From the NCBI GenBank assembly GCA_016284265.1, contig JAEEOM010000070.1, forward strand, positions 1-43,184: a stretch of DNA of 43,184 bases, read 5' to 3'. The notes under the pieces were generated by a model that searched no databases, had not been told where the DNA came from, and worked only from the letters and a program-made list of their open reading frames with translations. Shown in pieces: positions 1 through 43,184 of the stretch; position 1 is the first letter of the stretch; each line of letters opens with the position of its first letter. The translations under genes were made by a program, and so were the position numbers. The stretch is from Bacteroidales bacterium. GTDB taxonomy: Bacteria > Bacteroidota > Bacteroidia > Bacteroidales > UBA932.

Positions 1-576
1 GGCATTGTCCGGGAAGCTGACGGAATCTCCTGCCAGGTCGTTTACGACCAGAGCTGGGACCTGCCTGCCGTAACGGACTGGTCGATCTTCCCGGCCCAGA
101 CATCCGCTCTGTTGGAGTGGGAGTGCGACAAGACAGGCACCGGACAGTGGAATCTCCGCTGGGGAATCGTCAACGGCGTGGACGAGACGACGGTCGCGGT
201 GGGCAACAAGCACAGCTATCTGTTTGAAGGCCTGACGCCGGGTGAATCGTATTTCTGTGAACTCTACTATACGCGCTGGAACGTGACGGGCAAGGTGTAC
301 CGGATGGAATTCCGGGCCTTGAACCGTCTCAGTGATTACCCGCTCATCGGTGGCATGGACCGCAGCTGGAAAACCGGCGACCGGTTCCGCCTGTTCTTGC
401 TCAACCTGGCAGACGATTCGGTTTCCGTCAGTTGGCAGATCAACAGTGAATCCTGCGAAGGGGAACAGTATACCTTTGTCAAAGCGGGTTCCTACAAGAT
501 TGCGGCTACGATTACCTATTCTGACGGCTCGAAGGAGACCCTGACCAAAATCGTGGAGGTGAAAGATGGACAATAA
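1..576 (+). CDS. C-terminal part of a surface protein with PKD/Ig-like folds
   Basis: The frame is open from the first base of the window, so the true start lies upstream and only the last 191 residues are seen. The final ~50 residues (SVSWQINSE, then a GSYKIAATITYSDGS stretch ending in VEVKDG) look like a PKD-type beta-sandwich; the part before (GLTPGESYFCELYYTRW) resembles a fibronectin type III strand pattern. Such tandem folds are common in extracellular adhesive or glycan-binding proteins of Bacteroidota. The stop overlaps the next gene's start by 11 bases, so the two are probably co-translated. An internal TTG at 112 is not a convincing start. The overall function cannot be told from this fragment. 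Confidence 0.7.
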   Translation, partial: GIVREADGISCQVVYDQSWDLPAVTDWSIFPAQTSALLEWECDKTGTGQWNLRWGIVNGVDETTVAVGNKHSYLFEGLTPGESYFCELYYTRWNVTGKVYRMEFRALNRLSDYPLIGGMDRSWKTGDRFRLFLLNLADDSVSVSWQINSESCEGEQYTFVKAGSYKIAATITYSDGSKETLTKIVEVKDGQ

Positions 577-1042
577 GCACGCATTCGGTTTTGCACTGCG
601 CTTTGCACTGGCGCTGCTGGTCGTGGCAACGACCCTGGCGGTTTCCTGCCCGCAACCGACTCCGCCGGAACCGCCGGAGCCGGTGGTCGAGACCAAGTCG
701 GAAGAGCGTAAGCAACTGGAATCCGCCTTTGTGGAAGGGCTTTATTTGAAAGGAAGCTGCGCGCTTTCTTTCGACCAGGCCACCTTCCAGCGCGCTGCCA
801 ACCCTTTGCGGCGCAACTACCGCATCCAGAGCGATGATCAGTCCCGCTACCTGAACGTCTTTTACAGCGACGCCCTGCCGCAGCAGGTCGATGACGAAGT
901 GGAATGCGAGATTCACTACAAACTGGGGGCGGGGGAATCGACCACGCTGATCGTCAAATTGGTCGTCCTCAAAGCGACTGACGACTATCTCTGGCTGTGG
1001 AACGAGTTCCAGAAGGTCGGCATGATCGTCCAGCGTCTATGA
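566..1042 (+). CDS. Putative lipoprotein, unknown function
   Basis: A 158-residue protein with a hydrophobic N-terminus ending in a lipobox-like LAVSC (Cys28), followed by a proline-rich linker (PQPTPPEPPEP) and a compact domain of about 120 residues rich in charged and aromatic positions. Lipidation and export across the inner membrane are inferred from the lipobox. It overlaps the upstream PKD-like gene by 11 bases and its TGA overlaps the ATG of the next gene (ATGA), so all three probably share a transcript. I do not recognise the domain. Confidence 0.75.
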   Translation: MDNKHAFGFALRFALALLVVATTLAVSCPQPTPPEPPEPVVETKSEERKQLESAFVEGLYLKGSCALSFDQATFQRAANPLRRNYRIQSDDQSRYLNVFYSDALPQQVDDEVECEIHYKLGAGESTTLIVKLVVLKATDDYLWLWNEFQKVGMIVQRL

Positions 1043-1431
1043 GTGAGATTTACGACCCTTTGCGCCGGAAATGGGTGGCCCGCACGCCCGAAGAGGAAGT
1101 GCGACAGTCCGTCATCGCATGGCTGCGCGACGTGCGGCACGTACCGGCCGGCCTGATGGAAAGCGAACACGATTTCATGTACAACCGCCGGCATTACCGC
1201 GCCGATATCCTGGTCTTCAACCGGCAGCTTCAGCCGCATCTGCTGGTGGAATGCAAGGCGCCCGGCGTAAAACTCGACGCCGCCGTGGTGGATCAGGTGG
1301 TGCGCTACACGCGGGTGCTGGACGTCCGGTTCATTTTGGTGACCAACGGGGTGAATACGCACTTCCTGGAGCGCCGTGCCGACGGCTCTGGGTACGATTA
1401 TCTGGAAGAAATCCCGGAAGATTTAGGCTAG
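1039..1431 (+). CDS. HsdR N-terminal-like (PD-(D/E)XK) domain protein
   Basis: A 130-residue single-domain protein resembling the N-terminal nuclease domain of type I restriction HsdR subunits. The PD-(D/E)XK signature is visible as Asp56 in RADILVF and Glu71-Cys-Lys73 in LLVECKAP. It has no helicase part, and no hsdM or hsdS genes lie nearby, so it is not a working restriction system; its role is unknown. The ATG at 1039 is chosen because it overlaps the preceding stop (ATGA); the longer open frame from 997 has no support. It converges on holA, overlapping its 3' end by 9 bases. I recall this pairing from other Bacteroidota but cannot verify it here. Confidence 0.82.
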   Translation: MSEIYDPLRRKWVARTPEEEVRQSVIAWLRDVRHVPAGLMESEHDFMYNRRHYRADILVFNRQLQPHLLVECKAPGVKLDAAVVDQVVRYTRVLDVRFILVTNGVNTHFLERRADGSGYDYLEEIPEDLG

Positions 1432-2481
1432 CAGTTTGGCCGTCAGCTCTTTGAGGAGGTCTCCGTCGGAGGCTTCCCCGCGCGTGTTCGATTTGGAACG
1501 CTGGTCGTACTCTTTCAGGAGGCTGATGGCACGCATGGTCTTGCGCGCCGGATAGTTGCGCAGGGCGGCATCGTATTCGCCGGCAAAGTAAGGGTTGATG
1601 CCCAGCTGGGAGAGGATTTCGTTCCGGCTTTGTCCGGCCTGCAGCAGGGCATGGAAACGCAGCAGTCGGATGAAATGGCCGGTCAGGGCGGCCATCGTCA
1701 TCTGGATCGGGAACCGTTTCGGCGCCTCGCCAAAGAAATGGACGATCCGGAACGCTTTGGCCGCATCCTTCATCGAGAGGGCCTTGGTCAGCTCAAAGAC
1801 GGAATAGTCGCGGCTCATGCCCACGTTTTCTTCAATGTCCTGGGCGGTGATGCGGTTGCGTCCCTCGGGCAGGAGTTTGCAAAGTTTGTCGATGGCCAGG
1901 GTGATCTTCTGGAGGTCGGTGCCGGTCGCTTCGGCCAGCAGGGCCGAGGCGTCGGGTGCGATGCTCTTGCCGCATTCGCCGATGTAGCCGTCGATCCATC
2001 GGGCAATCTTGTAGTCGGGAATGGGATTGGATTCAAAAGCGACGCCGACTTTCTTGGCCTGCTTGTAGAACGTCGAGCGCTTGTCGATGTTGCGGCCGCT
2101 CTTGGTCGGGTCGTTGTTGGTTTTGTAGCAGACTACCAGTACCGTGGTGGGCATGATCCCTTCGAAATAGACGGCAATGTCCTCCACTTTCTTCATCATC
2201 TGCGCCTCCTTGACCACCACCAGCTGACGGGAGACCATCATCGGGAACTGCCGGGCAGTACTTACCACTTGGTTGGCCGTCACGTCCGCACCGAAATAGA
2301 CGATCTGGCCGAAATCCCGTTCTTCGGCCGGGACGACCTGCTCCATGAGCAGCCGGCACAGCTCGTCGATATAATAGTGCTCCTTGCCGAACAGGAGATA
2401 GAACGGCTTGATGTCGCCGCGCTGGATTTCGTCGCGCAGGGCCTTGTATTCCTGAACCGGATCTGTCGTCGTCTTGGCCAT
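1423..2481 (-). CDS. holA: DNA polymerase III subunit delta
   Basis: A 352-residue protein matching the delta subunit of the clamp loader, which opens the beta sliding clamp and works with delta' and tau/gamma. The N-terminal FYLLFGKEHYYIDEL segment (about residues 27-41) is the family's typical opening. The central AAA-like region lacks a proper P-loop, as expected for delta, and the C-terminal collar helices follow (KALSMKDAAKAFRIV, then the MAALTGHFIRLLRFH stretch). The length is normal. A -7 promoter element (CAAAGATA on the plus strand, 2489-2496) sits 7 bases before the ATG, so the leader is very short or absent. It is divergent from the CCA transferase gene. Confidence 0.93.
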   Translation of the reverse strand: MAKTTTDPVQEYKALRDEIQRGDIKPFYLLFGKEHYYIDELCRLLMEQVVPAEERDFGQIVYFGADVTANQVVSTARQFPMMVSRQLVVVKEAQMMKKVEDIAVYFEGIMPTTVLVVCYKTNNDPTKSGRNIDKRSTFYKQAKKVGVAFESNPIPDYKIARWIDGYIGECGKSIAPDASALLAEATGTDLQKITLAIDKLCKLLPEGRNRITAQDIEENVGMSRDYSVFELTKALSMKDAAKAFRIVHFFGEAPKRFPIQMTMAALTGHFIRLLRFHALLQAGQSRNEILSQLGINPYFAGEYDAALRNYPARKTMRAISLLKEYDQRSKSNTRGEASDGDLLKELTAKLLA

Positions 2482-2488
2482 AACGCTA

Positions 2489-2556
2489 CAAAGATAAGAA
2501 ATAAACGCATCTGTCGCTCCGCTCCGCTTACCGATAACAAGTCTTTTGTATCTTTG
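2489..2556. promoter_or_regulatory. Divergent promoters of holA and the CCA transferase gene
   Basis: Two matches to the Bacteroidota -7 element TAnnTTTG face away from each other. CAAAGATA at 2489-2496 reads TATCTTTG for holA, and TATCTTTG at 2549-2556 serves the gene at 2561. The last base of each element lies only 7 and 4 bases from the respective ATG, so both mRNAs would start at or almost at the start codon. Confidence 0.7.
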
Positions 2557-2560
2557 CAGT

Positions 2561-3955
2561 ATGTTTGCGCAGGCACTGAACGGGAAAGTCTTTGAGATCG
2601 TCGCTACGGCGGCGCGGGAACTGGGTGTGCGCGCCTTCGTGATCGGGGGCTACGTGCGCGATTACTTCCTGCAGCGCGAGAACAACGACATCGACATCGT
2701 GGTCGAGGGCAGCGGCATCGCCCTGGCCCAGGCGGTAGCGGAAAAACTGCACACCAAAGTAACAGTCTTCCGCAATTTCGGCACGGCGATGCTCCGTTAC
2801 CGCGACCTGGAAGTGGAGTTCGTGGGCGCGCGCCGCGAATCGTACCGCGCCAATTCCCGCAAGCCGATTGTCGAAGACGGCACGCTCGAAGAAGACCAGC
2901 AGCGCCGGGACTTCACCATCAACGCCATGGCGTTCAGCCTGCAGCGGGAAGACTATGGGTCGCTCGTCGATCCGTTCGGCGGCATCCGTGATCTCAACGA
3001 GGGGCTCATCCGTACCCCGCTCGATCCCGACACCACCTACAGCGACGATCCGCTCCGGATGTTGCGGGCCATTCGATTCGCCACGCAGCTGGGCTTTACC
3101 ATCGTGCCGGAATCCGTCGCTTCGATCCGCCGTAACAAGGAGCGTCTGGGAATTCTTTCCGCCGAACGCATCGCCGATGAACTGATGAAGATCATGCGGA
3201 CGCCGGCGCCCTCGGTCGGCATCCGGCTGCTCGACACCTGTGAACTGCTGCCGTATGTCCTGCCCGATGTCGCCCGCCTCAAAGGCGTGGAAACGGTGGA
3301 CGGCCGTGGGCACAAGGACAATTTCAAACATTCGCTGCAGGTGCTCGACAACGTGGCGGCCGTCAGCGACAACGTCTGGCTACGCTGGGCGGCACTGCTC
3401 CACGACATTGGCAAGGCCTCGACCAAGCACTGGGAGCCTGACACGGGTTGGACGTTCCGTGGACACGAGTATGTGGGCTCCAAGCAGGTCAAAGGGGTCT
3501 TCTCCCGGCTCAAAATGTCGCAGACCGACGATATGAAGTATGTCCAGAAGCTGGTACTCCTGCACATGCGGCCCATCGCACTGGTGACCGATGAGGTCAC
3601 GGACTCGGCAGTCCGCCGCCTGCTTTTCGATGCCGGTGACGACATCGACGACCTGATGATTCTCTGCAAGGCCGACATCACATCGGCCAACGAACAGAAA
3701 GTGGAGCGTTACAAGCAACAGTATGACCATGTGAAGCAGAAACTCGTCGAGGTCGAGGCCAAAGACGCCGTCCGCAATTTCAAGAATCCCATCACGGGCG
3801 AACTGATCATGGAGAAATACCATCTTCCGCCCTGCCGCGAGATCGGCGTCATCAAGGAAGCCGTCAAGGAAGCCATCCTCGACGGCATCATCCCCAACGA
3901 ATTCAATGCTGCCTATGCCCTCATGGAGCAGAAGGCCGCCGAACTCGGCCTTTGA
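2561..3955 (+). CDS. CCA tRNA nucleotidyltransferase with HD domain
   Basis: A 464-residue class II nucleotidyltransferase that adds or repairs the 3' CCA of tRNA. The head has the signature GGYVRD (29-34) and the metal-binding pair in DIDIVVEG (Asp43, Asp45), then RRDFTINAMAF. A C-terminal HD domain carries LLHDIGKASTKHW and HLLHMRP-like histidines (VLLHMRP), suggesting additional phosphohydrolase activity as in other bacterial HD-containing members. The ATG at 2561 is preferred; the upstream TTG at 2546 falls inside the promoter element at 2549-2556. A hairpin with a T-run follows the stop. Confidence 0.93.
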   Translation: MFAQALNGKVFEIVATAARELGVRAFVIGGYVRDYFLQRENNDIDIVVEGSGIALAQAVAEKLHTKVTVFRNFGTAMLRYRDLEVEFVGARRESYRANSRKPIVEDGTLEEDQQRRDFTINAMAFSLQREDYGSLVDPFGGIRDLNEGLIRTPLDPDTTYSDDPLRMLRAIRFATQLGFTIVPESVASIRRNKERLGILSAERIADELMKIMRTPAPSVGIRLLDTCELLPYVLPDVARLKGVETVDGRGHKDNFKHSLQVLDNVAAVSDNVWLRWAALLHDIGKASTKHWEPDTGWTFRGHEYVGSKQVKGVFSRLKMSQTDDMKYVQKLVLLHMRPIALVTDEVTDSAVRRLLFDAGDDIDDLMILCKADITSANEQKVERYKQQYDHVKQKLVEVEAKDAVRNFKNPITGELIMEKYHLPPCREIGVIKEAVKEAILDGIIPNEFNAAYALMEQKAAELGL

Positions 3956-3965
3956 CGTCCCTGTT

Positions 3966-3995
3966 ATGCCCGGCGTGACCGGGCATCTTGTTTTT
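3966..3995 (+). terminator. Rho-independent terminator after the CCA transferase gene
   Basis: ATGCCCGG (3966-3973) pairs with CCGGGCAT (3979-3986) around a 5-base loop and is followed by CTTGTTTTT. The same stem recurs at 5420-5440 and 33494-33514. Confidence 0.8.
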
Positions 3996-4010
3996 CCGAT
4001 TATATTTTAT

Positions 4011-4018
4011 TAGATTTG
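4011..4018 (+). promoter_or_regulatory. -7 promoter element of the OmpA-family gene
   Basis: TAGATTTG matches TAnnTTTG and lies 41 bases before the ATG at 4060. The ATG at 4027, only 8 bases past the element, opens the same frame but adds a polar stretch before the signal peptide. Confidence 0.6.
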
Positions 4019-4059
4019 CATAGTTTATGTACTACTATGCCAATCAACGTTTTACCGAT

Positions 4060-5376
4060 ATGAAAAAGATCGTATTACTGATGACCGCCCTCCTGCTGGT
4101 GTGCAGCGGGGCGTCCGCGCAAAACAACGTGCTCAACCGGCTGAAGAACCGGGCCAAGAACGCCGTGGAAAACAACATCGGCAACAAGATCGAAAAGGGC
4201 ATCAACAACGCTCTTGACGGCAAGTTGGGCAAGGATAAAAACAACCAGCAGCAGAATCAGCAGCAGGAACAGTATCAGAATCAGGAAGTGATGCAGGACG
4301 AAGTTGTGCAGCCGGCCGATGCCGGCAAACCGTCCAATAAGGCAAAAGCCAACTGGAACAATTACGACTTCGTGGCAGGCGATGAGATTATTTTTGAAGA
4401 CACGCAGGAGAACGAGCAGATCGGTGAGTTCCCTTCCATGTGGGATGTCTTTAATGGTTATGCCCAAATTACGGAACTGGACGGTGTAAAATGCATTGCC
4501 CTGGCCGATGACGGAGAGATTACGCCTTTGTTCAACGACAACAAGCCCTATCTGACGGACCAGTTTACCATCGAATACGATGTGTATGTGGTCTACGGGC
4601 CGGATTATGAGACGGCTTTCAATCCGCATAGCTGGAAAGTGGGCACTTATCTGGTCACGCTGAAGCCCAATGAAAAGATCCGGTCTTATTATGGCGGAGA
4701 CAGGACGTTTGAGTTTCAACACCAAGTCTCTTCAGAGGAACGTGTATTGAATGATGCCTATTTTAGCTACAGTTGGCCTCTTCCCAGCCTGGATGAAACC
4801 CGTAGTGGTGCTGCCACGCTGAACAATGTCGCCACCAACGCCTGGCATCACGTTGCCATCTCCTTCAACAAGCGTGCATACAAAGTCTATTTCGACGAAA
4901 ACCGTGTGGTGAATATTCCCAATGCGGCCAAGCCAGATTATTTCTGGATCAGCTGCAACCAGCACGAGCACGTGTTCTTCATCAAGAACGTCCGTATCGC
5001 CAAGGGTGCCGTTCCGCTCTATGACCGTCTGGCTTCCGACGGCAAAATCGTGACCTATGCCATTACGTTCGATACGGGCAAGGCGACCATCAAGCCGGAG
5101 TCCACGGGTGAAATCAACCGGATCACGAAGATCATGACGGACGATCCGTCCATTAAGTTCGAGATTCAGGGTCACTGCGACAACACCGGATCCGACAAGG
5201 TCAACGATCCGCTCAGCCAGAAACGCGCCGAAGCCATCGTGGCTGCCCTCGTGGCCAACGGCATCGAGGCTTCCCGCCTGACTGCCGTCGGCAAAGGAGC
5301 CCACGAACCCATCGCCGACAACAATACCGACGAAGGCCGCGCCAAGAACCGCCGCGTCGAATTCGTTAAAAAATAG
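4060..5376 (+). CDS. OmpA family protein
   Basis: A 438-residue exported protein. A Sec signal peptide (MKKIVLLMTALLLVCSGASA, cleavage before QNN) is followed by an Asn/Gln/Lys-rich low-complexity stretch, a middle beta-rich region of about 200 residues with a laminin-G-like look (AWHHVAISFNKRAYKVYFDE), and a C-terminal OmpA domain of about 110 residues. The OmpA domain has the peptidoglycan-binding pattern IQGHCDNTGSDKVNDPLSQKRA and GRAKNRRVEF. It probably anchors the outer membrane to peptidoglycan. The ATG at 4060 is preferred over 4027 because it starts directly at the signal peptide. Two strong hairpins follow the stop. Confidence 0.9.
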   Translation: MKKIVLLMTALLLVCSGASAQNNVLNRLKNRAKNAVENNIGNKIEKGINNALDGKLGKDKNNQQQNQQQEQYQNQEVMQDEVVQPADAGKPSNKAKANWNNYDFVAGDEIIFEDTQENEQIGEFPSMWDVFNGYAQITELDGVKCIALADDGEITPLFNDNKPYLTDQFTIEYDVYVVYGPDYETAFNPHSWKVGTYLVTLKPNEKIRSYYGGDRTFEFQHQVSSEERVLNDAYFSYSWPLPSLDETRSGAATLNNVATNAWHHVAISFNKRAYKVYFDENRVVNIPNAAKPDYFWISCNQHEHVFFIKNVRIAKGAVPLYDRLASDGKIVTYAITFDTGKATIKPESTGEINRITKIMTDDPSIKFEIQGHCDNTGSDKVNDPLSQKRAEAIVAALVANGIEASRLTAVGKGAHEPIADNNTDEGRAKNRRVEFVKK

Positions 5377-5405
5377 TAGATCGGCTGCACCATGCAGCCG
5401 ATCTA
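5377..5405 (+). terminator. Perfect 13-bp hairpin directly after the OmpA-family stop codon
   Basis: TAGATCGGCTGCA (5377-5389) is an exact reverse complement of 5393-5405 with a 3-base CCA loop. It starts at the base after the stop codon. There is no T-run, so it may be an mRNA 3'-end stabiliser rather than a terminator. Confidence 0.65.
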
Positions 5406-5419
5406 CGTGAATATCCGTC

Positions 5420-5447
5420 ATGCCCGGCTTGACCGGGCATCTTTTTT
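5420..5447. terminator. Terminator between the OmpA-family gene and manA
   Basis: ATGCCCGG (5420-5427) pairs with CCGGGCAT (5433-5440), followed by CTTTTTT. It sits between the convergent ends of the OmpA-family gene and manA (stop at 5446) and is a member of the recurring ATGCCCGG hairpin family. Confidence 0.8.
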
Positions 5448-6423
5448 ATTCCGGCTCCGGTCCGTCGTAGATGTCGTCTTTCGGGGGCTGGGGGAGATGG
5501 ACCTGCAGCAGGTGGGCTCCGCCGGGGGCAGGGGTCAATTGCACCGTGTCAAGAGAAGCGGGAATCAGCAACGTCTCGCCGGCCGTGACCGGGGAACACC
5601 CTTCCACCGAGAAGGAACCCTCCAGACAGATCAGGACGACGCAGCTATTGAAATCTTCCAGCCGGAGGCGGGCCGGCGCTGTGAGCCGGAGGCTGGTGAT
5701 CACGAAATGCGGGTCGCTGACGAGCACGCGAACGGCCTCGTCCTTTGCCGACAGCCCTTCCAAATGGCAGCTGCAGGCCGCCTCGTCATACTTCTTGTAA
5801 TTGATGCAGTCGAGCGCCTCATCGAGGTGGATGGCCCGGCGGGTGGAGGGATTGAATTCCCGTCCCCAGTCGTAAAGCCGGAACGTGAGGTCGGAAGATT
5901 CCTGGATTTCGGACATCTTCAACTTGCCACAAGCCGCATGGACAGTACCGGTCGGGATGAAGAAGCAGTCGCCGGGCTTGGGAACATAGGCATTGAGCAG
6001 TTCCTGCGCCCATCCCTCCTTGCAGGCCTTGTATAACGTGCTGGCATCACAATCTTCCTTGAATCCCATGTAGATGCGGGCGTCCGCATCGGCTTCCAGT
6101 ACATACCAGAACTCGGTTTTCCCGTAGTCGTCAAAGCGCTCGGCTGCGACCGTGTCGTCGGGATGGACCTGCACGGAGAGGCGGTCTTCCACGATGAGCC
6201 GCTTGATCAGCAGCGGAAAATAGAGGTTATGCCATTCGAAGATTTTGTCGCCGACCAGGTCGCCCATATAGGTTTCCAGAATGTCCGGCAGATCGTTGTC
6301 GGCCAGGAAGCCTTCGGCGACGACGGATGCTTCTTTGTCGAATCCGCAGAGATCCCAGGACTCGCCGCCCCAGGCCTTAGGCATCCACTGGGGCTTGAAC
6401 TTGAGGGGATACAGTTTTTTCAT
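5446..6423 (-). CDS. manA: Mannose-6-phosphate isomerase, type I cupin family
   Basis: A 325-residue zinc enzyme interconverting mannose-6-phosphate and fructose-6-phosphate, feeding GDP-sugar synthesis. The family motifs are SVQVHPDD (His87), GKTEFWYVLEA (Glu104), the GTVHA zinc-ligand loop (His162) and EIQESSDLTFRLYDWGR. The length is that of the short Bacillus-type enzymes. Its start overlaps the end of the upstream CPBP protease gene by 47 bases, so the pair is almost surely one transcript with coupled translation. It converges with the OmpA-family gene. Confidence 0.92.
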   Translation of the reverse strand: MKKLYPLKFKPQWMPKAWGGESWDLCGFDKEASVVAEGFLADNDLPDILETYMGDLVGDKIFEWHNLYFPLLIKRLIVEDRLSVQVHPDDTVAAERFDDYGKTEFWYVLEADADARIYMGFKEDCDASTLYKACKEGWAQELLNAYVPKPGDCFFIPTGTVHAACGKLKMSEIQESSDLTFRLYDWGREFNPSTRRAIHLDEALDCINYKKYDEAACSCHLEGLSAKDEAVRVLVSDPHFVITSLRLTAPARLRLEDFNSCVVLICLEGSFSVEGCSPVTAGETLLIPASLDTVQLTPAPGGAHLLQVHLPQPPKDDIYDGPEPE

Positions 6424-7201
6424 TTAAGATGACAAGGGTGATGGCCAGCAGCAAGGCTGAGGCTACATATACGATCCAGTAGGTATTGTCCGGCAGCACG
6501 TCCCGGAGCCCGGCGTCAATGGGGAGGTCGAGCCAGACGCGTGAAAGGACCGCCGAAATGGAGTTGTTGAGGCAATGCAGGAAGATGGTGGCCCACAGCG
6601 AGTGGGTGCGGTAATAGACCCAGCCCAGCAGCAGGCCGAAAACGAATGCCGGGATGGCTTGCCAGGGATTCATGTGCATCACGGCGAAGATCAGGGCCGA
6701 CCAGACAATGGCCTTCCAGGGCGCCTTTCCGCGGGCAAGCATGCCGCGCAGCATAATGCCGCGGCAGAGCAGTTCTTCGAGCAACGGCGCCAGGATGCAG
6801 GTCGAAACGATCATGTCCCACAAGGCGGAATCGATGAAGGCTTTCTCGAAGATGGCCTTGATGGAGTCGGGCATCGGGATGAGCGACGTGGTCGGATCGA
6901 TGACGACCGACAGGGAGATCAGGGCGGTGCCCGCCAACGCAAGGACGCCGAAAGCGCCCAATTTGCCGAAATGTGGCGCATCAATCCGGAGCGACGACTC
7001 GCCGCGCAGCTGGGCCTGCGCTCCCAACCACCAGCAGAAAGCCAGCGGGAACATCATCATAATCAGATAGGTAAGCGATTGCGGAACGGCGGGCGAGGCC
7101 ATTGTCAGTACACCGCCCACCAGGCTTCCGACGAAAACGAGGGCGACCATCAGCCACGATGCGCCCAAACCAGGCTTGCAATATTTGAATTGTTGAATCA
7201 T
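6377..7201 (-). CDS. CPBP family intramembrane glutamic protease
   Basis: A 274-residue multi-spanning membrane protein. The CPBP/Abi signature is complete: Glu142-Glu143 with Arg147 in LLEELLCRG, His176 in FAVMHMNP, and His209 in FLHCLNN. Members act as CAAX-type or related intramembrane proteases; the substrate here is unknown. About eight hydrophobic segments are visible. Its 3' end overlaps manA by 47 bases. The promoter element lies 4 bases before the ATG, within a palindrome shared with the divergent FtsB-like gene. Confidence 0.88.
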   Translation of the reverse strand: MIQQFKYCKPGLGASWLMVALVFVGSLVGGVLTMASPAVPQSLTYLIMMMFPLAFCWWLGAQAQLRGESSLRIDAPHFGKLGAFGVLALAGTALISLSVVIDPTTSLIPMPDSIKAIFEKAFIDSALWDMIVSTCILAPLLEELLCRGIMLRGMLARGKAPWKAIVWSALIFAVMHMNPWQAIPAFVFGLLLGWVYYRTHSLWATIFLHCLNNSISAVLSRVWLDLPIDAGLRDVLPDNTYWIVYVASALLLAITLVILNEKTVSPQVQAPVDA

Positions 7202-7205
7202 CCCT

Positions 7206-7226
7206 CAAAAATAATCATTATTTTTG
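7206..7226. promoter_or_regulatory. Palindromic divergent promoter (CPBP protease / FtsB-like gene)
   Basis: A perfect 21-bp palindrome made of CAAAAATAAT, a central C, and ATTATTTTTG. Each arm contains a TAnnTTTG element (TATTTTTG), one for the minus-strand gene at 7201 and one for the plus-strand gene at 7244, so the two -7 elements lie 5 bases apart, back to back. Confidence 0.7.
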
Positions 7227-7243
7227 TGAAAAGTTCTGCCACG

Positions 7244-7570
7244 ATGTCCATCTTCACCAAAATCGGGGAAAAATACCGGGAATGGAAACAGCATCCCGCC
7301 GGGAAAGTACTGCTCAACAAGTACTTCGTCGTGGGCTTCATTTTCCTGGTCTGGATCTGCTTCTTCGACACCAACAACGTGGGGCAGATGATCCGCTCCC
7401 GGGTCACGCTCAAGCGGCAGCAGCGGCAGATCGAATTTTACAAGCGGGAGATCTCCAAGATGGAGCGCAAACTCGAACAGCTCAAGTCAGAGCGCGATTC
7501 CTTGGAAAAATTCGCCCGGGAAGAATATTTCTATCACCAGGACGGCGAGGACGTCTATGTCATAGAGTAG
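7244..7570 (+). CDS. Septum formation initiator (FtsB/DivIC-like) protein
   Basis: A 108-residue bitopic protein with a short cytoplasmic N-terminus, one membrane span (VVGFIFLVWICFF, about residues 29-41) and a periplasmic coiled coil (RQQRQIEFYKREISKMERKL), ending in a FAREEYFYHQDGEDVYVIE tail. This is the standard layout of FtsB/DivIC family members, which bridge FtsL and FtsQ in the divisome. The ATG at 7244 is the first after the promoter; the open frame runs much further upstream through the CPBP gene but that part is antisense noise. It converges with the DPP III gene with 9 bases between stops. Confidence 0.88.
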   Translation: MSIFTKIGEKYREWKQHPAGKVLLNKYFVVGFIFLVWICFFDTNNVGQMIRSRVTLKRQQRQIEFYKREISKMERKLEQLKSERDSLEKFAREEYFYHQDGEDVYVIE

Positions 7571-7579
7571 AGTAGGGAA

Positions 7580-9580
7580 CTACAGCGTACGGTACTTCTT
7601 TCCGTAGTAGAGTTGCTGTTCGATGAAGTCGTCGCCATAGACGATCTTGTAGTCGACGACTTTGCCGTCGTTGACAACGGGGACGATTTCGGGATTGATG
7701 AAACCGCGGTAGGGTTTGAGATCCAGGCTGGCGTAGCGTTCGAGCACTTCCTTGTGGAGGTCGGGATCGATGTTGACGGCGTAGTTCTGGACGAGGGCTT
7801 TGCCGGCTTCATAGTCGCCTTCCGACTTGATGCGCTGGATTTCAGCGAGCAGGTCGCCGAACAGGCCGCGGAGCTTCGTGAAATCGTTGATCACGAAGTA
7901 GGTTTTGCCGTCGCGCACTTTCTTTTCGATGACATTCTCGGCACGGCCTTTTTCATAGCACCAGTCGGCAATCAGCTTGCGGTTCTGCATATGGGCCTCG
8001 GTGTTCTGCTTACCAAGTTCCACGCGGCTGAACTGCGTCATGATACCGTTGCGGATATAACTCATGTATTCCGCCTTGTAGGCATCGGGATCGTCAAGCA
8101 GGCCGAGCTCGACCAGCTTCGGGTCGGCCAGATAGTAAAGGGCGAACAAGTCGGCGCGGGCCTCTTCGAGCGTGGAGGTGAATTCCTTCAGGGCATTGGC
8201 GGGCGTTTCGGGGAGCAGCTGGCCGCTGCCATGACCGAGACACTCGTGAAGGTCGGTATGCAGGTTGTCGGTGATGCTGCCGTATTTCTTGCAGAGATCG
8301 ATTTCGGCCTGGTCCCAGGCGAATTCGGAAAGGACGCTCTTGGGACGCTGTTCCGAAGCCATCTCGTACGCATCGGTGATGTTGGCGATGGTGACGGACT
8401 TGGAGCCGTGCTCCTTGCGGATCCAGTCGGCGTTGGGCAGGTTGATGCCGATGGCTGTGGCCGGATAGTTGTCGCCGGCGATGACCGCCACGTTGATGAC
8501 TTTCGCCGAGACGCCTTTCACCTCCTCCTTTCGGAATCGCGGATCGATCGGCGAGTGATCTTCGAACCACTGCGCGTTGCCGCTGATGATTTCCGTACGT
8601 TTCGAGGCTTCCCGGTCGCGGTAATTGACGATACCCTCCCAAGACGCCTTGCGGCCGAGAGGATCGTCGTAGTCTTCCACAAAACCGTTCACGAAGTCAA
8701 TGTCACTCTGCGTGTCAGCCACCCAGGTGATGTTGTATTTGTCCCACATCCGCAGGTCACCGGTGCGGTAGTAGGCGATCAGCTCGTCGATATACTGCTT
8801 CTGGACATCATTCTCGGCCACGGCTTTCGCGGCTTCCAGATGGCCGATGATCGCCTCCAGGGCAGGACCGTAGATGCCACCGACCTTCCAGGTCTTCTCG
8901 ACAATCTTGCCGTCTTCCTTGACCACCTTGCTGTTGAGGCCATAGCTGATGGGATGCGGGTCGGAGGGATTCTCCATCCGGGCGTAGAAATCGTTGACTT
9001 CCTGAGCCGTGACACCTTCATAGAAGTTGACGGCAGAAGCCTCCACCAGGTCCTTTTCGGTGCCCTGGTACTGCAAGGTCGGATAGAGGTCCGGATCATA
9101 GATTACCTGCAACAGGAACTCGGCGCGGGCCGGTTCGATGCCGGCGGCGTCCATCAGCGAGGCAAAATAAGATTTGGAGCAGGCCGGCAGAATCTTGTCG
9201 TTGGCATAGTGGTGATGGATGCCGTTGCTGAAGAACACCCGCTTGGCATAGACCAGGAAGTCTTCCCACTGCGGGGTATTGTGGCTGATCGCGGTATTTT
9301 CGAGGATCGCTTCCAAGGCGTGGCGGATTTCCAGGTTGTATTTGAAATTCTGGTCCCAGGTAATATCGCGGCCCGCTTTGGCCGCTTCGCTCAAATGATA
9401 GACATACTCCTTCTGCTGCAGGGAGAGGTCGTCCCAACCGGGCACCTGGTAACGCAGCACTTCGATATCGGCAAATTCGTCAATGGAGTATTTGAACTGC
9501 GGGTCTCCGGTCTTCGAACCGCAGGCGGTCAGCAGCATACCCAGTCCAGTTGTAACAATCATGGCTTTCAACAGTCTCAT
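7580..9580 (-). CDS. Dipeptidyl peptidase III family lipoprotein (M49)
   Basis: A 666-residue zinc exopeptidase that removes dipeptides from peptide N-termini. The M49 zinc motif HExxxH is present as HECLGH (445-450) and the second motif as EEARAD (472-477), the family's EExR(A/S)(E/D). An N-terminal lipobox (LLTACGS, Cys20) suggests an envelope-anchored enzyme, unlike the cytosolic eukaryotic forms. The promoter element CAAAGATA at 9620-9627 lies 39 bases before the ATG. It is divergent from the clostripain-family protease, giving two peptidase genes back to back. Confidence 0.93.
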   Translation of the reverse strand: MRLLKAMIVTTGLGMLLTACGSKTGDPQFKYSIDEFADIEVLRYQVPGWDDLSLQQKEYVYHLSEAAKAGRDITWDQNFKYNLEIRHALEAILENTAISHNTPQWEDFLVYAKRVFFSNGIHHHYANDKILPACSKSYFASLMDAAGIEPARAEFLLQVIYDPDLYPTLQYQGTEKDLVEASAVNFYEGVTAQEVNDFYARMENPSDPHPISYGLNSKVVKEDGKIVEKTWKVGGIYGPALEAIIGHLEAAKAVAENDVQKQYIDELIAYYRTGDLRMWDKYNITWVADTQSDIDFVNGFVEDYDDPLGRKASWEGIVNYRDREASKRTEIISGNAQWFEDHSPIDPRFRKEEVKGVSAKVINVAVIAGDNYPATAIGINLPNADWIRKEHGSKSVTIANITDAYEMASEQRPKSVLSEFAWDQAEIDLCKKYGSITDNLHTDLHECLGHGSGQLLPETPANALKEFTSTLEEARADLFALYYLADPKLVELGLLDDPDAYKAEYMSYIRNGIMTQFSRVELGKQNTEAHMQNRKLIADWCYEKGRAENVIEKKVRDGKTYFVINDFTKLRGLFGDLLAEIQRIKSEGDYEAGKALVQNYAVNIDPDLHKEVLERYASLDLKPYRGFINPEIVPVVNDGKVVDYKIVYGDDFIEQQLYYGKKYRTL

Positions 9581-9619
9581 TTCTTATAAAAATTTAGGAT
9601 TGGCACGGTTATTTCTTGG

Positions 9620-9627
9620 CAAAGATA
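9620..9627 (-). promoter_or_regulatory. -7 promoter element of the DPP III gene
   Basis: CAAAGATA reads TATCTTTG on the minus strand, an exact TAnnTTTG match. Only a weak match (TAATATTG) is seen for the plus-strand gene at 9668. Confidence 0.6.
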
Positions 9628-9667
9628 ATTAATTTATATAATATTGCCATTCAAACCCGGTATCGCC

Positions 9668-10810
9668 ATGAAACGATTCCTCCTCTTCCTGCTCGCCGCC
9701 CTGTGCCTGGCCGGCTGCCACAATCCCGAACGGGAAGCCCAGCGCCGGCAGGTCGTGCTGATGTATCTGGCCGGAAACAATTCGCTCTCGTCGGAAGGCG
9801 AGGCAGACTATGCCGGCATTAAGAAGTCGTGGCTTCCGCGGGAGAAAGACCGGGAGCAGATTTTCCTTGTCTTTCACCATTTCATCGACCAGACGCCGGT
9901 CCTCAAGCGGCTCTACCAGGACCGCCAAGGGAATACCATTGAAGAGATTATCACGGAGTATCCGTTCAACGCCAATTCGGCCGATCCTTCCATGCTCGCG
10001 ACCGTCATCGCTGATGCAGAGGCCGCTTGGCCGGCCGCCCGTCACGGGATGATCCTCTGGTCGCATGCCAGCGGCTTCCTCCCCGCCGGGTACTACAGCG
10101 ACCCCAAGGAACAGGCACGCGACATCGGACCGATGAGTTTCGGCGAAGACCATGGCGCGGAAATGGAACTGAGCGATCTGCGGAATGCGCTTTCCCGCTA
10201 TCACTACGAATTCATCCTGTTAGACTGTTGCCTGATGGCCAACGTGGAAGTGGCCTATGAACTCAGAAACTGCGGCGACTATCTGGTATTTTCCCCCACT
10301 GAAATCCTCTCGGACGGCTTCCCGTACGAATCGATCATCCAACCGCTGTTCACGCTTTCAGCGGAAGAATCGGCGAAGCAAGTCTGCCGGAGTTACATGG
10401 AGCAGTACCGCGCCCAGTCAGGACCCTACCAATCAGCGACTATTACGATGGTCCGGTCGGCCAGTCTCAACGCACTGGCCGCTGCCTGCAAACCCATCTT
10501 CCAGCAGCATCGGGAGCAGATCCTGACAATCGACCGGTCGCGGATCCAGCCTTACTTTCGCTTCAACAAGCACTGGTACTACGATCTTGACGATTTCGTG
10601 GGACGTGTCGCGACGGATGCCGAATACCGTGCCTTCATTGCCGCACTCGACCAGGCGGTGATCTTCAAAGATGCGACGGAGTCGTTCTTGTCCATCGACA
10701 TAACACATTATTCGGGCCTCAGCATTTACATACCGAGACCCGAATATACAGTCTTGAACAATTTCTACAAGACGCTCCAGTGGAACCAGGCTACCGGATT
10801 AATCCAATAG
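9668..10810 (+). CDS. Clostripain-family (C11) cysteine peptidase, lipoprotein
   Basis: A 380-residue protein with a lipobox LCLAGC (Cys17). The C11 core is clear: VVLMYLAGNNSL, the catalytic histidine in ILWSHASGF (His133), and the catalytic cysteine in ILLDCCLMANVEVAYEL (Cys188 by alignment to the DACLM pattern). These enzymes usually cleave after Arg or Lys and self-activate. The ATG at 9668 begins the signal peptide directly; the upstream ATG at 9644 adds eight residues without support. The gene ends 30 bases from the convergent rubrerythrin gene, with no hairpin between them. Confidence 0.88.
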   Translation: MKRFLLFLLAALCLAGCHNPEREAQRRQVVLMYLAGNNSLSSEGEADYAGIKKSWLPREKDREQIFLVFHHFIDQTPVLKRLYQDRQGNTIEEIITEYPFNANSADPSMLATVIADAEAAWPAARHGMILWSHASGFLPAGYYSDPKEQARDIGPMSFGEDHGAEMELSDLRNALSRYHYEFILLDCCLMANVEVAYELRNCGDYLVFSPTEILSDGFPYESIIQPLFTLSAEESAKQVCRSYMEQYRAQSGPYQSATITMVRSASLNALAAACKPIFQQHREQILTIDRSRIQPYFRFNKHWYYDLDDFVGRVATDAEYRAFIAALDQAVIFKDATESFLSIDITHYSGLSIYIPRPEYTVLNNFYKTLQWNQATGLIQ

Positions 10811-10840
10811 CGTAACGCCGCTCCACCAGACTCACGCACT

Positions 10841-11395
10841 TTATTTCTTGAAGTAGCGATTGTAGAGGCCCTCGAAGCCTTTGCCATGGCGTGCTTCGTC
10901 CTTGGCCATTTCGTGGACGGAGTCGTGGATGGCGTCGTAGTTGAGCTGCTTGGCACGGGTGGCGATGGCTTTCTTGCCCTCGCAGGCACCGGCCTCGGCT
11001 TCCATGCGTTTCTTGAGGTTGGTCTCAGTATCCCAGACCATTTCGCCCAGCAATTCGCAGATCTTGGCGGCGTGCTCGGCCTCTTCCCAGGCGTAACGCT
11101 TGAAAGCGTCGGCTACTTCGGGATAACCCTCGCGGTCGGCCTGACGGCTCATGGCCAGATACATGCCCACTTCGGAGCATTCACCGCGGAAGTGATCCTG
11201 CAGGCCTTGCCAGACTTCGGGATCGCAGCCTTTCGCCACGCCGAGCTTGTGCTCATCGACGAAGGTCAGGCCGCCTTCGCTCTGGACCAGTTCATTGAAT
11301 TTGGCCTTCGGGGCCTTGCATTGGGGGCATCTTTCGGGCGCTTCGGGGCCCTCGTGCACGTAACCGCAGACGGTGCAGATCCATTTCTTTGCCAT
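10841..11395 (-). CDS. Reverse rubrerythrin (N-terminal rubredoxin domain)
   Basis: A 184-residue non-haem iron peroxidase-type protein for oxidative-stress defence in anaerobes. The rubredoxin-like Fe(Cys)4 site comes first (CTVCG, Cys7/Cys10, and CPQC, Cys23/Cys26). The ferritin-like four-helix di-iron domain follows, with ligand helices visible as [23 protein letters not shown] and [10 protein letters not shown]. Classical rubrerythrin has the opposite domain order, so this is the 'reverse' class. The ATG at 11395 starts at the rubredoxin domain; the longer frame from 11458 reads through the promoter (CAAATATA at 11446-11453). Confidence 0.92.
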
Positions 11396-11445
11396 AGTGT
11401 TTCTATTTTTAAGGTTGTTTAATTTAGAATTATTATAATCTAATG

Positions 11446-11493
11446 CAAATATATACATTATCCACTGATTTACAAAAATTTTTCATACCTTTG
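11446..11493. promoter_or_regulatory. Divergent promoters of the rubrerythrin gene and rplY
   Basis: CAAATATA (11446-11453) reads TATATTTG for the rubrerythrin gene, and TACCTTTG (11486-11493) serves rplY. Both match TAnnTTTG. Confidence 0.65.
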
Positions 11494-11502
11494 CAGCCGC
11501 TT

Positions 11503-11548
11503 AAAAGGGAACCCTTTTGGTGCAATGGGAGCCGGGCCCGTCCCGGCT
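11503..11548 (+). promoter_or_regulatory. Structured 5' leader of rplY-pth
   Basis: Between the predicted transcription start and the rplY ATG lie two hairpins: AAAAGGG/CCCTTTT (11503-11518) and AGCCGGG/CCCGGCT (11530-11548, 5-base loop). A leader of about 80 bases with stable stems fits a ribosomal-protein autoregulatory leader, but no T-run or anti-SD pairing is evident. Confidence 0.45.
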
Positions 11549-11576
11549 TGAGTAACACATTTTAAATCAAACAGCA

Positions 11577-12152
11577 ATGAAGCATTTCGAACTCAAAGGT
11601 AAGAAGAGAATTACCGGTAAGAAGGCTGACGTCAAGAGCGTCCGCAAAGAAGAGAGAGTGCCTTGCGTCATCTACGGCGCCGGCATTGACAACGTTTCTT
11701 TCTCCGTCGACGAGAAGGAGCTGAAGGGTCTCACCCACACTCCGTACTCCCACATCGTGGACCTCGACATCGAAGGTGAAGGCCACCAGGCAATCCTCAA
11801 GGCGATCCAGTATCACCCGGTCACCGACCGCGCCCTCCACGTGGACTTCCTCGCCCTCGACCCGTCCAAGCCCGTCACCATCGACGTGCCCATCAAGATC
11901 ACCGGCAACTCCATCGGTGTCCGCCAGGGTGGCAAACTGAATGTTCCGACCCGCAAGCTCAAAGTCTGCGGCATGGCCGAAAACCTGCCCGACGAACTTC
12001 CGGTCGACATCACCAACCTCGGCCTGGGCAAGCAGATCAACGCCGGCGACCTCAAGTACGACGGTTTCCAGATCGTTTCGCCGAAGGGTACGCTGGTCTG
12101 CGCCGTCCGCGCTACCCGCAACTCCGCCGCCGCTGCCGAGACGGCCGAATAA
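11577..12152 (+). CDS. rplY: 50S ribosomal protein L25/general stress protein Ctc
   Basis: A 191-residue member of the long (CTC-type) bL25 family that binds 5S rRNA. The N-terminal L25 barrel (ELKGKKRITGKKADVKSVR, then RVPCVIYG) is followed by the TL5/CTC C-terminal beta domain (HVDFLALDPSKPVTIDVPI, then VDITNLGLGKQINAGDL) and an alanine-rich tail. The gene is 9 bases upstream of pth, the conserved rplY-pth order. A structured leader precedes it. Confidence 0.95.
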   Translation: MKHFELKGKKRITGKKADVKSVRKEERVPCVIYGAGIDNVSFSVDEKELKGLTHTPYSHIVDLDIEGEGHQAILKAIQYHPVTDRALHVDFLALDPSKPVTIDVPIKITGNSIGVRQGGKLNVPTRKLKVCGMAENLPDELPVDITNLGLGKQINAGDLKYDGFQIVSPKGTLVCAVRATRNSAAAAETAE

Positions 12153-12161
12153 TTCCTTCTT

Positions 12162-12785
12162 ATGAACTATCTTGTCGTCGGTCTGGGCAACATCGGTGAA
12201 GAATACGCCGCCACCCGACACAATATGGGTTTTATGGTATTGGATGCCTGGGCTCAGGCATCCAATGCTGTTTTTACTGTCGGACGCTACGGCGCCACGA
12301 CGGAGATTTCGTTCAAGGGGCAGAAATTCTTCCTGCTGAAACCTTCTACCTATATGAACCTGAGCGGCAAGGCCGTGCACTACTGGCTCCAGAAGACCCG
12401 CATCCCGCAGGAGAATCTGCTGGTGGTGGTCGATGACCTGGCCATCCCTTTCGGGACACTCCGGTTGCGCAAGCGCGGCTCTGCCGGCGGGCACAATGGC
12501 CTCAAGAGCATCGACTACTCCCTGGCCAGCGACGATTATGCCCGGTTGCGCGTCGGAACAGGCAATGGCGGATTCGCCGAAGGCCACCAGGTGGACTTCG
12601 TGCTGGGTGAACTGCTGCTCGAAGAGAAACGGGCCATGCCCGAGTTGCTGGAACGGGCCATCGCCTGCATCAAATGCTATGGCACCGAAGGTATTGACCG
12701 GGCCATGACCCAGTTCAACCGTTCCAAACCGGCGGCTGAGTCTCAGTCGTCGTCTCCTGAATCATCAACAAAGAAAGAGCCGTAG
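12162..12785 (+). CDS. pth: Peptidyl-tRNA hydrolase
   Basis: A 207-residue enzyme releasing tRNA from peptidyl-tRNA drop-off products. The active-site residues are where expected: Asn10 and His20 (VVGLGNIGEEYAATRHNMGF), YMNLSG (Asn66), the VVVDDLAIPFG aspartate and GGHNGLKSI (Asn112). It is co-transcribed with rplY. The last 43 bases overlap the 3' end of the convergent S4-domain gene. A polar, serine-rich tail (PAAESQSSSPESSTKKEP) extends beyond the usual end and is produced by the overlap region. Confidence 0.95.
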   Translation: MNYLVVGLGNIGEEYAATRHNMGFMVLDAWAQASNAVFTVGRYGATTEISFKGQKFFLLKPSTYMNLSGKAVHYWLQKTRIPQENLLVVVDDLAIPFGTLRLRKRGSAGGHNGLKSIDYSLASDDYARLRVGTGNGGFAEGHQVDFVLGELLLEEKRAMPELLERAIACIKCYGTEGIDRAMTQFNRSKPAAESQSSSPESSTKKEP

Positions 12786-13147
12786 AGCGAATCCATCTCG
12801 CGGCGCTCTTTCTTGGTGGGACGGCCCGTCCCGCGATCCCGGCGGATGAAGAAGGTTTCCACCGGCGCGTGCAGTTTGTCGAGTTCGCTCTGTGGCGTAA
12901 GATTTTCGGCATAGGTGGGCACATCCTTGGCCCCGACCCGCTTCTCCAGCGGCGCCAATACTTTATAGGTATAAAGAACCGGCCCTTTGCGGACGTTGAT
13001 CACGTCGCCGGCCTTCACTTCGCGGGCCGGCTTGACATCGGTCCCGCCCACCGTGACCTTACTCCCCTTGCAGGCATCGGTAGCATCGGTCCGCGTCTTG
13101 TAGACACGGATGGCCCAAAGAAATTTATCAATTCTGACGGAATCCAT
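12743..13147 (-). CDS. S4 RNA-binding domain protein, HSP15-like
   Basis: A 134-residue protein with an N-terminal S4 domain (VRIDKFLWAIRVYKTRTDA, then CKGSKVTVGGTDVKPAREV, about residues 4-60) and a basic C-terminal tail (RRDRGTGRPTKKERRE) ending in acidic residues. This is the layout of HslR/HSP15, which binds 50S subunits carrying stalled nascent chains. Being tail-to-tail with pth, another stalled-translation rescue factor, is suggestive but may be chance. The 3' ends overlap by 43 bases. Confidence 0.88.
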   Translation of the reverse strand: MDSVRIDKFLWAIRVYKTRTDATDACKGSKVTVGGTDVKPAREVKAGDVINVRKGPVLYTYKVLAPLEKRVGAKDVPTYAENLTPQSELDKLHAPVETFFIRRDRGTGRPTKKERREMDSLYGSFFVDDSGDDD

Positions 13148-13176
13148 GGCGTTCGAGTTAACGGTTACTCACATGC

Positions 13177-13215
13177 AAAAAAAGGACCGCCCCGGATAGA
13201 GGCGGTCCCTTTTTT
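13177..13215. terminator. Bidirectional terminator
   Basis: GGACCGCC (13184-13191) pairs with GGCGGTCC (13201-13208), with seven A before and a T-run after. On the minus strand it ends the histone H1-like transcript. Confidence 0.85.
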
Positions 13216-13231
13216 CAAAACAACGGAGAGC

Positions 13232-13405
13232 TTATTTGGCAGCCTCAACCGACGCTTTCCGGAAATCCTTCATCAGCTTGCAGATGTTGAGAGCGTTCTT
13301 GCGAGCACGGGTACCGGCAGCTTTGTTGCCTTTGGTCACCTGAAGGTTGGCGTTCGCCTGGAAGAGGGCGATCTCCGCATTGATTTGTTCAACGAGTTCT
13401 TTCAT
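13232..13405 (-). CDS. Histone H1-like protein (57 residues)
   Basis: A very small basic protein: it begins MKELVEQINAEIALFQAN, has a central NKAAGTRARKNALNICKL segment and ends KDFRKASVEAAK. It matches the short histone H1-like nucleoid proteins common in Bacteroidales. An ATG at 13405, a -7 element (CAAAATTA on the plus strand, 13467-13474, reading TAATTTTG) and a terminator at 13177-13215 make a complete single-gene unit. DNA binding is inferred from family resemblance and basic charge. Confidence 0.85.
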   Translation of the reverse strand: MKELVEQINAEIALFQANANLQVTKGNKAAGTRARKNALNICKLMKDFRKASVEAAK

Positions 13406-13466
13406 GGTTTTTGGGGTTATTATTTTAATGAATAAATATGTGAAATTTCGTCTAACTATTTGATTT

Positions 13467-13474
13467 CAAAATTA
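13467..13474 (-). promoter_or_regulatory. -7 promoter element of the H1-like gene
   Basis: CAAAATTA on the plus strand reads TAATTTTG on the minus strand, giving a leader of roughly 55-60 bases. Confidence 0.55.
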
Positions 13475-13536
13475 AAAAGCTTCAACCAATATTCCAAATT
13501 TTCCATGAAAAAATTGAAAAAAAGATGGGATTTCCG

Positions 13537-15024
13537 CTAAAAACCGTGCTCCCGCACGGTATAGCGGCCATAACCAGGTTTATCTTCTTCCGTATCAATC
13601 CGATATCGCGGCTTTCCTGCCTTGGTCGAGACGCTCTGCTGCGTGGCGGAAGGCAGGGCAGGCCAGGTGCCGGAGACCAGGTGGGTCAGGCAGGCCTTGA
13701 TGTCGCTCTCCTCGACGCCGAAGTCGTGATACAGATCGTCCGGACGGTAGTTGTCGGGCACGAAACCATCCCACGGGATAGATTCGCCCCGGGAATTCTG
13801 GTTGAAGAAAGCAATGGGCAGGAACACCCACTGGAGTTTGTCATAATTGCCCTTGTTGTACGCCTGATAGTCTGAATTCGAGCCGGGGTACATCAGTACA
13901 TACATGCCGTTGGGCTTGCCGTAGGTAGTGTCGCCCACCATCTGCATCTTTTCGCCCATATACGGCTTGAGTCCGTTCATCACCATCTCGCTGGCCGAAG
14001 CGGTACCCGGTCCGGTGATGAAATAGATGCGGTCGAGGTCGAGTGAGGCGGCGTTCGCACCGATGTTGTAGGTGTTGTTCTCATCCTTGAAGGAGTCGTC
14101 GAGTGTACCCAGATAGCTGTTGTGCTTACGGATCACGTAAGGCTTACCGACTGCTGACTTGGGGGCCAGATAGGTCATCAGCGTGTCGCTGGCGCGGGAA
14201 TCACCGCCGCCGTTGTAGCGCAGGTCCACAATCAGGTTGCGGATACCCTGGTCGTGGAACCAGGTCATCGATTCGGCGATATCGCCCAGGAAATTGGCCT
14301 TGAAGGCCATGAAATGAAAATAGCCCACCGGTACGGACAGGCCTGGAAACTCCCCGGGCTGGATGATGCGGGTGATCAGGTTGGTGTGCGTACGAAGCTC
14401 AGGCAGCATCGACGCCGTGAAAGTGGTATCGCGCCCGTCGACGAGGCGGAACGTGAATGTCTGCGGGGACTTGAAGAAGTTGTCCTGATAGATTTTCAGC
14501 TTTTCGTTGGTAAAGGGGGCGTTGGGCAGGTCTTCCACGTTCTGCCCGTTGATGTGGGTCAGGACGGCACCCCGGGTGATGCCGTAGGGCTCGAAGGGAG
14601 AACCTGGATAGATATACCGGACGCGCAACCCATAATCCTTATAATACTCCACAGCCTGGCCGAGGCTGATTCCCCAGGTGCCGGTGATCACGCCAGTCTC
14701 GTCGGAGATGTAATACTCCTTGTCGCACATCCAGCTCCAGCGGTCATCCTTGTAGAGCATCTTTTCGAAGAAATCGTAAATATCGTAGTCGTACGGCTTG
14801 AGGGTCGCGTTGCGATCCTTGACCTCGTCGCGCCACCAGTAATAGACATCCATATATTGTGTCCGCAGATAGGTCTTGGCCTGATAATCAACATCTGCCG
14901 CAATCCGGGCCTTTTCCTCATCGTCCTGGGGATCCGAGGGACAGGCCTGCAACAGCAGCAGCATCGGAAGCATCGCGGCCAGCCAAAAGCGGTGCAGGGT
15001 TTTCCCTTTCATTTTCAATCTCAT
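13537..15024 (-). CDS. S41 family (C-terminal processing) peptidase, lipoprotein
   Basis: A 495-residue envelope serine protease. A lipobox (LLLLQACPS, Cys28) follows the signal. A PDZ-like segment (RVRYIYPGSPFEPYGITRG, then LTHINGQNVEDL) precedes the S41 core. The core shows the family's NLIVDLRYNGGGDS, the catalytic serine in GPGTASASEMV (Ser343) and the catalytic lysine in TTYGKPNG (Lys370). Starts at 15024 and 15012 are both possible (MRLKMKGK); the second begins closer to the signal peptide. The promoter is one half of a palindrome shared with the symporter gene. Confidence 0.9.
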   Translation of the reverse strand: MRLKMKGKTLHRFWLAAMLPMLLLLQACPSDPQDDEEKARIAADVDYQAKTYLRTQYMDVYYWWRDEVKDRNATLKPYDYDIYDFFEKMLYKDDRWSWMCDKEYYISDETGVITGTWGISLGQAVEYYKDYGLRVRYIYPGSPFEPYGITRGAVLTHINGQNVEDLPNAPFTNEKLKIYQDNFFKSPQTFTFRLVDGRDTTFTASMLPELRTHTNLITRIIQPGEFPGLSVPVGYFHFMAFKANFLGDIAESMTWFHDQGIRNLIVDLRYNGGGDSRASDTLMTYLAPKSAVGKPYVIRKHNSYLGTLDDSFKDENNTYNIGANAASLDLDRIYFITGPGTASASEMVMNGLKPYMGEKMQMVGDTTYGKPNGMYVLMYPGSNSDYQAYNKGNYDKLQWVFLPIAFFNQNSRGESIPWDGFVPDNYRPDDLYHDFGVEESDIKACLTHLVSGTWPALPSATQQSVSTKAGKPRYRIDTEEDKPGYGRYTVREHGF

Positions 15025-15029
15025 TTTAG

Positions 15030-15045
15030 TATCTTTGCAAAGATA
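15030..15045. promoter_or_regulatory. Palindromic divergent promoter TATCTTTGCAAAGATA
   Basis: A perfect 16-bp palindrome formed by two abutting TAnnTTTG elements (TATCTTTG on each strand). The left-hand gene is the S41 protease (start 15024), the right-hand gene the symporter (start 15057). Confidence 0.8.
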
Positions 15046-15056
15046 ACGTTTTTTCC

Positions 15057-16445
15057 ATGAATTCAGTCGCGACCCTCATCGAAAAGATATCGTCCGCCGT
15101 ATGGGGCTGGCCGATGATCATCCTCCTGCTTGGCACCCACGTTTTTATGACCCTCCGGCTGCGATTCCCGCAACTGCGGGTGGGCAAGGCCATCCGGCTT
15201 TCCGTTACCAAAGACAAAAACGCGCAGGGGGACGTCAGCCAATTCGGCGCCCTGGCCACGGCCCTGGCGGCCACCATCGGCACCGGTAACATCGTCGGCG
15301 TGGCCACGGCCGTCACGCTTGGCGGACCCGGCGCCGTGCTCTGGTGCTGGATCACGGGCGTCTTCGGCATGGCTACCAAGTATTCGGAAGGCCTGCTCGC
15401 CGTCAAGTACCGCGTCCAGACGAAGGACGGACGAATGCTCGGCGGCCCGATGTTCGCCCTGGAGCGCGGCCTGCACGCCAAATGGCTGGCCATCCTTTTT
15501 GCCGTCTTCACGGCCCTGGCCGCCTTCGGCATCGGCAACACCGTCCAGGCCAACTCCATCTCGATGTTGCTCAATGAGACTTACGGTTTCTCCCAGTATG
15601 TGGTGGGTATCATCGTGGCCCTGCTGGTGCTGCTGGTCATCGTCTTCGGCGTGAAAGGCATCGCCCGGGTCTGCTCGGCGCTCGTTCCGTTCATGGCGGC
15701 CTTCTACGTGCTGGGCTGCCTGGTGATTCTCGGCCTGAACTGGTCGGTCCTGGGCGAAAGCATCCGGCTCATCTGCCGCTCCGCTTTCACGGCCCGTGCC
15801 GCCGGCGGCGGATTCATCGGAACCACCGTCCTGATGGCCTGCCGCTTCGGTATCGCCCGCGGTCTCTTTTCCAATGAGTCCGGTCTAGGTTCCGCTCCGA
15901 TTGTCGCCGCCGCCGCCCAGACCCGCAACCCCGTGCGGCAGGCGCTCGTCTCCTCCACCGGCACCTTCTGGGATACGGTCGTGGTCTGCGCCCTGACCGG
16001 CCTGGTACTGGTGAGCAGCATCGTGGCCCATCCTGACATCGACTGCACGCAGGGCGCGGCCCTCACCAAGGCAGCCTTCGACAAGTTGCCCTACGTCGGG
16101 CCGCTGATCCTCTCCATCGGCATCGTTACCTTTGCGTTCTCCACCATCCTGGGTTGGTCGTACTATGGCGAACGGGCCATCGAATACCTGGCCGGACACA
16201 GCCAGAAGGCCAGGAGAATCATCATCGGCATCTACAGGACCCTGTTCATCGCCGCCGTCTTCGCCGGCTCCGTGCTGAGTCTCTCGGTGGTGTGGAACCT
16301 GGCCGACATCGCCAACGCACTGATGGCTATTCCGAACCTCGTGGCCATCCTGCTGCTCAGCGGCGTCATCGCCCGCGAAACCAAGAAATACCTGTGGGAA
16401 AACCGGCTGGACGAGGACAGCGGCGAAGAGCCGCCGGTCCTTTAG
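15057..16445 (+). CDS. Alanine/glycine:cation symporter (AGCS family)
   Basis: A 462-residue inner-membrane transporter taking up alanine or glycine with Na+ or H+. The family signatures are QFGALATALAATIGTGNIVG, the GGPGAVLWCWITG segment, FSNESGLGSAPIVAAAAQT and the GWSYYGERAIEYL motif near the end. About ten to eleven hydrophobic spans are visible. It is monocistronic by position, with the promoter palindrome upstream and a hairpin-rich repeat right after the stop. Confidence 0.93.
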   Translation: MNSVATLIEKISSAVWGWPMIILLLGTHVFMTLRLRFPQLRVGKAIRLSVTKDKNAQGDVSQFGALATALAATIGTGNIVGVATAVTLGGPGAVLWCWITGVFGMATKYSEGLLAVKYRVQTKDGRMLGGPMFALERGLHAKWLAILFAVFTALAAFGIGNTVQANSISMLLNETYGFSQYVVGIIVALLVLLVIVFGVKGIARVCSALVPFMAAFYVLGCLVILGLNWSVLGESIRLICRSAFTARAAGGGFIGTTVLMACRFGIARGLFSNESGLGSAPIVAAAAQTRNPVRQALVSSTGTFWDTVVVCALTGLVLVSSIVAHPDIDCTQGAALTKAAFDKLPYVGPLILSIGIVTFAFSTILGWSYYGERAIEYLAGHSQKARRIIIGIYRTLFIAAVFAGSVLSLSVVWNLADIANALMAIPNLVAILLLSGVIARETKKYLWENRLDEDSGEEPPVL

Positions 16446-16455
16446 ACGGCGTCTC

Positions 16456-16570
16456 CCCCACTCTCGCATCTTTCGGCCAAAGAAACCGGCCTTTTTCATG
16501 GCCGGATGCTCTTCAACACACCATCCGGCCAAGGTAACTCCTGCGTTGCCTTGGCTGGATTAGCGATGCC
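16456..16570. repeat. Dispersed intergenic repeat, copy 1
   Basis: About 115 bases downstream of the symporter gene that align with 33991-34105. Shared blocks include GAAACCGGCC, ACACACCATCC, GCCTTGG and GGATTAGCGATG. This copy contains a strong hairpin, GGCCGGATG/CATCCGGCC. The rest of the gap to 16736 holds a direct repeat (TGGGAATT twice, near 16625 and 16650) and no gene I can support. Confidence 0.6.
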
Positions 16571-16736
16571 TTTCCCCTCGTTGGTGATATCTACGAGCAT
16601 AATTAGGCTTATGTTTTAAAAATCTTGGGAATTAACAATTGAAAATCCTGGGAATTCCGTATCTTCGCAAAAGATTAGATGGAGAAGGGGGTTAGTTTGC
16701 GGCGGAATTTCCACTCCTTTTTGAGAAAGGTTATAT

Positions 16737-17927
16737 TTACTCATATATCAGCCGTCCCAAATCCCAGCTTAGGAACTCTTCGACAGGAACACCGCCGGAG
16801 CCCACCACAAACGAGTACGCCGTATTAAAATGCTTCTTGAACTCGCCAAGTCCTTCATTCATGGTCCTTCGTCCGCTCTTCACTTCAATCCCTATTAGCT
16901 TGCCGTCCGCATCTATCACGAAATCAACCTCGTCATCACGCTCCCGCCAATAGTAAAGCTTATAGTCGTATTCATCAGCCTCATTGAGCAGATAGGCTCC
17001 AACAGCGCTTTCAACCCAGCGTCCCCAGGCTTTGGGCGTGGTAAACGCTTTGTTGAAGTTCATGCCGCTCTGCACCGAGAACAAGGCCGTGTTATATACC
17101 ATCAGTTTGGGTACCGAATTGTACTTTCTTACTTTATCTGATGCATATTTGTGCAGTCCGCACAGCATCCGCGACTCATCTAGCGTGGTCAGATACCCGG
17201 CCAGCGTGGTCACGTTCCCAGCATCCTGCAATTGTCCCAACATCTTGTTCAGCGACAGTTCCTCGCTCGAATAGGCACAGCCCAACTCAAACAACTGCCT
17301 CATCAGTGCCGGTTTATATACCATTTTGGTTTGAAGCACGTCTCGCTCAATAGCCGGCGCCACAATGCTGTCCCTGATATACTTCCGCCAGCGACGTTCA
17401 TCATACACATATTTGGCTCCTCCGGGATAACCCCCAAAGTAGATGTAGTGGTCCAGATCCATATTAAATGCGTCATGCATTTCTCCATAGCTCCAATGTG
17501 GCATTCTAATTAATTCATAACGCCCAGCGAGCGATTCCGTCAACCCGTCCTTCAACAATAGACGTGACGAACCTAGGATAACGACCTTTAAGCTCAAGTC
17601 GTTGAACGTATCGTCATCCCATTCTTTCTTTACCGCTTCGCTCCAGTTATCCACCTTATGCACCTCGTCAATCACAAGCAGGTACTCCGTTGCTCCAGAT
17701 GCTTTCATTCGTGCCCGTGCAGTGGACCACATTTCACTAATCCACCCCGTGTTCTCCTTGTCCACGTTATCGGCACTCACAAGCATAAAAGGTGAGTCCA
17801 CATCTTGAAGCACCTGCTTCACTAATGTCGACTTACCTACTTGCCTCGGTCCGGACACCACCTGTATCTTATCCCGTGGTTCTTCTATCCTAGATTTCAG
17901 TTCTTTATATTGTGAACGGCTATACAT
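16737..17927 (-). CDS. AAA ATPase with DUF4143 (ATP-binding protein)
   Basis: A 396-residue protein. It has Walker A GPRQVGKST (about 26-34), Walker B YLLVIDEVHKV, a sensor-like LKVVILGSSRLLLK, and a C-terminal DUF4143 part carrying a PD-(D/E)XK-like core (DDEVDFVIDADGKLIGIEVKSG). This family is very common in Bacteroidota and archaea and tends to be mobile, with unclear cellular function. Three TTTGAGAA direct repeats, 22 bp apart, lie immediately upstream. It marks the left edge of the accessory island. Confidence 0.9.
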   Translation of the reverse strand: MYSRSQYKELKSRIEEPRDKIQVVSGPRQVGKSTLVKQVLQDVDSPFMLVSADNVDKENTGWISEMWSTARARMKASGATEYLLVIDEVHKVDNWSEAVKKEWDDDTFNDLSLKVVILGSSRLLLKDGLTESLAGRYELIRMPHWSYGEMHDAFNMDLDHYIYFGGYPGGAKYVYDERRWRKYIRDSIVAPAIERDVLQTKMVYKPALMRQLFELGCAYSSEELSLNKMLGQLQDAGNVTTLAGYLTTLDESRMLCGLHKYASDKVRKYNSVPKLMVYNTALFSVQSGMNFNKAFTTPKAWGRWVESAVGAYLLNEADEYDYKLYYWRERDDEVDFVIDADGKLIGIEVKSGRRTMNEGLGEFKKHFNTAYSFVVGSGGVPVEEFLSWDLGRLIYE

Positions 17928-17985
17928 ATCTCACGATTTACGATAGCAAGGATTGTGTAGTATAATCTTAATTGTTTACTGGAGA

Positions 17986-18052
17986 CAAAGTTACACGAAT
18001 TTCTCAAATCCACAAGAATAAATTCTCAAAAGTATTTTACAAAATTCTCAAA
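17986..18052 (-). promoter_or_regulatory. Promoter and three 22-bp-phased iterons upstream of the AAA/DUF4143 gene
   Basis: CAAAGTTA (17986-17993) reads TAACTTTG, a -7 element. Upstream of it TTCTCAAA occurs at 18001-18008, 18023-18030 and 18045-18052, exactly 22 bases apart and all in one orientation. This resembles an operator array for a protein binding one face of the helix. Confidence 0.55.
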
Positions 18053-18074
18053 TCTATACTTTGAATAATTGAAT

Positions 18075-18136
18075 GTGTCTTTCCCTGAAAAAAGTTAACT
18101 CGTGTTTGTGAGTCAACTTTTTTCAGGGAAAGACAC
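18075..18136. repeat. 27-bp near-perfect inverted repeat with 8-base loop
   Basis: The left arm 18075-18101 and right arm 18110-18136 are reverse complements with one mismatch (TTAACTC against TTGACTC). The loop is GTGTTTGT. It is too long and lacks the T-run of a simple terminator. It may be a mobile-element scar or recombination site. Confidence 0.7.
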
Positions 18137-18560
18137 TATTAGTGTTACGAATGAAGATTATAATGTTCCAAGCCTATCGCTTAGTGTTCCAGTCTCTGGT
18201 GTTAGTGTGCCAGTAGAAAACATTAGTGTGCCTGAAGAAACCGCTAGTGTTCCACCTCAAGATTTTAGTGTGCCAGAGGGAGACAGTAATCCGAACCTTC
18301 CTAAAGATGTTGATCGCCTTATCCTTTCTATTGGTCGAAGATCTAATGATGCACAAAAAGTCGACTCTGTTATTCTAGTTTTGTGTTCCTTTAGACCGTT
18401 AAGTGTTAATGAATTATCCAAACTATTGCACCGAACAGAGAATTATTTGAAATCCAAATTCATTAAACGGCTGCTTGCTGAACAAAAATTGTATTATACA
18501 ATACCTGAGATGAAGAATCATCCTAATCAGAAATATACGACTAAGCCAGATGGGATGTAA
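18102..18560 (+). pseudogene. C-terminal remnant of an AlbA_2/AAA_4-type protein with heptapeptide repeats
   Basis: The open frame encodes about 150 residues, but its apparent GTG start lies in the loop of the inverted repeat, so the N-terminal part of the ancestor is missing. Residues ~15-60 are a run of SVPxxxx heptads encoded by seven exactly 21-bp units (18140 to about 18286). The C-terminal ~75 residues (VLCSFRPLSVNELSKLLHR, then LLAEQKLYYTIPEMKNHPN) match the winged-helix end of the divergent AAA_4/AlbA_2 family found in Bacteroidota. Whether it is expressed is doubtful. Confidence 0.5.
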
Positions 18561-18593
18561 ACCTTTATAAGTCGGATAGAGGGAGTTTATGTA

Positions 18594-19096
18594 TCACCTA
18601 TTCTCCGATAGAATTATCGGGTCGTACATCCGGGCACCGAAGTCGAGGTACGGGAGGGTGGAGCTGGCGACCGTCGTCTGATCTTCTTTGCCGGAGAACT
18701 TCTGGCGGTTGGCCGACAGCGTGGCGTAGCTGGCCCCGAACGTCGTTCTCGTGCCAAACGGGTAGTAATCGTTGCGCTCTACCACCGTGCCCGAGGCATT
18801 GACGATCGTCCGGACGCTTCCCAGATGGTCCCGTATCATGTAATAGGGTGTCATGGCTGTACCGTTCTTCAAAAATCGTGCAGTACCATTGGCGCTTGCT
18901 TCCGCACTTTCAAGGGCATAGGTCGTGTTTCCACCGCTGACAGCTACGGTGAATGTTAGGTCTCCGGCGTAGATTACGCCGTTGCCGCTTGCATCTGCCA
19001 CGCGATACCTCGTCCCGTCGGCAAGCCAATGGTATTTCACTTGAGAGGAGTCACTCAGCATTGTCTCCAGCAGGGTCAGAACGTTGTAGGTGTATG
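18594..19096 (-). pseudogene. Truncated Rhs core fragment, distal end of the cassette array
   Basis: From the TYNVLTLLETM region to DFGARMYD this is the conserved Rhs core also found in the intact gene (YHWLADGT, GTARFLKNGTAMTPYY, the DHLGSVRTIVNASG segment, DYYPFGTRTTFG, FSGKEDQTTV). The homology stops sharply at GARMYD (18621), where PIILSENR and a stop follow; no tip remains. A small inverted repeat CCGATA/TATCGG (18605-18620) sits at this breakpoint. Upstream it fuses directly to the end of a lipoprotein gene. It has no promoter or proper start. Confidence 0.75.
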
Positions 19097-19651
19097 CCTA
19101 TTATTCAGCCCGGGATTTCGGCCGAAATGCTCAGAGACAAGCGCATCAACGACGCTTAGATCCCGATTCTCATAAACCAGGTTCGTATACTCGTGATTTA
19201 AAGAATAATCCTTATTAAAGAAAAGATACCATTCTAAAGGATCATACTCAATATTAATCGTCCTGCAACGACCTTGTTTTTTTGCATTCCCATTTATTAT
19301 GAAAAATCGCTGGTTCTCTTTTCCAAAAAATCGGATAGTTTTTCCTTCCCAAAAAGTTCTGCCCAAATACTGATAATCCCCCACATAGCAACTAGTGCAA
19401 TAATAACGGTATTGTTGACTATGATTCTCCCAAATATTAATAACCATATGAGAATCAACTTCAAAACAACATAATGTTATTTCATCATATGCTTCCTTGA
19501 GCGATAAAACGATAGAATCTTGTAAATATAAAGATATCAGTTCTTTTGAGAACTCAGACAAAACAATGTTATCTGTTTCATCCGATTGCCAATTATTCCC
19601 ACAGGATAGCACCAAAATCGCAGAAATGATAATACTAATCTTTGTTTTCAT
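19076..19651 (-). CDS. Lipoprotein, probable immunity protein of the JAB-like tip
   Basis: A 191-residue protein with a signal and lipobox (ILVLSCGNN). It starts 13 bases after the stop of the broken JAB-like toxin tip, the position where cognate immunity genes sit in polymorphic toxin loci. The body is rich in aromatic residues (YYCTSCYVGDYQYLGRTFW), AT-rich and of no family I recognise. Its last residues (NNRHTPTTF) are read from a different frame of the following Rhs core, so the native C-terminus may have been replaced by a recombination join. The immunity role is inferred from position only. Confidence 0.6.
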   Translation of the reverse strand: MKTKISIIISAILVLSCGNNWQSDETDNIVLSEFSKELISLYLQDSIVLSLKEAYDEITLCCFEVDSHMVINIWENHSQQYRYYCTSCYVGDYQYLGRTFWEGKTIRFFGKENQRFFIINGNAKKQGRCRTINIEYDPLEWYLFFNKDYSLNHEYTNLVYENRDLSVVDALVSEHFGRNPGLNNRHTPTTF

Positions 19652-19664
19652 GACACTAGCACAA

Positions 19665-20698
19665 CTACTTGTATTTAACAGTTATAGGAAATACTTCATC
19701 CCACTTTTTCGTATCATAGATTCTTTTCTCATCATAACGAATCAAGCTCTCACTACTGGGTATGTACACATAATGCTCTGCTTTAAGCATTTTTTTCGCC
19801 GATGCCTTGTCTCCTTCCGTTTGACCGGGTCTAAAGCTAGAGGGCCCTGTATTTCCTGGATGATTGTGGATTATTCTTGTAATATGGGAGTCCCATTCGC
19901 GATTAAGTTTTTTTGCCTCATCACTAACAGGGACTTCTGACTCTTTATGGGAAGATACTATTGCCGCCCCTTTTTTTTCATTGTAATTAATCCAAATTCT
20001 ATTTGTAAGTTATCTGCGAAAAACTTGAACAAGTCTGCTCCAGCTTCTTCACTTGATAGTTTTATTGTAGTGGTTTTCCTATCCAATAGTCTGCTACTTC
20101 TTTTTGTTGACGTCACTGTTCCATAATCGAAAGAAATAGATTCAGAACGAGTACCCTTATCATCTATGAGATAGAATTAATCAATCTGCTTGTTCCTTTC
20201 TGTTTTCTTAATTCTACCCGACTTATCAACTTCCCACACATCTTTTCCCTCCTGATCCACCAGATTCACCGGATCCCCCGCACAATAGACATACGGGTTA
20301 ATCCCATAATACTTTTCCGCCATCGGATCATAGGTGTTCCAGCGGACGAGCTTCGCGTCGTACATCCTCGCTCCGAAGTCGAGATACGGGAGCGTTGAGC
20401 CGACGACGGTCGTCTGGTCTTCCTTGCCGGAGAACTTCTGGCGGTTGGTTGCGAGGGTCGCGTAACTGGTACCGAATGTCGTGCGGGTTCCGAAGGGGTA
20501 ATAGTCGTTGCGTTCCACGACTGAGCCGGAAGCGTTCACGATGGTCCGGACGCTTCCCAAATGATCCCAGATTGTGTAGTAGGGCGTCATGGCAGTACCG
20601 TTCTTCAAAAATCGTGCAGTACCGTCGGCGCTTGCTTCGGCACTCTCAAGGGCATAGGTTGTGTTGATCAGCATACCACCCCCTTCCGCATGATACAA
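19665..20698 (-). pseudogene. Rhs core fragment with broken JAB-like toxin tip
   Basis: The core (NTTYALESAEASADG to NPYVYCAGDPVNLVDQEGKD) is followed by a tip opening DVWEVDKSGRIKKTERNKQI. A TAA at 20177-20179 interrupts it, but the same frame continues (FYLIDDKGTRSESISFDYG, EEAGADLFKFFADNLQIEF) to an A8 tract (19971-19978 on the plus strand). One base shift there restores a frame with KLNREWDSHITRIIHNHPG and TEGDKASAKKM, ending at 19665. HNHP followed by a distant Asp is the JAMM/MPN metalloprotease pattern, and the whole resembles the JAB-like toxin 1 tips of Bacteroidota Rhs proteins. It is inactive unless both lesions are bypassed. Confidence 0.72.
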
Positions 20699-20877
20699 AG
20701 AACAACACGAAAAGAAGATAATAAAACCTCATAATAATTTCATTTCGTATTTTGCCGAGGGAAAGTGGAGAATCCATCCAACTTTTGGGGGTCACCTCAG
20801 TGAAGGGGACGGTCATCGTGCCGCCGGTCATAGCGTGCAGGAAAGGGTTGGCCGTTGTTATCGGAGGCGCTTACAAT
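20646..20877 (-). pseudogene. Remnant of another tip end and immunity lipoprotein start
   Basis: The stretch reads a tail of unknown type (TVPFTEVTPKSWMDSPLSLG), then at 20732 a new lipoprotein beginning MRFYYLLFVLFFVSCG. That lipoprotein is cut off after about 15 codons, where sequence switches into the Rhs core (NTTYALES) in another frame. It is best read as the leftover of a displaced toxin-immunity pair into which a core fragment has recombined. No function is left. Confidence 0.5.
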
Positions 20878-21198
20878 TTAAAACTCCCTTTTGGGCATGT
20901 TGTTTTTAGGATTCTTTTTATTATAAATTACAACAATAGTATCACCAACTGTAAACTTCTCTATTTGGGGATAATAATGTCCACTACCTTGATACTCTCT
21001 ATTATTATCATAAAAAACATAACTGAAATAATCTGTGTATCGTATAGTGTAAAAATGGTCAATCACGATAGCTTCTGTACATTCTGCATTCTTAACCAAA
21101 GACTGGTTTTTAATATAGCCTCCTATTTCAAAAATGAATACTATTGAAAAACAAACAATAATAGTAATAGCATATAAACTGATATCCTTTTTTTTCAT
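20878..21198 (-). CDS. Small membrane protein, probable immunity protein of tip C
   Basis: A 106-residue protein with one N-terminal transmembrane helix (LYAITIIVCFSIVFIFEIGG) and a small beta-rich domain (FSYVFYDNNREYQGSGHYY, GDTIVVIYNKKNPKNN) that resembles DUF3592-type proteins. It starts 4 bases after the stop of the Rhs core-tip fragment at 21203-22519, so the two are coupled. Its location suggests immunity to that tip; an inner-membrane immunity protein would suit a membrane- or cytoplasm-directed toxin. The family assignment is tentative. Confidence 0.6.
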   Translation of the reverse strand: MKKKDISLYAITIIVCFSIVFIFEIGGYIKNQSLVKNAECTEAIVIDHFYTIRYTDYFSYVFYDNNREYQGSGHYYPQIEKFTVGDTIVVIYNKKNPKNNMPKREF

Positions 21199-21202
21199 TG
21201 CT

Positions 21203-22519
21203 CTAAAAACGATTAAGATTTACCTTGTTTACACGCGTAGCATCAACGGGTTGACAAGAGGGATCATATGCCGGATTTGAATTGTTTTTGTAAGAATTCG
21301 GAATAATTGTATTTACCGCTTCTTTTGAAGATCCTTCCATAAGACCTCCTGAATAAATAGCAACACCTTTTGTAATTAATTGTAAATATTTATTATTAGC
21401 AATTTCTCGTGCTTGTTTCAATGACGTTTTGGCTTCCTTTGTAAGTGTAGCAGCTGCTTTTGAACCTAAATCAGCGTCAATAGCCTTCGTAAAGCCTGAC
21501 GTAAAATCATTGATTACTTTCTCTCCACCAGGTAAAGCATTGGCCGCTACATCAATGGCTACTTTTGCGTTGGGCTTCTTATTCCCGACAATACCGCCAA
21601 CTGATTGGATATCCCCCTCCATATTGATATCGAAAAGTACATCAGTTGCAATTACCGAGGCAGAAACAACTTTTGCTGTTGTAGACATTCCTGGAATAGC
21701 TAAAGCAGAAGTAACAAAAGATGCTCCCACGCTTGTATAATCAATATTTGATACAGCTTGTCCAAAACTCAGTCCAGCAGCCCTTGAAACGGTAATCTGT
21801 GCGCCAGCGTCTGCTACAGCACCAACTAATCCTTTTAGCAAAGCATAAACAACGGGATGTCCTCCCTCTATATCCACCAGATTCACCGGATCCCCATTGC
21901 AATAGACGTACGGATTGATTCCGTAGTACTTTTCCGCCATGGGGTCATAGGTGTTCCACCTTACGAGTTTCGCGTCATACATCCTCGCGCCGAAGTCGAG
22001 GTACGGGATCGTGGATCCGGCGACGGTCGTCTGATCTTCCTTGCCGGAGAATTTCAGGCGGTTGCTTGACAACGTGGCGTAGCTAGTTCCGAACGTCGTG
22101 CGGCTTCCGAAGGGGTAGTAGTCGTTGCGCTCGACGACGGTGCCGGAGGCGTTGACAATCGTTCTTACGCTTCCCAGATGATCCCTTATTGTGTAATACG
22201 GCGTCATGGCAGTACCGTTCTTCAAAAATCGTGCAGTGCCGTCGGCGCTTGCTTCGGCACTCTCCAGGGCATAGGTTGTGTTGCCGCCGCTGACGGTCAC
22301 GGCATAGGTCAGGTCGCCGGCGTAGATCACGCCGCTTCCGCTTGCGTCTTCCACGCGGTATTTCGTTCCGTCGGCGAGCCAGTGGTAGGTGGCCATCGGA
22401 GTGTTTCCGCTGGTCACGGTCTCGGGAAGGTTCAGGAGGTTGTAGGTGAACGTCAGGTTCGCCCTTCCGTCGGCCGTCGTGTTGCCATTGGTCTCGTGTG
22501 TGAACGAAGCACTCAGCAT
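21203..22519 (-). CDS. Orphan Rhs core with alternative C-terminal tip (tip C)
   Basis: A 438-residue open frame without lesions. About 230 residues are Rhs core, from FTHETNGNTTADGRANLTF to YGINPYVYCNGDPVNLVD, nearly identical to the intact Rhs protein. The remaining ~205 residues are unrelated: a glycine/alanine-rich hydrophobic stretch (VYALLKGLVGAVADAGAQI, VGASFVTSALAIPG) and a lysine-rich end (EAKTSLKQAREIANNKYLQ). It lacks a signal peptide, and the homologous frame continues upstream only to the preceding lipoprotein's stop, so it is likely a silent tip cassette rather than a stand-alone gene. The toxin activity is not identifiable. Confidence 0.7.
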   Translation of the reverse strand: MLSASFTHETNGNTTADGRANLTFTYNLLNLPETVTSGNTPMATYHWLADGTKYRVEDASGSGVIYAGDLTYAVTVSGGNTTYALESAEASADGTARFLKNGTAMTPYYTIRDHLGSVRTIVNASGTVVERNDYYPFGSRTTFGTSYATLSSNRLKFSGKEDQTTVAGSTIPYLDFGARMYDAKLVRWNTYDPMAEKYYGINPYVYCNGDPVNLVDIEGGHPVVYALLKGLVGAVADAGAQITVSRAAGLSFGQAVSNIDYTSVGASFVTSALAIPGMSTTAKVVSASVIATDVLFDINMEGDIQSVGGIVGNKKPNAKVAIDVAANALPGGEKVINDFTSGFTKAIDADLGSKAAATLTKEAKTSLKQAREIANNKYLQLITKGVAIYSGGLMEGSSKEAVNTIIPNSYKNNSNPAYDPSCQPVDATRVNKVNLNRF

Positions 22520-22597
22520 CGAGCCGCTGTCCTTCCCATATGAGGCGTTGTTATGCCCGGTAGGGGCGCCTATCCGTCTCCGTCCGGGCGGCTTTTC

Positions 22598-23107
22598 TCA
22601 TAAATTGTATTGATACGCTCGAACCAGCGACAGTAAGCAATTTGAGTTATACCGATATACTCGCTCCATTCCGTGCACATGTTTAGTTGATGTATCCATC
22701 ATTCTTTTTCGTTGAAGTGAATCTAATCGTTTTCCATCAAAACAAGCGTTTTTAATACCATCGATTTGACGAATTGACCCTTGAAAACATAGATAGATCT
22801 CACAATCCTTATATGGTAGGGATCCAACATATATATAATCATCTGACAAGACCTCTCCCAAATCATCGGAAAGAAGAAATCGAATGAGCGTGTCCTTTTG
22901 CGATTTAAAACAAAATATACCGAGATAATCTAATGAAGCCTTTTCATCGAATAACTGGCGATTCTCTAGAAAGGAGTCTAAAGAATCCTTTATATCTTGC
23001 CGCGCAAACGATTGACATCCCATAACTCCGCCTTCAATGTGCGCCCTATATGGCCGACAGGACAGACAGACAAAAGCCATAATAAACAAAAGTACAAACT
23101 TATTCAT
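22598..23107 (-). CDS. Lipoprotein, probable orphan immunity protein (B)
   Basis: A 169-residue protein with signal and lipobox (FVCLSCRPY). It starts 2 bases after the stop of a reading frame that looks like the last ~60 residues of a toxin tip, of which nothing else remains. It is AT-rich relative to the Rhs core and belongs to no family I recognise. Retention of an intact immunity gene after loss of its toxin is expected, because the lineage stays protected against relatives carrying that toxin. Confidence 0.62.
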   Translation of the reverse strand: MNKFVLLFIMAFVCLSCRPYRAHIEGGVMGCQSFARQDIKDSLDSFLENRQLFDEKASLDYLGIFCFKSQKDTLIRFLLSDDLGEVLSDDYIYVGSLPYKDCEIYLCFQGSIRQIDGIKNACFDGKRLDSLQRKRMMDTSTKHVHGMERVYRYNSNCLLSLVRAYQYNL

Positions 23108-23109
23108 CG

Positions 23110-23317
23110 CTATCGATTGTTTAATGTGCCAAAGAAAAACCTCCTATAATCGTTTCCAATATTCCTTATATATCTTGGTTTCTCAAATTCAACATTATAC
23201 AATCTCTGGGTTTTCGGGAAATACACATAATTATAAATGCGCGCATCCATATGATTTCTAACATTATTCCAATTTTCAAAACAAAACTGAGAGTACAGAA
23301 TTTGAAATACGAAAAAA
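23110..23317 (-). pseudogene. C-terminal tail of a displaced toxin tip (B)
   Basis: Between two lipoprotein genes the minus strand keeps an open frame ending DARIYNYVYFPKTQRLYNV, EFEKPRYIRNIGNDYRRFF, FGTLNNR and stop. It has no start and no core, and it abuts the next lipoprotein start. This is what remains when a new tip replaces an old one by recombination within the core or tip boundary. The identification rests on position; the family is unknown. Confidence 0.45.
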
Positions 23318-23824
23318 CTACAAATCCTTTTTACGGAACCAGTCTTTGTCCTCGCCACATGGCCTCCATATTTCAAAATCCTTCCCTTTAATAAAAATAC
23401 GCTCGTCGGTTACCTTAACGCTGAGCAAATGGTTGTTCGTGATAAAGAGAGAGATTTGACAGAAAACCGTATAGTCTGTATTGGGATAGAGACGATCCCA
23501 ATCGCCCGACTGCTTCAATTCATTGAGAGATAAATAATACTTTGAATCATTTATGGAGGAGTGGGACAATACTGTTATGGTGTCTTTTTTCATAAAAATG
23601 ATTTTGTCAAGCGTATCCTCATTGTGATGACACGCAAGATAATAATTAGCACCTTCGCGATAGGAAACACTCCAATCCTGCCAATTCTCAAAAGGGTAAG
23701 ATCCATAGTCAGCGATCAATTGACGCTCACTATAGGGTAGCTGTTGTCCTTTTACCCCACAACTCGTACAAAAAATAAATAATATAAATGATATGATAAT
23801 CAGTATTGAACTATTTGTTTTCAT
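23318..23824 (-). CDS. Lipoprotein, probable immunity protein of the intact Rhs tip (A)
   Basis: A 168-residue protein with signal and lipobox (FIFCTSCGV). Its ATG at 23824 lies inside the last codons of the Rhs gene, a 14-base overlap that includes the Rhs stop codon, implying translational coupling. The body is aromatic-rich (ENWQDWSVSYREGANYYLA) and ends in a charged tail. Position next to the tip of a polymorphic toxin implies an immunity role; a lipid anchor would place it at the envelope. I do not recognise its fold. Confidence 0.68.
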   Translation of the reverse strand: MKTNSSILIIISFILFIFCTSCGVKGQQLPYSERQLIADYGSYPFENWQDWSVSYREGANYYLACHHNEDTLDKIIFMKKDTITVLSHSSINDSKYYLSLNELKQSGDWDRLYPNTDYTVFCQISLFITNNHLLSVKVTDERIFIKGKDFEIWRPCGEDKDWFRKKDL

Positions 23825-26800
23825 TTTGCCAATGGTAACCGACAGATATTGAAAATTGATCATCTTTAGAATCAAGAGTCCATTTGGTTGAGGGGTCGAG
23901 AAAAAAGTTGTAATAATGTGCCCCTATCTTTGCTATTGACAGTGGGACGCCTAATGCGCTTGCACTTGCTCCCCATAAAAAATTTCCGTAATTATAACCA
24001 TTATGTGCAATAGCCCCTTCTCCCTTTGTCTGAGTAATATATAAATCATCAGGGTCGATATAATACTCTTCACTTCCCGTGAAGTCTAACTTTCCGCCCG
24101 TTAGTTTATTTGCGACGCTTTCATTTTTTAAATATCGTATTCCTGCTATTAGTCCGTGATTATCTTCATTGTACGCTCCGGATTGTTTTATAATATTTGA
24201 AATATCTTCATTTGATACGATATGAACTCGTGTATTATTGGTGATTGACGAAGGGTCATTGTCAGGATCCGCAAATGTGGCTTCAATTGTTTCCTCATTG
24301 TTAATGACAATAAGTTTATGGGGCTCATTCGGGACGGGGACTCTTTCCTTATAACGACCTTTTTCAAAAATAAAATTATCCATAAATAGTCCTCGTTTGT
24401 CCACCATATTCACCGGATCCCCATTGCAATAGACATACGGATTGATTCCGTAGTACTTTTCCGCCATGGGGTCATAGGTGTTCCATCTTACGAGCTTCGC
24501 GTCGTACATCCTCGCTCCGAAGTCGAGGTAGGGGAGCGTGGAGCCGGCGACGGCCGTCTGGTCTTCCTTGCCGGAGAACTTCTGGCGGTTGCTCGCGAGT
24601 GTCGGATAGCTGGTCCCGAACGTCGTCCGGCTTCCGAAGGGATAGTAGTCGTTGCGCTCGACGACGGTGCCGGAGGCGTTGACAATCGTTCTTACGCTTC
24701 CGATATGGTCCCGTATCGTGTAGTAGGGCGTCATGGCAGTACCGTTCTTCAAAAATCGTGCAGTACCGTCGGCGCTTGCTTCCGCACTTTCCAAGGCATA
24801 GGTCGGGGTTCCTCCGCTGACGGTCACGGCATAGGTCAGGTCGTCGGCATAGATCACACCGTTGCCGCTTGCGTCTTCCACGCGGAATTTCGTTCCGTCA
24901 GCGAGCCAGTGATAGGTGACCGTCTGGATGTTTCCGCTGGTCACGGTCTCGGGGAGGTTCAGGAGGTTGTAGGTGAACGTCAGGTTCGCCCGGCCGTCGG
25001 CCGTCGTGTTGCCGTTGCCGTCGTGAGTAAACGAAGCGTTGATGTTCGAGCCGTCGTCCTTTCCGCTCACGCCGGTCAGCAGCGGGCCGCTGTAGGTATA
25101 TGAGTAGTCGTCCTGCGCAGTCGATGCACTGGAGCCGTAGCGCTTGAGCGTCAGCAGTGCTCCGTTCCGGTTGTAGGTCAGGTTCCGCTCAGTATAGGCC
25201 GCCGAGCCCGAAGTGCCGGAGGTGCCCGTGAAGCGTGTCGTCGTCATCAGCCGTCCTGCCGCATCGTAGGTGAAGCCGTAGGTGTTGGCCGTCGAATATC
25301 CCTGCTGCGTCATCACCTCCGACAGGCCTCCGGCGTACCTTGCCGCCGTTCCCCTCGTCGGGCTTTCATAGCGGAGGGTCTCCTCGAAGAGCGTTGTTGA
25401 TCCTTTCTTTGCCGTGCGCGTCAGCAGCTGGCTGTGGATGTCGTAGGTGTTGGTGACGATGCCTGCGGCGCCTGTCGCGGTGAGCGTGTCGCACTTGTGG
25501 CGGCCCAAGACATCGTAACCATGACGAACCGCCGCCGTTTTCATTCCCAGTATCGCACTCTCCCTCAGGAGACGGCTTCGGCTATCGAAAAATGCTGTGC
25601 GGTCCAAAGTGCTTGTGGCCCCTCCCAGTGTCCCCGATACTGACCGTCGATCCTCGCTCCCGACATAGTCATAGCGCAGGCTTGTCCGGAGCGTTCCGCT
25701 CAGCGGACCGGTCTCCACCTGCTGCCGCAGCCGGCCTTGCCTGTCGTAGTAATATGCCCTCAGTACATACCGTACCGTGCTTGATGCGATTGTCGAGAGG
25801 TCCGCCAATTTCTCATACAGCAGTCGACCTCCGTTCATCGTGGCGGTATCGTCGGGAGCCACGATGGAATTGGACGGTGGTGCAAAGGCCGGAGCCCCCG
25901 CAGGCCTGGTGTCGTAACTCCGCTCCAAAAGCAGGATATTCGACACCTGCGTATAGACGCCCGCCGGATTCGCGCTGGATGCGAAGGCATTCTTCAGACC
26001 AGAGAAGGAGAAGACGTTGCTTCCCGTCAGGTATTGTCGGATCTCTTCCCCAAAGGGGTTATACTTCGACAATACCCACTTTCCTGCCGTACGCAGATTG
26101 CCGTCCTGACGGGCGACGAGCCTGCCGGCAGGATCATACACGAAATACTCGACGGCACGTCCTGGCTGCCTTCTCTCCGTCAGGCGTCCCAGTCCGTCGT
26201 AGGTGTAGCGATAGCAATGGTTTGCCGCATTGGTCGCGTCGATCGTCCACGACGTGCTGCTTGTGAGCAGGGCGCTTCCTTCCGGCGTCACCACCCAGGT
26301 CACACGGCCGGCGCCGTCGTACACGTAGTACGTATCCGCCGTCTGGCTGGAAGGAAGGTTCCTTCGTTCCAGCACGGTACATCCCCTGTTGTCGGTGAAC
26401 GTCTGCACCGTGATGCCGTCCTCATCGACGGCCGTCACGCAGTGAAGGCTTCCCGCGGGATAGTATCCGCTGACGGTGAGCGTCGCCGAGGTCGCTCCTT
26501 CTTTTACCTTCCAGACTGAACCGGCGGCGTTCGTACTGTAGGACACCTCGGCATCGTGACTGCCGGATGCGTAGGTCGAGCCGGGGCGGCGCGTAGCTGT
26601 CACACGGTTCAGTGCCGAAGGCTCATAGGCGCGTACGGCATAGGCCGCCGCCCCCTCGGAAGCGTTGTACTGACCGGTGTACCAAGTCTGCTGTGCCGTG
26701 AAGGGATTTGATACATTCGACAGCCCCGTGGAAGAAACGAAGGGCAGGTACGTCCGGGCATCATCGCGGCGCACGTTGTCGTAATAGACAGGCGTGACGA

Positions 26801-28163
26801 GACTCCCGCCCGTAGGTGAAGCATCTGCTTGAATCGTTTGTACCGGATAACCCAGTCCATCGTAGTAGGTAATGTCGCGCATCACGGACGTGCCGAGGCT
26901 GTCGCGGAGCGAACGGCGAAGGATCCAGTTCTCACCACCGTCAAGAACTTCTCCGGTGGAAGTCACCGCTATGCCTGCCCGCAGCAGCAGCGACTGCCCT
27001 TTGTACGAAGCGCGGATGCGCCAGGTGCCCGCAGGCGATGAGGGTACCGTGAACGACAGGGGGCTGCCGTTGCCCGTCTGTGTGCTGGCAACTGTCCCGT
27101 CAGGCGCAAGCAGGCTGTATGATACCAGGTGCTGGGAAGATGCCAGCGTGATCACGTTGTTCGTAAGCGTATAGTCCTGCTGGAGAATCTCTCCACCGGA
27201 GGGGACGAAGAAGGTCAGCGTGTCGCCGTCGCTATTGACGAAATACGTGCAGTTGCGTATGGCGGCCCCGAGGTTCGGGCCCCAGGTCAGCGTTAGGCCG
27301 TTTGCGCCGAGGGCGACCTGCACCGTGCCGTCCCACTCCGATGACTGTCCGCTGCTATAAGCCGACAGGATCGTCGTCAGTTGGGAGAGGCTCGACGAAG
27401 TGTTGCGCGTGAACGGGACGCTAAGTGTACCGCCGTTGGGATCGAGATTGTAGGAGGCCGTAGAAAACGTATGGGAATAGCCGTAGAACGCCAGGTAACT
27501 GACCGCGACGCTGCCGTTCATTTCCACCAAAGAGGGATAGTCGGACTGTGCCGTATACGTTCCGGCACGGGTATCGGTGAACGAAAGGGCGCTGTTCGTA
27601 CCCGGAACGGGATCGGAGCATGTGGTAATGTTCCCTTGCGTACGGCACAACTGGTATGTGGCGAAGTCATCTGATCCGGAGAGCCGGAAGTTCACGGTCT
27701 GCCCGTGCCAGATCGTGCTCGTGGAGGGGCTTGTCTTGGTCAGGGTATACACTGCGGAGCCCTGCACGTCCTGTGTCAGGGTTACGGAACCGGAAGATGC
27801 CGTGACATCGATTTCGCGGTATCCTTCCGTGTTGGCGGCAACCGTCAATGTCAGTTTCCCCTCGTAGTTTCCGTAAGTGTAGGTGACGGCGATTTCGGTG
27901 ATGACGTCGCTGCAGCCTGCATTCTCGACGGCCTGCAGTACGAGTGCGCGGAGCGTGCTGGCCGAAGGACCGCCGTTGTAAAAGCCGAATTCGATCTCGA
28001 CGTCTTCGCCGGCGGGCACAACCGGAATCTCGCCGCTGGTTGAGAAGTAGTCGATGCTCGTCTGTACTTCATATTGCGCATGGAGCGGAACTGCGCCCAG
28101 CAGCAGGCTAAAAGCAAGGGCAACAGCTTTTGCCATTAGGGTATGAACAAAGGACATCTTCAT
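23811..28163 (-). CDS. Rhs (YD-repeat) polymorphic toxin-like protein with DUF6443
   Basis: A 1450-residue exported protein. In order it has a signal peptide (ALAFSLLLGAVPLHAQ), a beta-rich Ig-like N-terminal region of about 380 residues, DUF6443 (about 410-550: WILRRSLRDSLG, MRDITYYDGLGYPVQTIQ), multiple YD repeats (YVYDGAGRVTWV, YRYTYDGLGRL), the Rhs-associated core ending near residue 1255 (DFGARMYDAKLVRW, INPYVYCNGDPVNMVD), and a ~195-residue AT-rich tip. The tip carries AHNGYNYGNFLWGASASALG, loosely like polymorphic toxin type 44 domains, but that is only a guess. It starts 4 bases after the preceding gene. The core is repeated five more times in this window, whole or in part. Confidence 0.9.
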   Translation of the reverse strand: MKMSFVHTLMAKAVALAFSLLLGAVPLHAQYEVQTSIDYFSTSGEIPVVPAGEDVEIEFGFYNGGPSASTLRALVLQAVENAGCSDVITEIAVTYTYGNYEGKLTLTVAANTEGYREIDVTASSGSVTLTQDVQGSAVYTLTKTSPSTSTIWHGQTVNFRLSGSDDFATYQLCRTQGNITTCSDPVPGTNSALSFTDTRAGTYTAQSDYPSLVEMNGSVAVSYLAFYGYSHTFSTASYNLDPNGGTLSVPFTRNTSSSLSQLTTILSAYSSGQSSEWDGTVQVALGANGLTLTWGPNLGAAIRNCTYFVNSDGDTLTFFVPSGGEILQQDYTLTNNVITLASSQHLVSYSLLAPDGTVASTQTGNGSPLSFTVPSSPAGTWRIRASYKGQSLLLRAGIAVTSTGEVLDGGENWILRRSLRDSLGTSVMRDITYYDGLGYPVQTIQADASPTGGSLVTPVYYDNVRRDDARTYLPFVSSTGLSNVSNPFTAQQTWYTGQYNASEGAAAYAVRAYEPSALNRVTATRRPGSTYASGSHDAEVSYSTNAAGSVWKVKEGATSATLTVSGYYPAGSLHCVTAVDEDGITVQTFTDNRGCTVLERRNLPSSQTADTYYVYDGAGRVTWVVTPEGSALLTSSTSWTIDATNAANHCYRYTYDGLGRLTERRQPGRAVEYFVYDPAGRLVARQDGNLRTAGKWVLSKYNPFGEEIRQYLTGSNVFSFSGLKNAFASSANPAGVYTQVSNILLLERSYDTRPAGAPAFAPPSNSIVAPDDTATMNGGRLLYEKLADLSTIASSTVRYVLRAYYYDRQGRLRQQVETGPLSGTLRTSLRYDYVGSEDRRSVSGTLGGATSTLDRTAFFDSRSRLLRESAILGMKTAAVRHGYDVLGRHKCDTLTATGAAGIVTNTYDIHSQLLTRTAKKGSTTLFEETLRYESPTRGTAARYAGGLSEVMTQQGYSTANTYGFTYDAAGRLMTTTRFTGTSGTSGSAAYTERNLTYNRNGALLTLKRYGSSASTAQDDYSYTYSGPLLTGVSGKDDGSNINASFTHDGNGNTTADGRANLTFTYNLLNLPETVTSGNIQTVTYHWLADGTKFRVEDASGNGVIYADDLTYAVTVSGGTPTYALESAEASADGTARFLKNGTAMTPYYTIRDHIGSVRTIVNASGTVVERNDYYPFGSRTTFGTSYPTLASNRQKFSGKEDQTAVAGSTLPYLDFGARMYDAKLVRWNTYDPMAEKYYGINPYVYCNGDPVNMVDKRGLFMDNFIFEKGRYKERVPVPNEPHKLIVINNEETIEATFADPDNDPSSITNNTRVHIVSNEDISNIIKQSGAYNEDNHGLIAGIRYLKNESVANKLTGGKLDFTGSEEYYIDPDDLYITQTKGEGAIAHNGYNYGNFLWGASASALGVPLSIAKIGAHYYNFFLDPSTKWTLDSKDDQFSISVGYHWQNENK

Positions 28164-28167
28164 TTCG

Positions 28168-29358
28168 TCATCGGGTTACTGTGTTGTAATGGTACTGCTG
28201 CAGTATGCCGGCGTCATCTTCACGGACGGTGATCAGGCGGTCATTGTCATCGTACGTGTACCAGAAAGTATGGCCTGCAGGGTTGGTCATCCGCTTCGGA
28301 AGACCGTAGCGCTGATAGTCGAAGTCCGTGACGCGGGCCTGGGTCAGGCCGCTGCGCAGGCGTGCCGCCGCCGCGGCCGTATTCGTAATGTCGACGGCAG
28401 GTGACTGGGCAAGGCACGACTCGACCTGCTGACGGGTCGCGTTCTCTATGATGATGGAGACACCGTGCTCGCAGTTCCATACATAGCTGGTGGAAATGTC
28501 ATCCGCATCGGTCTGTTGGATGATGTTCCCCGCATTGTCATACAGGTAAGTGCTCTCGGTTACCCATATGCCTACACTTTCCCAGCGGCGGACTTCAGAA
28601 ACGGCATAAAACGCGCTGTCCAGAAGGTTCGCATGAAAAGCATAGAAGTATCTCACTGCCGCCGTGGTATCCCACGACGAAGAGCCGCTCCGGCGCCGCA
28701 ACTGAACCTCCGTTACGGGATAGGACACGAAATTACGGTCCGTCATCGCCGCGAGGGTGGTGTCGGACGGATAATCCTGCGGAAACGTGCGCGTGGTGCG
28801 CAAAGAATCCCCGTCGGAGGTCCTGCTCCGCTCATCGATTACCTGACCGCGGCTATTGTAAGTATAGCACGTTACCGACGTCACGGAGTCCTGGTCGTAG
28901 TAAGTAGAAGTGGTCCGGGACATGGCTCGTGCCATTCCGGCATACCGTCTCACACGGGCATAGGCTTCTCCGACGTTGGTAAATGCTGACCGGTACTCTG
29001 GTTCCGACAGGTCGTATGAGAGGGTGACGGTCTGCAGGGGAGATGAACTGACGGAAGCATATTCCGCAGTCTTGAGCGGTAACCCCCGAAAATGCTGGAG
29101 ACTGGACCGAGGCTCCAGGATCCTGTTTACATATCGAAGATTGACTATGTCCGATACGGTGTCGATCATGTTACTGCCGGGGCCATCAGAAAGACGATGC
29201 ATCCGCGTGTAAATGTCAGTCATCTCATCGGGACGCTCCGTCCAGCTGGTGAAAGTATGAACGGTTTTGGATCCGTCAAGTCTCGTTTCCGTCACGGACG
29301 GATATTCCAGCATGACGGATCCCGGACGCAGGATAGTGCCCGTGGTTGCATAGTACAC
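28168..29358 (-). CDS. Rhs/YD-repeat protein, C-terminal part of a split gene
   Basis: A 396-residue frame continuing, without any shift, the frame of the gene ending at 29365; a single TAG separates them. It contains YD-type repeats (TYDDNDRLITVREDDAGILQ, YDNAGNIIQQTDADDISTSY) and ends 4 bases before the DUF6443 Rhs gene. The apparent start is GTG at 29358, three codons past the TAG, with no clear ribosome-binding sequence. It is either the dead half of a pseudogene, a reinitiation product, or read-through. Confidence 0.65.
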   Translation of the reverse strand: MYYATTGTILRPGSVMLEYPSVTETRLDGSKTVHTFTSWTERPDEMTDIYTRMHRLSDGPGSNMIDTVSDIVNLRYVNRILEPRSSLQHFRGLPLKTAEYASVSSSPLQTVTLSYDLSEPEYRSAFTNVGEAYARVRRYAGMARAMSRTTSTYYDQDSVTSVTCYTYNSRGQVIDERSRTSDGDSLRTTRTFPQDYPSDTTLAAMTDRNFVSYPVTEVQLRRRSGSSSWDTTAAVRYFYAFHANLLDSAFYAVSEVRRWESVGIWVTESTYLYDNAGNIIQQTDADDISTSYVWNCEHGVSIIIENATRQQVESCLAQSPAVDITNTAAAAARLRSGLTQARVTDFDYQRYGLPKRMTNPAGHTFWYTYDDNDRLITVREDDAGILQQYHYNTVTR

Positions 29359-29364
29359 ATCTAC

Positions 29365-31131
29365 CTAATCGTAATAGCTGGGAGAAGAACCGTAGATTCT
29401 TCCACTATAACGTATCTTGTGTCTGGGATATGAGAGCAGGCGCCCGGGATCGTAACTAAATAACCTTGCGTCGGTTACAGTGCCGTCGGTGTCACGGTTC
29501 TCGATCTCCATGATCCGGACACCCGGACCGACTCCGGTTTCCGGGATGTCTCGCAGATGATAGTCGTTGGCCCGCCGCTTGTCCACGATCTTCTCATAGC
29601 GGTTTGCAGCATAAGAAAAATGTGTGCTGCCGCCTGTGGGATAATAAACCGCTGACATCAGCCCGAGGCGAACCGCCAGCGTATCGGGCAGCTTGCATGA
29701 ATTGGTCGGTTCGCTTTCAATGTAATCAGGACCGGAAGAGTCCTCACTCACGCGTGACCAATCTACGGTTTGTTGGCTACACGCACTCTCTCCCGTCTGG
29801 TTTAGATAACCCCAATGGTCCGTCGCCACCGTCCAGAACGGGGGAAAATATCCCTCGGTCAGCCCCTCGTAAGTCATTCGCCAGGATCCCACGCCGTCGG
29901 TATGGATCTCAGTCAAGAACGGATAGGGGTTGCCCCTGCTGTTCCACGAATAGGAAAGGTGCGTGATGACTTTGTCACAGGTAATGGATTCAAGCATCCT
30001 CGTAGCATAAATAGGTCTCAAATCATTAAGCCCGGCTCCATTCAGAAACTTCCCGCTTTGCAGGGAATCCTTTTCGCTATAATAGAACTGGACGGCGGTA
30101 TTCCCGTCAACGATAATCTTTTCAAGCGGGGCGTAGGTCGAATTGACGCTCGTGCCGAAAAGGTTGGGATTCAAGGAACCGGATGAGCTGAACACCCAGC
30201 GGTCCGGTGAAAAATTCTGCACGGAACGGTTGGGATCGTCATTTTTGATCAAATAAGAAAAAGACAGCACTCGTCCACCGGGCGAGATAATCTTGTTGAG
30301 CCGCCACGCGATGATCGTCCCTTTCTTTGCTCCGGGTTCTTTGCCCAGCCATAGACGGTCCAGATAAGCATCGTCACTCTCAATGGAACCGAACACATAA
30401 CGATACCCGTCTCCTGTAATAATGGTAATTTGGGAACGTTTCCCTCCATAGCCACAGGGGGCATTGACCTTCTCGACATGATAAGTACCGCAGGCATCCC
30501 CCGTATCAAACACGGCGAAAGTCCCGTCATCCCTGCGATAGAAACTGCCGCTGTGCCCGGGCATCCGGAAATGATAGATATCAGAAGATGCATCGTAGTA
30601 ATGGCCACTTATTGCATATGCGACAGTAAGCGCATCATCTGGTTTATCGTTATTTGTCAGCAATTGTCCGCAAATGACTCCACCTGTAACCAGCGAACTG
30701 AAAGGAATGTCGTCGAAGGGTTCGATGTCAGCATATAACGTTTGACCGGAATAAGTGTATAACGTAAATGACCTCTGCCTCCCCTCTGCGTCCATTTCTC
30801 CTTCATCAGCGGCTCCCACCACTTCCCGGGTAATCATTCCGCCGCAGGATAACATCCAGCCCAGGCCAGGCTCCGCCGCCTGTTCGTTCGGCCGCATCCC
30901 GTTGTAATTGTATTCAAGTGAAACCGGGACTGTGAAGTCCTTGTCCTTGTATTCCCCGATCGGTATCGACACTGTCACGCGGCCCGTATAGAGATTCACT
31001 CCATGATCGCCGTAGTGCGTCATCTCCGCTGCTTGCGGCGTCGCAGGCTGCGGGCTTCTCCCCAATGTCAACTGAGCATGAAGAGGAGACGCCAGCGACA
31101 AGACTATCAAGAACATCAGAAACTTTTCCAT
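29365..31131 (-). CDS. SpvB/Rhs-like exported protein, N-terminal part of a split gene
   Basis: A 588-residue protein opening the Rhs operon. The signal peptide (MEKFLMFLIVLSLASPLHAQ) is followed by a region typical of the first partner in Bacteroidota Rhs pairs (GDHGVNLYTGRVTVSIPIG, VPVSLEYNYNGMRPNEQA, GLGWMLSCGGMITREVVG), reminiscent of the SpvB/TcaC shell that encloses Rhs/TcC toxins. The frame stops at TAG (29365-29367) and then continues for 398 more codons. With those the protein would be about 987 residues. The promoter at 31151-31158 shares its operator motif with three other genes. Confidence 0.75.
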   Translation of the reverse strand: MEKFLMFLIVLSLASPLHAQLTLGRSPQPATPQAAEMTHYGDHGVNLYTGRVTVSIPIGEYKDKDFTVPVSLEYNYNGMRPNEQAAEPGLGWMLSCGGMITREVVGAADEGEMDAEGRQRSFTLYTYSGQTLYADIEPFDDIPFSSLVTGGVICGQLLTNNDKPDDALTVAYAISGHYYDASSDIYHFRMPGHSGSFYRRDDGTFAVFDTGDACGTYHVEKVNAPCGYGGKRSQITIITGDGYRYVFGSIESDDAYLDRLWLGKEPGAKKGTIIAWRLNKIISPGGRVLSFSYLIKNDDPNRSVQNFSPDRWVFSSSGSLNPNLFGTSVNSTYAPLEKIIVDGNTAVQFYYSEKDSLQSGKFLNGAGLNDLRPIYATRMLESITCDKVITHLSYSWNSRGNPYPFLTEIHTDGVGSWRMTYEGLTEGYFPPFWTVATDHWGYLNQTGESACSQQTVDWSRVSEDSSGPDYIESEPTNSCKLPDTLAVRLGLMSAVYYPTGGSTHFSYAANRYEKIVDKRRANDYHLRDIPETGVGPGVRIMEIENRDTDGTVTDARLFSYDPGRLLSYPRHKIRYSGRIYGSSPSYYD

Positions 31132-31461
31132 AATAGACTGATTTGTTGTACAAAAATGCGTGTTTTTGCCAGTGTTTTAATCGCGCAAAGAAGCCTCTTC
31201 AGTCCGATTGCGCGACGAAAACTTCATGGCTTATTATCAATCTGATGTTTTCGGATTGTTCGATTGCACCTCCATCTAACGTACCTGAGTAATGTGGCCA
31301 TATTGCAGTATTAGGCCCCTCAGGCGCAATCGAATCATTAAAAACAAGCTGAAAATCTTCATATTATGAGAAAATTGCCGCGCAATCGGACTGAAAGAGG
31401 CTTCTTTTGGGTTTGAAATGCGGACAAAATGCTGCATTTTTGTATATTAAATCTTACGACC
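31132..31461. promoter_or_regulatory. Symmetric divergent control region (Rhs operon / DUF3244-TPR operon)
   Basis: There is no gene in these 330 bases. Four copies of a 9-mer are present: CGATTGCGC (31205-31213), CGATTGCAC (31261-31269), GCGCAATCG (31324-31332) and GCGCAATCG (31380-31388). Each pair is 56 bp apart and points to its own gene. The outer copies lie in 28-29-bp inverted repeats (31187-31214 and 31379-31407). CATTTTTG -7-like elements sit at 31151-31158 (minus) and 31435-31442 (plus), each 54 bp beyond the proximal 9-mer and 20 bp from the ATG, so the two halves are mirror images. Confidence 0.75.
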
Positions 31462-31842
31462 ATGAAAAAGTATATGATTCTCTTGACAGTCTTGATGCTG
31501 TCCGCTTTTACGATGAATGCTACAACTCCGGTCTACGACGGTGAAGAGGGTGATCCGGAGGTTATAGATTTGGGGCAACAGCATAATGGAGAAGATCCGA
31601 CAGGTATACAAACCTTGGGAATTACGGCGTATAAAACGGGGACATCTATTGTTATTACTTTTATTAATTATTCAGGCTATGCCAATGCTTCGGCCTTGGG
31701 ATTGTCAGGGAATGTCTTTTCTGGCCAACAATACATATCTAGAACAGGACTCATTATATTAGACATTTCCAGTCTTCCGCAGGGTAATTATTCTCTCTTT
31801 GTTCAGGCCGGCAATTTGTATTGTGGATCGTTTACGATTTAA
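31462..31842 (+). CDS. DUF3244 family small secreted protein
   Basis: A 126-residue protein with a Sec signal (MKKYMILLTVLMLSAFTMNA) and a mature part of about 100 residues with a beta-sandwich pattern (ITAYKTGTSIVITFINYSG, ISSLPQGNYSLFVQAGNLY, CGSFTI), typical of DUF3244 proteins of Bacteroidales, whose role is unknown. Its 3' end overlaps the TPR-HTH gene, and a paralogue (36431-36805) sits in the same position before a decayed TPR-HTH copy. The repeated pairing suggests that the two proteins work together, for example as exported signal and membrane sensor; that is inference. Confidence 0.75.
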   Translation: MKKYMILLTVLMLSAFTMNATTPVYDGEEGDPEVIDLGQQHNGEDPTGIQTLGITAYKTGTSIVITFINYSGYANASALGLSGNVFSGQQYISRTGLIILDISSLPQGNYSLFVQAGNLYCGSFTI

Positions 31843-33487
31843 TGCTGGTCTTTCTGTACATGGGTTATTCTGTCTGATTATTATCGGATTCTGTTTTGGG
31901 TGCAGCAAAGGCGAAGATACGACCGATAAACAACTGACTGTCGCAGACACTCTTTTGCGGGAGGACCCGGTTGCTTCCTATAAGATTCTAGACAAGATTG
32001 ATCCCTCTCACTTTCAAAAGCGGGAGAAGGCATATTATGGTCTATTGTTGACCATCGCACAGCATAAAAACCATATTCCCTTTTCCAATGATTCCCTGAT
32101 TGGAGAATCAAGGAAATGGTATGAGAAGCATGGGGATTACCATAATCGTGCACGTGCGTTCTTTTATAATGGGCTAGTCCTTCACAAGTTGACAACTGAC
32201 GAAGAGAGGGCTTGTCTTTATATGCGAGAAGCACTAGAGGTCATGGAAGAATACAAGGAGGCTCGGGATGATCGGTTAAAAGCACTGATTTGTTTCTATC
32301 TTGGCCAAGTCAATGACCGAAGTGCGTTCAATTTGGACGAAGCTATCACATATTATCAGGCGGCTGTTGATTTAGAGAAAAGCCTTGAAAATGAAAAGAA
32401 TCTGATTTCAAATTATAGCAGCTTGCTTGTCTGCCTTGTTAAACATGGCCAAACCGATAAGGCAAGTACTGTTTTGTCGGATCTGGACGAAGCATTGGCC
32501 TCCTTCCCCAAAGTAAGGCTTGAAAAGACAAACAATGCAAAGGCGCTATACTATTTATATTCTGAAAAGAATTTGGATAGTGCCCGTTTCTATGCTTTAA
32601 GATGGAATCCATCACGGGAAGATCTCGGACCCAAAAACCATTTGTTGGCTGAATTATGCCGAGCAGAGGGTCACATTGACAGCGCCGTTTTCTACGAGAC
32701 GCATGCGCTGGTACACCGCCGGGAAACAGACACATTGTTATATCACGTTCATTTCGGCATCCTCGCCGATCTATACGATCAGCTAGGTAACGCCGATTCA
32801 ACGGCGCATTATGCCCAGTTGGCATACAAGGCGCTGCACGACAGCTTTGAACAGAAGACTGAGAAACGGATCCTGGAACTGGAAAAACAGTATGACGTGG
32901 CTTCAAGGGAGGCGGCACTGGAGCGGGAACGGCGGGTAAGGAATGTTGCGTTGCTCTTGCTTGCTTTTGCGCTGATGGTTGCCGCGTTGTTGTTCTGGCA
33001 GTGGCGGCTGATGCGCAGGAATGAGGCGTTGCGGCAGCGGGAGGCCCTGAAAGATGCCGTCGCCAAGTCGATAGTCAATGCGGTAGTAGCGACGTATTCC
33101 GGCATCAACAAGCGGCTGGGGGTTATCCATAATCTTCCGGAGAAGGAAAGGCAGGATGCCTTGAACAGCTTCATTCAGGAAAACAAGACGAATGTTTCCA
33201 GGAATCTGTTAGCTGCCTTGGAAACGAATTACAATGATTTGCCGGAGGATGTACGACAGGTGGATGCGTTACTGGACGGTGCGCAACAGCGGGCGGTCTT
33301 CATCCTGACGGAGATGGGATTCGGGCCCGGGGAGATCGGCAAGATGCTGGGCATTTCCAGCAGCCAGGTCCGTACGGTCAAAAAGGCGGTCCGCGATCGC
33401 ATCGTGGAGTCCGACCTGACCCGTCATCGAAGTATCTGTCAGTTACAAGTCATGCAAGTGGGAACGCCTGTCAGGAAGAAAGAATAA
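31823..33487 (+). CDS. TPR membrane regulator with C-terminal HTH
   Basis: About 554 residues. A lipobox-like IIGFCFGCSKG ends the signal. TPR-type helices follow to about residue 370 (NRARAFFYNGLVLHKL, AITYYQAAVDLEKSL, SDLDEALASF), then a coiled coil, one transmembrane helix (VALLLLAFALMVAALLFWQW) and a C-terminal domain ending in a helix-turn-helix (FGPGEIGKMLGISSSQVRTV). This is a sensor with a periplasmic TPR domain and a cytoplasmic DNA-binding domain. No ATG fits; GTG at 31823 (or TTG at 31799) overlaps the DUF3244 gene. It is a candidate regulator of the GCGCAATCG promoters. Confidence 0.78.
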   Translation: MDRLRFNAGLSVHGLFCLIIIGFCFGCSKGEDTTDKQLTVADTLLREDPVASYKILDKIDPSHFQKREKAYYGLLLTIAQHKNHIPFSNDSLIGESRKWYEKHGDYHNRARAFFYNGLVLHKLTTDEERACLYMREALEVMEEYKEARDDRLKALICFYLGQVNDRSAFNLDEAITYYQAAVDLEKSLENEKNLISNYSSLLVCLVKHGQTDKASTVLSDLDEALASFPKVRLEKTNNAKALYYLYSEKNLDSARFYALRWNPSREDLGPKNHLLAELCRAEGHIDSAVFYETHALVHRRETDTLLYHVHFGILADLYDQLGNADSTAHYAQLAYKALHDSFEQKTEKRILELEKQYDVASREAALERERRVRNVALLLLAFALMVAALLFWQWRLMRRNEALRQREALKDAVAKSIVNAVVATYSGINKRLGVIHNLPEKERQDALNSFIQENKTNVSRNLLAALETNYNDLPEDVRQVDALLDGAQQRAVFILTEMGFGPGEIGKMLGISSSQVRTVKKAVRDRIVESDLTRHRSICQLQVMQVGTPVRKKE

Positions 33488-33986
33488 GAAGAGATGCCCG
33501 GTCAAGCCGGGCATGACGCACATCTTCTTGACATTGATGATGTAGAAGAACAAGATCAGGATTGCAATAGATATACGGATTAATCCCGTAGTACTTCTCT
33601 GCCATCGGATCGTAGGTGCTCCATCTTACCAGCTTCGCGTCATACATCCTGGCTCCGAAGTCAAGGTACGGAAGTGTGGAACTGCCGATCGTGCTCTGAT
33701 CTTCCTTGCCGGAGAACTTCTGGCGGTTGGTTGCGAGGGTCGCGTAACTGGAGCCGAACGTCGTGCGGGTTCCGAAGGGGTAGTAGTCGTTGCGCTCGAC
33801 GACGGAGCCGGAGGCGTTGACGATGGTCCGGACGCTGCCAAGATGGTCACGGATGGTGTAGTACGGCGTCATAGTCGTTCCGTTCTTCAAAAATCGTGCA
33901 GTGCCGTCGACGCTTGCTTCCGCACTTTCCAAGGCATAGGTCGGGGTTCCTCCGCTGACTGTCACGGCATATGTCAGGTCGCCGGC
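33471..33986 (-). pseudogene. Rhs core fragment of a second, decayed Rhs locus
   Basis: The minus strand encodes the Rhs core from about DLTYAVTVSGGTPTYALES to YGINPYIYC, then runs into the ATGCCCGG repeat (giving VRHARLDRASLLILSS) and stops. It has no tip and no immunity gene. Its upstream end joins the dispersed repeat at 33991. Together with the DUF6443 remnant at 34440-34815 it marks an Rhs gene whose middle was deleted. It overlaps the 3' end of the TPR-HTH gene by 17 bases. Confidence 0.75.
33494..33514. terminator. ATGCCCGG hairpin after the TPR-HTH gene
   Basis: ATGCCCGG (33494-33501) pairs with CCGGGCAT (33507-33514). It lacks a T-run on the plus strand and is in the opposite orientation to the copy at 5420, so it may be a repeat rather than an active terminator. 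Confidence 0.5.
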
Positions 33987-33990
33987 GGGG

Positions 33991-34105
33991 CGGGCACTCT
34001 CTCGAACCGTTCAGCCATAGAAACCGGCCCTATTCCTGGTCGAATCCCTTTCTACACACCATCCAGCCAGGCAACACAGGAGCCGCCTTGGCCGGATTAG
34101 CGATG
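33991..34105. repeat. Dispersed intergenic repeat, copy 2
   Basis: This aligns with 16456-16570, with the hairpin arms degraded. It lies exactly between the Rhs core fragment and an unidentified coding remnant, at a deletion or insertion joint. A half copy of the ATGCCCGG repeat (CTTGACCGGGTATC) follows at about 34112-34125. Confidence 0.6.
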
Positions 34106-34125
34106 TCTCAGCTTGACCGGGTATC

Positions 34126-34419
34126 TTACGCAGCGGTCTGGGTAATTTGAAGATGGCCGACGCCTGCCATCGTATATCCCCGGTTGTCGCCGTAATCTTT
34201 GTAATACGTCAAATCGTAAATGCGGCAGCCGAAAAGGCGGGACTTGTCCGTATCATTCGCCAAAAAAGAGAATGTGTAACGAACGGTGTAATCATCGACC
34301 TGCTCCCGGCTTTTGAGAGAAACAAAAGGAAACAGCTCCTCTATTGTCTTTCCCTCGCAGTCCGGACCAAAATAGAAATATTCGTTCTTCCGTTTGTGCC
34401 AGGTTGTCGGAGAAGGTCT
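34126..34419 (-). pseudogene. Unidentified coding remnant
   Basis: A clean reading frame of about 97 codons ending at 34126-34128. It includes RKNEYFYFGPDCEGKTIEEL, FPFVSLKSREQVDDYTVRYT, FSFLANDTDKSRLFGCRIYD and DYGDNRGYTMAGVGHLQITQ. No start is seen, and upstream it merges into the DUF6443 remnant. The composition is that of a real protein; I do not recognise it. It may be the end of an inserted gene or of an old Rhs-associated protein. Confidence 0.4.
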
Positions 34420-34439
34420 GCACTATGATGTCGTCCCTT

Positions 34440-34815
34440 CTTTTATCTTACAGTCGGAGAAGGCAGCGTTTGTTCCGTAGGTGACCGAGGCATCGTGCGC
34501 TCCCGACGCATTGACCTATCCGGGCCTCTTCGTCGCCGTCACGCGGCTGAGGGCCGACGGCTCGTAGGTGCACACGGCAAAGGAGGCGGCCACATTGGAG
34601 GCGTTGTACTAGCCGTTGTATCAGGGCTGTTGGGCTGAGAAGGGACTTGCCATTTTCAACAGGCCGACGGTTGAGACGAAGGGAAGATGGAGCTGTCATC
34701 GTCGCGGCTTACGTTGTCATAATAAACGGGCATGATGAAACTGCCTCCTGTTGGCGAAGCGTCCGCCTGTATAGACTGAACGGGATAGCCCAGTCTATCA
34801 TACCGACTCGACGAG
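34440..34815 (-). pseudogene. Decayed DUF6443 region of the second Rhs locus
   Basis: Minus-strand pieces (YDRLGYPVQSIQADASPTGG, SFIMPVYYDNVSRDDDSSIF, YEPSALSRVTATKRPG, GAHDASVTYGTNAA) match the DUF6443 segment of the intact Rhs protein in order. They are broken by frameshifts and stops. The segment begins just downstream of the decayed TPR-HTH gene, so the ancestral order was DUF3244, TPR-HTH, Rhs on one strand. Confidence 0.7.
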
Positions 34816-34841
34816 GAAAGAGAAGAGGAAGCGCCGGTCCT

Positions 34842-36427
34842 TTAATCTTCTCTCATTCCCACTCGCTCCCCGACCTGCATAACCAGCAGTTGACGGATAT
34901 CGGGGGAATAACTTATTGCTGATTCATTGATTTGCTCACGAATGGTTTTCTTCACGGTACGAACCTGGCTGCTCGAGGTGCCTAGCAGGCCAGAGATTTC
35001 CGAAGGGTAGAACCCCATTTCGGTAAGGACAAACACCGCCTTTTGCTGGGCGCTGTCCATGACCAATTCGGGCAAATCGGAATAATTCTCTTCCAAAGCC
35101 GCTATTAGATTGGTTGAAGAATTGTTCCGGTTTTCGATAATGAGTCGTTCCAACGCCGCCTGCCGCTGTTTCTCCGGAAGATTATGGATGACAGACAATT
35201 TGTTGTTAATACCGGCATAGGTAGCAACGACCGCTTTCACCATAGACTGGGCGATGGCGTCTTTAATCCGCTCCTGATTGGCAAGGGCCAGATTTCTCCG
35301 GGTCAACAGAAGAATGGCAACCAGCAGGCCCACCGCGATGAACGTGAAGAAAAGACTCAACCATAATAATCTACGCTCACTTTTCGCCTTGTCGAGTTCG
35401 GCTTGTTTTTCCGACAGGTCATACTGCTTCTCCAACTCCAGGATCCGTTTTTCTGTCTTTTGCTGAAAACTGTCGTGAGGCGCCTGATAGGCCAACTGGG
35501 CATAATGCGCTATTGAATCGGCGTTGCCCAGATTCTCATAAAGATCGGCCAGATTGAGAAAATAAACGTGATAGCTTAACGTATCGGCCGAGCGACGCAA
35601 TGAATAACAGTTTTTCATACTCAATCGCATTATTATAGTCCCCCCGTTCAAGGCTGATGGTTGCGAGCATATTGAATTTGGCAGATCTATCGGGTGTGGT
35701 AGGACTCCACATCATACAATAATGATATGCATTATCCAGATTATTATCTTGCTGAAGATAATTAAATGGCTTTGACATTGAACACATTTTCCAGATGGAG
35801 ATCGGTACTCTTAGAAATTGTGCTATCAATCTCATATAGAACCGTTCTTGCCAGATTATCATTAATCTTCGTCAGACAAACAAGCAAGTCGCAATAATCA
35901 AGAATCAAATTTCTGGGGTTTTCTAGTTTCTCTTCTGCCGCAATTGCCTCTTTGTAATAGTGTACATCTTCATAATCATTAAAACTGGCTTTATGAATCT
36001 TCCCTAAAATACGCAAATAATAAAGCATCCAGTTTAACATCATTTATGGCGTGTTTTTTCAAAATAGCTGCGGCTTCTTGCATATATGTCAGGGCGTCAA
36101 CATTATTCGACGAGAGTTTGTATAAAACAAGCCCGTGATAGAAACTGGATCTTGCTTGATTATGGTGATTGTCGGAATTCTTATAATACTCGTATGCAAT
36201 TGAGTGAGCAACAGATAATAGTAAGCGCCATCCTGTTTACTAAGAGATTCAGGATCAATCATCAATAGCGAGTCCAATACGGTTCCCTGCTTTTCTGCCA
36301 TGATTAGGTCAAAATAAGCTAACCGATCCCTTTCGGATTTTGAAAACTGATTACACCCACACACCACTCCAAATAATAAGAGTAATGTGAGAGAATAATA
36401 GAGAAGCGATAAAAAAGGAGGTCTCAA
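34842..36427 (-). pseudogene. Decayed paralogue of the TPR-HTH regulator
   Basis: Four overlapping frames together rebuild a homologue of the intact regulator. They are a lipobox start (LLLLFGVVCGCNQFS) with AYYYLLLTQLHT (36089-36427), KEAIAAEEKLENPRNLILDY (35762-36043), QDNNLDNAYHYCMMWSPTTP (35536-35862), and a C-terminal 250 residues with the transmembrane helix and HTH (YPSEISGLLGTSSSQVRTV, 34842-35651). At least three frameshifts separate them. The last fragment is intact and could in principle yield a short membrane HTH protein. It starts 3 bases after the DUF3244 paralogue's stop. Confidence 0.85.
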
Positions 36428-36430
36428 TTG

Positions 36431-36805
36431 TTATTTATTGAAAGTACCTGAATACAAGGAATCAGCAAAAACGGTAAGTGAATACATTCCCGCAGGAAGT
36501 GATGAAATATCAATATAAACATATCCCGTTCCCACGATAGATTGTTGTCCTGAAACAGCAAAACCTCCTAAGCCTGAAACAACGGCCGAGGCGTTCCATG
36601 AATAATTGGAAAAATAAATAATAACTTGAAAATCAGTTTTATATGCATGTATATAACAATGGTTAAATGACGTGGGTTCTTCTCTGTTTTGTTGATTTTT
36701 CAGCTCTATTTCTTCAGGATTATCGCCATTTCTGGCAGGGATAAAAGCATTTGATAAAGTGATAATCATCAGCAGAGTCGCACAAAGAGAGAAAAGTTTT
36801 TTCAT
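36431..36805 (-). CDS. DUF3244 family small secreted protein, second copy
   Basis: A 124-residue paralogue of the protein at 31462-31842: signal peptide (MKKLFSLCATLLMIITLSNA), then the same beta pattern (HAYKTDFQVIIYFSNYSWNA, DISSLPAGMYSLTVFADSLY, SGTFNK). The frame is intact although its regulator partner and the Rhs genes downstream are broken. It keeps the paired GCGCAATCG promoter at the same spacing. The ATG at 36805 starts the signal peptide directly. Confidence 0.75.
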   Translation of the reverse strand: MKKLFSLCATLLMIITLSNAFIPARNGDNPEEIELKNQQNREEPTSFNHCYIHAYKTDFQVIIYFSNYSWNASAVVSGLGGFAVSGQQSIVGTGYVYIDISSLPAGMYSLTVFADSLYSGTFNK

Positions 36806-37117
36806 ATCAATTAGTTTTATATAGAAAATTGCCATTAGTTACTCGTTTTTCAAACGCTTATCCTAATTCACCCGGTTCGATTGCGCCGCAAATAATAGTT
36901 AGTATCCTATCATTCAGTACTTTCAGTATCATCCGGTTGCGCTGCCGATTATATTGACCTTTGCGTGGGCCAAGCATACAGTCCCCTGAAATAAGCGCAA
37001 TTGGTTGAGCCTAATACGTTGATTATCAACAACATATATGCGCAATCGGTTTTCCGGGTATTGCTTTCCTAATTATTATAACAGATCTTTGTAAAAATCT
37101 ATAACAAAACTATTCAT
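36806..37117. promoter_or_regulatory. Divergent control region (DUF3244 copy 2 / C10 protease)
   Basis: There is no gene here. Leftward sites are CGATTGCGC (36878-36886) and CGGTTGCGC (36934-36942), 56 bp apart; a CAATTTTC element (minus strand, 36824-36831) lies 54 bp beyond the proximal site and 19 bp from the ATG. Rightward sites are GCGCAATTG (36995-37003) and GCGCAATCG (37040-37048), 45 bp apart; GATCTTTG (37084-37091) lies 43 bp beyond. The rightward spacings are both 11 bp, one helical turn, shorter. Confidence 0.7.
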
Positions 37118-38509
37118 ATGCGACATCCTCACTTATTTCCGCTCATTATTGCCGTTGGTCTCCTACTCGGATCCTGTGGAACCTACGAAAAGGATGATTT
37201 TGAAACCGAAGATACTTCCTTCTCGAAAGGAATTACCCTTTTACCTACTCGACAAACAATCTCAGCTGACGAGGCTGTCCTTGTTGCCCAGCTATTCAAT
37301 TCAAACGATAACACATTATTAACGAAAGCCAGTAATCGCATTGTTTCAAGCACACAAACGCTTGAATCATCAGACGGCGAACCATTGATGCATATCATCA
37401 ATTATGAAAAAGAAGGGGGTTATGTAGTTGTTTCTGCTACGACCAACTATGTTCCTGTATTGGCTTTTTCTGAAAAAGGAAACTTGATTCTTGATGAAAA
37501 GAGTCCAGCGGTCTTTTACCTTAAAGAAATCGGGAAAGACGTCTCCTACTATAAAGAGCAACCCGATGATAGTGTGAAAACCTACCGCAAGATGTGGAAA
37601 TCTTATGAATCTTCGGTCCAACCGGATTATCCGCAGATAAAAAGCGGTGATATTACCTCATTGGTGAGTAGTTATATGAATCAATGGTATGCAGCAGGAT
37701 ATGATTACTATACTCTTTCAAACGCTCAAACTCAAATTCCTTCCAACATCTACAGTTCTTTCGTTTCAATAGCAGAAAGAGAAGCGAATCCGGATTTTGA
37801 TTATATGGATTTTTCTTTTGTGACAATAGGGTATACCTACGTATCTTCAACGACGTATGGCCCCCTTATTGGTTCTTCTTGGAGTCAACACTATCCTTTT
37901 GCGTCTTCAACCGATGATCCATGCGGTTGTGGCGCTACAGCAATCGGGCAGATCATGTATTATTACAGTTCCCCTGAAGGAGACTGGGATTGGGATAATA
38001 TCTATGCATCTTCCGGGACTGAAGACACCCGCTTACTCATACACTATATCAAATCACAAATCTCACCTCTTGGCGGATATAGCTCTATACTTATTTTTAA
38101 TTCAGGCTTTTTGTCTCAAGCCGGTTTTTCCCATAGTCTCATCTCTCATAGCAATAACAGAGTCTCCTCATCTATTATGAATGGTATGCCCGTCTATATG
38201 TCGGGAGAAGTCAATAACAACTTCTTTGAAAGACATTCTTGGGTTTGCGAAGGATATCAATCTCCAGCATTCATGATTTCAAATTACACATTGTGGGTTA
38301 TAGATATTGATCCGTATCCTTCTTATGATTATACTTCCGTCGCTGGTGATAATACTACCACAACATTACAACCCGGCTACTATTATATGAATTGGGGTTG
38401 GGGAGGATCATATAATGGGTGGTTCTTATCGGACGATGTGAGTCCTCATTCCGGTCTGGATTTATCAACGAATCGTTATGATCTCGTCGATATAGCTCCT
38501 TCTAATTAA
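37118..38509 (+). CDS. C10 (streptopain-like) cysteine protease, lipoprotein
   Basis: A 463-residue protein with lipobox LLLGSC (Cys20), an N-terminal propeptide of the Spi/I69 type (ISADEAVLVAQLF, EGGYVVVSATTNYVPVLAFS) and a C10 catalytic domain. The domain shows GPLIGSSWSQHYPF, the catalytic cysteine in DPCGCGATAIGQIMYYY (Cys271), the catalytic histidine in RHSWVCEGY (His373) and the conserved NWGWGGSYNGWF. Relatives include SpeB, interpain and the Bfp proteases, which degrade host proteins. A paired GCGCAATCG promoter ties it to the Rhs and DUF3244 genes. It is AT-richer than the core chromosome. Confidence 0.9.
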   Translation: MRHPHLFPLIIAVGLLLGSCGTYEKDDFETEDTSFSKGITLLPTRQTISADEAVLVAQLFNSNDNTLLTKASNRIVSSTQTLESSDGEPLMHIINYEKEGGYVVVSATTNYVPVLAFSEKGNLILDEKSPAVFYLKEIGKDVSYYKEQPDDSVKTYRKMWKSYESSVQPDYPQIKSGDITSLVSSYMNQWYAAGYDYYTLSNAQTQIPSNIYSSFVSIAEREANPDFDYMDFSFVTIGYTYVSSTTYGPLIGSSWSQHYPFASSTDDPCGCGATAIGQIMYYYSSPEGDWDWDNIYASSGTEDTRLLIHYIKSQISPLGGYSSILIFNSGFLSQAGFSHSLISHSNNRVSSSIMNGMPVYMSGEVNNNFFERHSWVCEGYQSPAFMISNYTLWVIDIDPYPSYDYTSVAGDNTTTTLQPGYYYMNWGWGGSYNGWFLSDDVSPHSGLDLSTNRYDLVDIAPSN

Positions 38510-38573
38510 TGTGATTAAGACGCAACATTATTCTGTTGAATGCATCAGATAATAAATCATAAAAGCCCATTCT

Positions 38574-38987
38574 ATGAAACCCAAGTTCCTGTTATTTTGC
38601 TGCTTGTCGCTGTTGTTTTTAGCCGGCTGTGAATCAGATCCTGTCTATACCGACGTGATCCGTGCACATCAAGACGGGGAGGTGTTTGATTTGCACAATC
38701 ATACATTTCAGCTTGCATCGTCTCAGCTTTCACTGACCCTGTATCTTTCCGGAATCCAGGATATCTCCTCATTCCATGTCAATGTCTTGGAAGACAACAA
38801 AGGTTTTGTTCAAGTCGGTGATATCCTTGAAAAAGAACCGGATTCGCCGGATTTGGTAAAAGTTACTATCACAATCAAAGAGAATCGAGACACGAAAAGC
38901 CGGAAGGCCAAATTCCGCGCGATTGGGGATGGAGCTGGTTTCTCGTTTATCAAAGCGGATTTTACCATTCGCCAAGACGGTATCTGA
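38574..38987 (+). CDS. Small lipoprotein downstream of the C10 protease
   Basis: A 137-residue protein with signal and lipobox LLFLAGCES (Cys19). The mature part is beta-rich, ending KVTITIKENRDTKSRKAKFR and FSFIKADFTIRQDGI, a rhythm like BACON or Ig-like domains. It starts 64 bases after the protease and shares its strand, so co-transcription is likely. C10 proteases in Bacteroides are often followed by small inhibitors of the Spi type; an inhibitor role is possible, but no inhibitor family is recognised here. Confidence 0.65.
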   Translation: MKPKFLLFCCLSLLFLAGCESDPVYTDVIRAHQDGEVFDLHNHTFQLASSQLSLTLYLSGIQDISSFHVNVLEDNKGFVQVGDILEKEPDSPDLVKVTITIKENRDTKSRKAKFRAIGDGAGFSFIKADFTIRQDGI

Positions 38988-39076
38988 TTTCTATAAACAG
39001 TTAGTCCCACCGAATGATGGACTCGTCTTTGAAATTCCAGACTGAATATCAGCGAGTTGGTGTCCGGCGAACATAG

Positions 39077-40090
39077 CTACAGATCCCGCTCAATATCGCT
39101 CCAGCGGAGCTTTTTGCCCGATAGGAAGAACCGTAGCACGATGCTCTTGTCGTACAGGCCGATGTTGTTGCGTTCTTCCTCGAAGGGAGAGGGGTCGATG
39201 TCGCGGCGCATGCGGCGGAAGTCGTGGTGGGCTTTCCATACAGCCGTGAAATACGACCAGCGTCCGGTCAGTAGATAGGCGGCGGCCGACACTCCGTCGA
39301 GTACCATGCGCTCGAAAATGCGCCAGCGTCGGATGCTGTCGGGCAAATTCTTGCGGAGCATCAACAGATTGTTGCGATAGTTGAAATAGAGTTTGCGCGG
39401 CGAATTGTTGGGCAGCGTGCCGCCGCCCACGTGGAACACCGTCGAAGCCGGGACACACCACACCTGATAGCCCAGCAGTTTGGCCCGCCAGCAGAAATCG
39501 ATCTCCTCCATGTGGGCGAAGAAGCTTTCGTCGAGGCCGCCCAGATGGTGGTAGAGAGAGCTGCGTACCACCATGCAGGCGCCTGTGGCCCAGAAGCACT
39601 CTTCCGGCTCGTCGTACTGGCCTGTGTCTTTCTCCAGATTCGATAGGATACGTCCGCGGCAGAACGGATAGCCGAAGCGGTCGATGAAGCCGCCGCAGGC
39701 CCCGGCATATTCAAAGCGGTCGCGCTCAGCCACGGAGCGGACCTTGGGCTGGCAGACGCCCGCCTCGGGATGCTCTTCCATGAAGCCGATCAGCGGCGAG
39801 AGCCATCCCTCCGTTACTTCCACATCGGAGTTGAGCAGCACGTAGTAATCTGCATCGATTTCACGCAGGGCGCGGTTGTAGCCGCCCGTGAAACCATAGT
39901 TCTGATCGAAGCAAAGCGTCCGGATATCCGGATGGTTTTCCTGCAGCCAGGCGACCGACCCGTCGGTGGAGCCGTTGTCAGCTACCACGATGAAAGCGCC
40001 GAACCCGGTGGTGCGGGCTTTGAGCACTGGCAGGTAATTCTGGAGCATTTTCAGCCCGTTCCAGTTGAGAATGACAACAGCAGTATCCAT
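39077..40090 (-). CDS. Glycosyltransferase family 2
   Basis: A 337-residue GT-A glycosyltransferase. The N-terminus has AVVILNWNGLKMLQNYLPVL and VVADNGSTDGSVAWLQ, then the metal-binding DxD-like YYVLLNSDVEVTEGW, ATGACMVVRSSLY and DESFFAHMEEIDFCWRAKLLG, the ED(F)CWR acceptor/base motif of rhamnosyl-type GT2 enzymes. It probably adds sugars to surface polysaccharide. The ATG at 40090 starts the domain exactly; the longer frame overlaps the upstream gene. It follows the DoxX-like gene by 4 bases in a tmk-led operon. Confidence 0.9.
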   Translation of the reverse strand: MDTAVVILNWNGLKMLQNYLPVLKARTTGFGAFIVVADNGSTDGSVAWLQENHPDIRTLCFDQNYGFTGGYNRALREIDADYYVLLNSDVEVTEGWLSPLIGFMEEHPEAGVCQPKVRSVAERDRFEYAGACGGFIDRFGYPFCRGRILSNLEKDTGQYDEPEECFWATGACMVVRSSLYHHLGGLDESFFAHMEEIDFCWRAKLLGYQVWCVPASTVFHVGGGTLPNNSPRKLYFNYRNNLLMLRKNLPDSIRRWRIFERMVLDGVSAAAYLLTGRWSYFTAVWKAHHDFRRMRRDIDPSPFEEERNNIGLYDKSIVLRFFLSGKKLRWSDIERDL

Positions 40091-40094
40091 GGTC

Positions 40095-41243
40095 TTATCT
40101 TCTTTTGTTGCGTACCAGCAATTTGCAGAGCACCCGGGACAAGACCAGCAGGACCAGCGCGCCGCCAATCAGGATACTGAAATATACTTGTTCGCGGATC
40201 CGGTTGCGGAGCACCAGCACGTCCGGATCTTCCGCCAGAACGCCGCTCAGGTCGGCCTCGTCCAGTTCAAGATTGGCCCATTTGGCCACGATCATCCCGT
40301 CGTGGAAATACACGGCGCCGCCGTTGCTGCGGTTGAGGGTCATCAGTGATTTGCGGTCGGCCGTTACATAATCTTCTGTCGGACCGTAAATGACCGGTTC
40401 ATGCCCCAGCTGTCGGGCTGCTTGGCAGAAGCGGTCGATCCTTGCCTGCTGCTCGGGTTTGAGCGCATCGGGGCTGTAAACTGTCACAGCCAGCACGGGC
40501 CCCTGCATTTGCTCCAACGTGAAATCCACCTGCGCCATCTTCGTGGAGCCGCCCACTTGTACGGTCTTGCTGTCGAGGTAGGTCCAGCTCTCATCGGGCA
40601 GGTTGTCGAGCGTAAACTCTTCGGTGTGACCGTCTTTCGTATAGATGAAGGTCGTTTCGAAACGCGCCTGGTTCTCTTGCGCCAGATCGTCGAGGCTGGT
40701 GCCCACGCTGTAGGCCGTAAAGTCGACCTGCGGGATGGTCGCGGCTGCCCGGACGGCGACGGAAAGAGCCAGAAGCACAAACAATCCGATGAAACTCCTT
40801 TCGAGAAGGGGCGTGGCAACGATCGTGGCCCGTTTGCGGCCCAGGAAGATCAGGATGGCCAGCACGAGCAGCACCACGTTCTTGAGGAAGGTCTGGGTGT
40901 TGGTCAGGTGGATCGCTTCCCCGAAGCAGCCGCAGTCACTGATCGGGTTGTAGAGCAAGAGATAGAGTGTCAGCAACGTGAACAGCGCGGTCAGGATCAG
41001 GGCGATCCACGCCACGATGCGGATGCGCAGGCCGCTGAGGACACAGATGCCGATGGTGAATTCCAGCGTCGAGAGGGCTATGCCGAGAGCCACGGATGCC
41101 TGCTCCAGGAAACCGAGGTGCATGAAGTCCAGGTATTCCTTCATAATCAATCCGGTACCGACCGGATCGATGAGCTTGAGCACGCCAGATACGATGAAGG
41201 TCAGGGCGAAGAGCACCCTGCAAAGGCCGCGGAGGAATCTCAT
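40095..41243 (-). CDS. DoxX-like (BT_3928 family) membrane protein
   Basis: A 382-residue protein. The first half is a four-helix DoxX/MauE-like membrane unit (LFALTFIVSGVLKLIDPVG, LSTLEFTIGICVLSGLRIR, NPISDCGCFGEAIHLTNTQT). The second is a soluble domain of ~200 residues (TLDNLPDESWTYLDSKTVQV, GGAVYFHDGMIVAKWANLEL) and a final transmembrane helix (VYFSILIGGALVLLVLSRVL). The CGCFGE motif with paired cysteines recalls redox-linked MauE relatives. Its start overlaps the tmk stop by 4 bases (ATGA). This is a conserved Bacteroidota family; its role is unknown. Confidence 0.85.
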   Translation of the reverse strand: MRFLRGLCRVLFALTFIVSGVLKLIDPVGTGLIMKEYLDFMHLGFLEQASVALGIALSTLEFTIGICVLSGLRIRIVAWIALILTALFTLLTLYLLLYNPISDCGCFGEAIHLTNTQTFLKNVVLLVLAILIFLGRKRATIVATPLLERSFIGLFVLLALSVAVRAAATIPQVDFTAYSVGTSLDDLAQENQARFETTFIYTKDGHTEEFTLDNLPDESWTYLDSKTVQVGGSTKMAQVDFTLEQMQGPVLAVTVYSPDALKPEQQARIDRFCQAARQLGHEPVIYGPTEDYVTADRKSLMTLNRSNGGAVYFHDGMIVAKWANLELDEADLSGVLAEDPDVLVLRNRIREQVYFSILIGGALVLLVLSRVLCKLLVRNKRR

Positions 41244-41917
41244 AGGATTGCGTCGATTTCGTTTCGGATGCGTCGGAAAATATCCGCGGCGGGGAGCATG
41301 TGCCCTTCCGGATCGGCGCATTCGATTCGGAGGAAGGTCTTGTCGAGCGCGCATTGTTCCCGGTAGCGGTCCCGAACCCGCTCCTGGAAGGAAAGATCCG
41401 CTTCGTGGATGTCGGATTTACCCGCAAGATAGCTGCGGTCGCCTCCTTTGCGACTGCTGCGGAGCTTGGCATCGACGAACGTGAGAGGTACGTCGAGGAA
41501 AAGATTGAGCGTAGGGCGGGGGATCCCGAAACGGGTGTACTCGAGGTCGAAGATCCAGTCGCGCAGGGCATCGGCTTCCGCCTTGTCGGGCATCTTGGCG
41601 CACTGGAAGGCGATGTTGGAATAGACATAGCGGTCGAGCACGACCACGTGGCCCTGGTCCATCCAGCCGCGAATCTGGTCGCCGGCGTCCCTCCGGTCTT
41701 CGGCGAAGAGCAGGGCCACCAGCTGCGGATGCACCTGGTCGATGGCGCCGAAATCTCCCCGCAGGAATTTGGCGATGAGTTCGCCGTAGATGGGCGCGGT
41801 GTAGCGGGGAAAATGGAGATATTCCACTTTCCGCCCCAGCGAGGTGAAGTAGGCGGTGACCATCTTGAGCTGCGTCGATTTGCCGGCGCCATCCAATCCT
41901 TCGAGTACGATCAACAT
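41240..41917 (-). CDS. tmk: Thymidylate kinase
   Basis: A 225-residue nucleotide kinase making dTDP from dTMP. It has the P-loop GLDGAGKST (7-15), the DR(Y/H) motif in VVLDRYVYSNIAFQ, and a LID segment around RSSRKGGDRSYLAGKSDIHE. It leads the operon tmk, DoxX-like gene, GT2. The upstream minus-strand sequence has only a near match to the -7 element (TAACTTTA, 41944-41951). It is divergent from folP. Confidence 0.93.
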   Translation of the reverse strand: MLIVLEGLDGAGKSTQLKMVTAYFTSLGRKVEYLHFPRYTAPIYGELIAKFLRGDFGAIDQVHPQLVALLFAEDRRDAGDQIRGWMDQGHVVVLDRYVYSNIAFQCAKMPDKAEADALRDWIFDLEYTRFGIPRPTLNLFLDVPLTFVDAKLRSSRKGGDRSYLAGKSDIHEADLSFQERVRDRYREQCALDKTFLRIECADPEGHMLPAADIFRRIRNEIDAIL

Positions 41918-41924
41918 AAAATGT

Positions 41925-41932
41925 TATCTTTG
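41925..41932 (+). promoter_or_regulatory. -7 promoter element of folP
   Basis: TATCTTTG is an exact TAnnTTTG match ending 26 bases before the folP ATG. Confidence 0.6.
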
Positions 41933-41958
41933 TATCTGACTTGTAAAGTTAGAAAAAT

Positions 41959-42711
41959 ATGGAAAGCGGAACAACGAAAATCATGGGAATCGTCAATCTC
42001 AACGCCGACTCCTTTTACGAACCTTCCCGGGCCGCGACGGAAGCGGCATTCCGTCGCCGCGTCGACACGCTGCTTGCGCAAGGTGCTGACATACTGGATC
42101 TGGGTGCCGTGTCCTCTCGACCGGGAGCGGCAGACGTCGGGGCAGATGAAGAGTGGGTGCGGCTGGAGCCCGCCCTTGAGACCCTCAGGCGCCATTATCC
42201 CGGCGTCCCGGTTTCCATCGACACATTCCGCTCGTCGATCGTGGTGATGGCCTACCAGGCTTTCGGCCGTTTCTGGGTCAACGACATCTCTGCAGGCGAG
42301 TGGGATGAGGCCATGCTGCCAGTTGTCGGCCGGCTCGGCCTCCGCTATGTGGCCATGCACCATCAAGGGACGTTCGAGACGATGCACGACGACTATGTCT
42401 ATGAGGACGTGGTGGAGAGTGTCAAACAGTTCTTCCGCGACTTCGCCGTCCGCGCGAAATCGGCCGGCGTCGCCGACTGGATCCTCGATCCCGGTTTTGG
42501 CTTTTCCAAAAGCGACCGGGACAACCAGACGCTCTTCGACCGGCTCGACGAACTCAAATCGTTCCGCCGCCCCATCCTCGTCGGTGTCTCCCGCAAACGC
42601 TTCATCTGGCGTCCCCGTCTCCTTACCCCCGCCACCTGCGACGCTGTCGTGCGCGAATACGAAGAACGCGCCGCTGCCATGGGCGCCGCAATCATCCGGA
42701 CCCATCTGTAG
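41959..42711 (+). CDS. folP: Dihydropteroate synthase
   Basis: A 250-residue TIM-barrel enzyme of folate synthesis, joining p-aminobenzoate to dihydropterin pyrophosphate; it is the sulfonamide target. Motifs are IMGIVNLNADSFYEPSRA (replacing the common NVTPDSF), ADILDLGAVSSRPGA, VSIDTFRSSI, FWVNDISAGEWDEAML, AMHHQGTFETM, ILDPGFGFSKS, ILVGVSRKRFIW and IIRTHL at the end. The Asn-Ala-Asp in place of Thr-Pro-Asp in the first motif and DLGAVSSR in place of DIGGESTRP-like sequence are characteristic of Bacteroidota forms as far as I recall. Confidence 0.93.
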   Translation: MESGTTKIMGIVNLNADSFYEPSRAATEAAFRRRVDTLLAQGADILDLGAVSSRPGAADVGADEEWVRLEPALETLRRHYPGVPVSIDTFRSSIVVMAYQAFGRFWVNDISAGEWDEAMLPVVGRLGLRYVAMHHQGTFETMHDDYVYEDVVESVKQFFRDFAVRAKSAGVADWILDPGFGFSKSDRDNQTLFDRLDELKSFRRPILVGVSRKRFIWRPRLLTPATCDAVVREYEERAAAMGAAIIRTHL

Positions 42712-42737
42712 CGGATTTCCGCTGATCCCGCCCTCCC

Positions 42738-43020
42738 GGTGCGCGAAGGGCCTTCTCCTGCTCACGGCGGCCTTCTATCACTGTCTCTGGTGAGTCAAAC
42801 GGCCGTCCCTGCTCACAGCGGCCGTTTTCACGACCTTCGGTGAGCGAAACGGCCTCTCCGGCACACGGCGGCCTTCTTCAGCTGCCTCCGGTGAGTGAAA
42901 CGGCCTCTCCGGCACACGGCGGCCTTCTTTCGGCGCCTCCGGTGAGTGAAACGACCATCTCTACTCACGGTGCCCCTCTTCACACACATCGGTGTGTAAA
43001 CCGGCCTCTCCTACTCACCA
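42738..43020. repeat. Tandem repeat, about six units of 50-51 bp
   Basis: Units begin at 42738, 42789, 42839, 42890, 42941 and 42991 with GGTG(A/C/T)G-type starts followed by AAACGGCCTCTCC-like and CACGGCGGCCTTCTT-like blocks. The third and fourth units are nearly identical; the outer ones diverge. Paired GGTGAG and CTCAC elements inside the units could form hairpins. No gene is seen from 42712 to the window end. Confidence 0.75.
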
Positions 43021-43077
43021 CTCGAGATAGCGGCTTTCTCCCATCGAGTGGCAGGTTTTCCCCATCGAGCGGCCGAT

Positions 43078-43145
43078 GGGGTTTTCCTCGTCCAGGCCCG
43101 GGAGCCCCTCCTCAGGCTCCTGCGGGCCTGGACGGGAGAAAACCC
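43078..43145. repeat. Large imperfect hairpin
   Basis: GGGTTTTCC and CGTCCAGGCCCG on the left pair with CGGGCCTGGACG and GAGAAAACCC on the right, with an inner GGAGCC/GGCTCC stem. About 68 bases fold almost completely. It lies just past the tandem repeats and is not followed by a clean T-run. Confidence 0.65.
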
Positions 43146-43184
43146 GCTCCGCCCACGCATTGGCAACCACCTCAACCACCTCCG

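Follow-up and report, generated by a model that had tools for sequence, protein, structure and literature searches.

Paired direct-repeat sites at four promoters of an apparently duplicated Bacteroidales cassette, likely targets of a linked membrane-anchored regulator

The paired 9-mer sites in two divergent intergenic regions, together with the genes that accompany them, suggest that the four promoters of these regions are targeted by a membrane-anchored one-component regulator whose gene lies between the two regions, the whole forming a local, self-regulated cassette. We consider this reading likely. It concerns a 43,184-nucleotide stretch of DNA from a Bacteroidales bacterium, here called the window, which is contig C29 of a 2.42 Mb assembly (G000; 206 contigs, estimated 88% complete). 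Its relevant features are listed below; genes are named by their start positions, and G011 and G022 are two other genomes of the genus.

29365..31131, minus strand: first part of the Rhs reading frame; no Pfam match by itself, though the later ORFs match
31205..31213, minus strand: proximal site of the Rhs promoter, GCGCAATCG, from sequence
31261..31269, minus strand: distal site of the Rhs promoter, GTGCAATCG, one base off GCGCAAYYG and the sole off-pattern site
31324..31332, plus strand: distal site of the 31462 promoter, GCGCAATCG, from sequence
31380..31388, plus strand: proximal site of the 31462 promoter, GCGCAATCG, from sequence
31412..31415, plus strand: -33-like TTTG of the 31462 promoter, at +32 of the proximal site
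31439..31442, plus strand: -7-like TTTG of the 31462 promoter, at +59 of the proximal site
31462..31842, plus strand: small secreted protein, DUF3244-like, 126 aa (Pfam, paralogy)
31799..33487, plus strand: regulator in a single open frame, carrying TPRs, a C-terminal HTH and, as read from the sequence, an N-terminal lipoprotein-like signal and one transmembrane stretch
34842..36200, minus strand: second regulator copy, frame-broken, in overlapping separate pieces (profile and sequence matches)
36431..36805, minus strand: paralogous small secreted protein, DUF3244-like, 124 aa (Pfam, paralogy)
36824..36827, minus strand: -7-like TTTC of the 36805 promoter, at +59, one base different from TTTG
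36851..36854, minus strand: -33-like TTTG of the 36805 promoter, at +32 of the proximal site
36878..36886, minus strand: proximal site of the 36805 promoter, GCGCAATCG, kept in G011 and G022
36934..36942, minus strand: distal site of the 36805 promoter, GCGCAACCG, spaced 56 bp from its proximal partner
36995..37003, plus strand: distal site of the C10 promoter, GCGCAATTG, from sequence
37020..37028, plus strand: palindrome TGATTATCA lying between the two sites of the C10 promoter, with a 16-bp gap to the distal one
37040..37048, plus strand: proximal site of the C10 promoter, GCGCAATCG, spaced 45 bp from its distal partner
37060..37063, plus strand: -33-like ATTG of the C10 promoter, in a TATTG stretch common to G011 and G022
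37084..37091, plus strand: -7-like GATCTTTG of the C10 promoter, its TTTG at +48 of the proximal site, an offset equal in all four 45-bp promoters
37118..38509, plus strand: C10 cysteine protease lipoprotein with an Inhibitor_I69 (Spi-type) prodomain (Pfam)

Each of the two intergenic regions carries two pairs of GCGCAAYYG-like 9-mers, directed towards the genes, and the two regulator copies sit between the regions. Three promoters, those of 31462, Rhs (31131) and 36805, have their paired sites 56 bp apart; in the C10 promoter the distance is 45 bp. Measured from the first base of the proximal site, the -7-like TTTG lies at +59 for 31462 and Rhs, at +59 as TTTC for 36805, and at +48 for C10. 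An earlier sequence-only reading had placed 9-mers at 36878, 36934, 36995 and 37040, and all four are there; its 56 and 45 bp spacings are correct, and its figures of 54 and 43 bp reflect a different reference point. It had also described an 11-bp shift, which is real, since both C10-promoter distances are exactly 11 bp shorter (45 versus 56; +48 versus +59). Helical phasing of the spacings is suggestive only: against random integers, the distinct spacings 45/56/66 gave p 0.011 and 45/54/56/66 gave p 0.025, in a test that took in weakly matching cargo-side spacings of the type II modules described below.

A chance origin of the site pairs was ruled out by shuffles, reversed controls, scans of the genus and order, and a matrix test. 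GCGCAAYYG occurs nine times in the window against 2.6 expected, a count reached in 1 of 100 shuffles. Two of these nine copies, GCGCAACCG at 12462 and 12543 (12462-12551, minus strand), lie 81 bp apart within an ORF at 12162-12785 and are probably chance occurrences of the motif. Across the 2.42 Mb assembly GCGCAATCG is present in 19 copies (reversed control, 1), five of them in the two intergenic regions. A genome-wide regulon was considered and rejected: the other 14 copies, read in context, comprise 12 within ORFs and two in a dispersed palindromic repeat, across which a lax ORF finder also puts an ORF start. Pairs, searched with two patterns in G000, are confined to the two intergenic regions. 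Among 40 genomes of the genus, GCGCAATYG-N33..52-GCGCAATYG was found at five places in three genomes (two in G000, two in G011, one in G022; reversed control, 0), each time in the space that separates a DUF3244-like gene from the gene diverging from it. Extending the scan to 295 genomes of the order, G000 included, added three places, in ORFs of 111, 563 and 747 aa called by a mechanical ORF finder (reversed control, 1). Shuffles, reversed controls and these scans thus agree with the earlier judgement that four promoters of one geometry are unlikely by chance, and the motif scan proposed with it, run here in a version, left it standing, the pairs not falling at random positions.

The sites are also conserved. 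In the counterpart of the 36805/37118 region, the successive distances are 56/63/45 bp in G011 as compared to 56/61/45 in the window, and G022 has spacings of 55 and 45 bp. In the three-way alignment 66 of 72 bases in site columns are identical to the window, against 248 of 552 in the rest of the intergenic region. When eight promoters at four other loci (G011, G022, G023 and G028b) were scored with a matrix built on the eight sites in the window, each gave p 0.001 to 0.008 against Markov resamples; none of these loci is fully blind, because G011 and G022 were known to carry sites and G023 and G028b, found through their regulators, had earlier been inspected for repeats. Over spacings of 20 to 90 bp, the mean best-pair score was highest at 56 bp for the regulator side (14.8; mean -3.9, sd 3.7) and at 45 bp for the cargo side (16.6; mean -6.7, sd 4.2). 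G028b backs this spacing rule only at fixed spacing, since its own best spacings are 50 and 60 bp. With the threshold set at the score of the weaker regulator-side pair among G011 and G022, a scan of 585,342 bases returned seven pair matches, all of them module promoters and four of them training ones; the pairs of the G022 cargo side, G023 and G028b fall below it. In a motif-free repeat test, most pairs were individually non-significant.

The likely binder is one that the sequence-only reading overlooked: the TPR-transmembrane-HTH regulator, the constant partner gene of these promoters. The true start of the 31799 regulator is uncertain, as the listed TTG overlaps the DUF3244 gene. Its HTH is a weak Pfam match to Sigma70_r4_2 (E 0.0066), and its TPR matches are weak as well. 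Searching 100 relatives with the 31462 product gave nine places in six genomes, corresponding to eight genes (two places are one gene). All eight adjoin a TPR/transmembrane/HTH regulator gene, counting the broken regulator on the 36805 side and one in G022 assumed from two contig ends. A profile search of the 40 genomes added four regulators with paired sites and without a DUF3244 match: G015, G023 (in two frames), G028a (with a weak pair) and G028b. The divergent cargo varies. It is a C10 protease in the window, G022, G033 and G004; a serpin in G028a and, behind the C10 gene, in G022; and Rhs in the window. The cargo lipoproteins of G011, G015, G023 and G028b have no Pfam match, with a DUF4249 gene next in G011 and G015. 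In G025 the downstream gene has a Spi-type prodomain and is cut by the contig end. Serpin lipoproteins adjoin two regulator modules (L027 2859-4097 and L100 2913-4175), which suggests that cargo includes both proteases and protease inhibitors. Because linkage to the regulator is constant and the cargo varies, the regulator offers the most economical candidate for the factor that binds, and it is likely to regulate its own gene.

If so, the mechanism would involve: sensing of a signal by a periplasmic TPR domain of the regulator; binding of its cytoplasmic HTH to two direct-repeat GCGCAAYYG sites on one helix face, preceding a weak promoter of the sigma-ABfr type (-33 TTTG, -7 NAnnTTTG); and a probable third contact at a TGATWATCA palindrome between the sites. 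The bound regulator, probably acting as an activator from these sites, would switch on its own operon, comprising the DUF3244-like gene and the regulator, and also a divergent, exchangeable cargo gene (C10 protease, serpin, Rhs or lipoprotein). As the cassette appears to be duplicated and the second regulator is broken, the one unbroken regulator (31799-33487) would serve all four window promoters. The Rhs, DUF3244-like and C10 genes are thus likely to form one regulon at this locus. The earlier proposal of a single regulon stands to the extent that a shared, non-random and conserved code precedes all four genes; what it describes looks more like a duplicated local cassette than a wide regulon.

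Consistent with recognition by the linked regulator, the site sequence is associated with HTH subclass across six type I modules, five type II modules and G025. With so few modules, and with ancestry tracked by both HTH subclass and motif, this association is support, not proof. Type I HTHs (W1 and W2 of the window, G011, G022, G023 and G028b) are mutually 44-88% identical over 41 residues. Their modules have GCAA/GCGAAA sites, 55-56 bp apart on the regulator side. There, TTTG is at +59 in three of six (W1, G011, G022), is replaced by TTTC in W2, lies at +48 in G028b and is absent in G023. On the cargo side the spacing is 45 bp in W2, G011, G022 and G023, with TTTG at +48 in all four, and 56 bp on the Rhs side of W1; G028b shows no clear cargo-side spacing. 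Type II HTHs (G033, G004, G011b, G015 and G028a, two of them nearly identical) share 54-71% identity over the four compared. Type II modules have GAAAATG sites at 54-55 bp, and the -7 offset is 46 in the four regulator-side promoters measured. G025 carries GCGTTACTT at 66 bp twice, before the regulator and before the C10-like gene, with an offset of 58.

Another DNA-binding protein, possibly a global one, could instead occupy the sites as real operators, with the TPR regulator no more than a linked gene. The putative third element bears directly on this alternative. In 10 of 13 promoters, three of them with two mismatches, TGATWATCA has its centre 29-30 bp beyond the point where the distal site starts. 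This placement was reached in 0 of 500 shuffles, a result that is not a blind test because the element had been spotted in these very sequences, some with mismatches. In the assembly it occurs at 31 places as compared to 5 for the reversed control, which speaks for such a protein. Likewise, when GCAANCG followed by TGATWATCA was sought in 40 genomes, the gap was, by hand count, exactly 16 in 38 of 61 matches, spread over 9 of the 40 genomes (reversed control, 1). This half-site recurs far from the module: 37 of the 38 lie outside the module promoters read, the remaining one being the G023 module promoter. Yet the module promoters of G011 and G022 are present without any gap-16 match, the detected site pairs are restricted to regulator neighbourhoods, and the motif varies with the HTH subclass of the regulator. 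A separate binder is therefore unlikely, and the linked regulator remains the preferred one.

In G000 the half-site also forms part of a dispersed, imperfect palindromic intergenic repeat of about 100 bp, arranged, with variation, as GTGGC..TGATTATCA-N16-hairpin-N16-TGATTATCA..GCCAC. Copies are at L138 911-1040, L147 1040-1169, L094 4240-4370, L154 964-1093, L014 941-1070 and L088 1328-1450. Six loci gave no Rfam match at gathering thresholds, and four of the G000 repeat copies had none either.

Shared ancestry alone would hold that the cassette was duplicated and the sites inherited without function. The window does look as though it carries the cassette twice through duplication, and the two DUF3244-like genes are paralogues. 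With P1 to P4 denoting the Rhs, 31462, 36805 and C10 promoters, P1 and P2 align over about 130 bp with a score of 114 against a maximum of 63.5 in 300 shuffles; P2-P3 (80 versus 56.5) and P1-P3 (69.5 versus 58) likewise exceed their shuffle maxima. Against ancestry alone, P4 has the code and does not align beyond shuffles with P1 (45.5 versus 52.5) or P2 (36.5 versus 59), and only marginally with P3 (53 versus 50.5). Moreover, two one-base gaps set P1 apart from P2 in the stretch from proximal site to -7 element, yet +59 holds in both, and across species the sites are kept while the rest of the region has diverged. We regard this alternative as very improbable and favour functional sites recognised by the linked regulator. 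The alignment with the 31462 promoter, together with the 56/59 geometry that makes the Rhs promoter an exception to the 45/48 cargo rule, is best explained by promoter copying; the Rhs promoter is probably a copy of the DUF3244-side one. The Rhs frame itself is split into three ORFs (23811-31131, minus strand) by an in-frame TAG at 29365, leading to an ORF at 28168-29358, and a frame change near 28165, leading to an ORF at 23811-28163; it is a pseudogene or an assembly error.

A perfect 13-bp inverted repeat (31187-31199/31395-31407) flanks the Rhs/DUF3244 promoter region and could make it an invertible promoter, but the repeat apparently belongs to the copied block of promoter sequence, and 36700-37200 yielded no inverted repeat, so that inversion, like repression from the sites by the regulator or another factor, which must contend with sites placed upstream of the -33/-7-like elements, deserves very little weight. 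A position upstream of these elements is the usual one for activators, and we infer activation by the linked regulator.

The 31462 product scores 23.9 bits against DUF3244 (PF11589), and the 36805 product 14.1 bits (E 0.047), both below the gathering score of 25. The two products are 45% identical (E 8e-24) and clear paralogues. The description of the 36805 gene as a second DUF3244 gene is thus weak by Pfam and holds by paralogy with the 31462 product. A profile of six relatives matches the PDB DUF3244 entry 3sd2 at E 0.006; these products are related to the family model and stand just outside it. C10 membership is firmer, with PF01640 at 59.9 bits and PF13734 at 51.3 bits, both above cut-off, and the protein contains the words CGATA, RHSWV and NWGWGG, which we take to be the catalytic Cys and His motifs of a C10 protease.

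C10 proteases occur in 27 of the 40 genomes of the genus, with at most 17 matches in one, and their frames fall into a long class, mostly about 590-660 aa, and a short class, mostly about 450-560 aa. That all short C10 genes are tied to the code was considered and rejected. In a set of 31 regions, 29 around C10 genes or fragments plus two G000 sites, 27 of the 29 had no DUF3244 or regulator match within the stretch read, several stretches ending at a contig end. The remaining two, with more distant regulators, are in G031 (C10, DUF3244 and regulator) and G026 (C10 and regulator). No site pair was found in G026 or in two of the three G031 upstream stretches, the third being cut by the contig, and a close C10 relative in G004:C17 has no site pair.

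Known systems share parts of this arrangement. Bacteroidetes sigma-ABfr promoters have TAnnTTTG at -7 and TTTG at -33 (PMC7366714). The regulator-side promoters of W1, G011 and G022 resemble them in their TTTG-type elements at -7 and -33, which lie 27 bp from each other; they differ in that the full TAnnTTTG is present at -7 only in the two G025 promoters and that the upstream paired sites are additional. TTTG stands at a fixed offset in many, though not all, module promoters. Bacteroides C10 proteases btp/bfp are coupled to, and co-transcribed with, the staphostatin-like inhibitors bti/bfi (PMC3462683). BT2221 (btiZ), a candidate C10 inhibitor there, is annotated DUF3244 (PMC10434189). The window resembles btp/bfp in that its C10 lipoprotease adjoins a small exported protein with predicted beta structure. 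Unlike bti/bfi, the DUF3244-like gene is divergent from the protease and stands in front of a regulator gene.

BT_3442 is the TPR protein of the MACPF cluster BT_3442-3433 in B. thetaiotaomicron (PMC2954219). The 31799 regulator matches the BT3442 family (NF053779) over residues 25-418 with 30.1 bits and E 2.1e-7, as compared to an equivalog cut-off of 940 bits, and is a distant relative only; the likeness is that of a TPR protein of near-equal length (model 563, window 562) with a weak sequence match. BT_3441 presumably belongs to DUF3244. In both systems the TPR protein has a small Ig-like protein and secreted lipoproteins, the cargo, as neighbours, the difference being that the cargo there is MACPF and that paired-site promoters were not detected in the upstream stretches of that family. 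BT3442-family TPR genes were found in other Bacteroidales in 7 of 198 genomes, at 12 loci. A DUF3244 gene adjoins one above the Pfam cut-off in five of 11 order-level regions, with one further weak case, among six small neighbours tested. Of 17 upstream stretches from other Bacteroidales one was too short, and the other 16 gave no significant repeat near 45, 54-56 or 66 bp. Non-significant 45-bp repeats are present in L175 and in the L172 DUF3244 upstream stretch, and two of the wider Bacteroidales stretches reached p <0.05, with repeats at 69 bp (T-rich) and 76 bp.

These parallels allow a broader proposal, which we regard as doubtful: a plug-in Bacteroidales cassette in which a periplasm-sensing TPR regulator, a DUF3244 partner and a phase-locked divergent promoter would be retained while one secreted effector replaces another (C10 protease, serpin, Rhs or pore-forming proteins), with the DUF3244 protein as the ligand of the regulator. 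If true, the cell would weigh free inhibitor against released protease and tune cargo output. The open-licence literature searched yielded no described operator for Bacteroidales membrane TPR regulators. The paired sites offer a concrete candidate operator for a class of them, one linked to secreted proteases, serpins and Rhs proteins, and the spacing classes of 45, 54-56 and 66 bp provide a simple rule for finding more members and for probing helical-phase dependence.

Relatives of the regulator extend beyond the genus. Type I relatives occur in five genomes in other genera of the family (149 searched); none was found in viral contigs. Of 22 named loci that encode regulator relatives, the closest six are in MAGs labelled Bacteroidales or Bacteroidia. 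Four of these derive from the omasum of sheep, goat and buffalo, and the other two bear RUG names, in which RUG presumably denotes rumen. In another Bacteroidales genome, at L170 10380-13008, two thiol-activated-cytolysin-like lipoprotein genes lie between two BT3442-family genes.
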